Below are positions 1-64,000 of a DNA stretch of 64,000 nucleotides, one piece after another; the stretch's first letter is position 1; the number at the start of each line of letters is the position of its first letter. The DNA lies in assembly GCA_017557535.1 (NCBI GenBank), contig JAFYYM010000073.1, positions 1-64,000 on the forward strand, written 5' to 3'. The stretch is from Bacteroidales bacterium (GTDB taxonomy: Bacteria > Bacteroidota > Bacteroidia > Bacteroidales > UBA932). The notes below the pieces were generated by a model. The model made no database searches. It was given only the letters and a program-made list of their open reading frames with translations, and had not been told where the DNA came from. The translations under genes were made by a program, and so were the position numbers.

Positions 1-153
1 AAACTGATCCGCACCATCCACGTCATCATAGTACGTGTAGTCCCCGATGATAATTCGAGGATTCTTTACAACGTTCTTGATGAAACAGAGACTCGGAATC
101 ATCGGATTCGGGAACGCCGCATTTGGGTCGGGTCTGTTGGGTATCTTGTTCAT
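1..153 (-). CDS. Vat/CatB-type hexapeptide O-acetyltransferase, N-terminal part only
   Basis: The first 51 codons of a minus-strand gene whose remainder lies before the window. The translation begins MNKIPNRPDPNAAFPN and contains IKNVVKNPRIIIGDYTYYDD. This matches the start of the Vat/CatB xenobiotic acyltransferases, where an N-terminal segment ends in a 'nIxVGdYsYYd' strand before the left-handed beta-helix. Such enzymes acetylate streptogramin A or chloramphenicol, but many chromosomal relatives have unknown substrates. The catalytic His and the hexapeptide coils are not in view. The start is the ATG at 151-153, with a good promoter about 25 bp upstream. Family assignment is likely; substrate is unknown. 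Confidence 0.7.
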   Translation of the reverse strand, partial: MNKIPNRPDPNAAFPNPMIPSLCFIKNVVKNPRIIIGDYTYYDDVDGADQF

Positions 154-178
154 TGGGTAAAATACCGATTTATATGCC

Positions 179-209
179 TAAAGATAGAAGTTTTTGAGGA
201 TTTCCCCAA
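179..209 (-). promoter_or_regulatory. Bacteroidota-type promoter for the acetyltransferase
   Basis: On the minus strand a TTG (207-209) is followed after 20 nt by TATCTTTA (179-186), one base off the TAnnTTTG -7 box of the Bacteroidota primary sigma factor. The ATG at 153 lies about 25 nt downstream. Spacing and both boxes fit; not tested. Confidence 0.5.
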
Positions 210-232
210 ACAGGGGCAAGCGCAGAAAAGCG

Positions 233-260
233 GAAAGTCAACCTTAATTGGTTGACTTTC
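233..260 (-). terminator. Hairpin downstream of the initiator tRNA
   Basis: A perfect 11-bp inverted repeat (GAAAGTCAACC at 233-243, its complement at 250-260) with a 6-nt loop begins 10 nt after the tRNA 3' end on the minus strand. It is followed by CGCTTTTCTG, a weak T tract. Most likely the tRNA or hisS-tRNA terminator. Confidence 0.55.
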
Positions 261-270
261 AATTACTTCG

Positions 271-343
<73 letters not shown>

Positions 344-402
344 GTGTTATTTGGGATTGCAAAGGTATGAATATTTCGGTAATTCGCAAAAAATATTTCA
401 CT

Positions 403-1800
403 TTAAAGAGCCAGAAAATCCATAATGGACTCTATATCAGCCTTTTCGAAAACCTTTTGTTCTCCGGAGACTAGATTCTTGACATTAACCTGACCAGCCT
501 CCATCTCGTTGGCTCCCGTAATGGACAAGAACGGAATGTTCTTACGGTCAGCGTAGTCAAACTGCTTCTTAAGCTTTGTGGAATCAGGATATACCTCAAC
601 AGCCACTCCCCTATCCCTAAGCGCCTGGGCGACCGGCAAGACATAACGAGCCTCGTCCATGCCCATATTGGCGAAAAGAAGGGTTGTGGAAGACTTCAAT
701 CCCTTCGGGAACTTATCCAAACCGGTCAAGACATCATAGATACGGTCCGCTCCGAAACTGATCCCGACACCAGACATCCCAGGAAGTCCGAATATCCCGG
801 TAAGATTGTCGTAACGCCCTCCACCACAAATACTTCCGATGGCAAAATCGAGAGCCTTGACCTCAAAGATCGCACCTGTGTAGTAGTTGAGCCCACGGGC
901 AAGAGAAAGGTCGATCTCGACAGGTGAGGAAATCCCGGAGGCATCTATGAAACCGAATAGCTCCTCCAACTCATCAAGTCCCTTCAAACCAGTCTCCGAA
1001 ACCAAACCGGATGCTGATCCGCCATTCATCAAAGAACGCATGGAAGCTATTTTCACGGAAGTCGACCCGGAGAGGGCGAGTATCTGCTCGATGACAGCTA
1101 TAGCGCTCTCTGACAGCCCCTTCTCCCTCATCTCATCCTTGACCGCATCGAGGCCAATCTTGTCCAGTTTGTCAATAGCAACAGTTATGTCCACAACTTT
1201 GTCAGGGAAACCACAGACCTCGGCGAAACCCGTCAAGACCTTACGGTTGTTGATCTTGACAAGCACCCGGACATCAAGCAAGCTGAAGACCTTATCAACA
1301 ATCTGGACCAGCTCCAACTCATTCAATTGGGAGTTGGATCCAATGACATCCACGTCGCACTGGTAGAACTCACGGTAGCGACCCTTCTGAGGCCTGTCCG
1401 CTCTCCATACAGGTTGGATCTGAAACCTTTTGAAAGGAAAAGATATCTCGTTTTGGTGCTGAACCACATAACGGGCGAAAGGCACGGTCAGGTCATAACG
1501 CAAACCTTTCTCGCAGACTTCCTTGGAAAGGGCGGCGCTATTCACTCCGTCATCGGTGCAAAAATCGTAGAAGTTAACCTTTGAGAAACAGTCTCCGGAA
1601 TTGAGCACCCTGAAAAGGAGCTTATCCCCCTCCTCGCCATATTTGCCGAGAAGAGTGGACAGATTCTCCATCGCCGGGGTGTCGATTTGAGCGTATCCGA
1701 ATGTCTTGAATACACTTTTTATAGTGTCGAAAATATAATTTCGGCCAGCCATTTCCTGCTGGCCGAAATCTCTTGTTCCTTTAGGTATGGAAGGTTTCAT
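403..1800 (-). CDS. hisS: Histidyl-tRNA synthetase
   Basis: Class II aminoacyl-tRNA synthetase that charges tRNA-His in the cytoplasm. The protein is about 465 aa from the ATG at 1800. A longer reading with seven extra residues exists, but it runs back into the upstream gene and is less likely. The N terminus [12 protein letters not shown] is family-typical. Motif 2 lies in [18 protein letters not shown], followed by the histidine-binding segment [10 protein letters not shown] and GGGRYDNL, then the C-terminal anticodon-binding domain. The ATG overlaps the upstream stop codon (TAATG), suggesting translational coupling to the beta-helix protein. A 12-bp perfect inverted repeat sits inside the first codons (1738-1769). 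Confidence 0.96.
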
Positions 1801-3371
1801 TACAGAATCTGCGCTCCGCACCCTTCAAGGGCGCCGAAGAGGTCATATGCTTCGAAGAATGGATACTTATTAGCAAACATGGACACACGTGTGATCTCAG
1901 TTCCCTGCTGGTTGATGCCGAAGGCGCGACGAACCTGGTTGGCCGCGGAATTGGCATTGTAACTGGAAGAGGAGACCTTCTCAAGATTGGCGAAACCCTT
2001 CAGGTAAGGCTGGTTGATCTTAGAGACAAAGTTCTTGTCGGTAAGTTCCACATTGCCGGACTCGTTGATTCCCTCAACATCCTCAAACTCGTCGCATCTC
2101 ACGTGAAGCCACATGTAGGACTGTGAAGGGATAATCATATCAGCCACATTCATAAAGAACTGATTGTCAACGACATTGAGCTTACGCTTCGCATCAACCT
2201 CCTTGTTGGAGTCGTGGTGGGCGAAACTGATAGCGCCAAGATTGGAGCATCCGAAAATGTTGTCGTGGACATCGGAATCGACCCTGGACATGAACTCATA
2301 TCCATATCCCATATCCTCCATGATCTTGTCGCGGCACCAGCTGAAGAGAACGGTGTTGTGGTGGAAATCAACATAGCACTCGTTGGCGTCCCTGGTCATG
2401 GAATCAATCCTGCAAGAGGAGTAGTTATTGGCGACGAAAACATTGTTGTAGACCTCCCAGTTGCCACCTTTGCTCATAAGCTGGATACCAAAGTAAACAG
2501 CATTCGCGAACACGCAGTTGCGGATGATCAGGTGTCCCTCGACATGTCCGGTGACGCACTGCCTCTCTTGGGCCGCTCCACCCACCTTCGCGATAGCGGG
2601 AGCGTCGCCAGGCATAAGCTTGCGTCCGGTGAGGCAACCCTCGGGCCAACCGGCGACAGGATCATCGCTCGGCGCGCAATACAGGGCCTGTTCACCACGA
2701 TCCACAGAAAAACCGTCAACCATCACTACCTTGTTGCGGCTTCCGGTCACCTCAATATTGATGCTGGCCTTGGTGCCGTTCTTGGAAACGTGGCTGGGAT
2801 TTGTCTGGATATATGTCTTATGCACATAAGGATCTCTCTCGGAGAAATCCTCGGTGTAACCTCCGACCAAAGAGACATATTTCTTGATCTCGATAAACCC
2901 CTGGTCGAGCGTACCGGTGTAATTACCTTCCGCCACACAGATGACATCGCCGTCACTTGCCTCATCAAGAGCCTTCTGCACATTCTTTAAAGGAGTCTCG
3001 GGAGACTTTCCGTCATTCTTGTTGGAGCCGGAAGAAGCGACATACCAAGTCGATCCGTTTCCAGTATTGACGGCAGCGCTTCTGCCCTCAGGAACCTTCG
3101 AGGAGCCCGATTTTGAGCCCTTGGCACCGGCATTGTCAATAGCGTTCTTGGCTCCCTTCTCGACAGCCTTCTCGGCCTTGTCCAAAGTCTTGTGAACAGC
3201 CCTGTCGGCTCCCATCTTGATTTTGGTTTCGGCGGCGTTCTTGGCCCTCCTGGTGATATCGTTCAGAATCTGAGCGGAGGCAGGAGCCGCGGTGGAGAAC
3301 ATCAGCGAAGCACCTAACACAAGGGTCGCCAACGCCTTCAAGCTTTTGGTTAAAGAAATGCTAGTTTTCAT
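1800..3371 (-). CDS. Secreted parallel beta-helix repeat protein (DUF1565-like)
   Basis: A protein of about 523 aa from the ATG at 3371. It has a Sec signal peptide (basic [12 protein letters not shown], hydrophobic core, cleavage near APASAQ). A positively charged, Ala-rich segment follows (about residues 35-90), then [14 protein letters not shown] and [17 protein letters not shown]. This is the entry motif of DUF1565/right-handed beta-helix proteins, which include polysaccharide lyases and adhesins. Later strands carry repeated N-x-F/V-x-N patterns such as [11 protein letters not shown] and [11 protein letters not shown]. No catalytic residues can be assigned. It is transcribed into hisS with overlapping stop and start codons, an odd pairing for a surface or periplasmic protein. 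Confidence 0.75.
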
Positions 3372-3479
3372 TTTTGAATAGTTTTGATTATCAACAAAGT
3401 CATATTTGACGCAATTTACTAAAAAAAAGTAGAATTGCAATGGTCATGCCAAGCCCTCGCCAATCTTACAAGCCCCCTA

Positions 3480-3509
3480 TTGCCGGAATTGTTTTTTTTC
3501 AATATCTTG
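3480..3509 (+). promoter_or_regulatory. Promoter for sppA
   Basis: TTG at 3480-3482, a 20-nt spacer, then TATCTTG at 3503-3509 (consensus TAnnTTTG). It lies about 25 nt before the sppA ATG, in the divergent gap shared with the beta-helix gene. Confidence 0.45.
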
Positions 3510-3533
3510 CGGAGTTTTTAACCAATTGGAAAA

Positions 3534-5372
3534 ATGAGAAACAACTTCTTCAAATGGGTTTTGGCCGTCATCGTTGGCCTCTTGGTATGGGGCATAATCA
3601 AGGCCATCTTCTTCATTATGATGATAGGATCACTTGCCGGAAGCGCCACTTCCGGGAGCGGCACATCTTCCCTTCTTCCGAAGGAGGGTATCCTGTCAAT
3701 GGATATGAGCACCCTGGTAATCACTGAGCAGACAACAGAGGGAATGCCTTCAATGTCAATAACTTCCTTAGGTGGCATGGGCAGTGGTAACGTCAGCGCC
3801 CCGATAGGTGTCTATGACGCGGTCCAGGCGATCCACAAAGCCGCCGAGGATCCCGGAGTCAAGCTCATCCTCCTTAAGACGGACAACATGGCGAGTGGCC
3901 TCACAAACATTGGCGAGATCCGAAAGGCGCTGTCTGATTTCCGGAAGAGCGGGAAAGCCATCGTGGCCTACGGCGAAGCCTACACTTCAGGAAGTTACTA
4001 CCTGGCGTCCGTGGCCGACAAGATCTACACGACAAGCCATCATGGCGGAAACAATTTCATGCTCGGCCTGGGAGGCAGGATGATTTTCCTGAAAGACTTG
4101 CTCGATAAACTTGGAGTCAATTACCAGCTCATCCGCCACGGTAAGTACAAGAGCGCCGGTGAGATGTACATCTTGAACGCCCCGAGCCCTGAGAATATGG
4201 AGCAGAACCAAGTGATGGTCAATTCCATGTGGAATACTATTGGTAATGAGACAGCTGAGGCGAGGGGTATCAGCGTAGATTCACTGAACTATTTCATCGA
4301 CAATCTCTCGATCAACTTTCCCGAGGATATGGTCACCCACAACTTGGCAGACGAGGTTCTCTCTGTCGAGGGTTTCAAGGAGAAGATGACCGTTCTCGCC
4401 GGAAAGGAGAAGTTCAAGGACGTCAAGTTCATTCCTTTCAAGGATTATGCGGTCGCGAAAGTCAAGCCTAACACAGCGGCCAAGAAGAAAATCGCCGTCA
4501 TCTACGCCAACGGCAATATCGTTGAGCAGAATGACCCCAACAACATCTCAGGTGACAGGTTCGCCAATATCATAGCCAAAGTCCGCGCCGACTCGACTGT
4601 CAAGGCTGTCGTGCTCAGAGTCAACTCCCCTGGCGGAACCGTCCTGGCAGCCAGCAAGATCAAAGAGGAGATCGATCTGACAAGAGCAGTCAAACCTGTC
4701 GTGGCTTCTTACGGAGCGTATGCCGCTTCCGGAGGATACTGGATCTCAAATAGTTGCGACCATATTTTCTCGAACGCCTCAACACTCACCGGCTCAATCG
4801 GCTGCTTCTCTGCCATCCCCGAGTTCGGAAAGACGGTCAAGAATGTCGCCCATGTCAATATTGTGCCTGTCAACTCCCACAAGCATTCTGACATGCTCTC
4901 CTTGATGAGGCCATTCAACGAGGAAGAGACCCGCTTGATGCAGGAATATGTTGATGACATCTACACCAATTTCGTGAATATCGTGGCAGAGGGTCGTGAC
5001 ATGACTTACGAGGCTGTGGATGAGATCGCCCAGGGCAGGGTTTGGACCGGAGCCGACGCGCTTGATCTCGGGTTGGTTGACGAGATCGGCACTCTTGAGG
5101 ACGCCATCGCCTATGCCGCTTCCCTTGGCGGAGATCCTGATGTAGCCTCTTGGAATGTGACAGGATATCCCAAGCCACTGAGCGTGATGCAGCAGATCAT
5201 GGCCCAGTTGGGAGGCAAGAATCCTGATGCTGAGGAGGTCGTTGAGAATGTGCTGGAAGGCACTCCGATGGAGGAAATAGCCCGTTCATTGCTCCAGTGG
5301 CAGAGGACTTGGGCAAAAGGCAATGGACAGCTGGTCTTCGCCCGCCTGCCTTTCGAGTTTGAGATTAAATAA
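3534..5372 (+). CDS. sppA: Signal peptide peptidase SppA, 67K type
   Basis: A membrane-anchored serine protease of 612 aa that degrades cleaved signal peptides and membrane-protein fragments. An N-terminal transmembrane segment (about residues 8-37) is followed by tandem S49 domains, giving the long 67K-type architecture. The dyad is visible: Lys206 in GKYKSAGEM in the first half and nucleophile Ser399 in YGAYAASGGYW in the second. TGSIGCFS follows at about residue 420. It stands alone on the plus strand. Its 3' end overlaps the convergent tilS gene by 8 bp. Confidence 0.95.
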   Translation: MRNNFFKWVLAVIVGLLVWGIIKAIFFIMMIGSLAGSATSGSGTSSLLPKEGILSMDMSTLVITEQTTEGMPSMSITSLGGMGSGNVSAPIGVYDAVQAIHKAAEDPGVKLILLKTDNMASGLTNIGEIRKALSDFRKSGKAIVAYGEAYTSGSYYLASVADKIYTTSHHGGNNFMLGLGGRMIFLKDLLDKLGVNYQLIRHGKYKSAGEMYILNAPSPENMEQNQVMVNSMWNTIGNETAEARGISVDSLNYFIDNLSINFPEDMVTHNLADEVLSVEGFKEKMTVLAGKEKFKDVKFIPFKDYAVAKVKPNTAAKKKIAVIYANGNIVEQNDPNNISGDRFANIIAKVRADSTVKAVVLRVNSPGGTVLAASKIKEEIDLTRAVKPVVASYGAYAASGGYWISNSCDHIFSNASTLTGSIGCFSAIPEFGKTVKNVAHVNIVPVNSHKHSDMLSLMRPFNEEETRLMQEYVDDIYTNFVNIVAEGRDMTYEAVDEIAQGRVWTGADALDLGLVDEIGTLEDAIAYAASLGGDPDVASWNVTGYPKPLSVMQQIMAQLGGKNPDAEEVVENVLEGTPMEEIARSLLQWQRTWAKGNGQLVFARLPFEFEIK

Positions 5373-6714
5373 GACGGATTCTGATAGCTGGTACCGCTCC
5401 TTCCGATGAGCGAACCGCGACAGATTCGTCAATACGATAGCCTATCAAGGCATGGACATGCGAGCCTTCGTCAGCGATGACGAGGGCTTTCTCCTTCTGG
5501 AAGGTATCGAATTTCAAATCATTGAACATATCACTCAGTTTCTTGCGGCAGCCTTTCATACCAAGGGGGCGCATCCAGTCGCCCGATTGCCAGCGACGGA
5601 TGGTGATAGGGAACCGGAGATTAGCCACAGTCGTTCCTGACGGCTGTCTCACTTCCTGGATATCAGATGTTTCCACAACGAATCCAACCCCTTCCAACGA
5701 GTATTCCCCTGGCCCGGAGACCACGATTGAACTATCCGACGCAAGCTTTCCGACTTCCCGAGAGACGGTCTCGACTGTGATAGACCCACGGGAAGTTCTG
5801 GCAAGGTGGGTTTGGGAATGGAACTCCCTCCCACTGAAGGTATTCCCACTCTTGATTAGCTCAATCATATCGCCGATCACCGCCTCGTTGAACCCGTACG
5901 GCTCCAACAACCTGAACAGCAGGTACTCCCAATGAGGCGTCTCCACCAACGAAGCCAACTGGATTGTGTTATCCGACATGACCGTTGGTTTCAAGCTGGA
6001 GACAAAACCATCAGCGACTTCCTGAACCTGGGAGAAACGCCTCATATCAGCATTGAGAGAATCCAGGAAGGATGGATTGACCTTGCTGAAAAGGGGAAAG
6101 ACTTCATTCCTGATGAGATTCCTCTTATAAGCTGAATCGGCGTTCGTGCTGTCTTCCCGCCATTCAAGACCTTTAGATAATGCATATTCCTTGATCTCTT
6201 CCCTGGAGAAACCCAACATGGGCCGTATCAAGGAAGCGGAGGAACCGGGCAATGGGGACACCTCCCGCATTCCAAGGACGCCTTTCAGACCTGTCCCGCG
6301 TAACAGATTCAAAATCAAAGTCTCGGCATTATCATTCGCATTATGTGCCACCGCCAACGCCACGAAACCATGATCCTCACAAAGAGAAGCGAACCAAGAG
6401 TACCGTAGCTCCCTGGCGGCCATCTCCACACTGATCCCCTTTGCCGAGGCATATTCCTCAGTGTCGAAATCCTTCTTAAAGAAGCGGAGCCCATGAGCCC
6501 CGGCCCATTCCCTGACAAAAGCCTCATCGGCGTAACTCTCCTCTCCTCTTAAGTGGAAATTACAGTGAGCCAGAGAGATATCATACTTGTGAGGAGAACC
6601 CAGGAACAGATCCGCCATAACCATGGAGTCGATCCCTCCACTCACAGCGAGAAGGACCGCCCCTCCATCACAGGGAAGCGACCCGTCAAGACATCTGTCA
6701 AAACGGTCCCGCAT
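5365..6714 (-). CDS. tilS: tRNA(Ile)-lysidine synthetase
   Basis: TilS converts cytidine 34 of tRNA-Ile(CAU) to lysidine, so that AUA is read as isoleucine. The 449-aa protein has the N-type PP-loop SGGIDSM at about residues 25-31 and AHCNFHLRGEES, the usual TilS segment after it. HNANDNAETLILNLLRGTG is the HxxDDxxET-like region, and the C-terminal domain carries RRWQSGDWMRPLGMKG. It is the last gene of a proS-DUF3078-tilS run, with a 9-bp gap to the DUF3078 gene. It converges on sppA with an 8-bp overlap and no terminator. Confidence 0.95.
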   Translation of the reverse strand: MRDRFDRCLDGSLPCDGGAVLLAVSGGIDSMVMADLFLGSPHKYDISLAHCNFHLRGEESYADEAFVREWAGAHGLRFFKKDFDTEEYASAKGISVEMAARELRYSWFASLCEDHGFVALAVAHNANDNAETLILNLLRGTGLKGVLGMREVSPLPGSSASLIRPMLGFSREEIKEYALSKGLEWREDSTNADSAYKRNLIRNEVFPLFSKVNPSFLDSLNADMRRFSQVQEVADGFVSSLKPTVMSDNTIQLASLVETPHWEYLLFRLLEPYGFNEAVIGDMIELIKSGNTFSGREFHSQTHLARTSRGSITVETVSREVGKLASDSSIVVSGPGEYSLEGVGFVVETSDIQEVRQPSGTTVANLRFPITIRRWQSGDWMRPLGMKGCRKKLSDMFNDLKFDTFQKEKALVIADEGSHVHALIGYRIDESVAVRSSEGAVPAIRIRLI

Positions 6715-6723
6715 ATCCCGAGA

Positions 6724-7821
6724 CTATTTCTTATTAGTGAACGAGTACGTGAATCCGAACTGCATGAATTCCTTAAGCTGCACAGTCCTGTGACCGTTAG
6801 GGAACTTCTCGTCAATGATGAGGATAGTGTCGTCGTAGATAAGGTTCGTGGTCAAGTTCAATGAGAAGAACTTGCTGAACTTCCACTGGATGGTGTTGTC
6901 CCAGTTGACACGGAAATTCTGCGGATTCTTAAGGTAATTGGAGAATAGGATCAAGTTGCTGTTGACATCGAACCTATTGTTTATCTGGAACTTCACGTTA
7001 GTCGTGAGCTGGGCTCCCAAAGCGAATGTCAGAGGCCTGTAGTAATCACCGGTGATGAAATAGACCCCGTCATCATCCTTCTTGTCAGGATACTGGGCAG
7101 TGTCCTCGTACTGGCTCTTCCTGGTCATACCGTAGTTCTTCCTGAGCTTCTCATTACCCACGATTGTCGTGCTTCCGGTCAATGGGGCAAAGTTGACTGT
7201 TAACCACTTGTTAGGAACCCAGGCGATACCAAGACCCAAGGTCACATAGGCGGGAGAGAAGAATCCGGATTTCAAGATCCTGGCGTCCCTCCACTGCTTA
7301 GGCGTCGGCTCCTCGTCGGCCTCTACCGCAGGAGTCGGATAGTTCCATCCGTTGGAGGTCTGGTTCAGGAAAGTGAAATTAGCGGTGTAATTCAGCTTCT
7401 CCTTGACCTTATATCCCCAAGTGCTTGTCAAGAAAGTCCTGTCGACATTCTTCTGGACGAGAGGCTTATCCTGGGAATAGAGGAATCCATAGTCAAACTC
7501 CAGATGGTTTTTCCAATACTTCTTGCCCCTTTCCCAATTGGCGTCACCTCTGATTATGGAGCTGAGAGTGTAGTTGTTGTTTCCACCGGCGGCCCAGCTT
7601 GTGAAACTGGTCTGAGCAAAATTCAGCGTGGTCTTCAGCGTGTTGGTCCAATATACTGGCTTCGGAGGAACCACGACCACCTCCGGGGTGTCGGCCAACG
7701 CCTGAGCCGCCTCAGCGGCAGCCGCCTGCGCATCCTTTTTTGTGGTGTCGACCTGCGCGAAGGCATTGCCTCCGCACAAGAGCGCCAGCATAATAAGTGA
7801 ATAATCAAGGAAACGTCTCAT
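6724..7821 (-). CDS. DUF3078 outer-membrane-type beta-barrel protein
   Basis: The ATG at 7821 gives about 365 aa with a signal peptide ending near GGNAFAQ. After a short Ala-rich linker comes YWTNTLKTTLNFAQTSFTSW, the DUF3078 entry motif, followed by alternating aromatic beta-strands. The C terminus ends QFGFTYSFTNKK, a strand with a near-terminal Phe as in outer membrane barrels. DUF3078 is widespread in Bacteroidota and its function is unknown. It sits between proS and tilS with small gaps (33 and 9 bp), so it is probably cotranscribed with them. Confidence 0.85.
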   Translation of the reverse strand: MRRFLDYSLIMLALLCGGNAFAQVDTTKKDAQAAAAEAAQALADTPEVVVVPPKPVYWTNTLKTTLNFAQTSFTSWAAGGNNNYTLSSIIRGDANWERGKKYWKNHLEFDYGFLYSQDKPLVQKNVDRTFLTSTWGYKVKEKLNYTANFTFLNQTSNGWNYPTPAVEADEEPTPKQWRDARILKSGFFSPAYVTLGLGIAWVPNKWLTVNFAPLTGSTTIVGNEKLRKNYGMTRKSQYEDTAQYPDKKDDDGVYFITGDYYRPLTFALGAQLTTNVKFQINNRFDVNSNLILFSNYLKNPQNFRVNWDNTIQWKFSKFFSLNLTTNLIYDDTILIIDEKFPNGHRTVQLKEFMQFGFTYSFTNKK

Positions 7822-7854
7822 AATGGCCAATTTACATTATGCGTCAAGTGTCGC

Positions 7855-9333
7855 TTAATAAGAGATGGCGAACACCACCCTTTGCTTCGAAGGCTTGCCG
7901 GAGAAGATGTCCTTACCCTCCTCCTCACACACGAAGCTGTCCACGGGGATGCACCTGATAGTGGCTTTGGTGGCATCCTTGATCGCTTGCTCGGTCTCAG
8001 CGGTCCCGTCCCAATGGCAGAGAAGGAACTTCCCGGTACCGATCTTACGCTGGAATTCATCCCAGTCGTCGCACTTCTCGACATTCGAGGCCCTGAAATC
8101 AAAGGCCTTTTTGTAGATGCTAGCCTGTATGTCGTCCAGCAGGGAAGCTATCGACTTGTCAAGTCCCTCCAGGGCGACAGTCTGCTTCTCAAGAGTGTCC
8201 CTGCGGTGGACCTCGACGGTGCCATTGTCAAGGTCACGAGGTCCCATCGCCAGTCTGACAGGAACACCTTTCAGCTCCCACTCCGCAAATTTGAAGCCAG
8301 GACGCAGATTGTCACGGTCATCAATCTTCACCGTATGTCCCTCAGCCTCAAGGGCCTTCTTCAGTTTGTCCATCTCCTCGAGAATCCTGGCCCTTTCCTC
8401 GTCAGCCTTGTAAATGGGAACCATCACGACCTGGATAGGAGCAAGCTTCGGGGGAAGGACAAGACCGTTGTCGTCACCGTGAGCCATGACAAGGGCTCCC
8501 ATCAGACGAGTTGACACACCCCAGGAAGTAGCCCAGACATATTGCATCTGGCCATCCTTATCGGTGTACTGCACGTCGAAGGACTTGGCGAAGTTCTGGC
8601 CAAGGAAGTGGGAGGTTCCCGCCTGGAGTGCCTTACCATCCTGCATCATTCCCTCAATGGTGAGGGTGTCAAGAGCGCCCGCAAAGCGCTCGTTGGGACT
8701 CTTGTGCCCCACAATCACCGGCAGGGCCATGTACTCACGAGCGAATTTGGCATAGACCTCGACCATCCTCTGAGCCTCCTCGATCGCCTCCTGGGCGGTC
8801 GCATGGGCCGTATGTCCCTCCTGCCAGAGGAATTCGGCGGTGCGGAGGAACAGCCTGGTGCGCATCTCCCAACGGACAACGTTCGCCCACTGGTTGCACA
8901 TGATAGGCAGGTCTCTCCAAGACTTGATCCAGTTCTTGTACGTGCTCCAGATGATGGTCTCGGAAGTGGGTCGCACGATCAGCTCTTCCTCTAGCTTCGC
9001 CTCGGGATCGACGACAACGCCCTTACCGCCAGGGTCATTCATCAGCCTGTGATGGGTCACCACGGCGCACTCCTTCGCAAATCCGGCGACATGCTCAGCC
9101 TCCTTGCTGAAGAATGACTTTGGTATGAATAGAGGGAAATAGGCGTTGACGGCGCCGGTCTCTTTGAACATGTCATCCAAAGCCCTTTGCATCTTCTCCC
9201 AGATAGCGTAGCCATAAGGCTTGATCACCATGCATCCCCTGACCGGCGACTGCTCCGCCAAATCAGCCTTCACAACCAGATCATTGTACCACTGAGAATA
9301 GTTCTCGGACCTTTTTGTCACTTCCTTTGCCAT
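7855..9333 (-). CDS. proS: Prolyl-tRNA synthetase, archaeal/eukaryotic type
   Basis: A class II synthetase of 492 aa. It lacks the editing insertion of bacterial-type ProS and carries the C-terminal extension of the archaeal-like type that Bacteroidota use. Visible landmarks are [16 protein letters not shown] at the N terminus, [16 protein letters not shown] (motif 2 and proline pocket), the [20 protein letters not shown] region and a zinc-binding-like C-terminal domain ending FAISY. It starts a minus-strand operon with the DUF3078 gene and tilS. Confidence 0.96.
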
Positions 9334-9380
9334 ATCAGAATAATAGTTTGCGGTTCTTGCTGATAATTGTTAATATTGTA

Positions 9381-9388
9381 CAAAATTA
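9381..9388 (-). promoter_or_regulatory. -7 box upstream of proS
   Basis: TAATTTTG on the minus strand matches TAnnTTTG exactly, about 48 nt before the proS ATG. No TTG is seen at the usual distance, so support is only partial. Confidence 0.35.
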
Positions 9389-9493
9389 CATTCGGTACGG
9401 ATTTTGTTTATTGCGAAACATTAATAAAACAACACCGTTCACAAAACGGTAGCGAAGTTACGAATTAATTGTCAAATTATAGGAGATTCAAAA

Positions 9494-10780
9494 ATGAAAA
9501 CACGCGTATTGCTTTACTTCTCGGCGCTTCTGGCCCTGGCTTCCTGCGGCTCAGCGGCGCGGTACGCCACTGACACCTCGGGACAGAGGTATCAGGACGG
9601 GATCTACTATACATCTGACGCGTCTGCGACAGAAATGGCATCCACGGCCGACCTCCAGGAAGAGACCGACCTGCTGGTCGCTAAGACACAGAACTCCCCT
9701 ATCTTCATGAAGAGCGGAGAGAAGGTCGACACCCTGTTCATCCCGAATAACAAGGTGGCGAAAATAGATTTCAACAAGAGTGATAATACCACCTCCGTCT
9801 ACCTGTACGACAACAGCTGGGACACCTGGGCCGCTTATCAGCCTTGGTACGCCGCTTCGTGGTACTCATGGTATCGCCCGTATTATTCCTCAATCTACTG
9901 GGGGTATAACCCCTGGTACTACGGAGGATGGTACGACCCGTGGTATTACCGTCCCTTCTACCACTTTGGTTGGTATGACCCGTGGTACTACCGTCCTTAC
10001 TACCACTATGGTTGGTACGGCTGGTATGACCCGTGGTACTACGACCCTTGGTACTATGATCCGTGGTATTATGGCGGTTGGTATGGTCATTACTATGGCT
10101 GGTATGGCGGTTACACCTGGCATCATCACGGATGGGGTCATGTCCCTAGTTGGGGTTTCGGCGGGGGCGACAGGGTTTACAGACCCAGGGTCGCGACGAC
10201 CGTATCGAACACTAGAGGCGGCATAGGATCTTCCTCCAGGTCCGCAGGTGTAAGAAGTTCCTCCATGTCCCGCGCAAGGACTGGAACGGTCAGCACCAGG
10301 ACTTCCACAGCCACCAGGTCCTCCGGCACGTCCGGAAGCGCGGCGAGATCATCCATCTCGTCAGTCGCCAGGACAGCGAGGCCGAACTCCGGCCAGGCTG
10401 TCAGGTCTTCTTCGACCGGCACCCGCGTCAGCGGTGGGACTGTGGCAAGCGGATCCTCCAGGACCACATACGGCACCTCAGGTACCACCTACAGCCGCTC
10501 ATCTTCCGGTTCAACAACCTATAGCAGACCGTCCACTTCTTCCAGCTCAACCCGTTCCAGCGGCTCCAGCAGCAGCGGAAGCTACAGGTCGTCATCCACA
10601 TCCCGCTCATCCAGCTCCGGCAGCTATTCCAGAAGTTCCTCTTCAGGAAGCTACTCTTCAGGGAGCAGTTCCAGAAGCTCAGGTGGATATAGCGGCGGCA
10701 GCTCAGGCGGAGGTTACAGCGGAGGAGGTGGTAGCTCTTCAGGCGGTGGCAGAAGCTCAGGCGGTGGCGGAAGGAGATAA
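9494..10780 (+). CDS. Lipoprotein with WYDPWYY aromatic repeats and a Ser/Gly/Arg-rich tail
   Basis: A 428-aa protein with a type II signal and lipobox LALASC (Cys18). Residues 19-105 form a small folded-looking region with TLFIPNNKVAKIDF. Residues 109-221 are extraordinarily rich in Trp, Tyr, His and Gly, with five DPWYY units at 148, 162, 179, 184 and 189. Residues 230-428 are a low-complexity Ser/Arg/Thr then Ser/Gly tail. An AGGAG lies 8 nt before the ATG. It is predicted to be lipid-anchored outside the cytoplasm. No enzymatic motif is seen. Related Bacteroidota proteins exist with similar composition but no known role. Structural, adhesive or metal- or polyphenol-binding roles are only guesses. 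Confidence 0.75.
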   Translation: MKTRVLLYFSALLALASCGSAARYATDTSGQRYQDGIYYTSDASATEMASTADLQEETDLLVAKTQNSPIFMKSGEKVDTLFIPNNKVAKIDFNKSDNTTSVYLYDNSWDTWAAYQPWYAASWYSWYRPYYSSIYWGYNPWYYGGWYDPWYYRPFYHFGWYDPWYYRPYYHYGWYGWYDPWYYDPWYYDPWYYGGWYGHYYGWYGGYTWHHHGWGHVPSWGFGGGDRVYRPRVATTVSNTRGGIGSSSRSAGVRSSSMSRARTGTVSTRTSTATRSSGTSGSAARSSISSVARTARPNSGQAVRSSSTGTRVSGGTVASGSSRTTYGTSGTTYSRSSSGSTTYSRPSTSSSSTRSSGSSSSGSYRSSSTSRSSSSGSYSRSSSSGSYSSGSSSRSSGGYSGGSSGGGYSGGGGSSSGGGRSSGGGGRR

Positions 10781-10842
10781 TCCTTGACCTTCCAGATCAA
10801 TAACTACTTTTCCATGATTTAAACTATCAAAATCCTATCACA

Positions 10843-12531
10843 ATGAAAAAGACTTTTATCGCTATAACTCTCATGCTGGCCGCTGTCACAGCGGGAGCAC
10901 AGACAATGTACGATGGACTGACTTTCAGCCAGAACAACTATTACGGCACAGCCCGCTCCATGGGAATGGGTAACGCCATGACAGCTGTGGGAGGCGATCT
11001 CGGTTCCGTAGGCATCAATCCTGCCGGCTCAGCCGTGTACAACTATTCCCAGTTCACGATCACGCCTAACGTGACCATGAGTTCCATGAACGCGTCCTGG
11101 AGCGCCTATCCCGTGAACGGAACAGACACCTACACCGGTCAGGTCAACAAGACCCTTTCCAGGTTCACGATGCCTAACATCGGAGCCACGATCAACTTCA
11201 ACACCGGCAGGAAAAGAGGCCTCAAGGGTGTCACCTACGGTTTTGTCGTCAATAGCGTGAACAACTACACCGGTCAGATGATGACTGGAGGAAAGAATGA
11301 CATGACAAGCTATCAAAGCTCTATCGCTGTCGCGGCTGACGGTTATGACATTGACTTCCTCAATGGCTATTTGGATGCCTCGGGCGGTTCCATCGACGAC
11401 TGGAAGCATCCTTATCAGAATGCTGATGACCGGGGATACTATGCCCCTTGGAATGTGATAACCAACGCCCAGGCCGGTTCCATCGCCAACTATGGAGATG
11501 TCAATGACCCTGACTATTATTACAGGTATATCGCCGCCACGGAAGGTTTCACACAGACATCAGACAAAGACCAGTACGGCAACTATATCTATGACATATT
11601 CCTTGGAGGACCTCTCAACCAGTCTTTCGGAAAGAAGGTCACCGGAGGAAAGACCGACGCTATCCTTAACTTGGGATTCAATTTCAATGACAAGTTCTTC
11701 CTCGGATTCAACCTTGGAATCACGAGCCTGAACTATGATTACGACGAATACTTCAAGGAGGCGGCTGTCGATCCCTCTGATTTCCGCATCGACTACGACG
11801 AGGCGACCACCTACTTCACTGACTATCGCACACGTTACTCATATTCAGCTGACGGAGCTGGAGTTTATGGCAAAATCGGCTTCATCGCGATTCCTGTTGA
11901 GGGATTGAGGATAGGAGCGGCCATCCAGACTCCTACCACCCTGTTCATCGATGAGATCTGGCGTCACTCGACAGACGTGAACTACCAGAACTCTTCCTAC
12001 AACGGGAACGCCACTTCCCCGGAGGGCAATTTCTCATACAGGCTCGCGACCCCTTATAGGGCGAACGCCGGTTTGGCATACACCTTCATGGGAATGGGAC
12101 TCCTGAGTGTCGATTATGAGATGACTGATTACAGCACAATGAAGTTCAAGGACCGCTCAGGCGGATGGAGTGAGACCTTCGATGACGTCAACCGCGACAT
12201 TGCCAGCTGCATGGGTGTATCCCACAGTGTCAGGGTCGGCGCAGAGATCAAGCCTATTCCCGAGTTCGCCATAAGGGCTGGTTACAACTTCACCACCACA
12301 CCCGAGTATGACGGGTCAGTGACTCTGAATGACAAGCTCCACATCCTTTCCGCAGGTGTGGGATACTCTTCAAAGGGATCATTCTTCGCCGATCTGGCGG
12401 CCAGGTATTCAGCCTTCTCGGATGAGTACATCTCGCCTTACGCCGACTATCTCAGTGACGTCGCTTCTCCGATGATCCTCAACAAGAGGGATCGGTACGA
12501 CATCACAGCTACTATCGGCTGGAGGTTTTAA
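10843..12531 (+). CDS. FadL/OmpP1-like outer membrane transport protein
   Basis: A 562-aa protein with a clear signal peptide (MKKTFIAITLMLAAVTAGAQ). It then has the FadL-family opening GTARSMGMGNAMTAVGGDLG and VGINPAGSAVYN, and many amphipathic strands ending with an aromatic C-terminal residue (ITATIGWRF). FadL-type barrels pass hydrophobic compounds across the outer membrane; the substrate here is unknown. It lies 62 bp after the aromatic-repeat lipoprotein on the same strand and may be cotranscribed. Its 3' end overlaps the convergent WbqC-like gene by 20 bp. Confidence 0.85.
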   Translation: MKKTFIAITLMLAAVTAGAQTMYDGLTFSQNNYYGTARSMGMGNAMTAVGGDLGSVGINPAGSAVYNYSQFTITPNVTMSSMNASWSAYPVNGTDTYTGQVNKTLSRFTMPNIGATINFNTGRKRGLKGVTYGFVVNSVNNYTGQMMTGGKNDMTSYQSSIAVAADGYDIDFLNGYLDASGGSIDDWKHPYQNADDRGYYAPWNVITNAQAGSIANYGDVNDPDYYYRYIAATEGFTQTSDKDQYGNYIYDIFLGGPLNQSFGKKVTGGKTDAILNLGFNFNDKFFLGFNLGITSLNYDYDEYFKEAAVDPSDFRIDYDEATTYFTDYRTRYSYSADGAGVYGKIGFIAIPVEGLRIGAAIQTPTTLFIDEIWRHSTDVNYQNSSYNGNATSPEGNFSYRLATPYRANAGLAYTFMGMGLLSVDYEMTDYSTMKFKDRSGGWSETFDDVNRDIASCMGVSHSVRVGAEIKPIPEFAIRAGYNFTTTPEYDGSVTLNDKLHILSAGVGYSSKGSFFADLAARYSAFSDEYISPYADYLSDVASPMILNKRDRYDITATIGWRF

Positions 12532-13171
12532 GATAAAGGATTGAGTCGGGACCTTCATTGAACAGAAGGTCCATGATAGAAAGATCTGAAATGAAACCGT
12601 GCTTCCCGGCAAAGACCTGGAAGTACGGTTTTTCCAATCCCAGGTCTCTGAGGACAGTGTTCGGGCGCTTTGGATGAAGTACCTCGCGATAGTCCTCTCC
12701 ATACATTTGGGATGCGGCAGGGCAATAATCCTCCGTCAACCTGATGTCCGCGACTATCCCGGTCTTCCGCAAAAAGAAACGGATGATACTCATGTCCAGC
12801 TCGAAAAGAGTCTCCGGATGGGAGTCAAGGATAGCGAACAACTCGTCCTTGTAATAATCGAAGTACGCCGAGGATTCATAAGCGGAGGATATAGCCCGCT
12901 TGGTCTTCAAAACCCAGGGTGTGGAATAATCAACCTTGATCCCGGTGATCGGGAGCTCATGAGTGCCCTCATGGACAATCGGGAAATTCAGATAGGCCGG
13001 GCCATCAGCGGCCATGATCTCGCACCGGTTCCTCCAAGACTGTTTCTGGTAATTCTCGCAGGCCTCAATATAAACAATGGAAGGAATGGTGTTTTCCGGA
13101 GAAAGAACCATTCCTTTAGCTATCAGCGCGAAATAACTGACCGGAGGGAAATAGGCAATGCCCAACAACAT
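12512..13171 (-). CDS. WbqC-like family protein
   Basis: A 219-aa protein matching the WbqC-like family (PF08889). It has the N-terminal IAYFPPVSYFALIAKG, then ENYQKQSWRNRCEI and TPWVLKTKRAISSAYESS. The family is found next to lipopolysaccharide and polysaccharide genes and is thought to be transferase-like, but its reaction is not established. Here it follows lpxA by only 7 bp at the end of the lipid A operon, which supports an envelope role. The 3' end overlaps the FadL-like gene. Confidence 0.85.
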   Translation of the reverse strand: MLLGIAYFPPVSYFALIAKGMVLSPENTIPSIVYIEACENYQKQSWRNRCEIMAADGPAYLNFPIVHEGTHELPITGIKVDYSTPWVLKTKRAISSAYESSAYFDYYKDELFAILDSHPETLFELDMSIIRFFLRKTGIVADIRLTEDYCPAASQMYGEDYREVLHPKRPNTVLRDLGLEKPYFQVFAGKHGFISDLSIMDLLFNEGPDSILYLKTSSR

Positions 13172-13178
13172 GGATCGC

Positions 13179-13991
13179 CTACTCTATCGCTGTCCTGTCG
13201 GTAGGATCGCTGGCGCGGATGATGCCTCGCTTGGAACTACGTATGAATTCCAGGATCGTGTCCCTCTCCTCGCTTTGAGGGAAACCGGCCTCAACCTTAG
13301 CGCAGCCATCTGAGATATTCAGGCCGGCATAGTAAATCATGTCATAAATGTCCTTGATGGAGCGGATAGTGTCAGAGGAGAATCCCCTGCGGCGAAGACC
13401 TACTATATTCACTCCGACGTAGCTCAAAGGCTCATGGCCACAGAGAGCGTAAGGAGGGACATCCTTGTTGATCCTGGCCATGCCTCCCACCATCGCATGG
13501 CAACCGACCTTTGAGAACTGGTGGGCTTTGGAGCCTCCACCAATGATGGCCCAATCGTCCACCACTGTCTCTCCAGCGAGTCCGACATAGCTGACGAGGA
13601 TGCAATGGTTCCCGATCACACAATCATGTGCAACATGGGAGTAAGACATTATCAATGTGTCGTTTCCAACCTTTGTGACATACTTCCCGCTTGCTTTTGT
13701 CCCACGGTTGATGGTAGCGCACTCCCGGACAGTGACATTATCACCTATCTCCACCGAAGTGACCTCTCCCTCGAACTTAAGATCCTGAGGAACCGCACCA
13801 ACCACGGCGCCGGGATAAATCTGGCAGTTCTTGCCCATTTTGACATACTGGAATATCGTGGCGTGCGGGAATATCTTGCAGCCGTCGCCAATCTCAACGT
13901 CATCATCGACGAATGCGAAAGGCCCTATCTCGATGTTGTCCCCAAGTATCGCATTGGGGCTCACTGACGCGAGAGGAGAAATATTATTCAT
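13179..13991 (-). CDS. lpxA: Acyl-ACP:UDP-N-acetylglucosamine O-acyltransferase
   Basis: Catalyses the first step of lipid A synthesis, placing a 3-hydroxyacyl chain on UDP-GlcNAc. The 270-aa protein has an N-terminal left-handed beta-helix built from hexapeptides (LGDNIEIGPFAFVDDDVEIG and onward). The catalytic His is in SYSHVAHDCVIG, and a C-terminal helical domain follows GLRRRGFS. It starts 17 bp after lpxC and is followed by the WbqC-like gene, giving lpxD-lpxC-lpxA-wbqC on the minus strand. Confidence 0.97.
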   Translation of the reverse strand: MNNISPLASVSPNAILGDNIEIGPFAFVDDDVEIGDGCKIFPHATIFQYVKMGKNCQIYPGAVVGAVPQDLKFEGEVTSVEIGDNVTVRECATINRGTKASGKYVTKVGNDTLIMSYSHVAHDCVIGNHCILVSYVGLAGETVVDDWAIIGGGSKAHQFSKVGCHAMVGGMARINKDVPPYALCGHEPLSYVGVNIVGLRRRGFSSDTIRSIKDIYDMIYYAGLNISDGCAKVEAGFPQSEERDTILEFIRSSKRGIIRASDPTDRTAIE

Positions 13992-14008
13992 TCTTTTCTA
14001 TTTTTATA

Positions 14009-14926
14009 TTATTCAGATATAGCCTCGATGATGGCTTTCGCCATCCTCGTATTGACGGTATGACCAGGTTTGAATGCCTCAACCTTGGCCATCAGACGAC
14101 CTCCGGCAAGGGCCAGGTCCCCGATCATGTCGAGCAACTTATGCCGGCCGCACTCATCCGGGAAGCGAAGCTGAAGGTTGTTGAGATATCCTTCGTCATT
14201 AATGGCCAACTTAGGTACATTAAACAAGGAGGACAGCCTCTCAACCTGTTCATCTGAGACAGGATGCTCCACAATGACTATGGCGTTATCCACATCACCC
14301 CCCTTTACGAGATTGTTCTGGAAAAGATACTCTATCTCATGGAAGAAGACAAAAGTGCGGCAATATGCGATCTGCCCCGCATAATCGGCATCCTCATCCC
14401 AATGAGCCTTCTGTACTCCTAAGATTCTCGACCCGAAATCCACCGTTATGTCAATCGACGGGGTGTCGGAAGGGGTCACCTTGATATAGGAACCCGTCTT
14501 CTCATCCCTGACCTCGATCTCTCCAGGGATGGTGACATACTTCTTCATGGCGTCCTGCTCGACAAGACCGTCTTCCTTGATCGCCTCGACATAGTAACGG
14601 GCACTTCCATCAAGTATCGGAACCTCCACATTATCAATCTCAACGATGGCGTTGTCCACTCCCATTCCAGAGAGAGCGGACATAAGATGCTCAATAGTGG
14701 AGACTGATGCGGAACCCTCGGAGATGGTTGTGCTCCTCGCTGTCGACGAGACATTTCCGGCCAGCGCCTTGACTATCGCCTCATCACCGAGATCAACCCT
14801 ACGGAACACTATACCGGTCCCGACGGGAGCCGGGATCAGTCTCATGTTGGCGATTTGACCGGTGTGAAGACCTTTGCCTCGGAACTCATGTTCCCGGGAT
14901 AGGGTCTTTTGTTTGAGTGACGTCAT
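14009..14926 (-). CDS. lpxC: UDP-3-O-acyl-N-acetylglucosamine deacetylase, without FabZ fusion
   Basis: A zinc deacetylase, the committed step of lipid A synthesis. The 305-aa protein covers a full LpxC: HEFRGKGLHTGQ at the start, zinc motif STIEHLMSALSGMG, RTFVFFHEIEYL, and HKLLDMIGDLALAGG followed by the C-terminal His in FKPGHTVNTR. In well-studied Bacteroidota, LpxC carries a C-terminal FabZ dehydratase domain, giving roughly 460 aa. Here the reading frame stops right after the LpxC domain (ending AIIEAISE) and lpxA begins 17 bp later, so the protein is monofunctional. No fabZ is in the window. Confidence 0.96.
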   Translation of the reverse strand: MTSLKQKTLSREHEFRGKGLHTGQIANMRLIPAPVGTGIVFRRVDLGDEAIVKALAGNVSSTARSTTISEGSASVSTIEHLMSALSGMGVDNAIVEIDNVEVPILDGSARYYVEAIKEDGLVEQDAMKKYVTIPGEIEVRDEKTGSYIKVTPSDTPSIDITVDFGSRILGVQKAHWDEDADYAGQIAYCRTFVFFHEIEYLFQNNLVKGGDVDNAIVIVEHPVSDEQVERLSSLFNVPKLAINDEGYLNNLQLRFPDECGRHKLLDMIGDLALAGGRLMAKVEAFKPGHTVNTRMAKAIIEAISE

Positions 14927-15001
14927 AAAAAATCTTTGCGTTCAGATTTACTACAAAAAGCAGTCCGCAAAGATACGAAGGTTATTATTAATAAACAATG
15001 A

Positions 15002-15991
15002 TTACTCCTTTCCCTGGCGGCGGAACACCGCATAGCTTCGCATATAATTCTTGAGATTGATAGCGGGAGAGCCAAGCAAAGTCTGCCCCGTATCCTTTAT
15101 GTTTCCTATGACCCCGGCTTGGGCTCCCAAAGTGGTGTTGTCCGCTATCTCAAGATGACCGGCAATTCCGACTTGACCGGCCAGGATACAATTCTTGCCT
15201 ATCTTTGTGGACCCGGCTATCCCGCATTGGGCCGCCATGACTGTATTATCCCCTATCTGCACATTATGGGCGATCTGGCAAAGATTGTCGATCTTCACAC
15301 CGTTACCGATAATCGTGGACTCCATTTCGGAGCGGTCAATGGTGGTTCCGGCACCGATCTCGACATTATTCCCTATGATGACATTCCCGAGATGCTCGAT
15401 CTTCTCCCAAGTGCCATCGGGAAGCGGGGCGTTGCCGAACCCATCAGATCCGATAACCGCATTGGCGTGGATAATGACATTGTCACCGATAACCATTCCA
15501 GGGTAGATGACAACTCCCGGATATATGATGCAATGCTTTCCGATAACAGTGTTGTCCCCGACATACACATTCTCGAAAATCTTGGTGTAATCCCCCACCT
15601 TAGCATGGTGTCCCACGTAAGAATGACTGCCAAGATAAACTTTCTTGCCGAACTTGGTAGTGAGAAACCAGGAAGAACGGAACCCTCTGTGCCTACGGTC
15701 CGTACGTTTTTGGGTGGCGGCGTATTTCAAGAGGTCAGCCAGGGACTTGTAGGCGTCCTCAACCCTGATCAATGTGGGTGATACAGGCTCCTTTGGCTGG
15801 AAATCCTTGTTGACCAGCAAGATACTAGCCTTGCAGGTGTACACGTATTTCTCGTACTTGGGATTGGCGAAGAAGCAAAGTTGGCCTGCCTTTCCATGCT
15901 CGATTTTCGCGAATGAGGTAACCTTTGCCTGAGGGTCGCCATCGACCGTTCCTTTGAGCACCTGGGCCAATTGCTTTGCTGTAAATTCCAT
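15002..15991 (-). CDS. lpxD: UDP-3-O-(3-hydroxyacyl)glucosamine N-acyltransferase
   Basis: The third lipid A enzyme, adding the N-linked 3-hydroxyacyl chain. The 329-aa protein has the N-terminal uridine-binding domain ([33 protein letters not shown]). A long hexapeptide helix follows, with [20 protein letters not shown] carrying the catalytic His region. It is the first gene of the lipid A run, 75 bp upstream of lpxC, with its own promoter in the divergent gap with rimP. Confidence 0.96.
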
Positions 15992-16021
15992 CTTCTTTCC
16001 GCTAATTCATCAAAATCTTTA

Positions 16022-16053
16022 CAAAGTAAACGATTTATTTTCATTTTCCCCAA
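16022..16053 (-). promoter_or_regulatory. Promoter for lpxD
   Basis: On the minus strand TTG (16051-16053), a 21-nt spacer, and TTACTTTG (16022-16029) sit about 30 nt before the lpxD ATG. The -7 box differs by one base from TAnnTTTG. Confidence 0.45.
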
Positions 16054-16061
16054 ATAATCAT

Positions 16062-16069
16062 TACCTTTG
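16062..16069 (+). promoter_or_regulatory. -7 box for rimP-nusA-infB
   Basis: TACCTTTG matches TAnnTTTG exactly on the plus strand, about 50 nt before the rimP ATG. Transcription from it would include the hairpin at 16082-16110. No TTG is seen at the expected distance. Confidence 0.45.
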
Positions 16070-16081
16070 TGCCGTTGTGAG

Positions 16082-16118
16082 AGATAGGTGACGTCAGGCG
16101 TCTCCTATCTTTTGTTTT
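16082..16118 (+). promoter_or_regulatory. Terminator-like leader hairpin directly before rimP
   Basis: The left arm AGATAGG-t-GACG (16082-16093) pairs with CGTC-t-CCTATCT (16099-16110): 11 pairs with one internal mismatch and a 5-nt loop. A TTTGTTTT tract (16111-16118) follows and abuts the rimP ATG at 16119. It has the form of an intrinsic terminator in the 5' leader, so it could act as an attenuator for rimP-nusA-infB or mask the start codon. Confidence 0.6.
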
Positions 16119-16595
16119 ATGAGTATGGACAAGGAATTGATTCAGAAAACCATCGAACCGGTGGTCGAAGAGCTAGGGTGCTTTATCGTGGAAATCATTG
16201 TCACCAAAGACAATGACATTACACTCACTGTTGAGAAGACCTCTGGCGAGGTCTCCCTGGAAGATTGCGTCACCCTGAACGACGCCTTCCTCGCGGCTTT
16301 TGACAAGGATGTCGAGGACTATTCGCTGACAGTCTCGTCAGCTGGACTTGACCAGCCATTCAAAGTCCATGGACAATATGTGAAAGCCATAGGCTCACAG
16401 GTCGTGGCTCTCCTGAAGGGCGGAAGAAAACTGACAGGAGTGCTCACAGGGGTGGATGAGGACGGCATTAGCGTCCGCTACATGGCCAAGGAACTTCCGG
16501 AAGGGAAGAAAAAGAGAATCACGGTTGAGCGTGAGGAGCGGTTAGGATTCGAATCGATCAATTCAGTGACCCCATTGGTTGAATTCAAGAAATAG
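16119..16595 (+). CDS. rimP: Ribosome maturation factor RimP
   Basis: A 158-aa cytoplasmic factor for 30S subunit assembly. The N-terminal domain contains VVEELGCFIVEI and LEDCVTLNDAF, followed by the family-typical VSSAGLDQPFK and a C-terminal SH3-like domain (GRKLTGVLTGVDEDGI). An in-frame ATG two codons later (16125) is an alternative start. It heads the conserved rimP-nusA-infB operon, 12 bp before nusA. Confidence 0.94.
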   Translation: MSMDKELIQKTIEPVVEELGCFIVEIIVTKDNDITLTVEKTSGEVSLEDCVTLNDAFLAAFDKDVEDYSLTVSSAGLDQPFKVHGQYVKAIGSQVVALLKGGRKLTGVLTGVDEDGISVRYMAKELPEGKKKRITVEREERLGFESINSVTPLVEFKK

Positions 16596-16607
16596 TAATT
16601 ATAAATT

Positions 16608-17873
16608 ATGGAAAAGAAAGACGTTATAACTCTCATTGACGCCTTCAAGGACTTCAAGGAAGAGAAGAACATCGACAGGCCTGTGATGATGGGCGTCCTT
16701 AAGGACGTGTTCCTCACCCAGATCGCCAAGACCTACGGGTCCTCTGACAATTTTGACGTGATCATCAATGTCGACAAGGGCGACTGCGAGATCTACCAGA
16801 ACTTCGACATCGTGGAGGAAGTGGAGAATCCCAACACCCAGATCACTCTTGAGCAGATCAAAGAGGAGACCGGTGATGATGATTATGAGATCGGTGACGT
16901 GTACACCAAGAAGCTTTCCCTCGCCTCTTTCGGGAGAAGAGGCATCCTGAACATCAGGCAGAACTTGCAGGGAAGGATCATGGACATTGACAAAGCCAAT
17001 GTCTTCAAGGAGTATTCCGATAAGGTCGGGGAGATCTTCACTGGAGAGATTTACCAGACCTGGTCAAAGGAGGTCATCATCCTTGATGAGGACAGCAACG
17101 AGCTCCATCTTCCTAAGAATGAGCAGATTCCCGGAGAGCGCTTCAAGAAGGGTGACACCATCCGCGCCATCATCAAGAGCGTCGAGATGAAGAACAACAC
17201 CACTCCTTACATCACTCTTTCGAGAACATCTAACGAGTTCCTTGAGAAGCTGTTCGAGCTTGAGGTGCCCGAGATCTTCGACGGCCTGATCACCATCAAG
17301 AAAGTGGTCAGGGTTCCCGGCGAGAGAGCCAAGGTCGCTGTCGAGTCTTATGATGAGAGAATTGATCCTATCGGAGCCTGCATCGGTGTGAAAGGATCCA
17401 GGATCATCGGCATCGTACGTGAGTTGCGCAACGAGAATATCGACGTGCTCCAATGGACTTCCAACACCCAGCTTCTCATCCAGAGAGCTCTGAATCCCGC
17501 AAGGGTCTCTTCAATCGACCTTGGCAACTCCTCAGAGGACAAGATCAAGGTCTACATGCAGCCTGATGAGGTCAAGAAGGGAATCGGACGTGGCGGTTGC
17601 AACATCAAACTCGCCGGAATGCTCGTTGGCAGGGAGATCGAGGTCTGGAGGGAGCTCTCAAAGGACGAGATCCAAGAAGAGGAGGATGTCCTTCTCAGCG
17701 AGTTCAGCAACGAGATCGATCAGTGGGTCATCGACCGCCTTGAGGCTATCGGTTGCGACACCGCGAAGAGTGTCCTGGCCTTCTCGCCAGATGACATCGC
17801 TAAGAGAGCCGATCTCGAGGACGAGACTGTAGCGGAGGTCTTCCGCATCCTGAAAGCGGAATTTGAGGATTAG
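16608..17873 (+). CDS. nusA: Transcription termination/antitermination factor NusA
   Basis: Binds RNA polymerase and nascent RNA, controlling pausing, termination and antitermination. The 421-aa protein has an N-terminal polymerase-binding domain, an S1 domain around residues 140-200 (GEIFTGEIYQTWSKEVIIL) and two KH domains. The KH region carries IGACIGVKGSRIIGIVREL and KKGIGRGGCNIKLAGMLVG. A C-terminal acidic helix-hairpin-helix segment follows. Length and order are normal for Bacteroidota. It lies between rimP and infB. Confidence 0.97.
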   Translation: MEKKDVITLIDAFKDFKEEKNIDRPVMMGVLKDVFLTQIAKTYGSSDNFDVIINVDKGDCEIYQNFDIVEEVENPNTQITLEQIKEETGDDDYEIGDVYTKKLSLASFGRRGILNIRQNLQGRIMDIDKANVFKEYSDKVGEIFTGEIYQTWSKEVIILDEDSNELHLPKNEQIPGERFKKGDTIRAIIKSVEMKNNTTPYITLSRTSNEFLEKLFELEVPEIFDGLITIKKVVRVPGERAKVAVESYDERIDPIGACIGVKGSRIIGIVRELRNENIDVLQWTSNTQLLIQRALNPARVSSIDLGNSSEDKIKVYMQPDEVKKGIGRGGCNIKLAGMLVGREIEVWRELSKDEIQEEEDVLLSEFSNEIDQWVIDRLEAIGCDTAKSVLAFSPDDIAKRADLEDETVAEVFRILKAEFED

Positions 17874-17910
17874 TCCATAAGGACAAGTGTTTAATTAAAA
17901 GGGGTTGAAT

Positions 17911-20736
17911 ATGGGAGAAATCAGACTAAATAAACTTATCAGAACCTACAATATCGGTCTTCAGAATCTTGTTGATTTCCTGAAAAGTCAGGGTGTTGAG
18001 GTCGAGGCCAATCCTAACGCCAAGATCTCTGACGAGCACCTTCCGGCCATTGAGAAACAGTTCGGAAAGGATCTCGAATTGAAGAAAGCCTCAGAGAAGG
18101 TCGACATCAAGTTGACTGAGATTCTCGAGCGTACCTCAAGAAAACAGCAGGAAGCGGCCAAGGAAGATGATTTCGAGGAACCTGTAAGGGAGACTGTCAT
18201 CAAGAGCAATGTTTTCACTCCCAAGGAGAAAGTGGAGCCGAAACCCGCTCCGGCACCTGCCCCCAAACCCGAGCCTGAACCCGAGCCCGTTCCCGAGCCG
18301 GCACCTGAGCCCGAACCCGCTCCGGAGCCGAAACCCGAACCCGCTCCGGCACCTGCCCCCAAACCCGAGCCCAAGCCTGTTCCCAAACCGGCACCTGAGC
18401 CTGAACCGACTCCGGAGCCGAAACCCGAACCGGTCCCTTCAACTCCCGCTCCCGAGACAATCCCCGCCACAACCCCTGCGGAGACTTTGAGAGAGGAACC
18501 CGTTGAAATCGAGCCGGAAATAGTTGAGCCCAAGAAGGGGAAGGATGAGGATAATAAGGAAGATGCTCCTGGATTCAAGGTGCTGGGCAAGATCGACATG
18601 TCCCAATTCGAGAAGAAGAGCGCCAAGAAGAGGGAGAGAATAACCAAGGGCAGCCAGAAGGTTGATGTCGCCAAGGAAGGTAAGCAGGCTGACAACAACT
18701 CCCGCAAAGACAAGAAAGACCAGGGCAAAGCCTCCCAGGACCAAGGAAAGGGTGGCCGTAAGCGCGGACGCGGTAATGACCGCTTCAAGCCGGCCATGAC
18801 CGAAGAGGAGCAGGAGGCCATGCAGAAGGAGATCCAGAAGCAGGTCAAGGAGACCTACGCCAGGATGAATGACAACAAGAAGAACAACTTCGGAGCCAAG
18901 TACCGCAAGGAGAAGAGGGAGCAAGCCGCTGCCAGGTCCCAAGAGGAGATGGCGCAGGTGATGGCCGAGAAGACTGTTCTCAAAGTGACTGAGTTCGTTA
19001 CTGTCAACGACTTGGCCACCTTGATGAACAACACTCCTGTCAATGATGTGATCAGGGCCTGCATGGAGCTTGGTCTGATGGTGTCCATCAACCAGAGGCT
19101 CGATGCTGAGGCCTTGGTGCTCGTCGCCGAGCAATTCGGATATAAGGTGGAATTCGTCACCGCCGAGCTTACGGAAGAGATCGAGGGTAATGACAACCAG
19201 GAGGAAAGCGAGGAGGATCTCGTTCCCAGGCCTCCGGTGATCACCGTGATGGGTCATGTCGACCACGGAAAGACTTCCTTGCTGGACTATATCCGCAAAT
19301 CCAACGTGATCGCGGGAGAGGCTGGAGGTATCACCCAGCACATCGGAGCTTACAATGTCAAGCTTCCTGACGGTAGGAGGATCACTTTCCTCGACACTCC
19401 TGGACATGAGGCCTTCACCGCCATGCGAGCCAGGGGTGCCCAACTCACCGACCTCGCTATCATTATCATCGCGGCTGACGACGCCGTCATGCCACAGACA
19501 GTTGAGGCCATCAACCACGCCCAGGCGGCTGGTGTACCTATGGTTTTCGCCATCAACAAGATAGACAAACCCGGAGCGATGCCTGAAAAGATCTATCAGC
19601 AGCTCTCGCAGATGAATATCTTGACTGAGGCATGGGGAGGAAAATACCAGTGTCAGGAGATTTCCGCGAAGAAGGGCCTCAACGTCGACAAACTTCTTGA
19701 AAAAGTTTTACTTGAGACCGACCTTCTCGAACTCAAGGCGAATCCTAAGAAAAACGGCGTCGGAGCCGTCATCGAGTCTTCCCTGGACAAGGGCCGTGGA
19801 TATCTCGCCACTGTTCTGGTACAGAACGGAACCTTGAGGACAGGTGATATGGTCTTGAGCGGCTGCTACTATGGTCGCATCAAGGCGATGTTCAATGAGC
19901 GTGGACAGAAAGTCAAGGAAGCCGGCCCGTCAACCCCTGTCAGCATCCTTGGCCTTAATGGAGCGCCAAGCGCCGGAGACAAGTTCAATGTCATGTCTGA
20001 TGAGAAAGAGGCTAAGGCGATCGCCAACAAGCGTGAGCAGCTGATCCGCATCCAGGGCATCAAGACCCAGAAACACATGACCCTTGAGGAGATCGGAAGA
20101 CGTATCGCCATCGGCAACTTCAAGGAACTCAATGTCATCGTGAAGGGTGATGTGGACGGATCCGTCGAGGCGCTTTCCGACTCACTCATCAAGCTCTCGA
20201 CCGAGCAGGTCAGAGTCAACGTGATTCACAAGGCTGTCGGAGCCATCTCCGAGTCTGATGTGATCCTCGCCGAGGCTTCTGACGCTGTCATCATAGGTTT
20301 CCAGGTCCGTCCTTCGACGGATGCCAGGAAGGTGGCCGATGAGCAAGGTATTGAGATCAGGCTTTATTCTGTCATCTATGACGCCATCAATGATGTCAAG
20401 GATGGTATTGAGGGTCTTCTCGAGCCTATCAAGAAGGAAGAGGTCACCGGTACCGCCGAGGTCAAACAGACCTTCAAGATTTCCAAGGTCGGCACGATTG
20501 CCGGTTGCCTTGTGAGGGATGGCAAGATCGCGAAGACTTCCCAGTGCCGCTTGATCCGGGACGGCATCGTGGTCTACACCGGCGACATCGCATCGCTGAA
20601 GAGGAATAAGGATGACGCCAAGGAAGTCACTGCTGGAATGGAGTGCGGAATCGGTATCGAGAAGTTCAACGACATCAAGGTCGGAGACATGATCGAAGCC
20701 TTCGTCATCACAGAGATCAAGCAGACACTTGACTAG
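17911..20736 (+). CDS. infB: Translation initiation factor IF-2
   Basis: A GTPase that places initiator fMet-tRNA on the 30S subunit. The preferred ATG at 17911 gives about 941 aa. The N-terminal IF2N domain ([18 protein letters not shown]) is followed at about residues 105-190 by a degenerate tandem of P-E, P-A and P-K dipeptides, then a Lys-rich linker. The G domain starts with GHVDHGKT at residue 448, with DTPGHEAF and NKID further on, followed by domains II-IV ending in the fMet-tRNA-binding C2 domain. A strong terminator follows the stop. Confidence 0.97.
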
Positions 20737-20757
20737 TCAAATCTATCTGGATCGCAT

Positions 20758-20793
20758 AAAAAAGTGCCCGTCAATATTGGCGGGCACTTTTCA
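20758..20793 (+). terminator. Rho-independent terminator after infB
   Basis: AAAGTGCCCG (20761-20770) pairs with CGGGCACTTT (20781-20790) around a 10-nt loop, with an A run before and T run after. It ends the rimP-nusA-infB operon. The A/T symmetry could also stop minus-strand transcripts that cross the susD relic. Confidence 0.85.
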
Positions 20794-20807
20794 TACGTGT
20801 TATACAT

Positions 20808-21028
20808 TTAGAAATCGAGACCGTCGTTCCAGCCCAGGTTCTGCGGAAGGTCGTAACCATGGGAATGATACACGGACCTGTCGTTGATCGGGATAGGGAA
20901 CAGATAGTCCCTGTTCTCGTCGAACTGGTGCTGAAGGAGCTTGTAAGGATCGACATCCTAAGCCGCCAACGAACTCAGAATCAGGGCAAAAAGAAAGCGA
21001 AAGCTTTCTTCAGAAATTCGATGGTCAT
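20808..21028 (-). pseudogene. Relic of a SusD/RagB-family lipoprotein gene
   Basis: A 150-nt stretch (20808-20957) encodes 49 residues ending in a stop. They include DENRDYLFPIPIND and DLPQNLGWNDGLDF, the characteristic C-terminal end of SusD-family glycan-binding proteins (YLFPIP... then QNPGW). Immediately upstream in the same frame is TAG, preceded by RFLFALILSSLAA, a signal-peptide hydrophobic core. That core is reached from an ATG at 21028 (MTIEFLKKAF) only through a one-base frameshift. The gene thus looks like a signal peptide joined to the last 10 percent of SusD, with the roughly 450-residue middle missing. No susC is nearby. It is clearly non-functional. Confidence 0.8.
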
Positions 21029-21095
21029 TGTTTAAGTGTAGTTATTTTACCTAAAACCACCTCAAATTTATCAAAAAAAATAGACCAAGAACTTT

Positions 21096-21911
21096 TTAAG
21101 AAATATAAAAGGTTTCTACCGTCCTGCGGGCCGCCTGGACATCGTGGACGCGAAGGATGTCGGCGCCGGCGCAGATGGCAAGCATGTTCGCGGCCATCGT
21201 TGCCGGCAGGGCTTCGTCCGGAGTGATTCCGAGAGGCTTGTAGAGGAAGCTCTTGCGGGACAGACCCGCAAGGACAGGCCTGCCGAACTCTTTGAACACA
21301 GACATCTCCCTCAGGAGCTTCCAGTTCTGGTCCACGGTCTTGGCGAAACCGAACCCGGGATCCAGGATCCAGTCCTTGATTCCGAAAGCATCGGCACGCT
21401 CGGAAAACTCGGAGAAGAAACCATATACGGCACGGGTGACATCGTCGTAGTCGGTTAGAGACTGCATATCCCTGGGAGTCCCCCGGGTATGCATGGCGAC
21501 ATAAGTGAGACCCAAATCTCCGACAGTCCTCCATATCGCCTCGGAGCCCCCGCTGACATCATTCACGATGAAAGGTCCGACTATATCAAAGGCCTTGGAT
21601 ACAACTCCGGGGCGGAAAGTATCGATGGAAAGGCTCAAGCCTGGCCGCTCTGAGGCGAGCAGGCTTAAAGCGGGTCCAAGTCTACCCCACTCCACCTCTT
21701 CGCTGATCGATTCGGAACCAGGCCTGGTGGAGCAGGCGCCGAGATCGATGATATGAGCCCCTTCTGACAACATCGAGTCTATCCTCGACAAGAAGAAGGC
21801 CGAGTCAAACGACCCGTCAGCTCCCAAGATACGGCTGCCTGCGTAAAAGGAATCGTCGGTTAGATTGACAATCCCCATGATGCTGATCTTTCTGTCTCGC
21901 TTATCCTCCAT
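21096..21911 (-). CDS. folP: Dihydropteroate synthase
   Basis: Joins p-aminobenzoate to dihydropterin pyrophosphate in folate synthesis; the target class of sulfonamides. The 271-aa protein has MGIVNLTDDSFYAGSR (the NxTxDSF motif), IIDLGACSTRPGS, SIDTFRPGVV, FIVNDVSGG, WILDPGFGFAKT and VLAGLSRKSFLY, all in the TIM-barrel order, and ends in the usual ADILRVHDV helix. It is divergent from tmk across a 57-bp gap. Confidence 0.97.
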   Translation of the reverse strand: MEDKRDRKISIMGIVNLTDDSFYAGSRILGADGSFDSAFFLSRIDSMLSEGAHIIDLGACSTRPGSESISEEVEWGRLGPALSLLASERPGLSLSIDTFRPGVVSKAFDIVGPFIVNDVSGGSEAIWRTVGDLGLTYVAMHTRGTPRDMQSLTDYDDVTRAVYGFFSEFSERADAFGIKDWILDPGFGFAKTVDQNWKLLREMSVFKEFGRPVLAGLSRKSFLYKPLGITPDEALPATMAANMLAICAGADILRVHDVQAARRTVETFYIS

Positions 21912-21938
21912 ATTGCGCGAAAATAGCCAAAAAATGAA

Positions 21939-21946
21939 TATATTTG
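21939..21946 (+). promoter_or_regulatory. -7 box for tmk
   Basis: TATATTTG matches TAnnTTTG exactly, about 22 nt before the tmk ATG. A TTG lies 23 nt upstream (21913-21915), slightly farther than usual. Confidence 0.45.
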
Positions 21947-21968
21947 TAGATATTTAAAACCATACTTG

Positions 21969-22658
21969 ATGCTTATTGTTCTGGAAGGATTGGACGGAGC
22001 GGGAAAGTCCACTCAAGTCAGGAAATTGAAGGCCTACCTCGAGGAGGTTGGCCCTAAACCTATGGAGTATATTCATTTCCCGAGATACGATTCGCCGGTT
22101 TACGGAGATCTTATCAGCAGATTCCTGAGGGGAGATTTCGGCTCGAACGAGTCTGTGCATCCCCAACTCGTCGCATTGCTTTTCGCCGAAGATCGACATG
22201 GGGCCGCTCCCGACATCAAAGCTGTCCTCTCACAAGGAGGCACCGTGCTTCTGGACAGGTATGTCTACTCCAACATAGCCTACCAGTGCGCGAAACTGTC
22301 GAACCAGGAGGAGAGCGAGTCACTCCGCGAATGGATCATCAACACCGAGTTCGGGGATTTCGACCTGCCGAGGCCGGATTTGAACATTTTCCTTGATGTA
22401 CCGATCGGTTTCGTTGAGAAAAGCCTTGAGAAAGGCCGTAATGGCTCAGACAGGAACTATCTCCAAGGATCCCAGGACATCCATGAGGCAAGCATCGAGT
22501 TTCAGAAGAGAGTGCGGGACATCTATAGACGACAGGCCCGACTCGATAAAAACTTCATTCCTGTGGACTGCTCAGGGGCGGATGGGACCATGCTCCCTCC
22601 AGACGATATTTTCGCCAAGATTAAAGTATTGACAGACACTTATCTGACAAGACGATGA
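21969..22658 (+). CDS. tmk: Thymidylate kinase
   Basis: Phosphorylates dTMP to dTDP. The ATG at 21969 gives about 229 aa starting MLIVLEGLDGAGKST, with the P-loop at residues 7-15. The DRY/DR-x motif is in VLLDRYVYSNIAYQ and the LID region around KGRNGSDRN. A TTG one codon earlier is not needed as a start. The stop overlaps the start of the next gene (ATGA), so the two are probably translationally coupled. Confidence 0.95.
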   Translation: MLIVLEGLDGAGKSTQVRKLKAYLEEVGPKPMEYIHFPRYDSPVYGDLISRFLRGDFGSNESVHPQLVALLFAEDRHGAAPDIKAVLSQGGTVLLDRYVYSNIAYQCAKLSNQEESESLREWIINTEFGDFDLPRPDLNIFLDVPIGFVEKSLEKGRNGSDRNYLQGSQDIHEASIEFQKRVRDIYRRQARLDKNFIPVDCSGADGTMLPPDDIFAKIKVLTDTYLTRR

Positions 22659-23869
22659 ACAGCAACTTTATCCATTACAGACTGCGCAGGTTCTGCGCCT
22701 TCATAATAGGGCTGGTGTTTTTGCTCGCAGGCGTTTTCAAGCTTCTCGACCCCGTTGGAGCCGGGTTGGTGGTGGAAGAGTATTACCGCTTTCTCGGGCT
22801 CACATTCATGCTGCCGACAGCCAAGGCTGTAGCCGTTTTCCTGGCTTTGCTTGAGGCGATTCTCGGAGCGGCCATGATCAGCGGGGTGTGGAGGGATATC
22901 GTGGCCATCGCCACCTCAGCACTGATCGTCTTCTTCACGATAATCACGTTATTCCTGGCGATATTCAATCCATCAATGGACTGCGGGTGTTTCGGCGAAG
23001 TCATTCACTTGTCCAATATGCAGACATTCCTGAAGAATGTCATACTCCTTGTCTTGGCAATCATAGCGTTCGCCCCTTTCAAGGATCTGGGCGAACCGAA
23101 AAAACGGAAATACATATCGTTCTTCATCGCGGCAGCCTCAATCGCCGGATTCACATTGTATTCGCTGAATTCCCTGCCCCTCGTGGATTACACCTCATTC
23201 AGGCCTGGAAGCGAACTCGTTTCCTCTTCTAACGAGGACAATGACTTCAAATCCACCTTCATTTATGAGAAGAACGGCCAGAAAGGTGTCTTCACTCTTG
23301 ACAAACTACCGGACTCCACTTGGACGTTCGTCAAGGCTGAGACAGTCCGTATGAACGGGCCTAAAGCCGGAGGCGAGCCCCCGATCCTCACATTCACCGA
23401 CACCACAGGGACTTACAGGGACGAACTCGCCACCTCTGGCAATGTGATGGCGTTCTCCGTGTATGATCTTGCAGGGATGAAGGGAGATGATTGGACAAGG
23501 ATAGCCACCGCCATTGACGGTGCCTCAAAAGCCGGTTTCACTCCTTTGCTTATCGTATCAGGGAATAAAACCCGTTTCGAGAATCTCCCGGCCTTGATTC
23601 CAGAGGCTCGTGAAAGCCTCCTCCCCCACCTGTTCTTCACTGACCGGAAGACTTTGTTGGCCATGAACAGGTCCAATGGAGGAGGAACTTGGTTCAATGA
23701 CGGGGAGCTGATCAAGAAATATCATTCCGGTTCCCTCCCTACAGAGGAGCAGTTCCTCGAGATGACCGGAGACGATCCCACGGACATCATGCTCCACTCC
23801 AGCACCAAAGGCAGGCTCCGTTTCCAAGGTTTCCTTTTATACACGATAGCTCTACTCTTGTTGATTTAA
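22655..23869 (+). CDS. BT_3928-like DoxX/MauE membrane protein with periplasmic domain
   Basis: A 404-aa protein. The N-terminal part has four predicted transmembrane helices (about residues 12-145) of the DoxX/MauE redox-associated type. A conserved NPSMDCGCFGEV motif with two Cys (about residue 110) sits in the loop between helices, as in MauE-type thiol redox partners. Another helix near residue 160, a domain of about 220 residues and a final C-terminal helix follow. This layout matches the Bacteroidota BT_3928 family. Function is unknown; thiol oxidoreduction at the membrane is an inference. It overlaps tmk by 4 bp. Confidence 0.8.
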   Translation: MNSNFIHYRLRRFCAFIIGLVFLLAGVFKLLDPVGAGLVVEEYYRFLGLTFMLPTAKAVAVFLALLEAILGAAMISGVWRDIVAIATSALIVFFTIITLFLAIFNPSMDCGCFGEVIHLSNMQTFLKNVILLVLAIIAFAPFKDLGEPKKRKYISFFIAAASIAGFTLYSLNSLPLVDYTSFRPGSELVSSSNEDNDFKSTFIYEKNGQKGVFTLDKLPDSTWTFVKAETVRMNGPKAGGEPPILTFTDTTGTYRDELATSGNVMAFSVYDLAGMKGDDWTRIATAIDGASKAGFTPLLIVSGNKTRFENLPALIPEARESLLPHLFFTDRKTLLAMNRSNGGGTWFNDGELIKKYHSGSLPTEEQFLEMTGDDPTDIMLHSSTKGRLRFQGFLLYTIALLLLI

Positions 23870-23879
23870 GCGATCTGAC

Positions 23880-25244
23880 ATGTTAGACATTAACTCCCTT
23901 ACGGCGGTATCCCCGATTGACGGACGCTATGCATCCAAAACATCATCTCTGAGGAGGTATTTCAGCGAGTATGCCCTCATCCGATACAGGGTACGGATCG
24001 AGGTCGAGTATTTCATCGCCTTATGCCAAATCCCCCTGCCCCAGCTGGTTGGATTCGGAGAAGGTACGGGCAAGACAATAGAAGAGCTTTTCGAGGAACT
24101 TCGGAGCATATACATAGACATGACTCCCGAGGACGCCTCAAAAGTCAAGGATATAGAGAAGATCACAAACCACGACGTCAAGGCGGTCGAGTATTACATC
24201 AAGGAAAAATTCGACTTCCTCGGTCTCTCGGCATGGAAAGAGTTCATCCATTTCGGATTGACTTCGCAGGACATCAACAACACATCTCAGCCCTTGATGC
24301 TTAAAGAAGCTCTTGAGAATGAATATATTCCCGTACTGAGAGAGGTCGTCGGCACACTCCGTGAATATGCCGGGGAATGGAAAGATGTCCCCATGCTAGC
24401 CAAAACCCACGGCCAGCCTGCGACCCCGACCCGGCTCGGGAAAGAGATAATGGTGTTCGTGGCCCGGCTTGAGGAACAGCTCCGTCAGTTTGACGGACTG
24501 ACTTACCCAGCCAAGTTCGGCGGAGCGACCGGTAACATGAACGCCCATAAGGTCGCATACCCTGAAATAGATTGGAAATCTTTCGCTGACAGCTTCGTCT
24601 CGTCGCTCGGACTCAACCGCTCTTTCCCCACAACACAGATTGAGCACTACGACAACCTCGCTGCGATATTCGACTGCCTGCGGAGGATCAACACCATCCT
24701 GATTGATCTCTGCCGCGACATATGGACCTACATATCCATGGAATATTTCCGCCAGAGAGTGGTTAAAGGAGAGGTGGGATCGTCCGCCATGCCGCATAAG
24801 GTCAATCCCATCGATTTTGAGAACGCCGAGGGGAATCTCGGCATGGCTAATGCCACGCTGACATTCCTCGCCATGAAGCTTCCCATCTCGAGGCTTCAGA
24901 GAGATCTCACAGATTCCACGGTTCAGAGGAATATCGGTGTACCTGTCGCTCACGGGATGATCGCTTTCGCCTCCCTGAAAAAAGGCCTTGGCAAACTGAT
25001 TCTCAACAAGGAAGCCATCGATGCCGACCTCCATCGCAATTGGGCGGTAGTGGCGGAAGCCCTGCAGACCATATTGCGCCGGGAAGGATATCCCAACCCT
25101 TATGAGACCCTGAAGGCTCTCACACGGACCGGAGCGGCCATCGACGAGAAGACCATCGCCGACTTCATCGACACCCTCGAGGTCAGCGAAAGCGTAAAAG
25201 CCGAGATGAGAGCCATCTCACCTTGGACTTACACGGGTATTTAA
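23880..25244 (+). CDS. purB: Adenylosuccinate lyase
   Basis: Performs two purine steps: SAICAR to AICAR and adenylosuccinate to AMP. The 454-aa protein starts LTAVSPIDGRYASKTSSLRR and contains HFGLTSQDINNTSQPLM and KTHGQPATPTRLGKE. The fumarase/aspartase-superfamily signature GSSAMPHKVNPIDFEN is present. The C-terminal domain is full length. It follows the BT_3928-like gene by 10 bp and converges on divIC with a 6-bp gap. Confidence 0.97.
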   Translation: MLDINSLTAVSPIDGRYASKTSSLRRYFSEYALIRYRVRIEVEYFIALCQIPLPQLVGFGEGTGKTIEELFEELRSIYIDMTPEDASKVKDIEKITNHDVKAVEYYIKEKFDFLGLSAWKEFIHFGLTSQDINNTSQPLMLKEALENEYIPVLREVVGTLREYAGEWKDVPMLAKTHGQPATPTRLGKEIMVFVARLEEQLRQFDGLTYPAKFGGATGNMNAHKVAYPEIDWKSFADSFVSSLGLNRSFPTTQIEHYDNLAAIFDCLRRINTILIDLCRDIWTYISMEYFRQRVVKGEVGSSAMPHKVNPIDFENAEGNLGMANATLTFLAMKLPISRLQRDLTDSTVQRNIGVPVAHGMIAFASLKKGLGKLILNKEAIDADLHRNWAVVAEALQTILRREGYPNPYETLKALTRTGAAIDEKTIADFIDTLEVSESVKAEMRAISPWTYTGI

Positions 25245-25250
25245 TAAGCT

Positions 25251-25574
25251 TTATTCAACGACATAGACGTCGTCGCCAGGCTCGGCGAAACCAAAGTTCT
25301 CGCGGGCGTAACGCTCGAGAGAATCTTTGTCTGATGTGAGGCCATGGATTTGGGAATCCATCTCGAGAATCTCCTTGTTGTATTTCTCGATGAGCTTATC
25401 CTGACGCTTGATCTCCGCACCGGCTCTCACCCAGCGGACAATATTGTTCTGGTTGATGAAACCCACCATAAGGATGAAAATGGCGGTAGCGACAATGGCA
25501 TAACGGATGAAGGAGCGTTTCTCAGCGTTCCTTCCATCTTTATCCCTATCCCAAATGTCCCTGAACTTTCCCAT
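25251..25574 (-). CDS. FtsB/DivIC-family septum formation protein
   Basis: A small bitopic cell-division protein of 107 aa. It has a basic cytoplasmic N terminus, one transmembrane helix (about residues 24-41) and a coiled coil (about 50-85) with KLIEKYNKEILEMDSQIHGL. The C-terminal LERYARENFGFAEPGDDVYV is the FtsB/DivIC box. Such proteins form the FtsQ/FtsL/FtsB-type scaffold at the septum. It is divergent from the nucleotidyltransferase. Confidence 0.9.
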   Translation of the reverse strand: MGKFRDIWDRDKDGRNAEKRSFIRYAIVATAIFILMVGFINQNNIVRWVRAGAEIKRQDKLIEKYNKEILEMDSQIHGLTSDKDSLERYARENFGFAEPGDDVYVVE

Positions 25575-25605
25575 CCGCTTAAGACGTTATTAACGCGAAA
25601 ATAGT

Positions 25606-25613
25606 TATTTTTG
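25606..25613 (+). promoter_or_regulatory. -7 box for the nucleotidyltransferase gene
   Basis: TATTTTTG fits TAnnTTTG and lies 17 nt before the ATG at 25631, implying a leader of only about a dozen nucleotides. No clear TTG box. Confidence 0.4.
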
Positions 25614-25630
25614 TAGAAATATCATATATC

Positions 25631-26569
25631 ATGAAACCTACTCTTCTTGTGCTCGCGGCCGGTATGGGAAGCCGCTATGGAGGCTTGAAACAGATGGATG
25701 GTCTTGGCCCCAGTGGTGAGACTATCATCGACTATTCTATCTATGACGCGGTCGAAGCCGGATTCGGCAAAGTCGTTTACATAGTCAGGGAGTATTTCCT
25801 GGAGCAGTTCAAAGAGGCTGTCGATAGGAAATATTCCGGAATCCTTTGCCCTGACGGGACTCCTCTTGAGTTCGATTTCGTGGTGCAGGAACTGGACAAG
25901 ATCCCTTCAAGATTCACCCTCAATCCCGAACGCCAGAAGCCATGGGGCACCGCACATGCCGTACTCATGGCCAAAGACGTGATTCATGAGCCTTTCGCCG
26001 TCATCAACGGGGATGATTTTTACGGCAAGGAATCCTTCAAGATCATAGCGGACTGGCTGAAAGATCACGAGGAAAGCAAAGGGATATGCTCCATCGTCGG
26101 ATTTGAGCTTGATAACACTCTCTCCGAGTTCGGAAAGGTGTCCCGAGGCATTTGCCACTACGACGAGAACAGAAGCCTCACAAGCGTCATCGAGTTCGTG
26201 AATGTCGGTGCTGAGGAAGATGGCAAAGTCTATGGCGATAACACTGTCAGTGGCGAGACGCATGTCGAGGTCGATGCCAAGGCTTTGTGCTCGATGAATA
26301 TGTGGGGATTTACTCCGGATTATTTCGAGCTCAGCGAGGCTGTCTTCGAGAAGTTCTTGGAAGTCAATCTCATGGAACTCAAGAAAGAGTACTATATTCC
26401 CTATGCTGTCGACTACATCATGAGGGAAAACGGCTACAAATGCGAGGTGCTCTCAACTCCCGCCAGATGGTTCGGAGTGACTTATAAAGACGACCGCCCG
26501 GGAGTCGTGGCCAAGTTCCAGGAGCTTGCCGACAACGGTGTGTATCCTACTCCACTCTGGAAGAAATAA
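25631..26569 (+). CDS. Sugar-phosphate nucleotidyltransferase-like protein
   Basis: A 312-aa protein with the nucleotidyltransferase signature LAAGMGSRYGGLKQMDGLGP at residues 8-27 (G-x-G-x-R with a downstream Lys), FAVINGDDFYG as the metal-binding region, and a sugar-binding half with VEVDAKALCSMNMWGF. It resembles NDP-sugar pyrophosphorylases that join NTP and a sugar phosphate, but substrate cannot be read. It is common in Bacteroidota as a stand-alone gene and lies 5 bp upstream of the CPBP protease gene, so it is likely cotranscribed with it. Confidence 0.8.
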   Translation: MKPTLLVLAAGMGSRYGGLKQMDGLGPSGETIIDYSIYDAVEAGFGKVVYIVREYFLEQFKEAVDRKYSGILCPDGTPLEFDFVVQELDKIPSRFTLNPERQKPWGTAHAVLMAKDVIHEPFAVINGDDFYGKESFKIIADWLKDHEESKGICSIVGFELDNTLSEFGKVSRGICHYDENRSLTSVIEFVNVGAEEDGKVYGDNTVSGETHVEVDAKALCSMNMWGFTPDYFELSEAVFEKFLEVNLMELKKEYYIPYAVDYIMRENGYKCEVLSTPARWFGVTYKDDRPGVVAKFQELADNGVYPTPLWKK

Positions 26570-26574
26570 ATCAC

Positions 26575-27510
26575 ATGTCTTTTTTCAAGCCCCGTAAAGT
26601 TGAGAAGAACTATGATCTTCTCTCCTCCTGCTCCTGGTATACCCCGGATGTAGGAGGCCTCTTTTCTGTCCTCGGCTGGTTCCTTGTGGGTCTTCTAATA
26701 GCCGGTATAGTGACCGCTCCCCTCATGTTAGGCGGGACTATCCCGATGTATTACATCATGATAATCCTGTACCCGCTGCAATTTGTGGCTGTGTTCATAT
26801 TCGTGAGAATCAAAAGTTCCAGGAATATGGCTTTCGACACAGGATACGCTTTGGACAGCAATCATTTCGGGACTTGGGGCGGGGCGCTTCTGGCTGTCGC
26901 CGTGTCGGTCGCGACCTTTGCCACCGGAATGATGTTGGAGGTTATCAATCAACACCTTCCGGACACTGAGGGGAGTGTGATTGAGATGTTGGCCAAGATG
27001 ATGGAAGGGCCGCTCTGGGCCAACATCCTCACCATGTGCATAATGGCACCCCTTTTCGAGGAGTGGCTTTGCAGGGGTGTGATTCTGAGAGGTCTTCTCA
27101 ACTTCGCTCCCAAGACCCCCCGTCAAGATGGTGAGAGAACCAGAGGCTTAAGCCCCGCACTGGCTATCGTGATCTCAGCCATATTCTTCGCCGCCATCCA
27201 CGGCAATGTGTGGCAGGGCATAACAGCCTTCGCTATCGGATGTCTTTTCGGATATGTCTATTACCGCACCGGTTCCCTGAAGTTGACCATTCTGATGCAT
27301 TGCGTCAACAATACTTCCGCCGTGCTTATAGGCAAATTCGGTTCTGAGAGCATGAGAAACGCCAAGAGTATCCTTGAGGTTGTTCCGGCCTGGGAATATG
27401 TCTTGATATTCATTGCCAGCGCCGCCATCCTCTGGTTTCTCATAGACTATCTCAGGAAGATTCCCCTTCAGGATCCCCAAGGCAACTGCGACGTGATACC
27501 CGCTGAGTAG
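26575..27510 (+). CDS. CPBP-family intramembrane metalloprotease
   Basis: A 311-aa polytopic membrane protein with about eight hydrophobic segments. The three CPBP (Abi/Rce1) motifs are present: EExxxR at Glu162, Glu163 and Arg167 (FEEWLCRG), a His209 in AAIHGN, and HxxxN at His242 and Asn246 (HCVNN). Family members cleave membrane proteins or act in bacteriocin immunity; the target here is unknown. It follows the nucleotidyltransferase by 5 bp and is followed by a terminator shared with convergent pnp. Confidence 0.9.
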   Translation: MSFFKPRKVEKNYDLLSSCSWYTPDVGGLFSVLGWFLVGLLIAGIVTAPLMLGGTIPMYYIMIILYPLQFVAVFIFVRIKSSRNMAFDTGYALDSNHFGTWGGALLAVAVSVATFATGMMLEVINQHLPDTEGSVIEMLAKMMEGPLWANILTMCIMAPLFEEWLCRGVILRGLLNFAPKTPRQDGERTRGLSPALAIVISAIFFAAIHGNVWQGITAFAIGCLFGYVYYRTGSLKLTILMHCVNNTSAVLIGKFGSESMRNAKSILEVVPAWEYVLIFIASAAILWFLIDYLRKIPLQDPQGNCDVIPAE

Positions 27511-27527
27511 CGCCTCTTTATAAACGA

Positions 27528-27563
27528 AGAAAAGCTGGCCTTTACAGGTCAGCTTTTCTTTTT
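27528..27563. terminator. Bidirectional terminator between the CPBP gene and pnp
   Basis: GAAAAGCTGGCC (529-540 in kb 27) pairs with GGTCAGCTTTTC after a short loop, one internal mismatch, with A-rich upstream and TTTTTAA downstream. The A/T flanks allow termination on both strands, serving the convergent CPBP and pnp genes. Confidence 0.85.
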
Positions 27564-27582
27564 AACCTCGAGGGATCAACTG

Positions 27583-29943
27583 CTAGAAGTACTCCTCGGT
27601 GTCGTTCTTAGGAAGGTCGTCATGATGCTCCTTGGGGGCATTGTTATGCCCGAATCCACGGCGCTCGCCTCCACGACGCTCATTGTCGTGACCACCACGA
27701 CGGTCGTTACCGCCGTTACGACGCTCATTTCCTCCGTTACGACGCTCACCGCCATTTCCGCCGTTGTTGCCATTTCCGTTGGGGCGGGGACGGCGGGTAG
27801 GCTCCACATAACCTTCCGGTTTGGGCTGGAGAGCCCTCATGGAAAGCCTCATCTTACCAGTCTTCTGGTCGATCTCAAGGAGCTTGACATCAACTTCCTG
27901 GCCGACCGCGAGGACATCCTCAACTTTCTCGGTCTTGTTCCAAGCTATCTCAGAGACATGGAGCAGGCCTTCCTTTCCGGGAAGGATCTCCACAAAGGCA
28001 CCGAACTCAAGGATGGAAACGATCTTGCCGTGATAGGTCTTTCCGACCTCAGGCACGGCGCAGATGCCCTGGATCCAATCGTAAGCCTTCTGCATGGCCT
28101 CCGCATCATTCGTGGCGATGTCCACGATACCCTTGCCGTCCACCTCGTCGATGTTGATGACAGCACCGGTCTCAGCCTGGATCTTCTGGATTGTCTCTCC
28201 GCCTTTACCGATGACAGCCCCGATGAACTCCTTGGAAATCTCGAAGGAGACGATCCTAGGAACGAAGGGCTTATAGTCCTCACGAGGTTTGTCGAGGCAC
28301 TTCATCATCTCGCCCATAATGTGCATCCTGCCCTCATGAGCCTGCTGGAGTGCCTTGGCGAGCACATCGTAAGACAGACCGTCAACCTTGATGTCCATCT
28401 GTGTCGCGGTGATACCGTCCTTTGTGCCGGCCACCTTGAAGTCCATGTCGCCGAGGTGATCCTCGTCACCTAAGATGTCGGTCAGGATGGCGTAACGGCC
28501 GTTGGGATCCTTCTCGTCAGTGATGAGTCCCATAGCCACACCGGCGACAGGCTTGGTGATCTTGACACCGGCATCCATCAAAGCCAGGCAACCTCCGCAG
28601 ATGGAAGCCTGTGAGGATGAACCATTCGACTCAAGAATATCGGAAACCACGCGGACAGCGTAAGGGAACTCGGGAGCCTGAGGCATAACGGCCTTGAGAG
28701 CCCTGTAAGCCAGGTTGCCGTGGCCGATCTCGCGACGTCCGACACTCCTCTGAGGCTTGGCCTCGCCAGTGGCGAAAGGAGGGAAGTTGTAGTGGAGGAT
28801 GAACTGCTGGTCACCCTGAATGAGCACCTCGTCCATCTCTTTCATATCCAGCTTGGTACCAAGGGTGACAGAAGCCAAAGCCTGGGTCTCGCCACGGGTG
28901 AAGATCGCTGATCCGTGAGCGCAAGGCAGATAGTCGGCCTCGCACCATATCGGACGAACCTCGGTGGTGTGACGTCCATCAACACGCAGTCCCTCGTCCA
29001 GGACCAGGTTGCGGAGGGCCTCCCTCTGCTCGTTACCAAAATAGCGATCGATCATCATCTTCTTCGCCTCGATCTCTTCCTCTGTCAGGCCCAGAGACTC
29101 GATGGCCTCGGCCTTGATGGCCTCAAAACCGTCCTCACGCTCATGCTTAGGCTTAGCGGACTTGGCCAGCTCATAGCACTTGCCATAGGCGAAATCGTGG
29201 ATCTTCTTCTTGATCTCCTCGTCCTCCTCATCATGAGGATAGTCACGCTTGTTCACGTCGGTGCCAAGCTCATGCATGAGCTCTTTCTGCACACGGCAGT
29301 GCCTCTTGATCTCCTCATGGGCGAACTTGATAGCGTCAAGCATCACATCCTCAGGAACTTCCTTCATCTCACCCTCTACCATCATGATGTTCTCCTCAGT
29401 GGCAGCGACCATGAGCTCAAGGTCAGCGTTTTCCATCTCGGAGAAGGTGGGGTTGATAACGAACTTGCCATCAATGCGGCAGACCCTCACCTCGGAGACA
29501 GGGCCACCAAAAGGAAGGTCGGAGACGGCAAGGGCGCAAGAGGCGGCCAAACCAGCGAGAGCGTCGGGCTGGATGTCCTTCTCAGCGGAAATGAGGTTGA
29601 CATTGACAAAAACCTCAAGGTGGAAATCATCCGGCCACAAAGGGCGGATGGGACGGTCGACAAGGCGGGAGACCAGCACCTCATAGTCCGAGGGGCGGCT
29701 CTCTCTCTTGAGGAAACCTCCGGGAAAACGTCCGGCGGAGTAATACTTTTCCCTGTAATCGACTGTGAGGGGCATAAAGTCGGTCCCCTCTTTGACTTCT
29801 TTGGCGCAGGTGACAGTGGCGAGGAGCATAGTGCCTCCCATCTTGATCACCGCGGAGCCGGCGGCCTGCTTGGCCAGTTTGCCGGTCTCGATCTCGATTA
29901 TCCGACCGTCGGACAATTCGATCTTCTTTGTGATAACGTTCAT
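27583..29943 (-). CDS. pnp: Polyribonucleotide nucleotidyltransferase (PNPase)
   Basis: A phosphorolytic 3'-5' exoribonuclease, 786 aa. It has two RNase PH domains joined by a helical domain (first with [20 protein letters not shown], second with [20 protein letters not shown]). A KH domain ([20 protein letters not shown]) and an S1 domain ([20 protein letters not shown]) follow. The last about 75 residues are an unusual basic Arg/Gly/Asn-rich tail with repeated GGN-x-RRNGGN units, then an acidic end (NDTEEYF). It lies 87 bp downstream of rpsO with a terminator-like hairpin between. Confidence 0.97.
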
Positions 29944-29967
29944 TTAACTGCTTTTACCGCTTTGTTC

Positions 29968-30012
29968 TAAAAAAGAAAGGGTTGGCCGCTGAATAGCGCG
30001 CCAATCCCTTTT
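29968..30012 (-). terminator. Attenuator or terminator between rpsO and pnp
   Basis: On the minus strand AAAGGGATTGGC pairs with GGCCAACCCTTT (one bulge or mismatch) around a loop of about 12 nt, followed by CTTTTTTAG. This intrinsic-terminator form in the rpsO-pnp spacer would reduce read-through into pnp. Confidence 0.75.
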
Positions 30013-30030
30013 CCTGTTCCTATCGTAAGA

Positions 30031-30306
30031 TTATCGACGGAGGCCGAGCTCCTTGATAATGCTTCTGTATCTCTCGATGTCCGTCTTCTGGAGGTAATCC
30101 AGCATCTGACGTCTCTTACCCACGAGGCGGAGGAGGGAGCGGCGTGTGACCACGTCCTTCTTGTTCTTCTTCACGTGCTCGGTGAGGTGATTGATACGGT
30201 AGGAAAATAAAGCAACTTGACTCTCAGGTGAGCCGGTGTCTGTATTAGACTTCCCGTACTTTGCGAAAATCTCTTGCTTCTTGTCGGCTTGTAAATACTC
30301 TGCCAT
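30031..30306 (-). CDS. rpsO: 30S ribosomal protein S15
   Basis: A primary 16S rRNA-binding protein, 91 aa. The family pattern is complete: [40 protein letters not shown] and [20 protein letters not shown]. It precedes pnp as in many bacteria. A full two-box promoter lies about 50 nt upstream. Confidence 0.98.
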
Positions 30307-30352
30307 TTCGCAAAAAATTAATTGTTTAAACTGTTTAAAATAAATTAGCCCG

Positions 30353-30382
30353 CAAAGATAGTCATTTTTCCTGATAAATCAA
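30353..30382 (-). promoter_or_regulatory. Promoter for rpsO-pnp
   Basis: Minus-strand TTG (30380-30382), 19-nt spacer, TATCTTTG (30353-30360), an exact TAnnTTTG box. It overlaps the end region of the metallopeptidase gene upstream. Confidence 0.55.
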
Positions 30383-30385
30383 GAG

Positions 30386-30940
30386 TCACAGCCTGAACTT
30401 TCTCAACTCTTTCTCCTTAGCCCGGTGGTCTGGGCAAATGCTTTCCAGCAACGCGTGGAATTCAGGGCCGTGATTCGGATGACGGAGATGGCAAAGCTCA
30501 TGGAGCAAGACATAGTCACGAAGATCCTCGGGCACCCTCATCAAATTGAGATTCAGGTTTATATTGCCTTTTCGGGAACAGCTCCCCCAATTGGATACAT
30601 TATGCTTGATCCTGACCTGGTTGTATTCGAAAGAATACTTCCGGGCAAGCTCGGACAACCTTGCCGGCAGCACCCTTTTCGCCTCCTTGCGCATAGACTC
30701 TATCTCCTCTGGCGAGAGGATAGGCTCATCAACAAACCTTTTATTCTGACGCTCAATTGTTTCCAGAACCCATTCCCTTCTGGAGAGAAAGAACTCCAAG
30801 CCCACCCTGAACGGCACTATCCAAGGCATGGAGACGGTCACTCCCCTACGAGGGCTTACCCTCAAGGAAATCTTCCTGGAACGGCTGGTTTTCCTCAAAA
30901 CCACCGCTCCGATAACGGGATCTTCGTACACTTTCTCCAT
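30386..30940 (-). CDS. YgjP-like/SprT-type zinc metallopeptidase (DUF45)
   Basis: The ATG at 30940 gives 184 aa. Longer in-frame starts upstream would run across the promoter and start of the divergent fucosidase and are disfavoured. The C-terminal zinc motif HELCHLRHPNHGPEFH (HExxH at about residues 147-151) matches M48-like DUF45/YgjP proteins, as do the preceding NWGSCSRKGNINLN and DYVLLHELCHL. A small N-terminal beta domain (SRKISLRVSPRRGVTVSMPW) is also family-typical. Substrate and role are unknown. Confidence 0.88.
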   Translation of the reverse strand: MEKVYEDPVIGAVVLRKTSRSRKISLRVSPRRGVTVSMPWIVPFRVGLEFFLSRREWVLETIERQNKRFVDEPILSPEEIESMRKEAKRVLPARLSELARKYSFEYNQVRIKHNVSNWGSCSRKGNINLNLNLMRVPEDLRDYVLLHELCHLRHPNHGPEFHALLESICPDHRAKEKELRKFRL

Positions 30941-30969
30941 GGACTCTGTCAAAGTTCCACGAAAATAAT

Positions 30970-30977
30970 TATTTTTG
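30970..30977 (+). promoter_or_regulatory. -7 box for the GH29 fucosidase
   Basis: TATTTTTG on the plus strand fits TAnnTTTG, about 28 nt before the ATG at 31005. No TTG is seen at 19-21 nt. Confidence 0.4.
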
Positions 30978-31004
30978 TTCAGTTTAGACCCCAAAAACCT
31001 TGAC

Positions 31005-32333
31005 ATGATGAAGACATTGAGAACAGTCATCGCCGCAGTGGCCTTGCTGATAGCCTCAGTCGCCACCGCACAGAACTACACTCCCTCCGAAGGTAACCTT
31101 CAAGCGAGAAAGGATTTTGTGAACGAGCGCTTCGGAATATTCCTACACTGGGGAATCTACGCTTCCTACGCCCAGGGAGAGTGGTACCTGAACACTGGCA
31201 AGTTGAACAAGGACGAGTATGCCAAGGCCGCCAGCGGTTTCTATCCCGCCAAGTACGATGCCGAAGCATGGGCCAAGGCTTTCAAGGATGCTGGAGCCGG
31301 CTATGTCACAATCACTTCCCGCCACCACGACGGGTTCTCAATGTTCGACACCAAGGCCTCGGACTACAATATAGTCAAGGCCACGCCCTACGGCAAGGAC
31401 GTGATCAAGGATTTGGACGAGGCCTGCCTGAAGGAAGGGCTCAAGCTCCAGTTCTATTATTCATTACTCGACTGGGTTAGAGAGGATTACCCTCTCGGCG
31501 AGTCTGGCAGGTTCACCGGGCGCGAGGGTGACGCCCAAAACTACGACAGCTATTTCGCTTTCATGAAAACGCAAGTCAAGGAACTGATGACCCAGTACCA
31601 CACCCGCGCGCTTTGGTTCGACGGTTATTGGGATCACAAGAGGGATGCGGTTCCCTTCGACTGGAGGATGCCCGAGTTCTATGATTATATCCATTCCATC
31701 AACCCTGATTGCCTGATCTGCAACAACCACCACATCGCCCCGATCGAGGGAGAGGATTACCAGACCTTTGAGAGGGATCTTCCAGGAAGAAACACTTCTG
31801 GGTTCTCCGAGGGTCAGGAAGTAAGCACCATCATCCCCGTGGAGATGTGCCAGACCATGAACCATTCTTGGGGCTATTCAGTCGCTGACCAGGACTACAA
31901 ATCAGTCGGCACCCTCGTCAGGCTTCTTGCACAGTGTGTCTCGATGAACTGCAACATGCTGATGAATATCGGTCCCCAGGCTAATGGTGAGCTTCCCGCG
32001 ACAGCCCTGGAGCGCCTCAAGGGGATGGGTCAATGGATGAGAGTCAACAGCGAGTCCATCAAAGGCTGCGGTCCCGGCCCTATAGCGGAGCAAGACTGGG
32101 GTGTGAGCACCGCCCCCATCAATAACAAGAAGGTATTCTACATCCATCTATTCAAGAGTCCTGGCGCCGTTGTCGAGATTCCAGTGGCAAAGAGGGCGAG
32201 GGTATCGAGCGTCACCGCCCTGACCGACGGGTCAAAGCTTTCGACGAGAAAAGTCGGCGAGAAGCTTTTCGTCACCGTCCCCGGTGAGTTGCCCGCCGAC
32301 TCGGATTATGTCATTAAAGTGACTCTGAAGTAA
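31005..32333 (+). CDS. Alpha-L-fucosidase, GH29
   Basis: A secreted exo-fucosidase of about 442 aa. The signal peptide from MMKTLRTVIAAVALL is cleaved near ATAQ. GH29 landmarks include FGIFLHWGIYASYAQGEWYL, YVTITSRHHDGFSMFDTKAS and the nucleophile Asp at about residue 206 in RALWFDGYWD. MNCNMLMNIGPQANGELP and a short C-terminal beta domain follow. It would release L-fucose from host or milk glycans outside the cytoplasm. fucP and fucI, which take up and isomerise fucose, lie 22 kb away at 53.5-56.6 kb. It converges on the SDR gene with a 4-bp gap. Confidence 0.93.
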   Translation: MMKTLRTVIAAVALLIASVATAQNYTPSEGNLQARKDFVNERFGIFLHWGIYASYAQGEWYLNTGKLNKDEYAKAASGFYPAKYDAEAWAKAFKDAGAGYVTITSRHHDGFSMFDTKASDYNIVKATPYGKDVIKDLDEACLKEGLKLQFYYSLLDWVREDYPLGESGRFTGREGDAQNYDSYFAFMKTQVKELMTQYHTRALWFDGYWDHKRDAVPFDWRMPEFYDYIHSINPDCLICNNHHIAPIEGEDYQTFERDLPGRNTSGFSEGQEVSTIIPVEMCQTMNHSWGYSVADQDYKSVGTLVRLLAQCVSMNCNMLMNIGPQANGELPATALERLKGMGQWMRVNSESIKGCGPGPIAEQDWGVSTAPINNKKVFYIHLFKSPGAVVEIPVAKRARVSSVTALTDGSKLSTRKVGEKLFVTVPGELPADSDYVIKVTLK

Positions 32334-32337
32334 TCGA

Positions 32338-33177
32338 TTAGACTCCTCCGAAGGCGCTATAGCCTCCATCAACAGGAATCACGATTCCTGTCACGAAAGA
32401 AGATATATCGCTCAAGAGATAGAGCATGGTTCCAACCAAATCCTCCGGCTCACCGAACTTGTGGGTCGGAGTATTCGCAATTATCTTCTTTCCTCTGGGC
32501 TTTAGGGCTCCAGTCTCCTCGTCCGTGAGCAAAAAGCGATTCTGGTCTGTGAGGAAGAAACCGGGAGCGATGGCATTGCAGCGAATCCCCATCTGAGCGA
32601 CATGAACCGCGTACCACTGGGTGAAATTGTTGATCGCTCCCTTAGCCGCCGAATAAGCCGGGATCTTAGTCAACGGACGGATCGAGTTCATGGATGAGAT
32701 GTTCAGGACGTTGCCTTTTCCAGATTCCAGCATATCTTTCGTGAACACCATGGTGGCTAGCAAGGTCCCCTTGAAATTCAGGTCGAAAACCTGGTCGAAA
32801 CCGGTCAGATCCAGACCATAGAAGGTGTCAGCCAAATCGTCATCCTTACTCATCTGCTCAGCTTTACAAGTCGCCTTTGGCGAGTTACCGCCAGCGCAAT
32901 TAATCAGGATATCGACTTTGCCTAATTTTTCATGAATAAGGTCAAGAGCAGCCTCAAGGGCCTCCCTGTCCAAAGTACTTGCCGAGATACCTAAGCACTT
33001 GACGCCAAACTCTTTGGCTATGGCTTCCCCTTTCCCGGGATTGGAAGCCGAGCGGCTGATCACGGCGAGGTTGACTCCAGCTTCGGCCAGGCCTCTTGTC
33101 AAAGCGGTTCCGATCACGCCGAAGCCTCCGGTGATAACGCAAACGCGTCCTTTCAAATCATCAAATGAATATTTCAT
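32338..33177 (-). CDS. SDR oxidoreductase, fructuronate reductase/mannonate oxidoreductase-like
   Basis: The start is the ATG at 33177, giving about 279 aa; a longer frame overlaps the preceding gene's end. It is a short-chain dehydrogenase with the NAD(P) motif TGGFGVIG, NCAGGNSP, catalytic Ser in NISSMNS and YSAAK (Tyr-x-x-x-Lys). The sequence around GGNSPKATCKAEQMSKDD and the insertion before FDQVFDLN are typical of the SDR that stands in for UxuB in Bacteroidota. That enzyme reduces D-fructuronate to D-mannonate, although gluconate 5-dehydrogenase-like activity is possible. It begins 2 bp after gndA as last gene of the GH2-kinase-LarA-gnd operon. Confidence 0.75.
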   Translation of the reverse strand: MKYSFDDLKGRVCVITGGFGVIGTALTRGLAEAGVNLAVISRSASNPGKGEAIAKEFGVKCLGISASTLDREALEAALDLIHEKLGKVDILINCAGGNSPKATCKAEQMSKDDDLADTFYGLDLTGFDQVFDLNFKGTLLATMVFTKDMLESGKGNVLNISSMNSIRPLTKIPAYSAAKGAINNFTQWYAVHVAQMGIRCNAIAPGFFLTDQNRFLLTDEETGALKPRGKKIIANTPTHKFGEPEDLVGTMLYLLSDISSFVTGIVIPVDGGYSAFGGV

Positions 33178-33179
33178 GA

Positions 33180-34637
33180 CTATACGGTATAAGTTCCTGA
33201 AACAGTGTCGCCTCCGTGACCGGTCCAATTAGTGTGGAAGAACTCGCCACGGGAACGGTCAGTACGCTCATAAGTGTGGGCGCCGAAATAGTCCCTCTGC
33301 GCCTGAAGCAGGTTAGCGGGGAGCCTTTCGGTGCGGTAGCCGTCGTAATATTCAAGGGCAGCGGTCATGCAAGGAGCCGGCACGCCATTCATGATCGCTT
33401 GGGATACGACCTTCCTCCAGCCCTGCTGCGCATCGGAGAGTTTTTCTTTGAAATACGGGTCAAGAAGGATGTTGGCCAGGTCAGGAGCCTTGTCGAAAGC
33501 CTCTTTGATCTTTCCGAGGAACACGCTCCTGATGATGCAGCCCCCTCTCCAAAGCAAGGCTATGCCACCATAGTTCAAATCCCAGCCATATTCCTTCGCG
33601 GCCGCCTTCATCAGGGAATACCCCTGAGCGTAAGAGACAACCTTGGAAGCGAACAACGCTTTGCGAAGATCCTCAAGGAAGGCTGCCCTGTCTCCCACGA
33701 ACTTCACTGGCTTAGGGCCATCCAGAATTCCGGAAGCCTTAACTCTGTCATCCTTCAGAGCAGACAGGCAACGGGCATAAACCGACTCACTGATGAGAGT
33801 CAGAGGCTCTCCAAGATCGAGGGCTGAGATGGCTGTCCATTTGCCGGTTCCTTTCTGCCCTGCCGTATCAAGAATATAATCAAGGACATAACGTCCGTCT
33901 TCATCCTTCTTCGCGAGAATATCACGAGTGATCTCGATGAGATAACTGTCAAGGTCTCCCCTGTTCCATTCGGCGAAAGTCTCATGCATCTCCTCATTGG
34001 TCATTCCGAGGATGTCCTTCATGATCTGATAGCACTCGCAGATAAGCTGGATGTCACCGTATTCAATACCGTTGTGGACCATTTTCACGAAATGCCCCGC
34101 TCCTCCCTGGCCTACCCAGTCACAGCAAGGAGTACCGTCGGCCACCTTCGCGCTGATACCTTGGAATATCGGCTTGACATATGGCCATGCGGCGGGAGAG
34201 CCTCCGGGCATCATAGAAGGACCCTTAAGGGCGCCTTCCTCTCCGCCTGAGACTCCTGTCCCGATATACAGAAGTCCCTTGCTCTCAACATATTCCGTCC
34301 TACGGGCAGTGTCTGGGAAATGTGTGTTACCGCCGTCAATGATTATGTCGCCCGGATCCATCAGAGGGATAAGCCTGTCAATGAACTCGTCAACGGGCTT
34401 TCCGGCCTTGACCATGAGGAAGACTTTGCGGGGACTCTTGAGAGAGTCGATGAAGTCCTCCAGGGAATGGGCACCATAGAAATTCAAACCCTTTCCACGA
34501 CCTTCCATGAAACGGTCCACCTTCTCGACCGTCCTGTTGAACACACTCACTTTGAATCCTTTGCTCTCCATGTTCAGCGCCAGGTTCTCGCCCATCACCG
34601 CCAAACCAACAAGTCCGATGTCTGATACTGCTTTCAT
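33180..34637 (-). CDS. gndA: 6-Phosphogluconate dehydrogenase, decarboxylating
   Basis: Oxidises 6-phosphogluconate to ribulose 5-phosphate and CO2. The 485-aa protein has the Rossmann start GLVGLAVMGENLALNMESKG, the family signature DWVGQGGAGHFVKMVHNGIE (Lys and His catalytic region), and the C-terminal AHTYERTDRSRGEFFHTNW tail that closes the partner's active site. No glucose-6-phosphate dehydrogenase or lactonase gene accompanies it. Its neighbours are a LarA-type enzyme, a sugar kinase and a sugar-acid SDR, which suggests a supply of 6-phosphogluconate from free aldonate rather than from glucose 6-phosphate. Confidence 0.96.
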   Translation of the reverse strand: MKAVSDIGLVGLAVMGENLALNMESKGFKVSVFNRTVEKVDRFMEGRGKGLNFYGAHSLEDFIDSLKSPRKVFLMVKAGKPVDEFIDRLIPLMDPGDIIIDGGNTHFPDTARRTEYVESKGLLYIGTGVSGGEEGALKGPSMMPGGSPAAWPYVKPIFQGISAKVADGTPCCDWVGQGGAGHFVKMVHNGIEYGDIQLICECYQIMKDILGMTNEEMHETFAEWNRGDLDSYLIEITRDILAKKDEDGRYVLDYILDTAGQKGTGKWTAISALDLGEPLTLISESVYARCLSALKDDRVKASGILDGPKPVKFVGDRAAFLEDLRKALFASKVVSYAQGYSLMKAAAKEYGWDLNYGGIALLWRGGCIIRSVFLGKIKEAFDKAPDLANILLDPYFKEKLSDAQQGWRKVVSQAIMNGVPAPCMTAALEYYDGYRTERLPANLLQAQRDYFGAHTYERTDRSRGEFFHTNWTGHGGDTVSGTYTV

Positions 34638-34667
34638 TGTTTAATTGATACTATTTCGATGTCATAG

Positions 34668-35945
34668 TTAAATAAATCTTGAAGGATAGGCCCAAAGGCC
34701 GAGGGCGGGATTGGATATGTAATATACCTCCTCACCGTCGGGCATAGTGTTCCATCCGTCTTTCATGCTATCTATTGGATAACGCCCTAAAACCTCATTG
34801 AGGTCATCCCAGGCGAAACCGACACTTTCAATCTCTTCCCGGCTCATTCCGGGTCCTGGGCAATAAGTTATCTTGAAGCGACCCTCGGAAGACCCATGAA
34901 TAAGGTGTGCCGAGGCTCCGAGATTCTCCTGGAGGTCGAGGTTCTCCGCCGTGGCCTCCAAGGTATGTGGAGTGCCTTTGTAGCCATATTTCCGGATCAG
35001 GCCATCAATAACGGGATCCTCTCCGAACTCCTTGAGGGCTGGAGCCAGGATCAAAAGCTCCGCCCCGTCGGCAAGTGCCATACGGGTACGGTAGACCGCC
35101 TTGTTGCCAAGCCATGTGCTCTTGAACTCCGAGGGGTCAAGATACACCACACACTTGCGGATCTCACGATCCACCATGATGAAATTGGTCTCCAACGATA
35201 ATGCGGAGGCTCTCTCAAAGCACTCGAAATCATCGCCTATGAATAGTCCCCTGGTCACCAGCTCACCGCTGTCCTCGTCCTTCGCCCTGACCGTAAGTAC
35301 ATAGATGATAGGGAGTTCCGGGATGAAATGCGTACGGGCATATTCCAGCACATCCCTGACAGGGGACTTGGCCCTGCCCATTATCCTCTCCATACCGTAC
35401 GAAGCCCCAAGGAAATGGCTCTTGTTTATACCTTCAGAGCCTCCAACTCCCACGAATATATTCTTGGTATAGTTGGCCATCCCGATCACCTCATGGGGAA
35501 CCACTTGACCTATTGAGAGAATCAGGTCGAAGGAAGGATCCAACAGGAGCTTGTTTACCTGTGCCGGCCATGTGTAACTGACCCGGCCTTCGGATACCTC
35601 CTCAAGATAAGGAGCGGGGACCTCCCCAACGGTCACCACATCGTTACGCCAGTCATGGACTCGGAACTTTTCCAACGGAACCCCTTGATACATAGAGGTT
35701 ATTTGTTCCTCAGTCATTGGTGAATGGGTGCCAAGGGCAGGCATGACATCGGTCAGGTGATCGCCGAAATAATCATTGACCATGGAGGTGATAGGCCCGG
35801 CGTAGGAATTGAGCCGGGTGTAGTCCGGAGGTATGGCGAGAACCCTTTTACGGGGGCCCATCGCGTCAAAAACCTCAGTGAGAGCCTCCCTCACCTGCGC
35901 ATCCGTGATGACATCTGTCTTGGATCCTCTGGCGTAATACAGCAT
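34668..35945 (-). CDS. LarA-family nickel-pincer-dependent racemase/epimerase
   Basis: A 425-aa DUF2088/LarA protein. The residues that bind the nickel-pincer nucleotide cofactor in lactate racemase have clear counterparts with the right spacing: DxTR at 41-44 (PPDYTR), His74 (GTHSPMTEEQ), His151 (PHEVIG), Lys161 10 residues later (NYTKNI), and His177 16 residues after that (NKSHF). Lactate racemase itself is less likely here, because the neighbours are sugar-acid genes. LarA relatives include a D-gluconate 2-epimerase (from memory of the literature). Interconversion of D-mannonate and D-gluconate would link the flanking SDR, kinase and gndA. The cofactor genes larB, larC and larE are not in the window. 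Confidence 0.88.
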   Translation of the reverse strand: MLYYARGSKTDVITDAQVREALTEVFDAMGPRKRVLAIPPDYTRLNSYAGPITSMVNDYFGDHLTDVMPALGTHSPMTEEQITSMYQGVPLEKFRVHDWRNDVVTVGEVPAPYLEEVSEGRVSYTWPAQVNKLLLDPSFDLILSIGQVVPHEVIGMANYTKNIFVGVGGSEGINKSHFLGASYGMERIMGRAKSPVRDVLEYARTHFIPELPIIYVLTVRAKDEDSGELVTRGLFIGDDFECFERASALSLETNFIMVDREIRKCVVYLDPSEFKSTWLGNKAVYRTRMALADGAELLILAPALKEFGEDPVIDGLIRKYGYKGTPHTLEATAENLDLQENLGASAHLIHGSSEGRFKITYCPGPGMSREEIESVGFAWDDLNEVLGRYPIDSMKDGWNTMPDGEEVYYISNPALGLWAYPSRFI

Positions 35946-35948
35946 GGC

Positions 35949-37031
35949 TTAACGCTTTACCCTCGCGTTACCGCTCCAAACACTCCAAACCTGCTCCTCA
36001 TCGGCAGGTTGGGCGTAATCAGTCAGGAAGGTTGTGGCAAGGGCCCCGCAGGCCCAGCCGAACTGGATCCATTTCTCCGGCTGCCAGCCTTTCAGTATGG
36101 CATATAGCAAACCACCCACGAAGCCATCTCCTCCACCGATCCTGTCAAGCACGTGAATCTCACGTGGCTCTACGACGTACCAGGTCTCCCCTTCAAGCAT
36201 TATCGCGCCCCAATTGTGGGAATTGGCGTTATTGACCTGCCTGAGAGTGGTCGCGAAAACCTTGGCTGAAGGATATTCCGCCTTGACCCTGCGGATCATC
36301 TCTTTGAAGCCGTCTATCTTAGCAGAGATGTCTTTGCCTCCAGCCTCAGGACCTTGGATGCCAAGGCAGAGCTGGAAGTCTTCCTCGTTACCGATGAGAA
36401 TATCGGCCAGGGAGCAGATCTCGCTGAAGACAGCCCTGAGCTCCACTTCCCTTCCGACCCAGAATGAGGCCCGGAAATTGAGGTCGAAGCTGATGGCGGT
36501 ACCATATTCCTTGGCCTTGCGGGCTATCTCTAGGCAGAACTTGCTTGTGTCAGGGCTCAAGGCCGCTACAAGCCCGGAGAGATGGACAATCTGAACCCCT
36601 TCTTCACCGAATATCCTGTCAAGGTCAAAATCCTTCACATTAAGCGTTCTTCCCACTTCCCCCGCACGGTCATTCCACACTCTCGGACCACGGGAACCGT
36701 AGCCGCTGTCCGCCACATTGATCTGGTGACGGAAGCCCCAAGGCCCGCCCTGAAGCACTTCCGGGCCCTCGAAATCCATCCCTCTTGAACGAAGATCAGC
36801 CTTTATGAAGGCGGCGAAAGGGCTGCCCTCCACAAAGGTTGTCAAGACTTTGACAGGAAGACCAAGGAAAGATGAAATACTGGCCACATTGGTCTCGGCG
36901 CTGGTGGCCTGGAGACGGAAAGTGTCACTCGAATGCACCGGTTGCCCGCTATCCGGACATAAACGCAACCCCATGCTGGTCGGGACCAACATGGAGTAGC
37001 GGCAATTATCTCTCAATTTGATATCCATCAT
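35949..37031 (-). CDS. PfkB-family sugar or sugar-acid kinase (KdgK-like)
   Basis: A 360-aa ribokinase-family protein. It has an N-terminal substrate lid region, the central DLNFRASFWVGREVE, IGNEEDFQ, and the C-terminal catalytic motif DRIGGGDGFVGGLLYAILKG with Asp in GGGDGF. It most resembles Bacteroidota 2-dehydro-3-deoxygluconokinase-type kinases. Next to gndA it could instead phosphorylate gluconate to 6-phosphogluconate; this cannot be decided from sequence alone. Its ATG overlaps the GH2 stop (ATGA), and the LarA-type gene begins 3 bp after its own stop, so it is tightly coupled to both. Confidence 0.8.
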   Translation of the reverse strand: MMDIKLRDNCRYSMLVPTSMGLRLCPDSGQPVHSSDTFRLQATSAETNVASISSFLGLPVKVLTTFVEGSPFAAFIKADLRSRGMDFEGPEVLQGGPWGFRHQINVADSGYGSRGPRVWNDRAGEVGRTLNVKDFDLDRIFGEEGVQIVHLSGLVAALSPDTSKFCLEIARKAKEYGTAISFDLNFRASFWVGREVELRAVFSEICSLADILIGNEEDFQLCLGIQGPEAGGKDISAKIDGFKEMIRRVKAEYPSAKVFATTLRQVNNANSHNWGAIMLEGETWYVVEPREIHVLDRIGGGDGFVGGLLYAILKGWQPEKWIQFGWACGALATTFLTDYAQPADEEQVWSVWSGNARVKR

Positions 37032-38908
37032 TTGACAGGCATGCTCTTGATTATCCCCTCATTGACCGCGCGAAGCTTCTTCTCATCCATCTTGATGACT
37101 TTACGGTCATAGGTCATGAGACCATTGATCTCTATCTCCACATCCGTGGTCTGGGTGTAGATGGCCGCGGAGCAACCTTGCTTGATGAGCTGCTTGAGCT
37201 GTTCAGCGAAATCAGCGTATTCGGCGAGCACCTCATCACCGCTCTTGTACTGGACATATCCCCAGTTCTTGTCATCCTGCCAGAGATGTCCCGTGACAGG
37301 GAAACCGATACCGCCATATTCTCCAAGGACATTGATCATATTCTTGTCCCACATCCTGAAAGCCGGATAAGGATAATGGTGATTGTCAAGGATGTCGCCG
37401 ACTCCTTCCTCCCAGCTTCCTCCGGAAGACTGGTTAACCAGACGGGTCGGGTCGGTCGCCTTTGTGAAAGCGACAACGTCCTTCGTGTCAAACTGGCTCC
37501 ACGCCTCGTTGAAAGGCACCCACACGGCGATGCACTGGAATTTCTTGAACTGGTTCAAGATCTCTCCCCACTCCTTGTAATAGTTGGCCTTAGCCTCGGG
37601 GGTGGCAGGGAAATCCTCTCCCTCTCCATAATAATACATGCCCCATCTCTTGCTTCCGGCGAAGGAAGGCATGTCCTGCCAGACGATCATGCCGAGCTGA
37701 TCGCAATAGTAATACCAGCGGTCAGGCTCGACCTTGACATGCTTACGGATCATATTGAAGCCGAAGTCCTTGGTCTTCTGGACATCGAACTTAAGGGCCT
37801 CATCTGTAGGAGCGGTGTAAAGACCGTCAGGCCACCATCCCTGGTCAAGGGGACCAAGCTGGAAAAGAGCTTCCCCATTCAAGCCCATAAGCTTGGTGTT
37901 GCCGTTTTTCCTATAAGCGGATACCTCCCTCATAGGAGCGTAAGCCGCGACTCTGTCAATCACTTTACCATCTCGAAGTATCTGGATGTCAAGCCCGTAA
38001 ATATAGGGGGACTCTGGAGACCAGAGTTTGGGATTCTTCACATTGAGGGTCACTGTACCTCCGGGAACCGCCATTCCTGAGGCAAGGACCGCATACAGAC
38101 CGTCCACGGCGGGCTTCGAGGCTGCCACTGTCTCAGTAGAATACCCGATACCTCCATCAAGAAGGAACACTTTCACGACATCTCCCTCCTGGACACCAGC
38201 GGCATCCACTGTGACGTTTATCGCGTTGTCCGCTACGCTCGACACGACATTGTAGTCTGTTATGTGGGCAGGAGCGACAGGCTCGATCCATACACTTTGC
38301 CATATACCGGACACAGAGGTGTACCAGATCCCGCGAGGCTCCTTGACCTGCTTGCCACGAGGCTGGAAATCATTGTCTGAAGCATCCTCAACCCTGACCA
38401 CGAGGGAGTTGACGCCACTCTTCACATAAGGTGTGACATCAAATGAGAATCTGGTGTAACCACCGGTGTGGGAACCCACCTTTATATCATTGACGAAAAC
38501 ATCAGCCTTCCAGTCAACCGCATCGAAATTGAGGATCAAGCGTTTCCCTTTCCATGACGAAGGAACGGAAAAGGAAGTGCTGTACCATAAGGCATCCTGA
38601 GGAGTTAGCGGACGACCGACTCCTGAAAGTGAGGACTCCAGGGCGAAAGGCACCAGGATCTTACCATCGAAAGCTTTTGGGCAGGGCTCGGACTTCGGTG
38701 TGACCGCATAATCCCACAATCCGTTCAGGGATTTCCAGTCAGGCCTGAGCATCTGGGGCCTGGGATATTCAGGATGAGCGTTAGCGGGGGATACTTCCTC
38801 AGCCCACTTTGTCTTGATCCTGTCGCCGGCCGGAGCCCACTGTTGAGCCGAAGCGCTTACGACGACCGCGAACGCGGCCGCCACCATTGTGATGAGTCTT
38901 GATTTCAT
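37028..38908 (-). CDS. Glycoside hydrolase family 2 protein
   Basis: A secreted 626-aa GH2 enzyme with a signal peptide (cleavage near SASAQ). The N-terminal sugar-binding jelly roll contains SLNGLWDYAVTPKS, WYSTSFSVP and DWKADVFVND; an immunoglobulin-like domain follows, then the TIM barrel. The acid/base Glu468 is in PFNEAW and the nucleophile Glu530 is in LGEYGG. Exact specificity (galactoside, glucuronide or another) is not readable. As first gene of the sugar-acid operon, a glycosidase releasing a uronic acid would fit best, but this is inference. Confidence 0.88.
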   Translation of the reverse strand: MKSRLITMVAAAFAVVVSASAQQWAPAGDRIKTKWAEEVSPANAHPEYPRPQMLRPDWKSLNGLWDYAVTPKSEPCPKAFDGKILVPFALESSLSGVGRPLTPQDALWYSTSFSVPSSWKGKRLILNFDAVDWKADVFVNDIKVGSHTGGYTRFSFDVTPYVKSGVNSLVVRVEDASDNDFQPRGKQVKEPRGIWYTSVSGIWQSVWIEPVAPAHITDYNVVSSVADNAINVTVDAAGVQEGDVVKVFLLDGGIGYSTETVAASKPAVDGLYAVLASGMAVPGGTVTLNVKNPKLWSPESPYIYGLDIQILRDGKVIDRVAAYAPMREVSAYRKNGNTKLMGLNGEALFQLGPLDQGWWPDGLYTAPTDEALKFDVQKTKDFGFNMIRKHVKVEPDRWYYYCDQLGMIVWQDMPSFAGSKRWGMYYYGEGEDFPATPEAKANYYKEWGEILNQFKKFQCIAVWVPFNEAWSQFDTKDVVAFTKATDPTRLVNQSSGGSWEEGVGDILDNHHYPYPAFRMWDKNMINVLGEYGGIGFPVTGHLWQDDKNWGYVQYKSGDEVLAEYADFAEQLKQLIKQGCSAAIYTQTTDVEIEINGLMTYDRKVIKMDEKKLRAVNEGIIKSMPVK

Positions 38909-38947
38909 TATTAATGGATTTGTTGATTTCGCTAATATATCTATTCA

Positions 38948-38955
38948 CAAATATA
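38948..38955 (-). promoter_or_regulatory. -7 box for the GH2-kinase-LarA-gnd-SDR operon
   Basis: TATATTTG on the minus strand matches TAnnTTTG exactly, about 40 nt before the GH2 ATG. No TTG box at the usual distance. The divergent cstA box lies only 13 bp away. Confidence 0.45.
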
Positions 38956-38967
38956 CTGATTATTTAT

Positions 38968-38975
38968 TAAATTTG
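38968..38975 (+). promoter_or_regulatory. -7 box directly before cstA
   Basis: TAAATTTG fits TAnnTTTG exactly and ends 6 nt before the cstA ATG at 38982, implying a leaderless or nearly leaderless transcript. Confidence 0.4.
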
Positions 38976-38981
38976 TACGAT

Positions 38982-40454
38982 ATGGTTTCATTCATCATCA
39001 GCATCATAGCCCTTATTCTGGGCTACCTTCTCTACGGCAAGTTCGTGGAGAATGTTTTCGGGCCTGACAGTAATCGACCTACCCCCGCTATCTCAAAGGC
39101 GGACGGTGTGGATTTTGTCGCGATGCCCACATGGAAAGTGTTCATGATCCAGTTCCTCAATATCGCGGGAACAGGACCTATCTTCGGAGCCATAATGGGC
39201 GCCAAGTTCGGTCCCGCCGCATATCTCTGGATCGTGTTCGGATGCATTTTCGCCGGAGCTGTCCATGACTACCTGAGCGGAATGATTTCCCTTAGGGAAG
39301 GTGGAGTGGGACTTCCTGAGATTATCGGTAAATACCTTGGCAAAGGGACGAGAAACGTGGTTCTCGTATTCACGGTGCTGCTGCTCGTACTCGTGGCGGC
39401 AGTGTTCGTTTACAGCCCCGCCATAATCCTCGGAGGCATGGCTGGCGATGGCAGTTCTTCATCCATAATGCTCTGGGTGGCGGTGATATTCATATATTAC
39501 TTTATCGCCACGATGCTCCCGATCGATAAGATCATCGGAAAGGTCTATCCCCTCTTCGCCTTCGCTCTAATTTTCATGGCGGTGGCTTTGATGGTGGGTC
39601 TTTTCATAAAATGGCCCTCTATTCCTGAGCTCTGGGAAGGGCTCGGCAACCGCGGCCCCTCTGTGGGGGTCACTGGGCAGCCCATCTTCCCCTGCCTATT
39701 CATCACCATCGCCTGCGGAGCTATCAGCGGATTCCACGCTACCCAGAGTCCGCTTATGGCCAGGTGCCTTAAGAACGAGAAGCTTGGACGGCCTGTTTTC
39801 TATGGTTCAATGATCACCGAGGGACTGGTCGCACTTGTATGGGCAGCCGTGTCCTCATATTTCTTCTTCGATGGAGGTGCCGCTGAGTGCGGATCCGACC
39901 TCACCGCTGCCGCACCCACTGTAGTGACCACAGTCTCAAAGAGTTGGCTCGGCATCCTGGGAGGAATTCTGGCGATACTTGGAGTCGTGGCCGCCCCCAT
40001 CACGAGTGGTGACACCGCTTTGAGGAGCACCAGGCTCATCATTTCTGATTTCCTGAGATTCGATCAGAAACCGATACGCAACAGGCTGCTGGTCAGCATC
40101 CCGTTGTTCATCGTCACGGCTTTGCTCCTTTGGTTCAACATATCCGATTCCAACGGTTTCAACACGATCTGGAGATACTTCGGATGGGCCAACCAGACTC
40201 TCGCGGTATTCACGCTTTGGGCAATCACAGTTTATCTCATCAATAACAAGAAGGGTCTGTGGTACCTCATCAGCGGAATCCCGGCTGGTTTCATGACCGC
40301 CGTGAGCATCACCTTCATCCTGGTCGATAAGGTGGGATTCCGTGTCAATGCCTCCTTGGCTCCTTGGATCGGATTGATCACCTTCGCGGCGGCAGGCGTC
40401 CTGCTTTCCTGCCTGAAAATGCGGCATGATTCAAAACAGAAAGACAATAAATAA
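38982..40454 (+). CDS. cstA: Carbon starvation protein CstA, short form
   Basis: A 490-aa polytopic inner-membrane protein of the CstA family, which imports peptides or pyruvate in studied bacteria. The ATG at 38982 begins MVSFIISIIALILGYLLYGK; a longer frame adds 31 residues that would start upstream of the promoter box and is rejected. Family landmarks include NIAGTGPIFGAIMGAKFGP, HDYLSGMISLREGG and SGFHATQSPLMARCLKNE. It is shorter than the roughly 700-aa E. coli protein, as is usual in Bacteroidota. The HerA-like gene begins 11 bp downstream. Confidence 0.93.
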   Translation: MVSFIISIIALILGYLLYGKFVENVFGPDSNRPTPAISKADGVDFVAMPTWKVFMIQFLNIAGTGPIFGAIMGAKFGPAAYLWIVFGCIFAGAVHDYLSGMISLREGGVGLPEIIGKYLGKGTRNVVLVFTVLLLVLVAAVFVYSPAIILGGMAGDGSSSSIMLWVAVIFIYYFIATMLPIDKIIGKVYPLFAFALIFMAVALMVGLFIKWPSIPELWEGLGNRGPSVGVTGQPIFPCLFITIACGAISGFHATQSPLMARCLKNEKLGRPVFYGSMITEGLVALVWAAVSSYFFFDGGAAECGSDLTAAAPTVVTTVSKSWLGILGGILAILGVVAAPITSGDTALRSTRLIISDFLRFDQKPIRNRLLVSIPLFIVTALLLWFNISDSNGFNTIWRYFGWANQTLAVFTLWAITVYLINNKKGLWYLISGIPAGFMTAVSITFILVDKVGFRVNASLAPWIGLITFAAAGVLLSCLKMRHDSKQKDNK

Positions 40455-40465
40455 ACAACGAAGAT

Positions 40466-42097
40466 ATGTACGACAACACCCACGGGCTTTGGATAGCCCA
40501 TTGCGACAAAGGACCGCTCTCGATTGTCGGGAAGATGGCCAACAGACACGGACTTGTGGCCGGAGCAACCGGAACCGGTAAGACAGTCACCCTCCAGGTC
40601 ATGGCTGAAAGCTTCTGCCAGGCCGGTGTGCCTTGCTTCATGGCGGATATGAAGGGCGACCTCTCAGGAATATCCCAACCAGGAAAGACCAGCAGCTTCA
40701 TCGAGAAGAGAATGCCGGAATTCGGGATAGAGAACCCTGAGTTCCAGAGCTGCCCGGTACGTTTCTACGATGTATTCGGGGAGCAGGGTCACCCGATGAG
40801 GTGCACCATTTCCCAGATGGGACCCCAGCTTCTCACCCGTATTCTCGGCCTGTCAGACGCACAGGAGGGAGTGCTTAACATCATGTTCAGGATAGCCGAC
40901 GAGAGAGGGTTGCTCCTTGACGACATCAAGGATATGAGGGCGTGCCTCAACTATATCTCCGAGCACGCTTCCGAGTATTCGCAGATGTACGGTAATATTG
41001 CCTCTGTGTCAGTAGGAGGCATTCAGAGGGCTCTGCTCACCCTTGAGAACGAGGGTGCGGACAAGTTCTTCGGACAACCTTCATTCGACATCATGGACCT
41101 TCTCGCCGTTGAGGGTAACAAGGGTGTGATGAGCGTCCTGGCAGCGGACAAACTGATGCTCAAGCCTAAGCTCTATTCCACATTCCTGCTATGGCTTCTC
41201 TCCGAGTTGTACGTCACCCTTCCTGAGGTCGGTGATATGGATCTTCCCAGACTGGTCTTCTTCTTCGATGAGGCCCATATGCTCTTCGACGACACCTCTA
41301 AGGCTCTTGTCGACAAGATTGAGCAGGTCGTGCGCCTGATCCGAAGCAAGGGTGTGGGAGTGTATTTCGTGACCCAAAGCCCCACTGACATCCCCTACAA
41401 CATCCTCGGCCAGCTTGGTAATCGTGTCCAGCACGCCCTGCGCGCCTTTACACCTCGCGACCAGAAGGCGGTTCAAGTTGCCGCTGACACCTTCAGGACC
41501 AACCCCGAGTTCAACACCTACGAGGCGATCACGAACCTTGCCACAGGTGAGGCCTTGGTCTCGTTCCTTGACGATAAGGGAGCTCCCAGCATTGTCGAGA
41601 AAGCGAAGGTTCTCTTCCCCTTGAGCCAGATCGGAGCCATCGATCCCAGCCAGAGGTCGCAGATCATCAACCGCTCAAGGGTATACGGCAAATATGACAA
41701 GCTTCTTGAGAGGGATAGCGCATTCGAGGTCCTTATGGCTGAGAAAGAAAGGCAAATCAAGGAAGCCGAGCAGGAGAAAGCCGGGAAGGAATCCCGCAAA
41801 TCCAAGGGTGATGACGTCGAGGAAGTCAAATCCACCAAGGCGACCAAGATGCCGAAGACTTCCACAAAGAAGAAGAACAGCGTGATGAGCAAGGTTGTGA
41901 AGGCTGTCATTACCGCTGTCACCGCCACCGCGGCCACCGCCATCGGCAACGAGGTCTCGAACAAAGTGACCGGCAAGAAGTCCAAGACAACGACGAAGGA
42001 CAGCGCCGGCAAGGTCGTGAAGAACGCAACCAGTGCCGCCACACGTACCATCACCCGGGAGATCACCCGCTCTATCCTCGGAAACCTGGGGAAATAG
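40466..42097 (+). CDS. HerA-like ATPase (DUF853/YjgR family)
   Basis: A 543-aa cytoplasmic ATPase. Walker A is GATGTGKT at residues 33-40, Walker B is FFFDEAHMLFDD, and a sensor-like VYFVTQSPTDIPYNILGQLG and RVQHALRAFTP segment follow, as in the DUF853 branch of HerA/FtsK-type motors. The role of this branch is not established; DNA processing is assumed from HerA. Residues from about 425 to the end are low-complexity Lys, Thr and Ala, with coiled-coil-like KEAEQEKAGKESRKS and several TTKKK-type basic runs. The structured repeat element begins 6 bp after the stop. Confidence 0.88.
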   Translation: MYDNTHGLWIAHCDKGPLSIVGKMANRHGLVAGATGTGKTVTLQVMAESFCQAGVPCFMADMKGDLSGISQPGKTSSFIEKRMPEFGIENPEFQSCPVRFYDVFGEQGHPMRCTISQMGPQLLTRILGLSDAQEGVLNIMFRIADERGLLLDDIKDMRACLNYISEHASEYSQMYGNIASVSVGGIQRALLTLENEGADKFFGQPSFDIMDLLAVEGNKGVMSVLAADKLMLKPKLYSTFLLWLLSELYVTLPEVGDMDLPRLVFFFDEAHMLFDDTSKALVDKIEQVVRLIRSKGVGVYFVTQSPTDIPYNILGQLGNRVQHALRAFTPRDQKAVQVAADTFRTNPEFNTYEAITNLATGEALVSFLDDKGAPSIVEKAKVLFPLSQIGAIDPSQRSQIINRSRVYGKYDKLLERDSAFEVLMAEKERQIKEAEQEKAGKESRKSKGDDVEEVKSTKATKMPKTSTKKKNSVMSKVVKAVITAVTATAATAIGNEVSNKVTGKKSKTTTKDSAGKVVKNATSAATRTITREITRSILGNLGK

Positions 42098-42102
42098 CAC
42101 AT

Positions 42103-42213
42103 CCGGGGCAGACAATACCCCCGCCAACCACTGCCACCCTCGGCACGTTAAGAGGGAGGGACCCTTGGGGAGGGTCGCGAAGCGACGGTTGGCGGGGGTA
42201 TTGTCTGCCCTGG
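42103..42213 (-). repeat. Structured palindromic element, copy 1
   Basis: It fills the gap between the convergent HerA-like and rsmD genes. The outer arms 42106-42129 and 42187-42210 form a perfect 24-bp inverted repeat. The 57-nt core between them, read on the minus strand, contains CGCTTCGCG near its start and CTTAACGTGCCGAGGG near its end. It is closely related to the core of copy 2 at 50.1 kb (57 versus 59 nt), whereas the outer arms have unrelated sequence. Inner hairpins are GTCGC/GCGAC, GACCCT/AGGGTC (mutually exclusive with the first) and CCCTC/GAGGG with a 10-nt loop. There is no T tract, so it is not a standard terminator. Confidence 0.85.
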
Positions 42214-42219
42214 TGGAAG

Positions 42220-42750
42220 CTATTCGAAGAAGGAGAAGTGCACCCGACCGTAGCGCTTCTCCTTTTTGAAGCGTGGGTGGTCGACGAAAGAGTGCTCGTC
42301 ACCATGCTCAAGGATCAGGTAGCAGCCAGGATGGAGTATATCCTGGGCGAAAACTTTGTCTGGAATAGTCTCCAAGCCTTCCAACGCATAAGGGGGATCG
42401 GCGAAGATGATATCGAACTTCTCGTGACAGATAGGAAGGAAGTCGAACACATTGTCCCTGACCATCACCACGTTGTCCAGACCGAGTCTCTGAGCCTCCC
42501 TCTTGATGAATGAGGCGTTCTCTCTCACCATCTCTACGGAATAGACCTTGGAGGCACCCCTGGAGGCGAACTCGAAAGCCACGGCACCAGTACCTCCAAA
42601 AAGATCGAGAACCTTCAGGTCCTCGAACTCATATTCATTGTTGAGTACATTGAAGAGGCCTTCCCGCGCGAAGTCGGTAGTGGGACGAGCCTTGAAACCT
42701 GCGGGAGGATTAATGCTTTTCCCTTTAAGACGACCGCCTATGATCCTCAT
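42220..42750 (-). CDS. rsmD: 16S rRNA (guanine966-N2)-methyltransferase
   Basis: Methylates G966 of 16S rRNA in the 30S subunit. The 176-aa protein starts MRIIGGRLKGKSINPP and has RPTTDFAREGLFNVL, the SAM-binding motif VLDLFGGTGAVAFE and the catalytic FADPPYAL (DPPY). Its ATG overlaps the stop of the DUF3822 gene by 4 bp, the usual Bacteroidota pairing. Confidence 0.95.
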   Translation of the reverse strand: MRIIGGRLKGKSINPPAGFKARPTTDFAREGLFNVLNNEYEFEDLKVLDLFGGTGAVAFEFASRGASKVYSVEMVRENASFIKREAQRLGLDNVVMVRDNVFDFLPICHEKFDIIFADPPYALEGLETIPDKVFAQDILHPGCYLILEHGDEHSFVDHPRFKKEKRYGRVHFSFFE

Positions 42751-43232
42751 AATCTCTCGACTGACTTGAAATAGCGGTAGAGGGACATCTCTTCCTCCCC
42801 GGAAAGATCGGTCAGGAAATGAACCGCGGATACCTCAGGGTTAAGCTGAAGCTTCTTCACAGCCATGAAAAGGAAATACTCGGCCGTTGTGAAATCAGCG
42901 GCCTCAAAAGTGTTGGCCAGCAATAAGTTCTCTCCCTGGGCGATCACAAGGGTCAGGACATGGTCGCCGTATGAGGCCAAAACCTTGTTATATTCCTTAA
43001 TGTCCGGGAGTTTCTTCAGGAGATGGTACATGTCCGGGTACCCGTCCCCGTCGGAAGGTTCCATGTCCTGAGAAAGAGAATACACCAGTTCGGCGGATAA
43101 CTCCGGCAAACTGATGTATTCGACTTTGTCTTCCCGGTTGAGCGCAACCGTCCGCGACAATATCTCCCGGGCTGAAGCCGGGTCAAAAAACGCGGTTGGT
43201 ACCAGCGCCACCTTGGGGGTGTGACGTGCCAT
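42747..43232 (-). CDS. DUF3822-type protein, N-terminally short
   Basis: A 161-aa protein whose KVALVPTAFFDPASAREIL and C-terminal FLFMAVKKLQLNPEVSAVHF match the middle and end of DUF3822, a Bacteroidota family usually encoded before rsmD. Family members are generally about 260 aa, so roughly the first 80-100 residues are absent. No upstream coding continuation exists, because the preceding gene's stop lies only 8 bp before the ATG at 43232. The DUF3822 fold resembles actin/ASKHA proteins but has no known function. It could be a natural short form or a decayed one. Confidence 0.65.
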   Translation of the reverse strand: MARHTPKVALVPTAFFDPASAREILSRTVALNREDKVEYISLPELSAELVYSLSQDMEPSDGDGYPDMYHLLKKLPDIKEYNKVLASYGDHVLTLVIAQGENLLLANTFEAADFTTAEYFLFMAVKKLQLNPEVSAVHFLTDLSGEEEMSLYRYFKSVERL

Positions 43233-43240
43233 GCACGAGA

Positions 43241-43957
43241 CTACTCCCAGTTACCAGCGTTGTTGTTCGGGGCGGTGATACTACCGACCTGAAGGCCTTC
43301 GTACTGGCCGAGATCCTCACGCTCAGCGACAAGGTTCACGACAAGCTGGTGGTTGAGGCCGTTCAACAGAGACTTGTACGGCATCTTAGCCTCGAACAGA
43401 GGAACATCGACACCGGAGACCTTCTTCACGATGGCGTTCATCTCGACATCCTGAATCTCCGCCGCACCGTATTCACCGACTGCGAAAGGAATCTTGTCAA
43501 GCCTGTTGATGTCGAAATCTTGCCTACCCTTGAATAGGGTATCCTTGACGGCGATCTTGTTCTGGATTGAGAATACCAGATTATTGTCGCCCTCCTGATA
43601 GAGCTTGAAGAGATCCGCGTCTGTGATCTTGCCTTTTTTAGCCTTCTTGACCGCGTTGGTGTGAGCCATGGCCAGGGAGTCATCCTTTGAGCCGATCTGC
43701 ATGAGAACGATCATCTCTCCGGTGTTGTAGAACTGCTTCAGAGTGTCGAAAGACGCGGTGAAGCGGTCATTTACGCTCTTGTAAGCCACCTGCAGGTCAC
43801 GGATGTCCTTAAGCTGCTGGATGGCCACTTTCTTTCTGGCATTGACATCTTTCTCGAACCTGACGGGTTCCATGACACCTTCGTAAATCTTGTACACGAG
43901 GAACACGCAGATAAGCGCGAGCACGATGCTGAGAATCGTTTTTAGAGCCTTGTTCAT
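43241..43957 (-). CDS. Single-pass membrane protein of unknown function
   Basis: A 238-aa protein with an N-terminal transmembrane helix (about residues 5-24, TILSIVLALICVFLVYKIY). A long probably periplasmic region follows, with a helical start (VNARKKVAIQQLKDIRDLQ) reminiscent of pilin-like or gliding/secretion-associated proteins, then a mixed C-terminal domain. No catalytic motif is recognised. It appears to be a conserved Bacteroidales type, placed before DUF3822-rsmD and probably cotranscribed (8-bp gap). A full two-box promoter precedes it. Confidence 0.7.
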   Translation of the reverse strand: MNKALKTILSIVLALICVFLVYKIYEGVMEPVRFEKDVNARKKVAIQQLKDIRDLQVAYKSVNDRFTASFDTLKQFYNTGEMIVLMQIGSKDDSLAMAHTNAVKKAKKGKITDADLFKLYQEGDNNLVFSIQNKIAVKDTLFKGRQDFDINRLDKIPFAVGEYGAAEIQDVEMNAIVKKVSGVDVPLFEAKMPYKSLLNGLNHQLVVNLVAEREDLGQYEGLQVGSITAPNNNAGNWE

Positions 43958-44012
43958 TATTATTGATATTTATGATTTGCTTTCCATGAACCGACAATCC
44001 GCCAATTCTGGA

Positions 44013-44043
44013 CAAAGTTAGAAAATTGATTTATGATATGCAA
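44013..44043 (-). promoter_or_regulatory. Promoter for the 43.9-kb membrane protein-DUF3822-rsmD operon
   Basis: Minus-strand TTG (44041-44043), 20-nt spacer, TAACTTTG (44013-44020), an exact match to both boxes, about 56 nt before the ATG. Confidence 0.55.
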
Positions 44044-44066
44044 TATAATATTTGTAATATTATTCG

Positions 44067-44074
44067 TAATTTTG
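44067..44074 (+). promoter_or_regulatory. -7 box for nrnA
   Basis: TAATTTTG on the plus strand ends 9 nt before the ATG at 44084. A leader of only a few nucleotides would result. No TTG at 19-21 nt. Confidence 0.4.
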
Positions 44075-44083
44075 CTCCCGCGA

Positions 44084-45121
44084 ATGGATAAGATCGACAA
44101 ACTGAACTCTCTTGTGAGCGCTTCCACACGCATCTGCGTGACAGCTCACATCCACCCTGACGGAGACGCTTTGGGAAGCGGTCTCGCCCTTGTCGGCTAT
44201 TTGAGGGAATGCCGCGGCAAGGACGTCGCCCTTGTCGTCCCGGATGGCGTGCCGGAGTCTCTAAGCTTCATTCAATGCGGCTTCGGAGATGGTTCTGTCT
44301 TATCCTTTGAGGAGAGTCCCACCCTGTCGAAAGCCAGAATAGAGAACAGCGACCTTATCTTCTGTCTCGACTGCTCATCTTTCTCCCGCACCAATCCGGA
44401 CATTGAATCGATGGCGAAGGCGTCCGAAGCTCCTAAAATCCTCATTGACCACCATCTCAACCCGGACACATCTTCTTTCTCCCTCGTTTTCTCAGAAATT
44501 GAGATCTCCTCGACATGCGAGCTTCTTTACCGGATACTCAAGGAGATGCCGGACATCAAGGGGGATCTCGACAAGCTGCCGATGAGCACACTGGAGGCAT
44601 TGATGACAGGAATGACAACGGACACGAACAATTTCGCCAACTCTGTCTTCCCAGGCACCATGCGGATGGCTTCGGAACTGATCGCGGCTGGTGTGGACAG
44701 GGAAAGGATCCTTTCAGACCTGTACAATAACTACAGGGAGAACCGGCTGAGATTGATAGGATACCTGCTCACGGAAAACATGGTCATTTCATCCGAGGGT
44801 GCCGCTGTCATGATCCTTGACAAAGAGTGTCAGGACAGGTTTGATTTCAGGCAAGGCGAGAGCGAGGGCTTCGTGAATATGCCGCTCGCTGTCCGCGACG
44901 TCAAGATCAGCTTGTTCCTCACGGAAGAGAACGGGAAATTCCGGGTGTCAATCAGGTCAAAACATGGCATATCAGCCAACAAACTGGCTATGACATACTT
45001 CCACGGAGGAGGACATGAGATGGCGGCCGGGGGAAGATTGTATTTCCCTGAGGATATTCCCTCGCCAAAGGACGCGAAGGCACACATATTGAAAGTGACA
45101 AAGGAGTTTTTAGCGAGATGA
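44084..45121 (+). CDS. nrnA: NrnA-type DHH phosphoesterase (oligoribonuclease/pAp phosphatase)
   Basis: Degrades nanoRNAs and dephosphorylates 3'-phosphoadenosine 5'-phosphate in Gram-positive relatives. The ATG at 44084 gives 345 aa; a longer frame adds 17 hydrophobic residues upstream of the promoter box. The DHH motifs are present: AHIHPDGDALGSG, FCLDCSSF and ILIDHHLNPD. The DHHA1 domain ends with KLAMTYFHGGGHEMAAGG (GGGH). It heads a run of overlapping genes encoding FKBP lipoproteins and a MATE transporter; the next ATG overlaps its stop. Confidence 0.9.
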   Translation: MDKIDKLNSLVSASTRICVTAHIHPDGDALGSGLALVGYLRECRGKDVALVVPDGVPESLSFIQCGFGDGSVLSFEESPTLSKARIENSDLIFCLDCSSFSRTNPDIESMAKASEAPKILIDHHLNPDTSSFSLVFSEIEISSTCELLYRILKEMPDIKGDLDKLPMSTLEALMTGMTTDTNNFANSVFPGTMRMASELIAAGVDRERILSDLYNNYRENRLRLIGYLLTENMVISSEGAAVMILDKECQDRFDFRQGESEGFVNMPLAVRDVKISLFLTEENGKFRVSIRSKHGISANKLAMTYFHGGGHEMAAGGRLYFPEDIPSPKDAKAHILKVTKEFLAR

Positions 45122-45666
45122 GAAGGTTATCATTGTTATTCATATTCTCCGCGACAGCGCTTCTGGTCGCCTCATGCGGCAAGAAGCAGCTCGAGTCCGT
45201 GTATGACAAGCAGGAGAGTAACATCGAGGCTATCATCTCGAATCTGACTAAAAGCAACCCTGACGCCACTGTGGAGCTCAACGACGGGATCGCGAAGGTG
45301 ACTGTGGCTCAAGGAGAAGGCACTCCACTAAGCGAGAATGGGGCCGTGGCTTTCTATTACGCCGGCTACTTCATCTCAGGCAAAAATCTGAGCAACAGCA
45401 ACCTTTTCGCCACCAACTACGAGACATTCGCCAACTCCATTAAATGGAACGTCTCGGACACCACCGCTTTCGGGATCATGACCATAAGACTTGACGAAAG
45501 CGATATCGTGGAAGGTTTGAGGAAAGGTTTGCCCGGAGTAAAAGGAGGCGAGGAGTGCTATATACTTTTCAACGGCAAACGAGGATTCGGCAAGAAGAAA
45601 ATAGCGAATGTTCCATCTAATGCCGCTCTGGCCTGGCATTTGTGGATTAAGAGCGTCAGCGATTAA
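45118..45666 (+). CDS. FKBP-like lipoprotein
   Basis: A 182-aa protein with lipobox LVASC (Cys20). The domain from about residue 55 has VTVAQGEGTPLSENGAVAFY and YAGYFISG, the strand pattern of FKBP-type prolyl isomerases, then DIVEGLRKGLPGVKGGEECY and IPSNAALAW-like ending (VPSNAALAWHLWIKSV). Some active-site aromatics are replaced, so catalytic activity is uncertain. It probably acts as a periplasmic folding factor. It overlaps nrnA by 4 bp and the next gene starts directly after its stop. Confidence 0.8.
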   Translation: MRRLSLLFIFSATALLVASCGKKQLESVYDKQESNIEAIISNLTKSNPDATVELNDGIAKVTVAQGEGTPLSENGAVAFYYAGYFISGKNLSNSNLFATNYETFANSIKWNVSDTTAFGIMTIRLDESDIVEGLRKGLPGVKGGEECYILFNGKRGFGKKKIANVPSNAALAWHLWIKSVSD

Positions 45667-46719
45667 ATGAATGAAAGTTTTTTTATGAATATATCGACAC
45701 AAAGAGTAACACTTGCCTGCGGGTTAGCAGCCGCCATTATGGTCGTCCTGTCAGGCTGCGCGAAAGAAAGCTCAATTGACACCAGCAGCGTGGAGAAGGA
45801 GTATATGAAGGCATGGATCGGAGCCAACCATCCCGGAGTCTCCGCTTCCGGTCGGGGAATCTATATCCTCGAGGACGTACCCGGTTCTGGTGCCGCGGTG
45901 ACAGATGACGATTTCTACCTTTTCATCGAATACACTTCCACTGATCTTAAAGGTAATGTCAGCGGGACTTCCTCAAAGAAACTCTCACAGCAGATAGGCT
46001 CTTACAACCCCACATATTACTACGGCGACCAGATCCTCATAAAGGATGAGGCTTATACCCAAGTGGGATTGATGGACTTGATTGACGGTATGAGGATAGG
46101 AGGAAAGCGTGTCGGTGTGATTCCCGGATGGCTGAATGTGGTACAGAAAGACTACAACAACAAAGTATCAGGCAGCAACTCCATTTACACCATTACCCTC
46201 AAGGATAAGACTGAGGATATCACCGCCTGGGAGATTGACACTCTCTCGAGATACGTCGCGGTCCACATGCCTGGTGTAGACTCAACGTTTTACGGGTACT
46301 ATTGCAAGACCTTGAAAGAGCCCACCTCCGAAAGTACATTCTCCTCAGACACGACGTATTACATCAACTATACCGGTCGTCTCCTCAACGGACAAGTGTT
46401 TGACACCACGGTCGAGGACACCGCCAAAGTGTACGGATTCTACTCAAACAAAAAGACTTATCAGCCGACGATGGTGACCCCTTCGGACGATGATGACTAC
46501 ACCAAAATAACCATCGGAGGCACTGACACCTCAGAGGGAACCACCGTGGTCAAGGGATTCGCCTACTGTTTGTCGAAGCTCAGGCCTTTTGAGAAGGTCA
46601 CGTGCGCCTTCTATTCCGATCTCGGTTATGGGTATTCAGGATCAGGATCCACCATTCCGAAGTTCGCTCCGATAGTCTTTGATATCGAGGTCGTCGAAAA
46701 GCCATCTGACGATGACTGA
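45667..46719 (+). CDS. Lipoprotein with FKBP-type prolyl isomerase domain(s)
   Basis: A 350-aa protein; the alternative start at 45685 fits the signal peptide better (lipobox LSGC, Cys25 from that Met). The N-terminal half looks like a degenerate FKBP domain (YILEDVPGSGAAVTDDDFYL, LMDLIDGMRIGGKRVGVIPG). The C-terminal half is a clearer FKBP domain (YYINYTGRLLNGQVFDTTVE, VVKGFAYCLSKLRPFEKVTC, DLGYGYSGSGSTIPKFAPIV). Predicted to be lipid-anchored in the periplasm. It overlaps the MATE gene by 8 bp. Confidence 0.85.
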   Translation: MNESFFMNISTQRVTLACGLAAAIMVVLSGCAKESSIDTSSVEKEYMKAWIGANHPGVSASGRGIYILEDVPGSGAAVTDDDFYLFIEYTSTDLKGNVSGTSSKKLSQQIGSYNPTYYYGDQILIKDEAYTQVGLMDLIDGMRIGGKRVGVIPGWLNVVQKDYNNKVSGSNSIYTITLKDKTEDITAWEIDTLSRYVAVHMPGVDSTFYGYYCKTLKEPTSESTFSSDTTYYINYTGRLLNGQVFDTTVEDTAKVYGFYSNKKTYQPTMVTPSDDDDYTKITIGGTDTSEGTTVVKGFAYCLSKLRPFEKVTCAFYSDLGYGYSGSGSTIPKFAPIVFDIEVVEKPSDDD

Positions 46720-48112
46720 TAATCATCTGGCACCAACCGAGTTAGGAACAGAGAAAGTAGGCAGCCTTCTTAAGAGATACGCGGTCCCTGGCATCATCGC
46801 CATGACCGCGTCTTCTTTGTATAATATGGTGGACAGCATCTTCATCGGACATATTCCCGGCGAAGGTTCACTGGCTCTGTCCGGTCTGGCTGTCACTTTC
46901 CCTTTGATGAACCTGAGCACTGCTTTGGGTACACTGGTTGGAGTCGGTGCGGCAACTCTCATCTCCGTTCTTCTAGGGCAGAAGAACTATCAGGCCGCAA
47001 ACAAGGTGCTGGCGAATGACATCAGCCTCAACTGCCTAACCGGCATCATCTTCGCCGCGGTGTGCCTGGTGTTCCTCGATCCTATCCTGACCTTCTTCGG
47101 AGCGAGTCCCAACACCCTCCCTTTTGCCAGGGAATACATTACAGTGATCCTTTTGGGGAATGTCATCACCCACCTGTACTTCGGCCTTAACGCCTTGATC
47201 CGATCCTCGGGCAATCCCCGGCTGGCGATGAGGCTGACCTTGTTCACGGTCATATCCAACACAATACTCGATCCGATATTCATTTTCGTTCTCGGAATGG
47301 GTATCCAAGGAGCCGCCATCGCCACTGTTCTATGCCAGACTATGGCCTTATCCTACTCCCTTAGATATTTCACAAGGAAAGACAACCTCCTGAGACTGCC
47401 CAAGGGGATATTCGATCTGGATTGGAGAATCGCCAAAGACTCCCTCGCCATAGGTATGGGGCCATTCCTCATGAACTCGGCGTCTTGCATAGTCACGATG
47501 TTCATCAACCAGCAGCTCCTTAAATACGGCGGGGACCTCGCCATCGGAGCGTATGGAATCGCGAACAGGATCAACTTCATGTTCATTATGGTGGTGATGG
47601 GATTCAACCAGGGGATGCAGCCTATCGCCGGCTATAATTTCGGGGCCCTTAAGTATTCAAGAGTCAAGAAAGTGTTCAAACTGACCGCTTTATGGGCCAC
47701 CGGGGTGTGCATGCTGTGGTTTGTGGCCTCGGAATTCTTCCCAGGTGTGATGGTCAAGGTATTCACTAATGATCCCGAGCTTATAGACTTAGCCGATAAA
47801 GGATTAAGGTTGATGAACCCGGTTGTGATCCTGGTCGGATGGCAGATGGTATCGACTAACTTCTTCCAAAGCCTCGGGATGGTCGGGAAATCAATTTTCC
47901 TGTCCTTGAGCAGACAACTCCTGTTCCTTGTGCCGCTGATCTATGTGCTGCCGCTGTTTATGGGGACAAAAGGGGTCTTCTTCTCATTCCCGGCCTCTGA
48001 CCTTATTGCCTGCATCACTACTCTCGTATTGATTCACAATTTGTTCCGCAAGTTCAGTAAACTTCAGGACGGGGACCCGCCCACTATACTCGGAAGCAAG
48101 ATAAAACAATAA
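46712..48112 (+). CDS. MATE-family efflux transporter
   Basis: A 466-aa inner-membrane antiporter with 12 predicted helices, from the ATG at 46712 that overlaps the FKBP stop. NorM/DinF-branch features are visible: MTASSLYNMVDSIFIGHIPG in helix 1, LGTLVGVGAATLISVLLGQK, and the second-half repeat GMGPFLMNSASCIVTMFINQ with FNQGMQPIAGYNFGA. Family members export cationic drugs or metabolites in exchange for Na+ or H+. The substrate is not readable. Confidence 0.92.
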   Translation: MTDNHLAPTELGTEKVGSLLKRYAVPGIIAMTASSLYNMVDSIFIGHIPGEGSLALSGLAVTFPLMNLSTALGTLVGVGAATLISVLLGQKNYQAANKVLANDISLNCLTGIIFAAVCLVFLDPILTFFGASPNTLPFAREYITVILLGNVITHLYFGLNALIRSSGNPRLAMRLTLFTVISNTILDPIFIFVLGMGIQGAAIATVLCQTMALSYSLRYFTRKDNLLRLPKGIFDLDWRIAKDSLAIGMGPFLMNSASCIVTMFINQQLLKYGGDLAIGAYGIANRINFMFIMVVMGFNQGMQPIAGYNFGALKYSRVKKVFKLTALWATGVCMLWFVASEFFPGVMVKVFTNDPELIDLADKGLRLMNPVVILVGWQMVSTNFFQSLGMVGKSIFLSLSRQLLFLVPLIYVLPLFMGTKGVFFSFPASDLIACITTLVLIHNLFRKFSKLQDGDPPTILGSKIKQ

Positions 48113-48118
48113 CCAGAT

Positions 48119-48733
48119 ATGAGTGACAAACACACCATAATCAATATCGGCCGCCAATACGGCAGTGGCGGGAAAGAGGTCGCCACAACTATCGGCAAAG
48201 CCCTTGGGATAGAGGTGTATGACAACGAACTGATCTCCAAGGCAGCTGAGGAGAGTGGATTCAGCAAGGAGGTATTTGAAAGAAGTGACGAGAGGAGAAG
48301 CGTCTTCAACCTGTTTTCCTTCTTTGGCACAGAAAGGTTTGGAAGCTCCCAGAACTACATGGGTGACAATGAGTTATTCAAGATCCAAAGTGAAGTGATC
48401 AGGGGTATAACGGATAAGGGCCCGGCAATTTTCGTTGGCAGATGCTCCAACTATATACTAAGGGACAAGACATGTCTGGATGTTTTCGTGTCCGCCCCTC
48501 TTGAGGCCAGGGTAGCCAGAGTGATGGGAAGACTTGGAATCAGTGAGGATGAGGCCAAGACTCGTATTGAAAGGCAGGACCGCACCAGACAGACTTACTA
48601 CAACTTCTTCACTTTCGGCAACTGGGGCGCAGCCTCAGATTACGACATGTGTGTGGACTCGTCCATATTGGGCATAGAAGGTACAGCTGACCTGATCGTT
48701 GATTTCGGCAGAAAGGCCGGATTGATATTCTGA
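48119..48733 (+). CDS. Cytidylate kinase-like family protein
   Basis: A 204-aa P-loop protein with INIGRQYGSGGKEVATTIGK (Walker A-like GSGGKE near residue 16), VGRCSNYIL and RVMGRLGISEDEAKTRIERQ with the Arg-rich LID. This is the cytidylate kinase-like family (PF13189), distinct from the true CMP kinase Cmk. Substrate is not known. It lies 6 bp after the MATE gene and 14 bp before the serine hydrolase gene. Confidence 0.85.
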   Translation: MSDKHTIINIGRQYGSGGKEVATTIGKALGIEVYDNELISKAAEESGFSKEVFERSDERRSVFNLFSFFGTERFGSSQNYMGDNELFKIQSEVIRGITDKGPAIFVGRCSNYILRDKTCLDVFVSAPLEARVARVMGRLGISEDEAKTRIERQDRTRQTYYNFFTFGNWGAASDYDMCVDSSILGIEGTADLIVDFGRKAGLIF

Positions 48734-48747
48734 TAACCTTAGAGTAA

Positions 48748-50037
48748 ATGAGGATGACTAAAAGAACGAGAATCATCGTCGCGTCAACGCTCACACTGTT
48801 GATCCTCGCGACTGTCGCTATGACTTCCAGTTTCGGCGGCAAGGAACAGGCTGTACGGCGGCTTCCTGTCAACCTCAATGAGACCCTGACCAATGAGGTC
48901 TCCGACACCGCCACATTAAGAGGGTTTGACAGACAAGTCAAAGACTACATGACCGCATGGGGATTGAAAGGCGTGTCGCTCTCTGTCATGCGCAATGACT
49001 CCCTGTTATATTCCAAAGGATATGGATGGGCTGATGATAAGGAACCGATGGAGCCCAGCCATATCATGAGAATGGCTTCAGTGTCGAAGTTGATAACGGC
49101 TGTCGGGATAATGATACTTCAGGAGAGAGGAATGCTCACCTTGAAGGACCAGGTTTTCGGCCCTGGAGGGATCCTTGATGACTCGCTCTACAATGCTGCG
49201 ATAGCCGACACCCTATACAAGAAAATCACTGTAGAGGATCTCTTGCGCCACAAGGGAGGCTTCTCGAAGAAGGGAGGGGATCCGATGTTCTCGACCAGAT
49301 GGTTAATGATGCAGAACCGCTGGAAAGATGTCCCCACCAAGGAACAGCTCACTGTGGTACAGTTGAAAAGGCCCCTCAATTTCGAACCCGGAACTTGGCA
49401 GGATTATTCCAACTACGGTTACCTGGCGCTTTCCATGGTCATCGAGAAACTGTCAGGGATGTCATACGAGGATTTCATCCAGGAAAACGTCTTTCACCCT
49501 GCTGGATGCGTGAATTTCAAGATAGCCGGGAACTATTATGCGGACAAGCATCCAGGAGAGACTCGATACTATGTCCAGAAAGATGACGAACCTGTAGAGG
49601 AGTTCAACAACAGCGGAAGAAAAGTGACCAGGAGCTACGGGGGCAACAATGTCACTGGATTGCTCGGGGCCGGGGCATGGGTAGGTTCCACGCCTGAGCT
49701 CGCACTGTTTGTGGCCTCGATTGATGGCAAGCCGGAGGTGCCGGACATCATAAGCGAGGCAAGCGTCAAAGCCATGACCGAGTATTTCGACCCGGACACT
49801 TTCTCTCTTGGCTGGAACGACACCAAGCCTACCGGAGAATGGACCCGCACCGGGACATTCGCAGGCACAAGTGCCCTTGTGAAGTATTTCCCTGACGGGG
49901 AGTGCTGGGTCTTCATATCCAACACCAGCACATATAAAGGCCCGGGCCTCGCGAAGTTCACGACCGAACTCTTTGAGAATCTCCGGGCCTCCTATTCCAC
50001 AAAATTCCCGAAACGGAATCTCTTCTACGCGGAATAA
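48748..50037 (+). CDS. Serine hydrolase, class C beta-lactamase/DD-peptidase fold
   Basis: A 429-aa protein with an N-terminal membrane anchor or uncleaved signal (about residues 7-27). The penicillin-binding fold motifs are visible: SxxK at Ser111-Lys114 (SVSK in MASVSKLITAVG), Tyr220-Ser-Asn222 (YSNYGYLAL), and a C-terminal HTG-like position replaced by RTGTFAGTS. Family members hydrolyse peptides, esters or peptidoglycan stems; true beta-lactamase activity should not be assumed. An in-frame ATG two codons later is an alternative start. The second structured repeat element begins right after its stop. Confidence 0.85.
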   Translation: MRMTKRTRIIVASTLTLLILATVAMTSSFGGKEQAVRRLPVNLNETLTNEVSDTATLRGFDRQVKDYMTAWGLKGVSLSVMRNDSLLYSKGYGWADDKEPMEPSHIMRMASVSKLITAVGIMILQERGMLTLKDQVFGPGGILDDSLYNAAIADTLYKKITVEDLLRHKGGFSKKGGDPMFSTRWLMMQNRWKDVPTKEQLTVVQLKRPLNFEPGTWQDYSNYGYLALSMVIEKLSGMSYEDFIQENVFHPAGCVNFKIAGNYYADKHPGETRYYVQKDDEPVEEFNNSGRKVTRSYGGNNVTGLLGAGAWVGSTPELALFVASIDGKPEVPDIISEASVKAMTEYFDPDTFSLGWNDTKPTGEWTRTGTFAGTSALVKYFPDGECWVFISNTSTYKGPGLAKFTTELFENLRASYSTKFPKRNLFYAE

Positions 50038-50040
50038 CCG

Positions 50041-50158
50041 CTGCGCCAAGAGACCTCCCTCCATGAACCGCCGCTTCGCGGCCCTTCCCTAAAGGGCCCC
50101 TCCCTCTTAACGTGCCGAGGGTGGCAGTGGTTCAAGGAGGGAGGTCTCTTGGTGCGAC
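50041..50158 (+). repeat. Structured palindromic element, copy 2
   Basis: It fills the gap between the convergent serine hydrolase and phosphotransacylase genes. Outer arms 50044-50069 and 50129-50156 pair over about 25 bp with one mismatch and a small bulge. The 59-nt core (50070-50128) matches the copy 1 core on the opposite strand. Its second half, from CCTCCCTCTTAACGTG through GGCAGT, is identical to copy 1. Inner hairpins are GCCGC/GCGGC and GGCCCTT/AAGGGCC, which share bases and exclude each other, plus CCCTC/GAGGG. The base pairs differ from copy 1 in a compensating way. No T tract follows on either strand. Confidence 0.85.
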
Positions 50159-50163
50159 TGACG

Positions 50164-51075
50164 CTATTTGTTGACGAACATCACCGCCTCGGCGATGGAG
50201 TTCAGCTTGGTGTCCACGCTGTCAGCGCGGCTGGCAAGCACGCAAGGCGCAGTGGTTCCGACCAGCATACCGGCCTGACGGACGCCCGTGGCCAGCTTGG
50301 AGTTGGTCTTCCAGAACACATTGGCAGACTCGATGTTAGGGAACTGGAGGCAATCGGCGTCTCCAGCCACGGGGCTGACAAGCTTCTTGATCTGTACGGA
50401 CTCCTGATCGATAGCGACATCCAAGGCTAGAGGGCCATCAGCCACACAACCCTTGATCTGTCCACGATCACACATCTTAGCGAGCTGGGCGGCCTCGACG
50501 CAAGCCGGCATCGAGTCGAGCATCTGCTCGGAGGCCGCGATGAAGGCAAGCTTAGGTTTCTCGATTCCGAATGACTTGGCCACACCCACAAGGTAACCAG
50601 CTATCTTGACCTTCTGACGGAAATCCGGAAGAGGAATGACAGCCATGTCAGAGAGGAAGAGAAGCTTATGATAGTTAGGGTTCTCGATGACTCCGACGTG
50701 GCTCAGGACGCCCTTCGGAGGGAGAAGACCAGTCTCCTTATTGAGGATGGCGCGCAGGAACTTGTCTGTGGAGCAAAGACCCTTCATCAAAACATCACCG
50801 TCACCATCGTGAACCAGCTGCACAGCCTTGGAGACAGCCTTCAGCTCAACCGGCTCATTAACGATGTCGAACATCTCGATGTCGATGCCAAGCTTTTCGC
50901 AAGTCTGAGCGATAAGGTTCTTGTCTCCGACAAGTGTAACCTTCACAAAACCCATCTCGGAAGCCTTGGCGCAGGCCTCAATAGTGTGCTCATCCACGGC
51001 CCAAGCCGCGATCATCTTCTTGCAGATACCCTTTTCTTTGAGCTCCGCGAAAACATCAGCGAATTTAGTGATCAT
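50164..51075 (-). CDS. Phosphate acyl(butyryl/acetyl)transferase
   Basis: A 303-aa protein of the Pta/Ptb family, converting acyl-CoA and phosphate to acyl phosphate and CoA. The short length and the TSTDKFLRAILNKETGL-type segment (GLCSTDKFLRAILNKETG) resemble phosphate butyryltransferase rather than the longer Pta. A family-typical C-terminal region with KTNSKLATGVRQAGMLVGTT is present. It lies 21 bp after ackA, so it probably makes acetyl phosphate for acetate formation, with butyryl activity possible. The gene order is ackA first. Confidence 0.85.
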   Translation of the reverse strand: MITKFADVFAELKEKGICKKMIAAWAVDEHTIEACAKASEMGFVKVTLVGDKNLIAQTCEKLGIDIEMFDIVNEPVELKAVSKAVQLVHDGDGDVLMKGLCSTDKFLRAILNKETGLLPPKGVLSHVGVIENPNYHKLLFLSDMAVIPLPDFRQKVKIAGYLVGVAKSFGIEKPKLAFIAASEQMLDSMPACVEAAQLAKMCDRGQIKGCVADGPLALDVAIDQESVQIKKLVSPVAGDADCLQFPNIESANVFWKTNSKLATGVRQAGMLVGTTAPCVLASRADSVDTKLNSIAEAVMFVNK

Positions 51076-51096
51076 TGTTATATGGTTATCAGATTA

Positions 51097-52311
51097 TTAT
51101 TCATCGATACTCTGGACAAGATGCATCGTGTCACGAGCAATGACAAGTTCCTCATCCGTGGTCACGAGAGCGACCTTGACCTTTGACTCCGGCAGAGAGA
51201 TCACGGTGTCTACTCCCCATGCGGTGTTCGCCTCATAATCGAAAGCGAGACCAAGATATGTGAAGTTCTCACAGACTCTGCGGCGCAGGCGGCTGTTGTG
51301 TTCCCCGATTCCTCCGGTGAAGAAAATGGCATCCACGCCATTCATCTCCGCGACAAAGGCTCCGATATACTTGATCATCTGGAAAGAGAGCATCTTCAGG
51401 GTCAGCTTGGCCTTGAAGTCTCCCCCATTCGCCAGCTCATCCATCTCGCGGGCATCAGATGTCTTTTGGGAGACTCCGAGGAAACCACTTTTCTTGTTCA
51501 CCAGTGTGTACATCTCATCCGGAGAGATGTTCTCTTTTTTCATAATGTACAGGATGGCGTTCGGATCCACGTCTCCACACCTGGTTCCCATGATGAGTCC
51601 CTCAAGTGGAGTGAGACCCATGGAAGTGTCGATGGATTTACCGTTATGGATAGCTGTGATGGAGCTTCCATTACCGATATGGCAGGTTATGATTCTTGAC
51701 TCATTGACATCAAGCCCGACCATCTTGGCGCCTTTGTTAGCCACGAACTGATGGCTGGTGCCATGGGCTCCGTAACGGCGGATATGATACTTCTCATAAT
51801 ACTCGTACGGAAGGCCGTACATGTAAGCCTGGGGAGGCATCGTCTGGTGGAAAGCTGTGTCAAAAGTGACCACCTGGGGCACATTGGGCAGCACTTCCTG
51901 GCAAGCCCTTATACCCAGAAGGTGGGCGGGATTATGGAGCGGGGCGAAATCACAGCAGAAATCTATCTTCGACAAAACGTCCTCATCGACTATGGCGCTG
52001 CCAGAGAAAAAGTCGGCACCCTGGACGATCCTGTGACCTACAGCCTCGATATCCTCGAATGATTTCAGCACTCCGTAATCCTTATCCACAAGGGCGTCAA
52101 GCACCAGCTGCATACCGACAGTATGGTCAGGAATATAAAGATCTTTGACGACCTTATCCCTACCGATAGGAGTGTGCTGCAGTCTTCCGGACTCAAGTCC
52201 GATTTTCTCCACTATACCCTTGGCCAGCAAGTCATAAACGTCATCGCTTCTCATGTCAAGCAACTGGTACTTGATCGAGGAGCTTCCGCAATTGATAACA
52301 AGAATGATCAT
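51097..52311 (-). CDS. ackA: Acetate kinase
   Basis: Makes acetate and ATP from acetyl phosphate. The 404-aa protein has the signature INCGSSSIKYQLLDM at the N terminus, VGHRIVQGADFF, FDTAFHQTMPPQAYMYGLP, RRYGAHGTSHQFVA and the second signature FFTGGIGEHNSRLRRRV near the C terminus. Length is normal. A two-box promoter lies 30 nt upstream, overlapping the divergent comEC start. Confidence 0.97.
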   Translation of the reverse strand: MIILVINCGSSSIKYQLLDMRSDDVYDLLAKGIVEKIGLESGRLQHTPIGRDKVVKDLYIPDHTVGMQLVLDALVDKDYGVLKSFEDIEAVGHRIVQGADFFSGSAIVDEDVLSKIDFCCDFAPLHNPAHLLGIRACQEVLPNVPQVVTFDTAFHQTMPPQAYMYGLPYEYYEKYHIRRYGAHGTSHQFVANKGAKMVGLDVNESRIITCHIGNGSSITAIHNGKSIDTSMGLTPLEGLIMGTRCGDVDPNAILYIMKKENISPDEMYTLVNKKSGFLGVSQKTSDAREMDELANGGDFKAKLTLKMLSFQMIKYIGAFVAEMNGVDAIFFTGGIGEHNSRLRRRVCENFTYLGLAFDYEANTAWGVDTVISLPESKVKVALVTTDEELVIARDTMHLVQSIDE

Positions 52312-52339
52312 TATCCTAAAAAATAAAAATATCGAGACA

Positions 52340-52371
52340 CAAAGATACGAAATTAATGAGTAATTTTACAA
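52340..52371 (-). promoter_or_regulatory. Promoter for ackA-ptb
   Basis: Minus-strand TTG (52369-52371), 21-nt spacer, TATCTTTG (52340-52347). The -33 box lies inside the first codons of the divergent comEC-like gene. Confidence 0.5.
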
Positions 52372-53495
52372 AAATTAAGGACTTGGCTATGAAGGACTCG
52401 GGAGTTATCGCGGGGATAGGGATTCCATTCGCGGCCGGAGTCGCCGCGGGAGCTTACCTGGCGGCAATATCGCCTCATATCCCGATCCTGATTCCCTTTT
52501 CCATGGCGGTTCTGCTGCCCCTCACTTCAACCTTCACATATCTTGAAACTGACAGCCGTCGCCCGCGCCGGGTGGCATTCGCCCTTCTGTTCCTTCTCAC
52601 GGGAGTATTCTGTTCCATTAACTCCTCAATCAGCTCCGGAATCCATATTCCCGAAGGCCCCATCACCAGACTCGCCTCATATGGAGGAGTCAGACTCCGA
52701 TGCCTTATCGACTCTATTCCCTATCCCTCAGACACAACCGGCCCTCTTGTCAAAGCATTGCTTACAGGTGACAGGAGCGAGCTCGGTAAAGATGTCAAAG
52801 AGATTTTCCGGACAAGCGGGGCTTCCCACATCCTGGCCCTCTCAGGGCTTCATATGGGCATATTATATCTCATCCTTTCAAAACTCACGACACCTTTGGG
52901 GAATAGCCCGCTTGCCAGGAAAACAAGGTACATCTTGATTATTTGCGCCGCTGGTTTCTACACGTTGATGACCGGCGCCACCCCTTCAATCATCCGAGCC
53001 TTTCTGTTCATCACAATAGGTGAGACCGCCAGGTTGACAGGAAGGAGCCGATTTACCATCGGAACGCTTATTTTCGCGCTCACCGTCCAACTGGCGATGA
53101 GTCCCGAGGTCATAACCTCACTCGGATTCCAACTCTCCTATCTGGCCATCGCTGGAATCGCCGTGATTTATCCTACCCTTGAGAAGATCTACCCGAAAGC
53201 GGAAGGTCTGCGGGGCAGAATAGATCCTATGAGAAAGATCTGGGAAGGTGCTGCCTTGTCCATATCGTGCCAGGCCTTCACCGCCCCGCTGGTTTGGTAC
53301 CGATTCCATACTTTCCCGAAATATTTCATTATCACCAACTTGACCGCCCTTCCACTGACAAGCGCGGTCATGGTCCTTTCGGTCACCACGATCGCGCTGT
53401 CTGGTCTCGGGATATGCCCGGAGCCTCTTATTCTACTAGACGATAAAGCCGTCCAACTGCTTATAAGCTGCCTCTGGATTATCAGCTCACTCTGA
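52356..53495 (+). CDS. ComEC/Rec2-family membrane protein, channel domain only
   Basis: A 379-aa polytopic membrane protein. The ComEC domain signature GASHILALSGLHMGILYLIL is present, as are GATPSIIRAFLFITIGETAR and TSLGFQLSYLAIAGIAVIYP. N-terminal helices and a short DUF4131-like segment precede it. The metallo-beta-lactamase domain found at the C terminus of classic ComEC is absent, and the frame stops after SCLWIISSL. ComEC forms the DNA-uptake channel in competence; whether this short form transports DNA is unknown. Its 3' end overlaps the convergent fucP gene by 14 bp. Confidence 0.88.
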   Translation: MSNFTKIKDLAMKDSGVIAGIGIPFAAGVAAGAYLAAISPHIPILIPFSMAVLLPLTSTFTYLETDSRRPRRVAFALLFLLTGVFCSINSSISSGIHIPEGPITRLASYGGVRLRCLIDSIPYPSDTTGPLVKALLTGDRSELGKDVKEIFRTSGASHILALSGLHMGILYLILSKLTTPLGNSPLARKTRYILIICAAGFYTLMTGATPSIIRAFLFITIGETARLTGRSRFTIGTLIFALTVQLAMSPEVITSLGFQLSYLAIAGIAVIYPTLEKIYPKAEGLRGRIDPMRKIWEGAALSISCQAFTAPLVWYRFHTFPKYFIITNLTALPLTSAVMVLSVTTIALSGLGICPEPLILLDDKAVQLLISCLWIISSL

Positions 53496-54789
53496 CCTGA
53501 CGTCTCGCCTTATAAGATCTCACACCATAGAGGAAAACTATGATGAAACAGATGAGCGGCAATACAAAGGACACGTTGACCGCCGGATGGCCAAGAATAA
53601 CCTTCTGGTCGATGATCATTCCCTGAAGCGGCGGCATGATGGCTCCACCCACAATAGCCTCAACCAGGAAAGCCGCCCCAAGGCTCGCGTCCTGGTTCTC
53701 GACATTCTCAAGAGCGATACCATAGATAGTGGGGAACATGAGGGACATGAAAGCGCTGATACCCATCAGGCAATAAAGCCCACCCATGCCAACTATGCTG
53801 ATAGCTCCAATGGAGCAAAGGGCTGCCCCTGTGGCGAAAATGGCGAGCAAACGGCTGGAATTGACATACTTCATCAAAGCAGTCGCTATGAACCTTCCAC
53901 ATAAGAAGAGAGCCATCGCGATGATGTTGTATGTCTGGGCTGTCGCCTTGTTGATTCCGAGATTGTCCGCATACTGGATGATGAAGGTCCAGGTCATGAT
54001 CTGGGCGGCGACATAAAACATCTGGGTCAGAACGCCTTCCCTGTAAATCTTGTTATGCCAGAGATTTGACAGGGTCTTGCCTGTACTGTTGGTTTTCTCG
54101 GGCTGGACCTCGGTCTTAGGCACCCTGGCCATGGCTATTATGATGAGCACGACCACCACGACAATCCCGATGATAACATAGGGATTACGGATGACCGCAA
54201 GGTCATGTAGCCTGATGTCGGCCTTTTCCGCCTCGGAGAGTGCCGGGAATATGATATTACCAGCGGCATCCCTCTTGTCGGACAGGAGCTGGGGCAGAAC
54301 GATGAACGACGCCACGCTCATACCCATCAACGAGCCCATCGGATTGAATGACTGGGACAGGTTGAGACGGCGGGTAGCGTTGCTCTTAGACCCGAGCGAG
54401 AGTATGAACGGGTTGGCAGTCGTCTCAAGGAAAGCCAGACCGAAAGTCAGGACATAAAGTGAGACGCAGAAGAACGAGAACTGCTGGAACTGGGCAGCCG
54501 GGATGAAAAGGAATGCCCCGATAGCATACAGTGCCAAGCCTAGCAATATACCGCTCTTGTAGCTATGCTTCCGGATGAACAGCGCCGCAGGGATGGCCAT
54601 GGTGGCATATCCTCCATAGAAGGCGAACTGGATCAGTGAGGCCTTAGCGGCGGAAAGCTCCATCACAGTCTGGAAGGCCGCCACCATCGGGTTGGTGATG
54701 TCATTGGCGAACCCCCAGAGGGCGAAGAGTGATGTGATCAGGATAAAGATGAAGAGATACTTGCTCTCCACCAGTTTCTCTTTGGCCAT
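53482..54789 (-). CDS. fucP: L-fucose:H+ symporter
   Basis: A 435-aa major facilitator family permease with 12 predicted helices. It begins with the FucP-like ITSLFALWGFANDITNPMVA and contains LETTANPFILSLGSKSNATR and LNLSQSFNPMGSLMGM, the FGHS-family conserved regions. The protein ends in a short basic tail. It lies 3 bp downstream of fucI, forming a fucI-fucP operon for uptake and first-step metabolism of L-fucose. Confidence 0.93.
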   Translation of the reverse strand: MAKEKLVESKYLFIFILITSLFALWGFANDITNPMVAAFQTVMELSAAKASLIQFAFYGGYATMAIPAALFIRKHSYKSGILLGLALYAIGAFLFIPAAQFQQFSFFCVSLYVLTFGLAFLETTANPFILSLGSKSNATRRLNLSQSFNPMGSLMGMSVASFIVLPQLLSDKRDAAGNIIFPALSEAEKADIRLHDLAVIRNPYVIIGIVVVVVLIIIAMARVPKTEVQPEKTNSTGKTLSNLWHNKIYREGVLTQMFYVAAQIMTWTFIIQYADNLGINKATAQTYNIIAMALFLCGRFIATALMKYVNSSRLLAIFATGAALCSIGAISIVGMGGLYCLMGISAFMSLMFPTIYGIALENVENQDASLGAAFLVEAIVGGAIMPPLQGMIIDQKVILGHPAVNVSFVLPLICFIIVFLYGVRSYKARRQVRVS

Positions 54790-54792
54790 ATA

Positions 54793-56565
54793 CTATTTGT
54801 AGATAGGTCCGAAATTGGCGCAGGCGCGGAAATCAGCACCTTCCTTATCCATACCAAACGCATTCCAGGCAGCCGGACGGAAGATGTCAGCATCGGCAAC
54901 ATTATGCATGCACACAGGAATCCTCAGCATGGATGCCAGGGTGATCATGTCAGCTCCGATATGGCCATAGGAAATCGCACCGTGGTTGGCTCCCCAGTTA
55001 TTCATCACGCTGTACACATCCTTGAAGGCATCCTTGTTGGGATCAAGGCGAGGAGTGAACCAAGTGGTGGGCCAAGTCGGGTCCGTGCGTTTGTCGAGGA
55101 CATCGTGGATCTCAGGCTCGACATTGACGACCCATCCCTCAGCGATCTGAAGCACGGGACCGAGGCCGTCCACAATGTTTATTCTCATCATAGTTGCGGG
55201 AAAATCGCCCTTTGAGACGAAATGGATGCTGAATCCGCCACCGCGGAAGTAGTCGCGGTCGGCCGGCATCCACCAGGAGTTCTCCAGGCACTTTTTCTCG
55301 TCTTCGTCAGTCATCTCCCAGAAGGTCTTCATCACGGGCTTGCCCTCAGCATCCACGCTCTGGCCACATCCGTCCATCGTGGTGGCACCTGAGTTGATAA
55401 GATGGATGATTCCAGGGGCGGCCTTGCCGGTGAGTTCCTTGCCGGTCACTCTCTTGACAGCCTCAGGGCTCCAGTAAGTACGGACATCGGAGAAAATCTG
55501 CGGCAGATTAGTCACAAGGTGTGCGAGCAACATGGCGGCGCCGTTAAGGGAGTCGTTCTCTGTGGCGAGGATTGTAGGCTCACGACGACCATTCCAGTCG
55601 AAATTGGTGTTGAGGAGAGTCTCTGTGAAGTCTCCGTTAGGCATCCAGTCGGTCCATTGACGCTGACCCTGGAAACCTCCGGCGATGGCGTTGTGGCCAA
55701 GTGACTCCTCCTTGAATCCCAACTCCTTGAGTTTAGGATTGCCGTGAAGCAAATCCATGACGATTATGGTCATCTTGGTGACGAAATCCCAGTCATTATC
55801 CTTCTCCTCGCGGGTCTTCTGCTTCTCTGGACGATTCTTGTCCCAGCCTTCCTGAGGCATGCAGTACTTCTCGACCCAAGCCTTGGCCTTAGCGTACTCT
55901 TCAGGATCGTAAATACCGAGATCCATACGACGGAGAATCTCGACCTCGTCAACGCTCTCATTCCTCATTCCCAGGTACTTCTGGAAGAAATCGCAGTCCA
56001 CGATAGATCCGGCTATACCCATGGTCACGCTACCGATAGAGAGGTATGACTCCCCTCTCATCTCACCGACAGCGACAGCGGCCTTGGCGAAACGGAGAAT
56101 CTTCTCAGCGACATCGCAAGGAATGGAGTTGTCGTCCAAATCCTGAACGTCATGGCCATATATTCCAAAAGCGGGCAAACCCTTCTGGGCATGGGCTGCA
56201 AGCACGGCGGCTAGGTAAACGGCGCCAGGACGCTCAGTCCCGTTAAATCCCCACACGGCCTTCGGCCAAAGAGGGTTCATATCCATAGTCTCAGAGCCGT
56301 AGCACCAGCAGGATGTCACAGAGATTGTACCCCAGACTCCCTCACGCTCGAACTTCTCGGCACAAGCCGCGCTCTCGGCGACGCGGCCGATAGTGCTGTC
56401 AGCGATCACGCATTGCACAGGAGTGCCATCACTATACTTCAGATTTGAGGAGATGAGCTCAGCCACATTGGCGGCGAGGGTCATTGTTTTCTCTTCCAGA
56501 CTTTCACGAACACCGCCCTGGCGACCATCGATGGTCGGGCGGATACCGATTTTAGGATGCTTCAT
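54793..56565 (-). CDS. fucI: L-fucose isomerase
   Basis: Isomerises L-fucose to L-fuculose using Mn2+. The 590-aa protein matches the full family length. It starts with [20 protein letters not shown], contains [40 protein letters not shown] (metal-binding Glu) and the C-terminal [20 protein letters not shown] and IPVCMHNV. Transcribed first in the fucI-fucP pair. Fuculose kinase and aldolase genes are not in the window. Confidence 0.96.
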
Positions 56566-56622
56566 AACTTATGTGGTATTTTAACTGTTTATTGATCTAT
56601 CCAGACTATAAATATAAGGATT

Positions 56623-57264
56623 TTATTTGAAAATGGAACGGAATAGCCACACAGCTTTTTCTCTGAGCGTGCTCTCCGGATCCTTCCAAGCCGGAATCTC
56701 GGTTTTTCTGCCTGTGACACCAAGGATTCCCGGCGCTATCATTCTCGCCACACCAGCTTTGACCACTTTCTGTCCATAGCCATAATAAAGAAGACTCCCT
56801 CGGAAGAAGTCCGTGGGGGTCTCGAGACTGGAAAAAGCGTATCCCGGGACTAAGGTTATGGACATATCAAACAGATGGCATGGGACAGGGATCACCGGAT
56901 CAGGCTCTAGCAGGCGACCGCTGCGAGACCTTCCTCCGAAGACAAGACTCTTGTCGGGACGAGTCACAGAGCCGGTGATAACAGCCTTATGGCGAAGAAA
57001 CTCCGAATTCTCAAGAAGGCAAGCGATAGCTCCTTCGGAGAGATTAAGGTCATGGTCAATCCACAGGAAGAATTCCGCGCCACCCTTATCCGCCTTCTCC
57101 CAAGCAACCGCAAAGCCACTTTCCCCCTCGTCATTCAATAATATCGAGAAAGAATACTTACCCTCGGCCGCTATGGCGTCAACCTGGCGTTGACACTCCT
57201 CAAGGCAACCGGCGGAACCGTCGTCTCCCTCCTTTATCGTGATGATTATAGCGACTTTAGGCAT
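56623..57264 (-). CDS. Glycosyltransferase-2-like protein
   Basis: The ATG at 57264 gives about 213 aa. It starts MPKVAIIITIKEGDDGSAG, the beta-strand and loop of GT-A glycosyltransferases, then shows AEFFLWIDHDLNLSEGAI with an Asp-His-Asp (DxD-like) position and KAVITGSVTRPDKSLVFGGR. The C-terminal part has FFRGSLLYYGYGQKVVKAGV. It is shorter than most GT2 enzymes and may be cytoplasmic. Donor and acceptor are unknown. It begins 7 bp after lepA and ends its operon. Confidence 0.65.
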   Translation of the reverse strand: MPKVAIIITIKEGDDGSAGCLEECQRQVDAIAAEGKYSFSILLNDEGESGFAVAWEKADKGGAEFFLWIDHDLNLSEGAIACLLENSEFLRHKAVITGSVTRPDKSLVFGGRSRSGRLLEPDPVIPVPCHLFDMSITLVPGYAFSSLETPTDFFRGSLLYYGYGQKVVKAGVARMIAPGILGVTGRKTEIPAWKDPESTLREKAVWLFRSIFK

Positions 57265-57271
57265 CCGATTA

Positions 57272-59062
57272 TCAACTATCAAGTTTCAAGACAGCCATGA
57301 AAGCGCTCTGAGGGACCTGGACGGTTCCTATCTGGCGCATTCTTTTCTTACCTTCCTTCTGCTTCTCCAGAAGCTTGCGCTTACGGGTCACATCACCTCC
57401 GTAACACTTGGCGGTCACATCCTTTCTGACCTGCCTCACGGTCTCCCTGGCTATGATCTTCGCCCCTATAGCGGCCTGAACCGCGATATCAAACTGTTGA
57501 CGGGGAATCAACTCTTTCAGTTTCACGCACATCTTGCGTCCGAAATCATAGGCGTGATCCTCATGGATAAGAGAGGAGAGCGCATCGGCGGGATCGCCGT
57601 TCAGAAGAATGTCCAGCTTCACGAGCCTGGCCGGACGGAAATCTATGACATGGTAGTCAAAAGACGCATAACCCTTTGAGATAGACTTCAGCTTGTCATA
57701 GAAATCGAATACTATCTCGGAAAGCGGCATGTCATAGGTGAGCTCCACCCTGTCGGAAGTGATGTAATGCTCCCCTATCAGCGTACCCCTCTTGTCCATG
57801 CATAGCTTCATTATGGGGCCGTAGAAATCGGTCTTGGAGATTATCTGAGCCCTGATATAAGGTTCCTCGATATGATCGATGAGAGTCGGTGCGGGAAGCC
57901 CTGAGGGATTGTGGACATCAATGACCTCTCCCTGGGTGGTGTAGACTTTATAAGACACGTTGGGGACGGTCGTGATGACATCCATATTGAATTCCCGGAA
58001 CAGACGCTCCTGGACTATCTCCAAATGAAGAAGGCCTAGGAAGCCACATCTGAATCCGAATCCCAGAGCCAATGAGGACTCCGGCTCATACACGAAAGAT
58101 GCGTCATTGAGCTGGAACTTCTCAAGGGTTGCCCTCAACTCCTCGAACTTATCCGCCTGCACAGGATACATACCAGCGAAAACCATCGGCTTAACCTCCT
58201 CAAAACCAGCGATCGCGCTATCGCAAGGGCAGGCAGAATGGGTGATGGTGTCGCCGACTTTGACTTCAACAGCTCTCTTGATCCCGGAGATAATGTACCC
58301 GACATCTCCAGTAGACACTTTCTCTGTCGGACATAGTTTCAACTTGAGGACGCCAACCTCCTCGGCCTCATATTCCATCCCTGTGGCGACGAACTTGACC
58401 TTGTCTCCTTTGGCTATAGACCCATTCAGGACCTTGAAATAGGCGATGATTCCCCGGAACTGGTTGAACACCGAGTCGAAAATAAGGGCCTGCAGAGGAG
58501 CCTCGGGATCACCCTTGGGGGCGGGAATCTTCTCGACAATAGCGTCCAGGAGCGGAGGGATTCCTTCTCCGGTGCGTGCCGAGACCTTGAATATCTCCTC
58601 ATGGTCACAACCCAGCAAATCGACTATCTGATCGGAGACGACCTCCACCTGAGCGGATTCCATGTCGATCTTATTGAGGACCGGTATGATTTCCAACCCA
58701 TGATCCACGGCAAGATAGAGGTTGGAGATGGTCTGCGCCTGAATACCTTGTGAGGCGTCCACCACCAGGAGAGCCCCTTCGCACGACGCTATCGAACGGG
58801 AGACTTCATAAGAGAAGTCCACATGCCCGGGAGTGTCTATCAAGTTGAGAATATATTTCTCCCCCTTGTAGACATATTCCATCTGTATGGCGTGACTTTT
58901 TATGGTGATGCCCTTCTCCTTCTCAAGATCCATGTCATCAAGGACCTGGGCCTCCATGTCACGGGTGGACAAGGTCTGTGTCAATTCAAGCAGACGGTCC
59001 GCCAAGGTGCTTTTGCCATGGTCTATATGGGCGATTATGCAGAAATTGCGTATATGCTTCAT
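57272..59062 (-). CDS. lepA: Elongation factor 4
   Basis: A ribosome-associated GTPase. The ATG at 59062 gives 596 aa beginning [20 protein letters not shown] (P-loop AHIDHGKS); the longer reading adds ten residues across the promoter box and is rejected. [15 protein letters not shown] and VLNKIDM follow, then domains II, III and V and the LepA-specific C-terminal domain ending with [20 protein letters not shown]. It is divergent from the sigma-factor gene. Confidence 0.97.
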
Positions 59063-59064
59063 AA

Positions 59065-59095
59065 TTGCAAAAATAATCAAATTGTAGTACATTTG
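59065..59095 (+). promoter_or_regulatory. Promoter for the ECF sigma operon
   Basis: TTG (59065-59067), exactly 20 nt, then TACATTTG (59088-59095), about 25 nt before the sigma-factor ATG. It looks like a housekeeping promoter and overlaps the divergent lepA box. Confidence 0.55.
59068..59075 (-). promoter_or_regulatory. -7 box for lepA
   Basis: TATTTTTG on the minus strand fits TAnnTTTG and ends 5 nt before the lepA ATG, so the leader would be minimal. No TTG box is found. Confidence 0.35.
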
Positions 59096-59120
59096 AAAGA
59101 TAATGCGCTAGCGAAAAAGA

Positions 59121-59663
59121 ATGACGGACAAGGAAATACTGGACCTTTACAAAGCCGGACAGCCGGAACTCGCGTTCAAGGAGATAGTGAACTCCTACAG
59201 CGAGAGGCTTTACTGGCATGTTCGCCGTTTCCTATGTTCCCATGAGGATACAGATGACCTGCTGCAAGATATTTTCGTTAAGATTTGGGCGTCACTTTCC
59301 TCTTTCAGAGGTGAGTCCCAGCTATACACCTGGCTCTACCGCATCGCGACGAATGAATCGTTGAATTTCCTGCAAAAACAGAAGATAAGGGCTGCCCTGC
59401 GATTCGAGAGCATGTCCTCCAAGATTGAGGACAGAATCGATGAGGACACTCTGATGGACGGAGACCAGTTGCAGAGAGATCTGATGAAAGCCATTCAACG
59501 TCTTCCCTCAAAACAAAGGACCGTTTTCATCATGAGATGGTTCGATAATCTATCCTATGAGGACATTTCCGAGATACTCGGGACCTCGGTAGGTGCACTC
59601 AAAGCCTCATACCACTTCGCCTCGGAAAAAATCAAGGCGGAACTTGAGAAAAATTTAAAATGA
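59121..59663 (+). CDS. ECF-type RNA polymerase sigma factor
   Basis: A 180-aa sigma-70-family ECF regulator. Region 2 has YWHVRRFLCSHEDTDDLLQD and IFVKIW (about residues 31-56). Region 4 has LPSKQRTVFIMRWFDNLSYE and ISEILGTSVGALKASYHFAS (about residues 128-170). It heads a three-gene run with a single-pass membrane protein and a CpxP-like periplasmic protein, resembling envelope-stress sigma/anti-sigma modules. The target promoters cannot be read. Confidence 0.93.
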   Translation: MTDKEILDLYKAGQPELAFKEIVNSYSERLYWHVRRFLCSHEDTDDLLQDIFVKIWASLSSFRGESQLYTWLYRIATNESLNFLQKQKIRAALRFESMSSKIEDRIDEDTLMDGDQLQRDLMKAIQRLPSKQRTVFIMRWFDNLSYEDISEILGTSVGALKASYHFASEKIKAELEKNLK

Positions 59664-59703
59664 TTTTAAACCTGGTATTCAATACTTTGTCAAAATATCG
59701 GAA

Positions 59704-60111
59704 ATGGAATTCGGAAACGACATAATCGAGAAGATAGGGAAACCATCCATGGGGGTCCCTGATGGCTATTTCGACGGCCTGAAGTCCCGCTTGGGATCCA
59801 TTTCCTCCGCCAAGGTATCCAGTCCTGGAGTCTGGGCGGGGATGAGACCATATCTCGCTCTCGCCGCCTCGTTCGCCGCCATCGTGCTGATCGGCAACGC
59901 TATCCTCCGTGACACAGCGAAAAGCCAACCGGCTGATCCGTTCTACGGCGAGGAAACTTATGCGGACATCATATCCATCACCAATCCCGAGATCCTCTAT
60001 AACACGACCGAATTCGATCTGGAGGAACTCTCGGATGAGGACATCATTAATTATCTGATTGAATCCGGAGTCAGGACAGAGCATTTCGCCTACGCCGGTG
60101 ACCAGTATTAA
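59704..60111 (+). CDS. Small single-pass membrane protein, probable anti-sigma factor
   Basis: A 135-aa protein with a cytoplasmic N-terminal segment (VPDGYFDGLKSRLGSI), one transmembrane helix (about residues 50-67) and an acidic C terminus (DLEELSDEDIINYLIESGV). The PxGYFd motif before the helix occurs in Bacteroidota proteins encoded right after ECF sigma genes. Position and topology suggest an anti-sigma factor or sigma-associated membrane regulator. No zinc motif (HxxxCxxC) is present. Function is inferred from context. Confidence 0.65.
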   Translation: MEFGNDIIEKIGKPSMGVPDGYFDGLKSRLGSISSAKVSSPGVWAGMRPYLALAASFAAIVLIGNAILRDTAKSQPADPFYGEETYADIISITNPEILYNTTEFDLEELSDEDIINYLIESGVRTEHFAYAGDQY

Positions 60112-60123
60112 TTCTTTGAAGCT

Positions 60124-60603
60124 ATGGAAAAGATAATGAGAATATTGATAATCACCTTCCTGACGTTGGCCTTCACATGGAGTGCCTCCGGGCAGGAAAG
60201 ACCCAAGAAAACTGACTGGCAGGACAGGATCAAGGCTGAGAAGATAGCTTACCTGACTGACAAGATGGATCTCTCCTCTGCCGAGGCGGAGAAGTTTTGG
60301 CCTGTCTACAACAGGGCTGAGGCTGAGACCAGGGCTTGTTGGAAACTTGTGATGGAGGCATACAAAGCTCTCGAGGCGAGCATTGATTCCGGGGAGGATG
60401 ACAAGGCGATCAGCACACTTCTTGACAAGTATCTTGACGCTCGCGAAAAAGGAGATGGGATAGAGCGCAAGTACACGACAGAATACAGGAAGATTCTCTC
60501 CAACGACAAGATCGCCAGGCTATATATCGCCGAGGAGGATTTCCGCAGACAGCAAATTCACAGACTCAATAGAAACGATAACAGCAAAAACGACAAAAAG
60601 TGA
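60124..60603 (+). CDS. Periplasmic CpxP/Spy-like helical protein
   Basis: A 159-aa protein with a signal peptide (cleavage near SASGQ), then an all-helical charged domain: KAEKIAYLTDKMDLSSAEAE and KFWPVYNRAEAETRACW, with Arg/Lys/Glu-rich helices to the end. The pattern of a first helix with 'lt..ldLs..ea..fwp.y' is that of LTxxQ-type CpxP/Spy-like proteins common in Bacteroidota sigma operons, thought to buffer envelope stress. A basic, Asn-rich C-terminal tail follows. A terminator lies 33 bp downstream. Confidence 0.75.
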   Translation: MEKIMRILIITFLTLAFTWSASGQERPKKTDWQDRIKAEKIAYLTDKMDLSSAEAEKFWPVYNRAEAETRACWKLVMEAYKALEASIDSGEDDKAISTLLDKYLDAREKGDGIERKYTTEYRKILSNDKIARLYIAEEDFRRQQIHRLNRNDNSKNDKK

Positions 60604-60635
60604 CAGTTCACACTAAAACTAGTAGTCTGTCGATG

Positions 60636-60666
60636 AAAAAGCGTGCCGTGAGGTACGCTTTTTTTA
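60636..60666 (+). terminator. Terminator after the sigma-factor operon
   Basis: AAAAAGCGTGCC (60636-60647) pairs with GGTACGCTTTTTT after a GTGA loop, with one G-T pair, followed by a T run. It separates the sigma operon from the GH109-like gene. Confidence 0.85.
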
Positions 60667-60667
60667 T

Positions 60668-60675
60668 TATATTTG
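60668..60675 (+). promoter_or_regulatory. -7 box for the GH109-like gene
   Basis: TATATTTG fits TAnnTTTG and directly follows the terminator T run; the ATG at 60721 is about 45 nt on. No TTG box at the expected distance. Confidence 0.35.
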
Positions 60676-60720
60676 GGAAAGTTTTGTCCTATACATTATT
60701 TATCCCTAAAATAATTGACA

Positions 60721-62076
60721 ATGAGAAAGTTCATATTTGCGGCATTCGTCTGTCTGCTGGCCCTGGTCTCTTGCGGGAAGAAGGTTCCCGCCTCTGTGCC
60801 GGCAGAGATCAAAAACGGCATCATTGAGCTTAAGGCTCCCGCCCGTGCCCCAGGCCAGGAGAGCGCCCTTGGTTTGAAATGCGATCCTATCGAGACTGTC
60901 CGTATCGCCTTTGTCGGCGTTGGCGGACGAGGAGCCTCAGCTGTCAGCAGGTACACACACATTGACGGCGTGAAGATCATGGCCTTCTGCGACCTGAAGC
61001 AGGAGAGGGTGGATCTATGTAATGACATCCTTAAGAAAGCCGGTTTGCCGGAGGCTGACACCTATGTCGGGCCGGAGGCATATAAGGAGCTTTGCGACAG
61101 GGACGACATAGACCTGGTGTACATCGCCACGGACTGGGTGGTACATGTGCCGATATCCTTATATGCCCTTGAGCATGGCCATCACGTGGCATGCGAGGTT
61201 CCTATGATGATGACCATCGATGACTGCTGGAAACTCGTTGACGCTTGCGAGAGGACCCGCCGCCATTGCATGATGCTCGAGAACTGCTGCTACGATTTCT
61301 TCGAGATGTCTGCTCTGAACATGGCCCAGCAAGGACTTTTCGGAGAGGTTTACCATGTGGAAGGCGCTTATATTCACTTCCTTTCCGAAGGTTGGGACAG
61401 AAGCGAGACCTGGAGGCTTGACTACAACATGGAGAACCGGGGTGACAATTACCCGACCCACGGCCTCGGACCAATCGCCCAGGTGCTTAACATCCACAGG
61501 GGTGACAAAATGGATTATCTCGTCGCTATGGACACTCCTTCCTACAACGGGAAGGTGGCTGCGAAGAAGTTCAGGGATGCGGACTACTGCAAGGACGGAG
61601 ACCACACAATCAGCTTGATCCAGACCGAAAAGAAGAAACTGATCGAGGTGCAGCATAATGTCTATGCCTACCGCCCTTACACCCGTATGTACCAGCTTAC
61701 AGGAACGGAAGGATTCGCCAATAAATATCCCACCCAAGGAATCTCTGTCAAGGGAATCAACGGCCATAGCTACGTTCCCGAAGAGGTCATGGACTCACTT
61801 CTGACCGCTTACAGGCCCGATTTCGCCAAAGCCATCGAGGAACAGGCGAAGTCTGTCGGCGGCCACGGTGGAATGGACTTCATCATGGACTACAGGTTGA
61901 TCTACTGCCTGCGTCACGGACTCCCGCTCGACGAGGACGTATATGACGCCGCCGAATGGTCCGCTGTCCAGGAGTTGAGCCGTATATCTTTGGAGAACAA
62001 CTCCATGCCGGTCCGTTTCCCTGACTTCACAAGAGGAGACTGGAATAAGGTGGACGGATTCCACTATGCCATGTAA
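60721..62076 (+). CDS. GH109-like lipoprotein (Gfo/Idh/MocA fold)
   Basis: A protein of about 451 aa with lipobox LALVSC (Cys18). The NAD-binding Rossmann motif is VGVGGRGASAVSRYTHIDG, then the EVPMMMTIDDCWKLVDACE segment. The C-terminal half has NYPTHGLGPIAQVLNIHRGD, GGHGGMDFIMDYRLIY and FPDFTRGDW, which are characteristic of GH109 alpha-N-acetylgalactosaminidases. These cleave terminal GalNAc, as in blood group A, by an NAD-dependent mechanism. A related NAD-dependent glycosidase or dehydrogenase specificity is possible. It is followed 10 bp later by a YfcC transporter. Confidence 0.88.
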   Translation: MRKFIFAAFVCLLALVSCGKKVPASVPAEIKNGIIELKAPARAPGQESALGLKCDPIETVRIAFVGVGGRGASAVSRYTHIDGVKIMAFCDLKQERVDLCNDILKKAGLPEADTYVGPEAYKELCDRDDIDLVYIATDWVVHVPISLYALEHGHHVACEVPMMMTIDDCWKLVDACERTRRHCMMLENCCYDFFEMSALNMAQQGLFGEVYHVEGAYIHFLSEGWDRSETWRLDYNMENRGDNYPTHGLGPIAQVLNIHRGDKMDYLVAMDTPSYNGKVAAKKFRDADYCKDGDHTISLIQTEKKKLIEVQHNVYAYRPYTRMYQLTGTEGFANKYPTQGISVKGINGHSYVPEEVMDSLLTAYRPDFAKAIEEQAKSVGGHGGMDFIMDYRLIYCLRHGLPLDEDVYDAAEWSAVQELSRISLENNSMPVRFPDFTRGDWNKVDGFHYAM

Positions 62077-62085
62077 GCCTTCAGG

Positions 62086-63408
62086 ATGCGAAAGCTGAAG
62101 GCTCCAAACACCTATGTCATCATCGCGGCCATCATCATTCTGTGCGCGGTGATGACATGGTTTATACCCGGAGGGCAATATGTCAAGTCCGATGACGGCA
62201 CGCTTTCTTATGAGGCCGTGGATTCCGTTCCCCAGACATGGCAAGTGTTCACCGCCATTTATCATGGATTTGTAAAACAAGCGGGAATCATCATTTTCAT
62301 ACTGGTGGTGGGAGGAGCCTTCTGGCTTCTGAACGCCACCGGTGCTGTTGAAGCCGGGATCAAACGCCTCATCTCACGGATCGGGAATAAGGACAAGATA
62401 GTCCTCGCCTCGGTCACGGTGCTGTTCTCCCTTGCGGGAGCCGTATTCGGGATGAGCGAGGAGACAATCCCTTTCGTCGGGATTGTGGTTCCCTTGGCAG
62501 TATCAATGGGATATGATGCTTTCATGGGTATGCTGGTGGTCTATGTGGCCTCCAACATTGGCTTCTCAAGTGCCTTCCTGAATCCTTTCACGGTCGGAAT
62601 CGCCCAAGGAATGGCGGATTTGCCGCTGTTCTCAGGAATGGGGTACCGCCTTCTCTGTTGGGGTATATTGACAACCCTCCTGGTGTTCATTGTCGTGATC
62701 TATGCCCATAAGGTCAAGAAGACTCCGACCAATACGGAAACCATTGAGACTGAGCCCCTCACCAGGAGGCAGACATGGACTTTGGTCACTCTTGCCCTCA
62801 CGGTGGCAATATTGATAATCGGAGTGATCCGATTCGAATGGTATATGCCTGAGATCACCGGACTATTCCTCGCGATGGGAATCATCTGCGGAATCATCGC
62901 GGGATTCTCATCAGACAGGATAGTCAAGGAACTGATGGCCGGAGCGAAGGATATCCTTTCCGCCGCGCTTGTGGTGGGTTTCGCATCAGGGATAATAGTC
63001 ATATTGCAGGACGGGAAGATAGTTGACAGTATCCTGCACTCGATGCAGGAAGGGCTTGACGGGAGCGGAAAGGCAGGTTCCCTGACCGCCATGTATGGAA
63101 TACAAGCCCTGATCAATCTCATCATCCCCAGCGCGACCGCGAAGGCGGCTATCACGATACCGATCATGGCTCCATTCTCCGATATGGTCGGGGTATCCAG
63201 ACAGGCCATGGTCCTCGCGTTCCAATTCGGAGATGGATTCACGAACATGATCACCCCCACCTCAGGTGTACTCGTCGCGGCTTTGGCCATGGCGAGGATT
63301 CCTTATTCGAAGTGGGTCCGATGGATATGGAAAATGGTGCTGGTTCTGCTTGTCCTTGGCCTTCTCCTGCTCCTGCCTACGGTTTTCTTAGCTCCCGCAG
63401 GCTTCTGA
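62086..63408 (+). CDS. YfcC-family membrane transporter
   Basis: A 440-aa polytopic protein with about 11-12 helices of the YfcC/DcuC-like ion-transporter superfamily. The N-terminal start is KLKAPNTYVIIAAIIILCAV with MTWFIPGGQY. Repeat-like conserved segments are GMSEETIPFVGIVVPLAVSM, SNIGFSSAFLNPFTVGIAQG and LINLIIPSATAKAAITIPIM with FGDGFTNMITPTSG. Family members carry C4-dicarboxylates, amino acids or basic amino acid/ornithine pairs; substrate is not readable. It is probably cotranscribed with the GH109-like gene. It converges on the ABC ATPase with a 6-bp gap. Confidence 0.85.
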   Translation: MRKLKAPNTYVIIAAIIILCAVMTWFIPGGQYVKSDDGTLSYEAVDSVPQTWQVFTAIYHGFVKQAGIIIFILVVGGAFWLLNATGAVEAGIKRLISRIGNKDKIVLASVTVLFSLAGAVFGMSEETIPFVGIVVPLAVSMGYDAFMGMLVVYVASNIGFSSAFLNPFTVGIAQGMADLPLFSGMGYRLLCWGILTTLLVFIVVIYAHKVKKTPTNTETIETEPLTRRQTWTLVTLALTVAILIIGVIRFEWYMPEITGLFLAMGIICGIIAGFSSDRIVKELMAGAKDILSAALVVGFASGIIVILQDGKIVDSILHSMQEGLDGSGKAGSLTAMYGIQALINLIIPSATAKAAITIPIMAPFSDMVGVSRQAMVLAFQFGDGFTNMITPTSGVLVAALAMARIPYSKWVRWIWKMVLVLLVLGLLLLLPTVFLAPAGF

Positions 63409-63414
63409 GGAATC

Positions 63415-64000
63415 TTATTCCTCCACAAAAAGACCGTCCCTCATGAACAGGGACCTGTCGCACATCGCCGCCAATTCAGGATCGTGCGTCACGATCACTA
63501 TTGTCTGGCCGTGACGTTCCCTCAAATCGAAGAAAAGCTGATGAATTTCCGCCTTTGTCTTTGAGTCGAGATTGCCGGAAGGCTCGTCGGCGAAAAGGAT
63601 GGCGGGATCATTGACAAGGGCTCTGGCGATAGCCACCCTCTGTTGCTCACCTCCCGAGAGCTCAGACGGCTTGTGATCCATGCGCTCCCCAAGCCCCATC
63701 TCGTTCAGAAGCCTGGTGGCGGCTTCCTTGGCGTCACGGTCGGAACGCCCGGCTATAAAAGCCGGAATCATCACATTCTCAAGAGCGTTGAACTCCGGAA
63801 GAAGATGATGGAACTGGAACACGAACCCTATCCTGCGGTTCCGGAAAGCGGAAAGATCCTTGCCTCCGAGATGCAGGACATCGGTGCCGTCAATCTCAAG
63901 AGAACCGGCATCCGGAGTGGAGAGAGTGCCGAGTATCTGCAACAAAGTGGACTTCCCTGCCCCTGATGCTCCCATGATCGAGACAACCTCCGACTTCCCC
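63415..64000 (-). CDS. LolD/MacB-type ABC transporter ATPase, 5' end outside the window
   Basis: About 195 codons are in view and the reading frame continues past base 64000; the Met at 63975 is internal ([18 protein letters not shown]). Walker A is GASGAGKST, the Q-loop region is [20 protein letters not shown], the signature is [18 protein letters not shown] and Walker B is [12 protein letters not shown]. The [15 protein letters not shown] segment is typical of LolD lipoprotein-release ATPases, but MacB-type exporters are similar. The membrane partner is not in the window. Confidence 0.9.

Follow-up and report, generated by a model that had tools for sequence, protein, structure and literature searches.

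We analysed a 64,000-nt stretch of Bacteroidales DNA (the window) in which the gap between two convergent ORFs (42098–42219) is occupied almost entirely by a palindrome, copy 1. What is this palindrome, and how do its ends remain complementary? A scan for inverted repeats with arms of at least 18 nt and a spacing of up to 150 nt confirmed the repeat across the gap that the initial annotation had described, with arms of 27 nt that are 96% complementary and 57 nt between them (Table 1). Outside these arms, AATAGC (42093–42098) can also pair with GCTATT (42219–42224). The core of copy 1 recurs in reverse at 50066–50132 (91%), and the two share a 25-mer, CCCTCTTAACGTGCCGAGGGTGGCA, that was found twice at a chance expectation of 0. 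The second copy gave an inverted repeat with 32-nt arms (50043–50074 and 50124–50155) that are 88% complementary. The three other inverted repeats from the same scan are short palindromes with overlapping arms. Both the reverse recurrence of the core near 50070–50128 and the lack of any relationship between the arms of the two copies had been noticed earlier, and both observations stood.

Table 1. Positions of the two copies of the element and their parts in the window
Feature	Position	Strand	Remarks
Left arm, copy 1	42103–42129	+	locus-specific; pairs with 42187–42213
Probable H-type pseudoknot, copy 1	42130–42156	+	
Pseudoknot stem S1, copy 1	42130–42135 with 42142–42148		ACTGCC with GGCACGT
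Pseudoknot stem S2, copy 1	42137–42141 with 42152–42156		CCCTC with GAGGG
Pseudoknot linker, copy 1	42149–42151		TAA
Two more core hairpins, copy 1	42157–42186	+	
Right arm, copy 1	42187–42213	+	
Copy 1 by covariance model R1	42107–42209	+	90.4 bits; own sequence included in model
Right arm (element orientation), copy 2	50043–50069	-	
Core, copy 2	50070–50128	-	pseudoknot at 50102–50128
Left arm (element orientation), copy 2	50129–50155	-	
Copy 2 by covariance model R1	50047–50151	-	91.4 bits; own sequence included in model

The initial annotation had proposed a family of two copies. It turned out that the element is an insert of about 110 nt with 27 dispersed copies in the genome to which the window belongs (G000). 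The search with a 65-nt core gave 28 places, one of which (L028; 14 nt, E 2.3) was counted as a chance match. An additional degenerate site (L053) has unpaired arms. Within one Bacteroidales genus, the core was matched at a cut-off of 1e-8 in 79 of 300 genomes, G000 included, and several of these genomes hold a dozen or more copies each. When 247 genomes of the order were searched with a covariance model, the element was found in G000 and in 3 of the 246 others (one of the same family, two of other families), and model R1 matched none of 394 others among 395 genomes of the phylum, both searches having used stricter filters with which weak matches are lost. An exact 21-mer scan of named genomes gave at least 113 stretches. 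The titles of the matches listed are Bacteroidales or Bacteroidia metagenome-assembled genomes, and the sources named among them are the rumen or omasum of yak, goat, water buffalo and roe deer, reindeer, and one sample of horse faeces. The 21-mer was not found in viral contigs, and plasmids and phages gave no match to the element. In the open-licence literature searched, there was no description of such an element in Bacteroidales. Further copies with paired arms thus exist in this genome and in related Bacteroidales, which was the outcome that the initial annotation needed for its idea of an element.

We determined how general the pairing of the arms is. Among 162 distinct copies, 153 have an arm-pairing score of at least 12; when arms were swapped between copies, the maximum was 11.5 and none of the 162 passed. 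The 153 paired copies contain 3950 Watson-Crick cells, 114 G.T and 65 A.C. The number of aligned arm columns had a median of 27 (range 19–41). The genomes named in the 21-mer scan are metagenome assemblies, and chance palindromes or assembly artefacts had to be considered for this reason. Such an origin is practically dismissed by the swapped controls and refuted by the fact that assemblies from different projects contain the same sites with the same arms.

The sequence of the arms behaves differently from their pairing. Non-orthologous copies have arms that are little alike, almost regardless of how similar their cores are: the mean arm score was 5.58 for cores less than 80% identical (12,653 pairs), 5.84 at 80–90% (1567 pairs), 6.10 at 90–95% (275 pairs), 6.31 at 95–98.5% (118 pairs) and 5.86 above 98.5% (58 pairs), against 11.45 for 207 pairs of copies at the same site. 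One genome (G508) has three copies with near-identical cores and different arms. Sharing of arms also occurs. In G478, seven of the eight copies viewed share arms at different sites, and in the subfamily within coding sequence the inner arm (GGATGGCGAGACC) is common and mainly the outer arm is unique. Four copies of RUG14092 (L151, L165, L189, L191) have related arms (about GTGGAGTCTATAGGGGTTTGCAC), and two pairs of them have similar flanks; either local duplication or arms carried along in transposition would account for this. We looked for the source of the arms of 10 G000 copies in G000 itself and in RUG579 (G325), one of the two closest genomes. Orthologues were found and no other convincing match, except that 20 nt of the inner arm of L017 are common with a RUG579 copy at another site. 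A 92% match in RUG579 (G325:C217) was rejected as not being an element. The idea that each arm is a self-complementary mini-hairpin was also weak: 13% of 104 arms fell below 0.05 in mononucleotide shuffles.

To describe the fold of the core, we aligned 50 copies with unrelated arms out of 84 eligible ones, ten of the 60 considered having been left out for size (alignment A1). The structure named in Table 1 paired 88.0% of cells, compared with 72.4% in shuffled alignments and at most 45.5% when slid. Its covariation score was 0.391, against 0.139 in shuffles and at most 0.148 when slid, and was reached by none of 500 shuffles; the number of two-sided pairs was reached by 4 of 500 and that of further pair types by 5 of 500. 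In the outer stem all 14 pairs tested change on both sides, a pairing that is partly a matter of choice, since eligibility for A1 required paired arms and the usual core length, and for which the 153 of 162 copies are the unselected test. The initial annotation had suggested that pairing is kept while the arm sequence drifts, and both of these results support it. Stem S1 covaries at 3 of 6 pairs. S2 is nearly invariant (99.2% of cells paired), which gives no covariation for or against it. S1 and S2 interleave and would make an H-type pseudoknot if both formed at once; this is probable, although the two stems may instead be alternative folds. The choice of RNAalifold, a program unable to draw pseudoknots, is the outer stem and S2. 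In the G478 copies AGCC/GGCT at S1 is a further compensated change and S2 is mostly kept. Rfam gave nothing at the gathering cut-off in positions 40000–52000 of the window (E up to 5) and only an unrelated tRNA in 8 loci. The core is RNA-like and covarying, and no Rfam family matched it. One locus (L147, minus strand, about 3949) has a truncated core, the pseudoknot part only, directly against a perfect stem of about 20 bp.

Two features of the arms are one-sided. G.T mismatches exceed A.C mismatches in arms (73 against 45, P 0.006), which is a one-strand bias. In addition, 32 of 95 non-redundant copies have a 1-nt bulge on the right arm 11–17 bp out and none of the 95 has one on the left at that distance, although left-arm bulges do occur at other distances. 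The right-arm bulge was present in 16 of 60 copies outside open frames and in 15 of 31 inside them. It is possible to read these features as signs that each copy is a functional RNA element of the host, a regulatory or processing signal whose core and stem pairing are selected at every locus. The covariation of S1, the near-invariance of S2, the finding of related cores in other families that fold in the same way, and one site that in several species immediately precedes an apparent start codon also point in this direction.

The orientation and the host genes of the copies are harder to reconcile with a host signal. In G000, 18 of 27 copies, distributed over 16 genes, are traversed by a frame that stays open (that of L023 only as far as the contig end), and 9 lie between genes. 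No gene in G000 was seen split in two by a copy, and at L004 and L024 a neighbouring frame extends into the edge of the element. According to Pfam, the hosts are unrelated in function: aldehyde dehydrogenase, RsmF-like methyltransferase, 2-oxoacid dehydrogenase acyltransferase, methionine synthase (metH, with two copies), class-III aminotransferase, LytB/IspH (ispH), GHMP kinase, chorismate synthase (aroC), formyltransferase, Methyltransf_4, citrate lyase ligase/CitG, MatE, FtsK (ftsK), glycosyl hydrolase 3 (two copies), a periplasmic binding protein and a 4Fe-4S protein cut by the contig end. The orientation of the element relative to the gene is mixed (10 and 8 of 18), and one reading phase prevails in each orientation (9 of 10 and 7 of 8). 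In the wider set, 159 copies had sufficient flanking sequence, and 80 of them lie in an open frame, the prevailing phase being present in 31 of 37 and 35 of 43; in 19 of the 159 some open frame, which may or may not be a gene, ends within the element. In alignments with PDB sequences, the element together with its arms corresponds to extra residues, 49 of them in IspH and 58 in AroC; part of the AroC insert resembles an older remnant. The insert peptide predicted for the aminotransferase (L017) is GTLRGGIGASLCEASGGAELC. Conserved enzymes would carry tens of extra residues derived from a hairpin insert. In one open frame (L026:3-1820, plus strand) an LptF/LptG domain precedes a formyltransferase, an arrangement that resembles a gene fusion. 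The MetH linker of other species (L086, L095, L104) contains other repetitive-looking insertions where the core is absent, which suggests that this linker is a tolerant hot spot for insertions.

We compared occupied and empty sites. At ten sites chosen for contiguous flank matches in a relative, the sister species lacked the core in all ten alignments, and the arms had no counterpart either. The arm of L004 could not be scored; at the nine scorable sites the own arm fitted the empty sequence no better than foreign arms, of which 14 to 160 of about 162 matched as well (lowest at sites 13, 17 and 1). What is present at one site and missing from its counterpart is the complete hairpin, both arms together with the core. 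The second suggestion of the initial annotation, that the arms arise by inverted duplication of flanking DNA, is contradicted wherever it was tested. By eye, no obvious target-site duplication was seen in the empty-site alignments. Two more empty sites were found (L332, L339), and the L332 site is occupied in other species; some empty sites may be losses. At L341 the G000 flank matches the outer right arm, and flank duplication was considered there. It was rejected: another species (L155) has the element at that site with related arms, G000 retains an apparent arm remnant, and a deletion remnant in G000 is more likely.

The same comparison bears on whether mobility is confined to the core, which would enter the loops of pre-existing hairpins such as terminators, so that the arms belong to the site. 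Unrelated arms on near-identical cores would follow from this, the empty site of L017 is weakly palindromic, and at the L007 site G065 has a plain terminator-like hairpin. We regard it as decidedly unlikely in view of the ten empty sites without arms and the nine unmatched arms, of a bulge on one side at a set distance from the core in a third of the copies, and of the seven G478 copies that share arms at different sites.

Comparison with the two closest genomes, RGIG2644 (G320) and RUG579, revealed several sites with the same arms, several flips of the whole hairpin (e.g., L012, L025), partial deletions, and different arms at L007, L008 and L019. The L007 site has arms of type A in G000, RGIG2644 and G185, arms of type B in RUG579, G072 and G300, and no element in G175 or G032. 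In total, 111 of 196 same-site pairs have the same orientation and 85 the opposite one; these pairs are not independent, and near-identical re-fetches were dropped. Flips at the same site, together with sites gained or lost between close species, the mixed orientation relative to genes and the unrelated hosts, make a functional RNA element of the host unlikely.

The two arm types at L007, and likewise at site 8, are unrelated to each other and each is common with other species. It is possible to imagine that every insertion creates its arms anew, through fold-back synthesis as the element integrates, and that the inherited arms then drift slowly with compensated changes. This agrees with the weak dependence of arm similarity on core identity and with the finding that most arm sequences have no second copy in two genomes. 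A template for the arms was seen neither in the target nor in those two genomes, inner arms are partly common between loci in the coding subfamily, and the G478 copies share full arms; we consider this origin improbable.

The changes within arms at the same site are informative. The arms were unalignable in 61 of 111 same-orientation and 55 of 85 opposite-orientation pairs. In the 80 pairs with alignable arms, 1612 base pairs were unchanged, 129 were compensated doubles, 34 were single changes that still pair, 71 were single changes that break pairing, and 12 were other doubles. Compensated doubles (129) therefore outnumber singles (105), which again supports drift with retained pairing. The initial annotation had ascribed such drift to selection and missed an alternative: arms can stay complementary without selection through template switching. 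The copies within genes and the pseudoknot had also escaped it. According to passages in PMC8604942, template switching between inverted arms both homogenises the arms and inverts the spacer, and it is also discussed in part of PMC6649704 for the coding palindromes of Nematomorpha. It would account, without selection, for the compensated changes as well as the flips, and it leaves the one-sided features unexplained. The right bulge, the excess of G.T over A.C and the covarying core suggest that the fold of one strand matters, most simply for mobility.

We lean towards interpreting the insert as a mobile palindromic element, non-autonomous and working in the manner of the Rickettsia palindromic elements (RPEs), and the best reading is that its arms are kept complementary by template switching together with selection on shape. 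For mobility, the strand of the core would have to fold as a single strand (RNA or ssDNA), and the folded strand would be recognised by the core sequence and the shape of the stem (its length and right-side bulge) and not by the stem sequence. After insertion, DNA template switching between the arms would copy mutations from arm to arm and would also invert what lies between them. The arms would thus drift in concert, and the core, which has no mirror copy, would stay conserved. Copies within genes may survive because the element offers stop-free frames, presumably translated as a tolerated linker. The weakest point of this proposal is the presence of unrelated arms on near-identical cores: either arms turn over faster than cores, or they renew at insertion. 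Simple copy-and-drift does not predict that arm similarity hardly rises with core identity. Tract conversion might predict clusters of double changes, and these are not clustered (14 adjacent against 11.8 expected).

We also searched for a mobiliser. Y1 transposase (Y1_Tnp) genes were present in all eight carriers searched. There are several Y1-type (RAYT-like) genes per genome, some with their own REP-like arrays (L269, L267, L276, L279); the arrays beside Y1_Tnp genes are TGCCATGTGTGCCA and GGCAAGGTC/GACCTTGCC. As a mobiliser RAYT (Y1_Tnp) was rejected: at the 12 loci examined, out of 25 retrieved, the neighbouring palindromes show no apparent relation to the core. At one Y1_Tnp locus (L259) a variant core lies at a distance of about 1 kb. 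An autonomous copy with an internal ORF was sought by looking for a right arm up to 6 kb off at the listed copies with unpaired arms, and none was found.

The element can be compared with several known systems. Integron attC sites occur in cassette arrays, whereas these copies are dispersed in and between conserved genes. It does not resemble an intrinsic terminator either, with 18 of 27 copies inside genes and most right arms lacking a following T by eye, although L007 ends in T6. An imperfect stem is a feature that our element shares with REP hairpins. The terminal repeats of MITEs are conserved between copies. Conserved terminal inverted repeats were not found in our element, the exception being the seven G478 copies. 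Like MITEs (Correia/NEMIS, ERIC, RUP), it is non-autonomous, and MITEs are described in passages of PMC2229807 as about 100–200 bp long, with transcripts that form long stem-loops. It resembles REPs and the GTAG- and CGTC-tagged palindromes associated with RAYT, which, in the sections of PMC3733652 that treat them, are small many-copy hairpins, some inside genes. Unlike our element, REPs are 20–40 bp long and have a conserved tag. A RAYT gene flanked by the same repeat, as in REP systems, was not seen: the RAYT-like genes examined have other palindromes alongside. With the yeast template-switched inverted repeats it has in common concerted arms and spacer inversion (PMC8604942, in part), and with the mitochondrial palindromes of Nematomorpha perfect arms in coding sequence (PMC6649704, in part); neither of these consists of dispersed copies of one conserved core. 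The closest likeness is to RPEs and the Wolbachia palindromic repeats, which, according to passages in PMC2229807 and PMC10969869, are palindromes of about 105–150 bp located between genes and in frame in unrelated conserved genes. The presence of an in-frame palindromic repeat inside unrelated genes is likewise observed here (18 of 27 copies, with empty sites). RPEs, compared by description only, are described as families with a conserved peptide, while our element has locus-specific arms, a covarying probable pseudoknot as its core, and hosts among the Bacteroidales.

Thus the element is an unusual relative of the known protein-coding palindromes, with a conserved middle and ends that are site-specific and yet nearly always mirrored. 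To our knowledge, the spread of protein-coding palindromes is still unexplained. In one genus a given site can be found occupied or empty, with the hairpin flipped or with different arms, which makes mobility and arm maintenance testable by comparison. It is possible, although rather doubtful, that mobile structured-RNA (or ssDNA) elements of a new class are involved here. In such an element a pseudoknotted core would have to stand on a long duplex of free sequence, the complementarity of the stem and not its sequence would be the signal, and the hairpin would flip and its arms turn over inside translated genes.

Other inserts were seen at the same places. A different insert rich in palindromes (CTTCAAATTGGGGGCTAGGCCGCCCCC...) has taken the place of part of the core at L385 (E2 site, G185) and L383 (G065). 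At L391, L396, L397 and L319 another repeated hairpin, (GT)CATCCTGAGCG(A)AGCGAAGGATCT, lies at or beside the same insertion sites, and its GAGCGAAGCGA loop resembles the hairpin loops of the element core.
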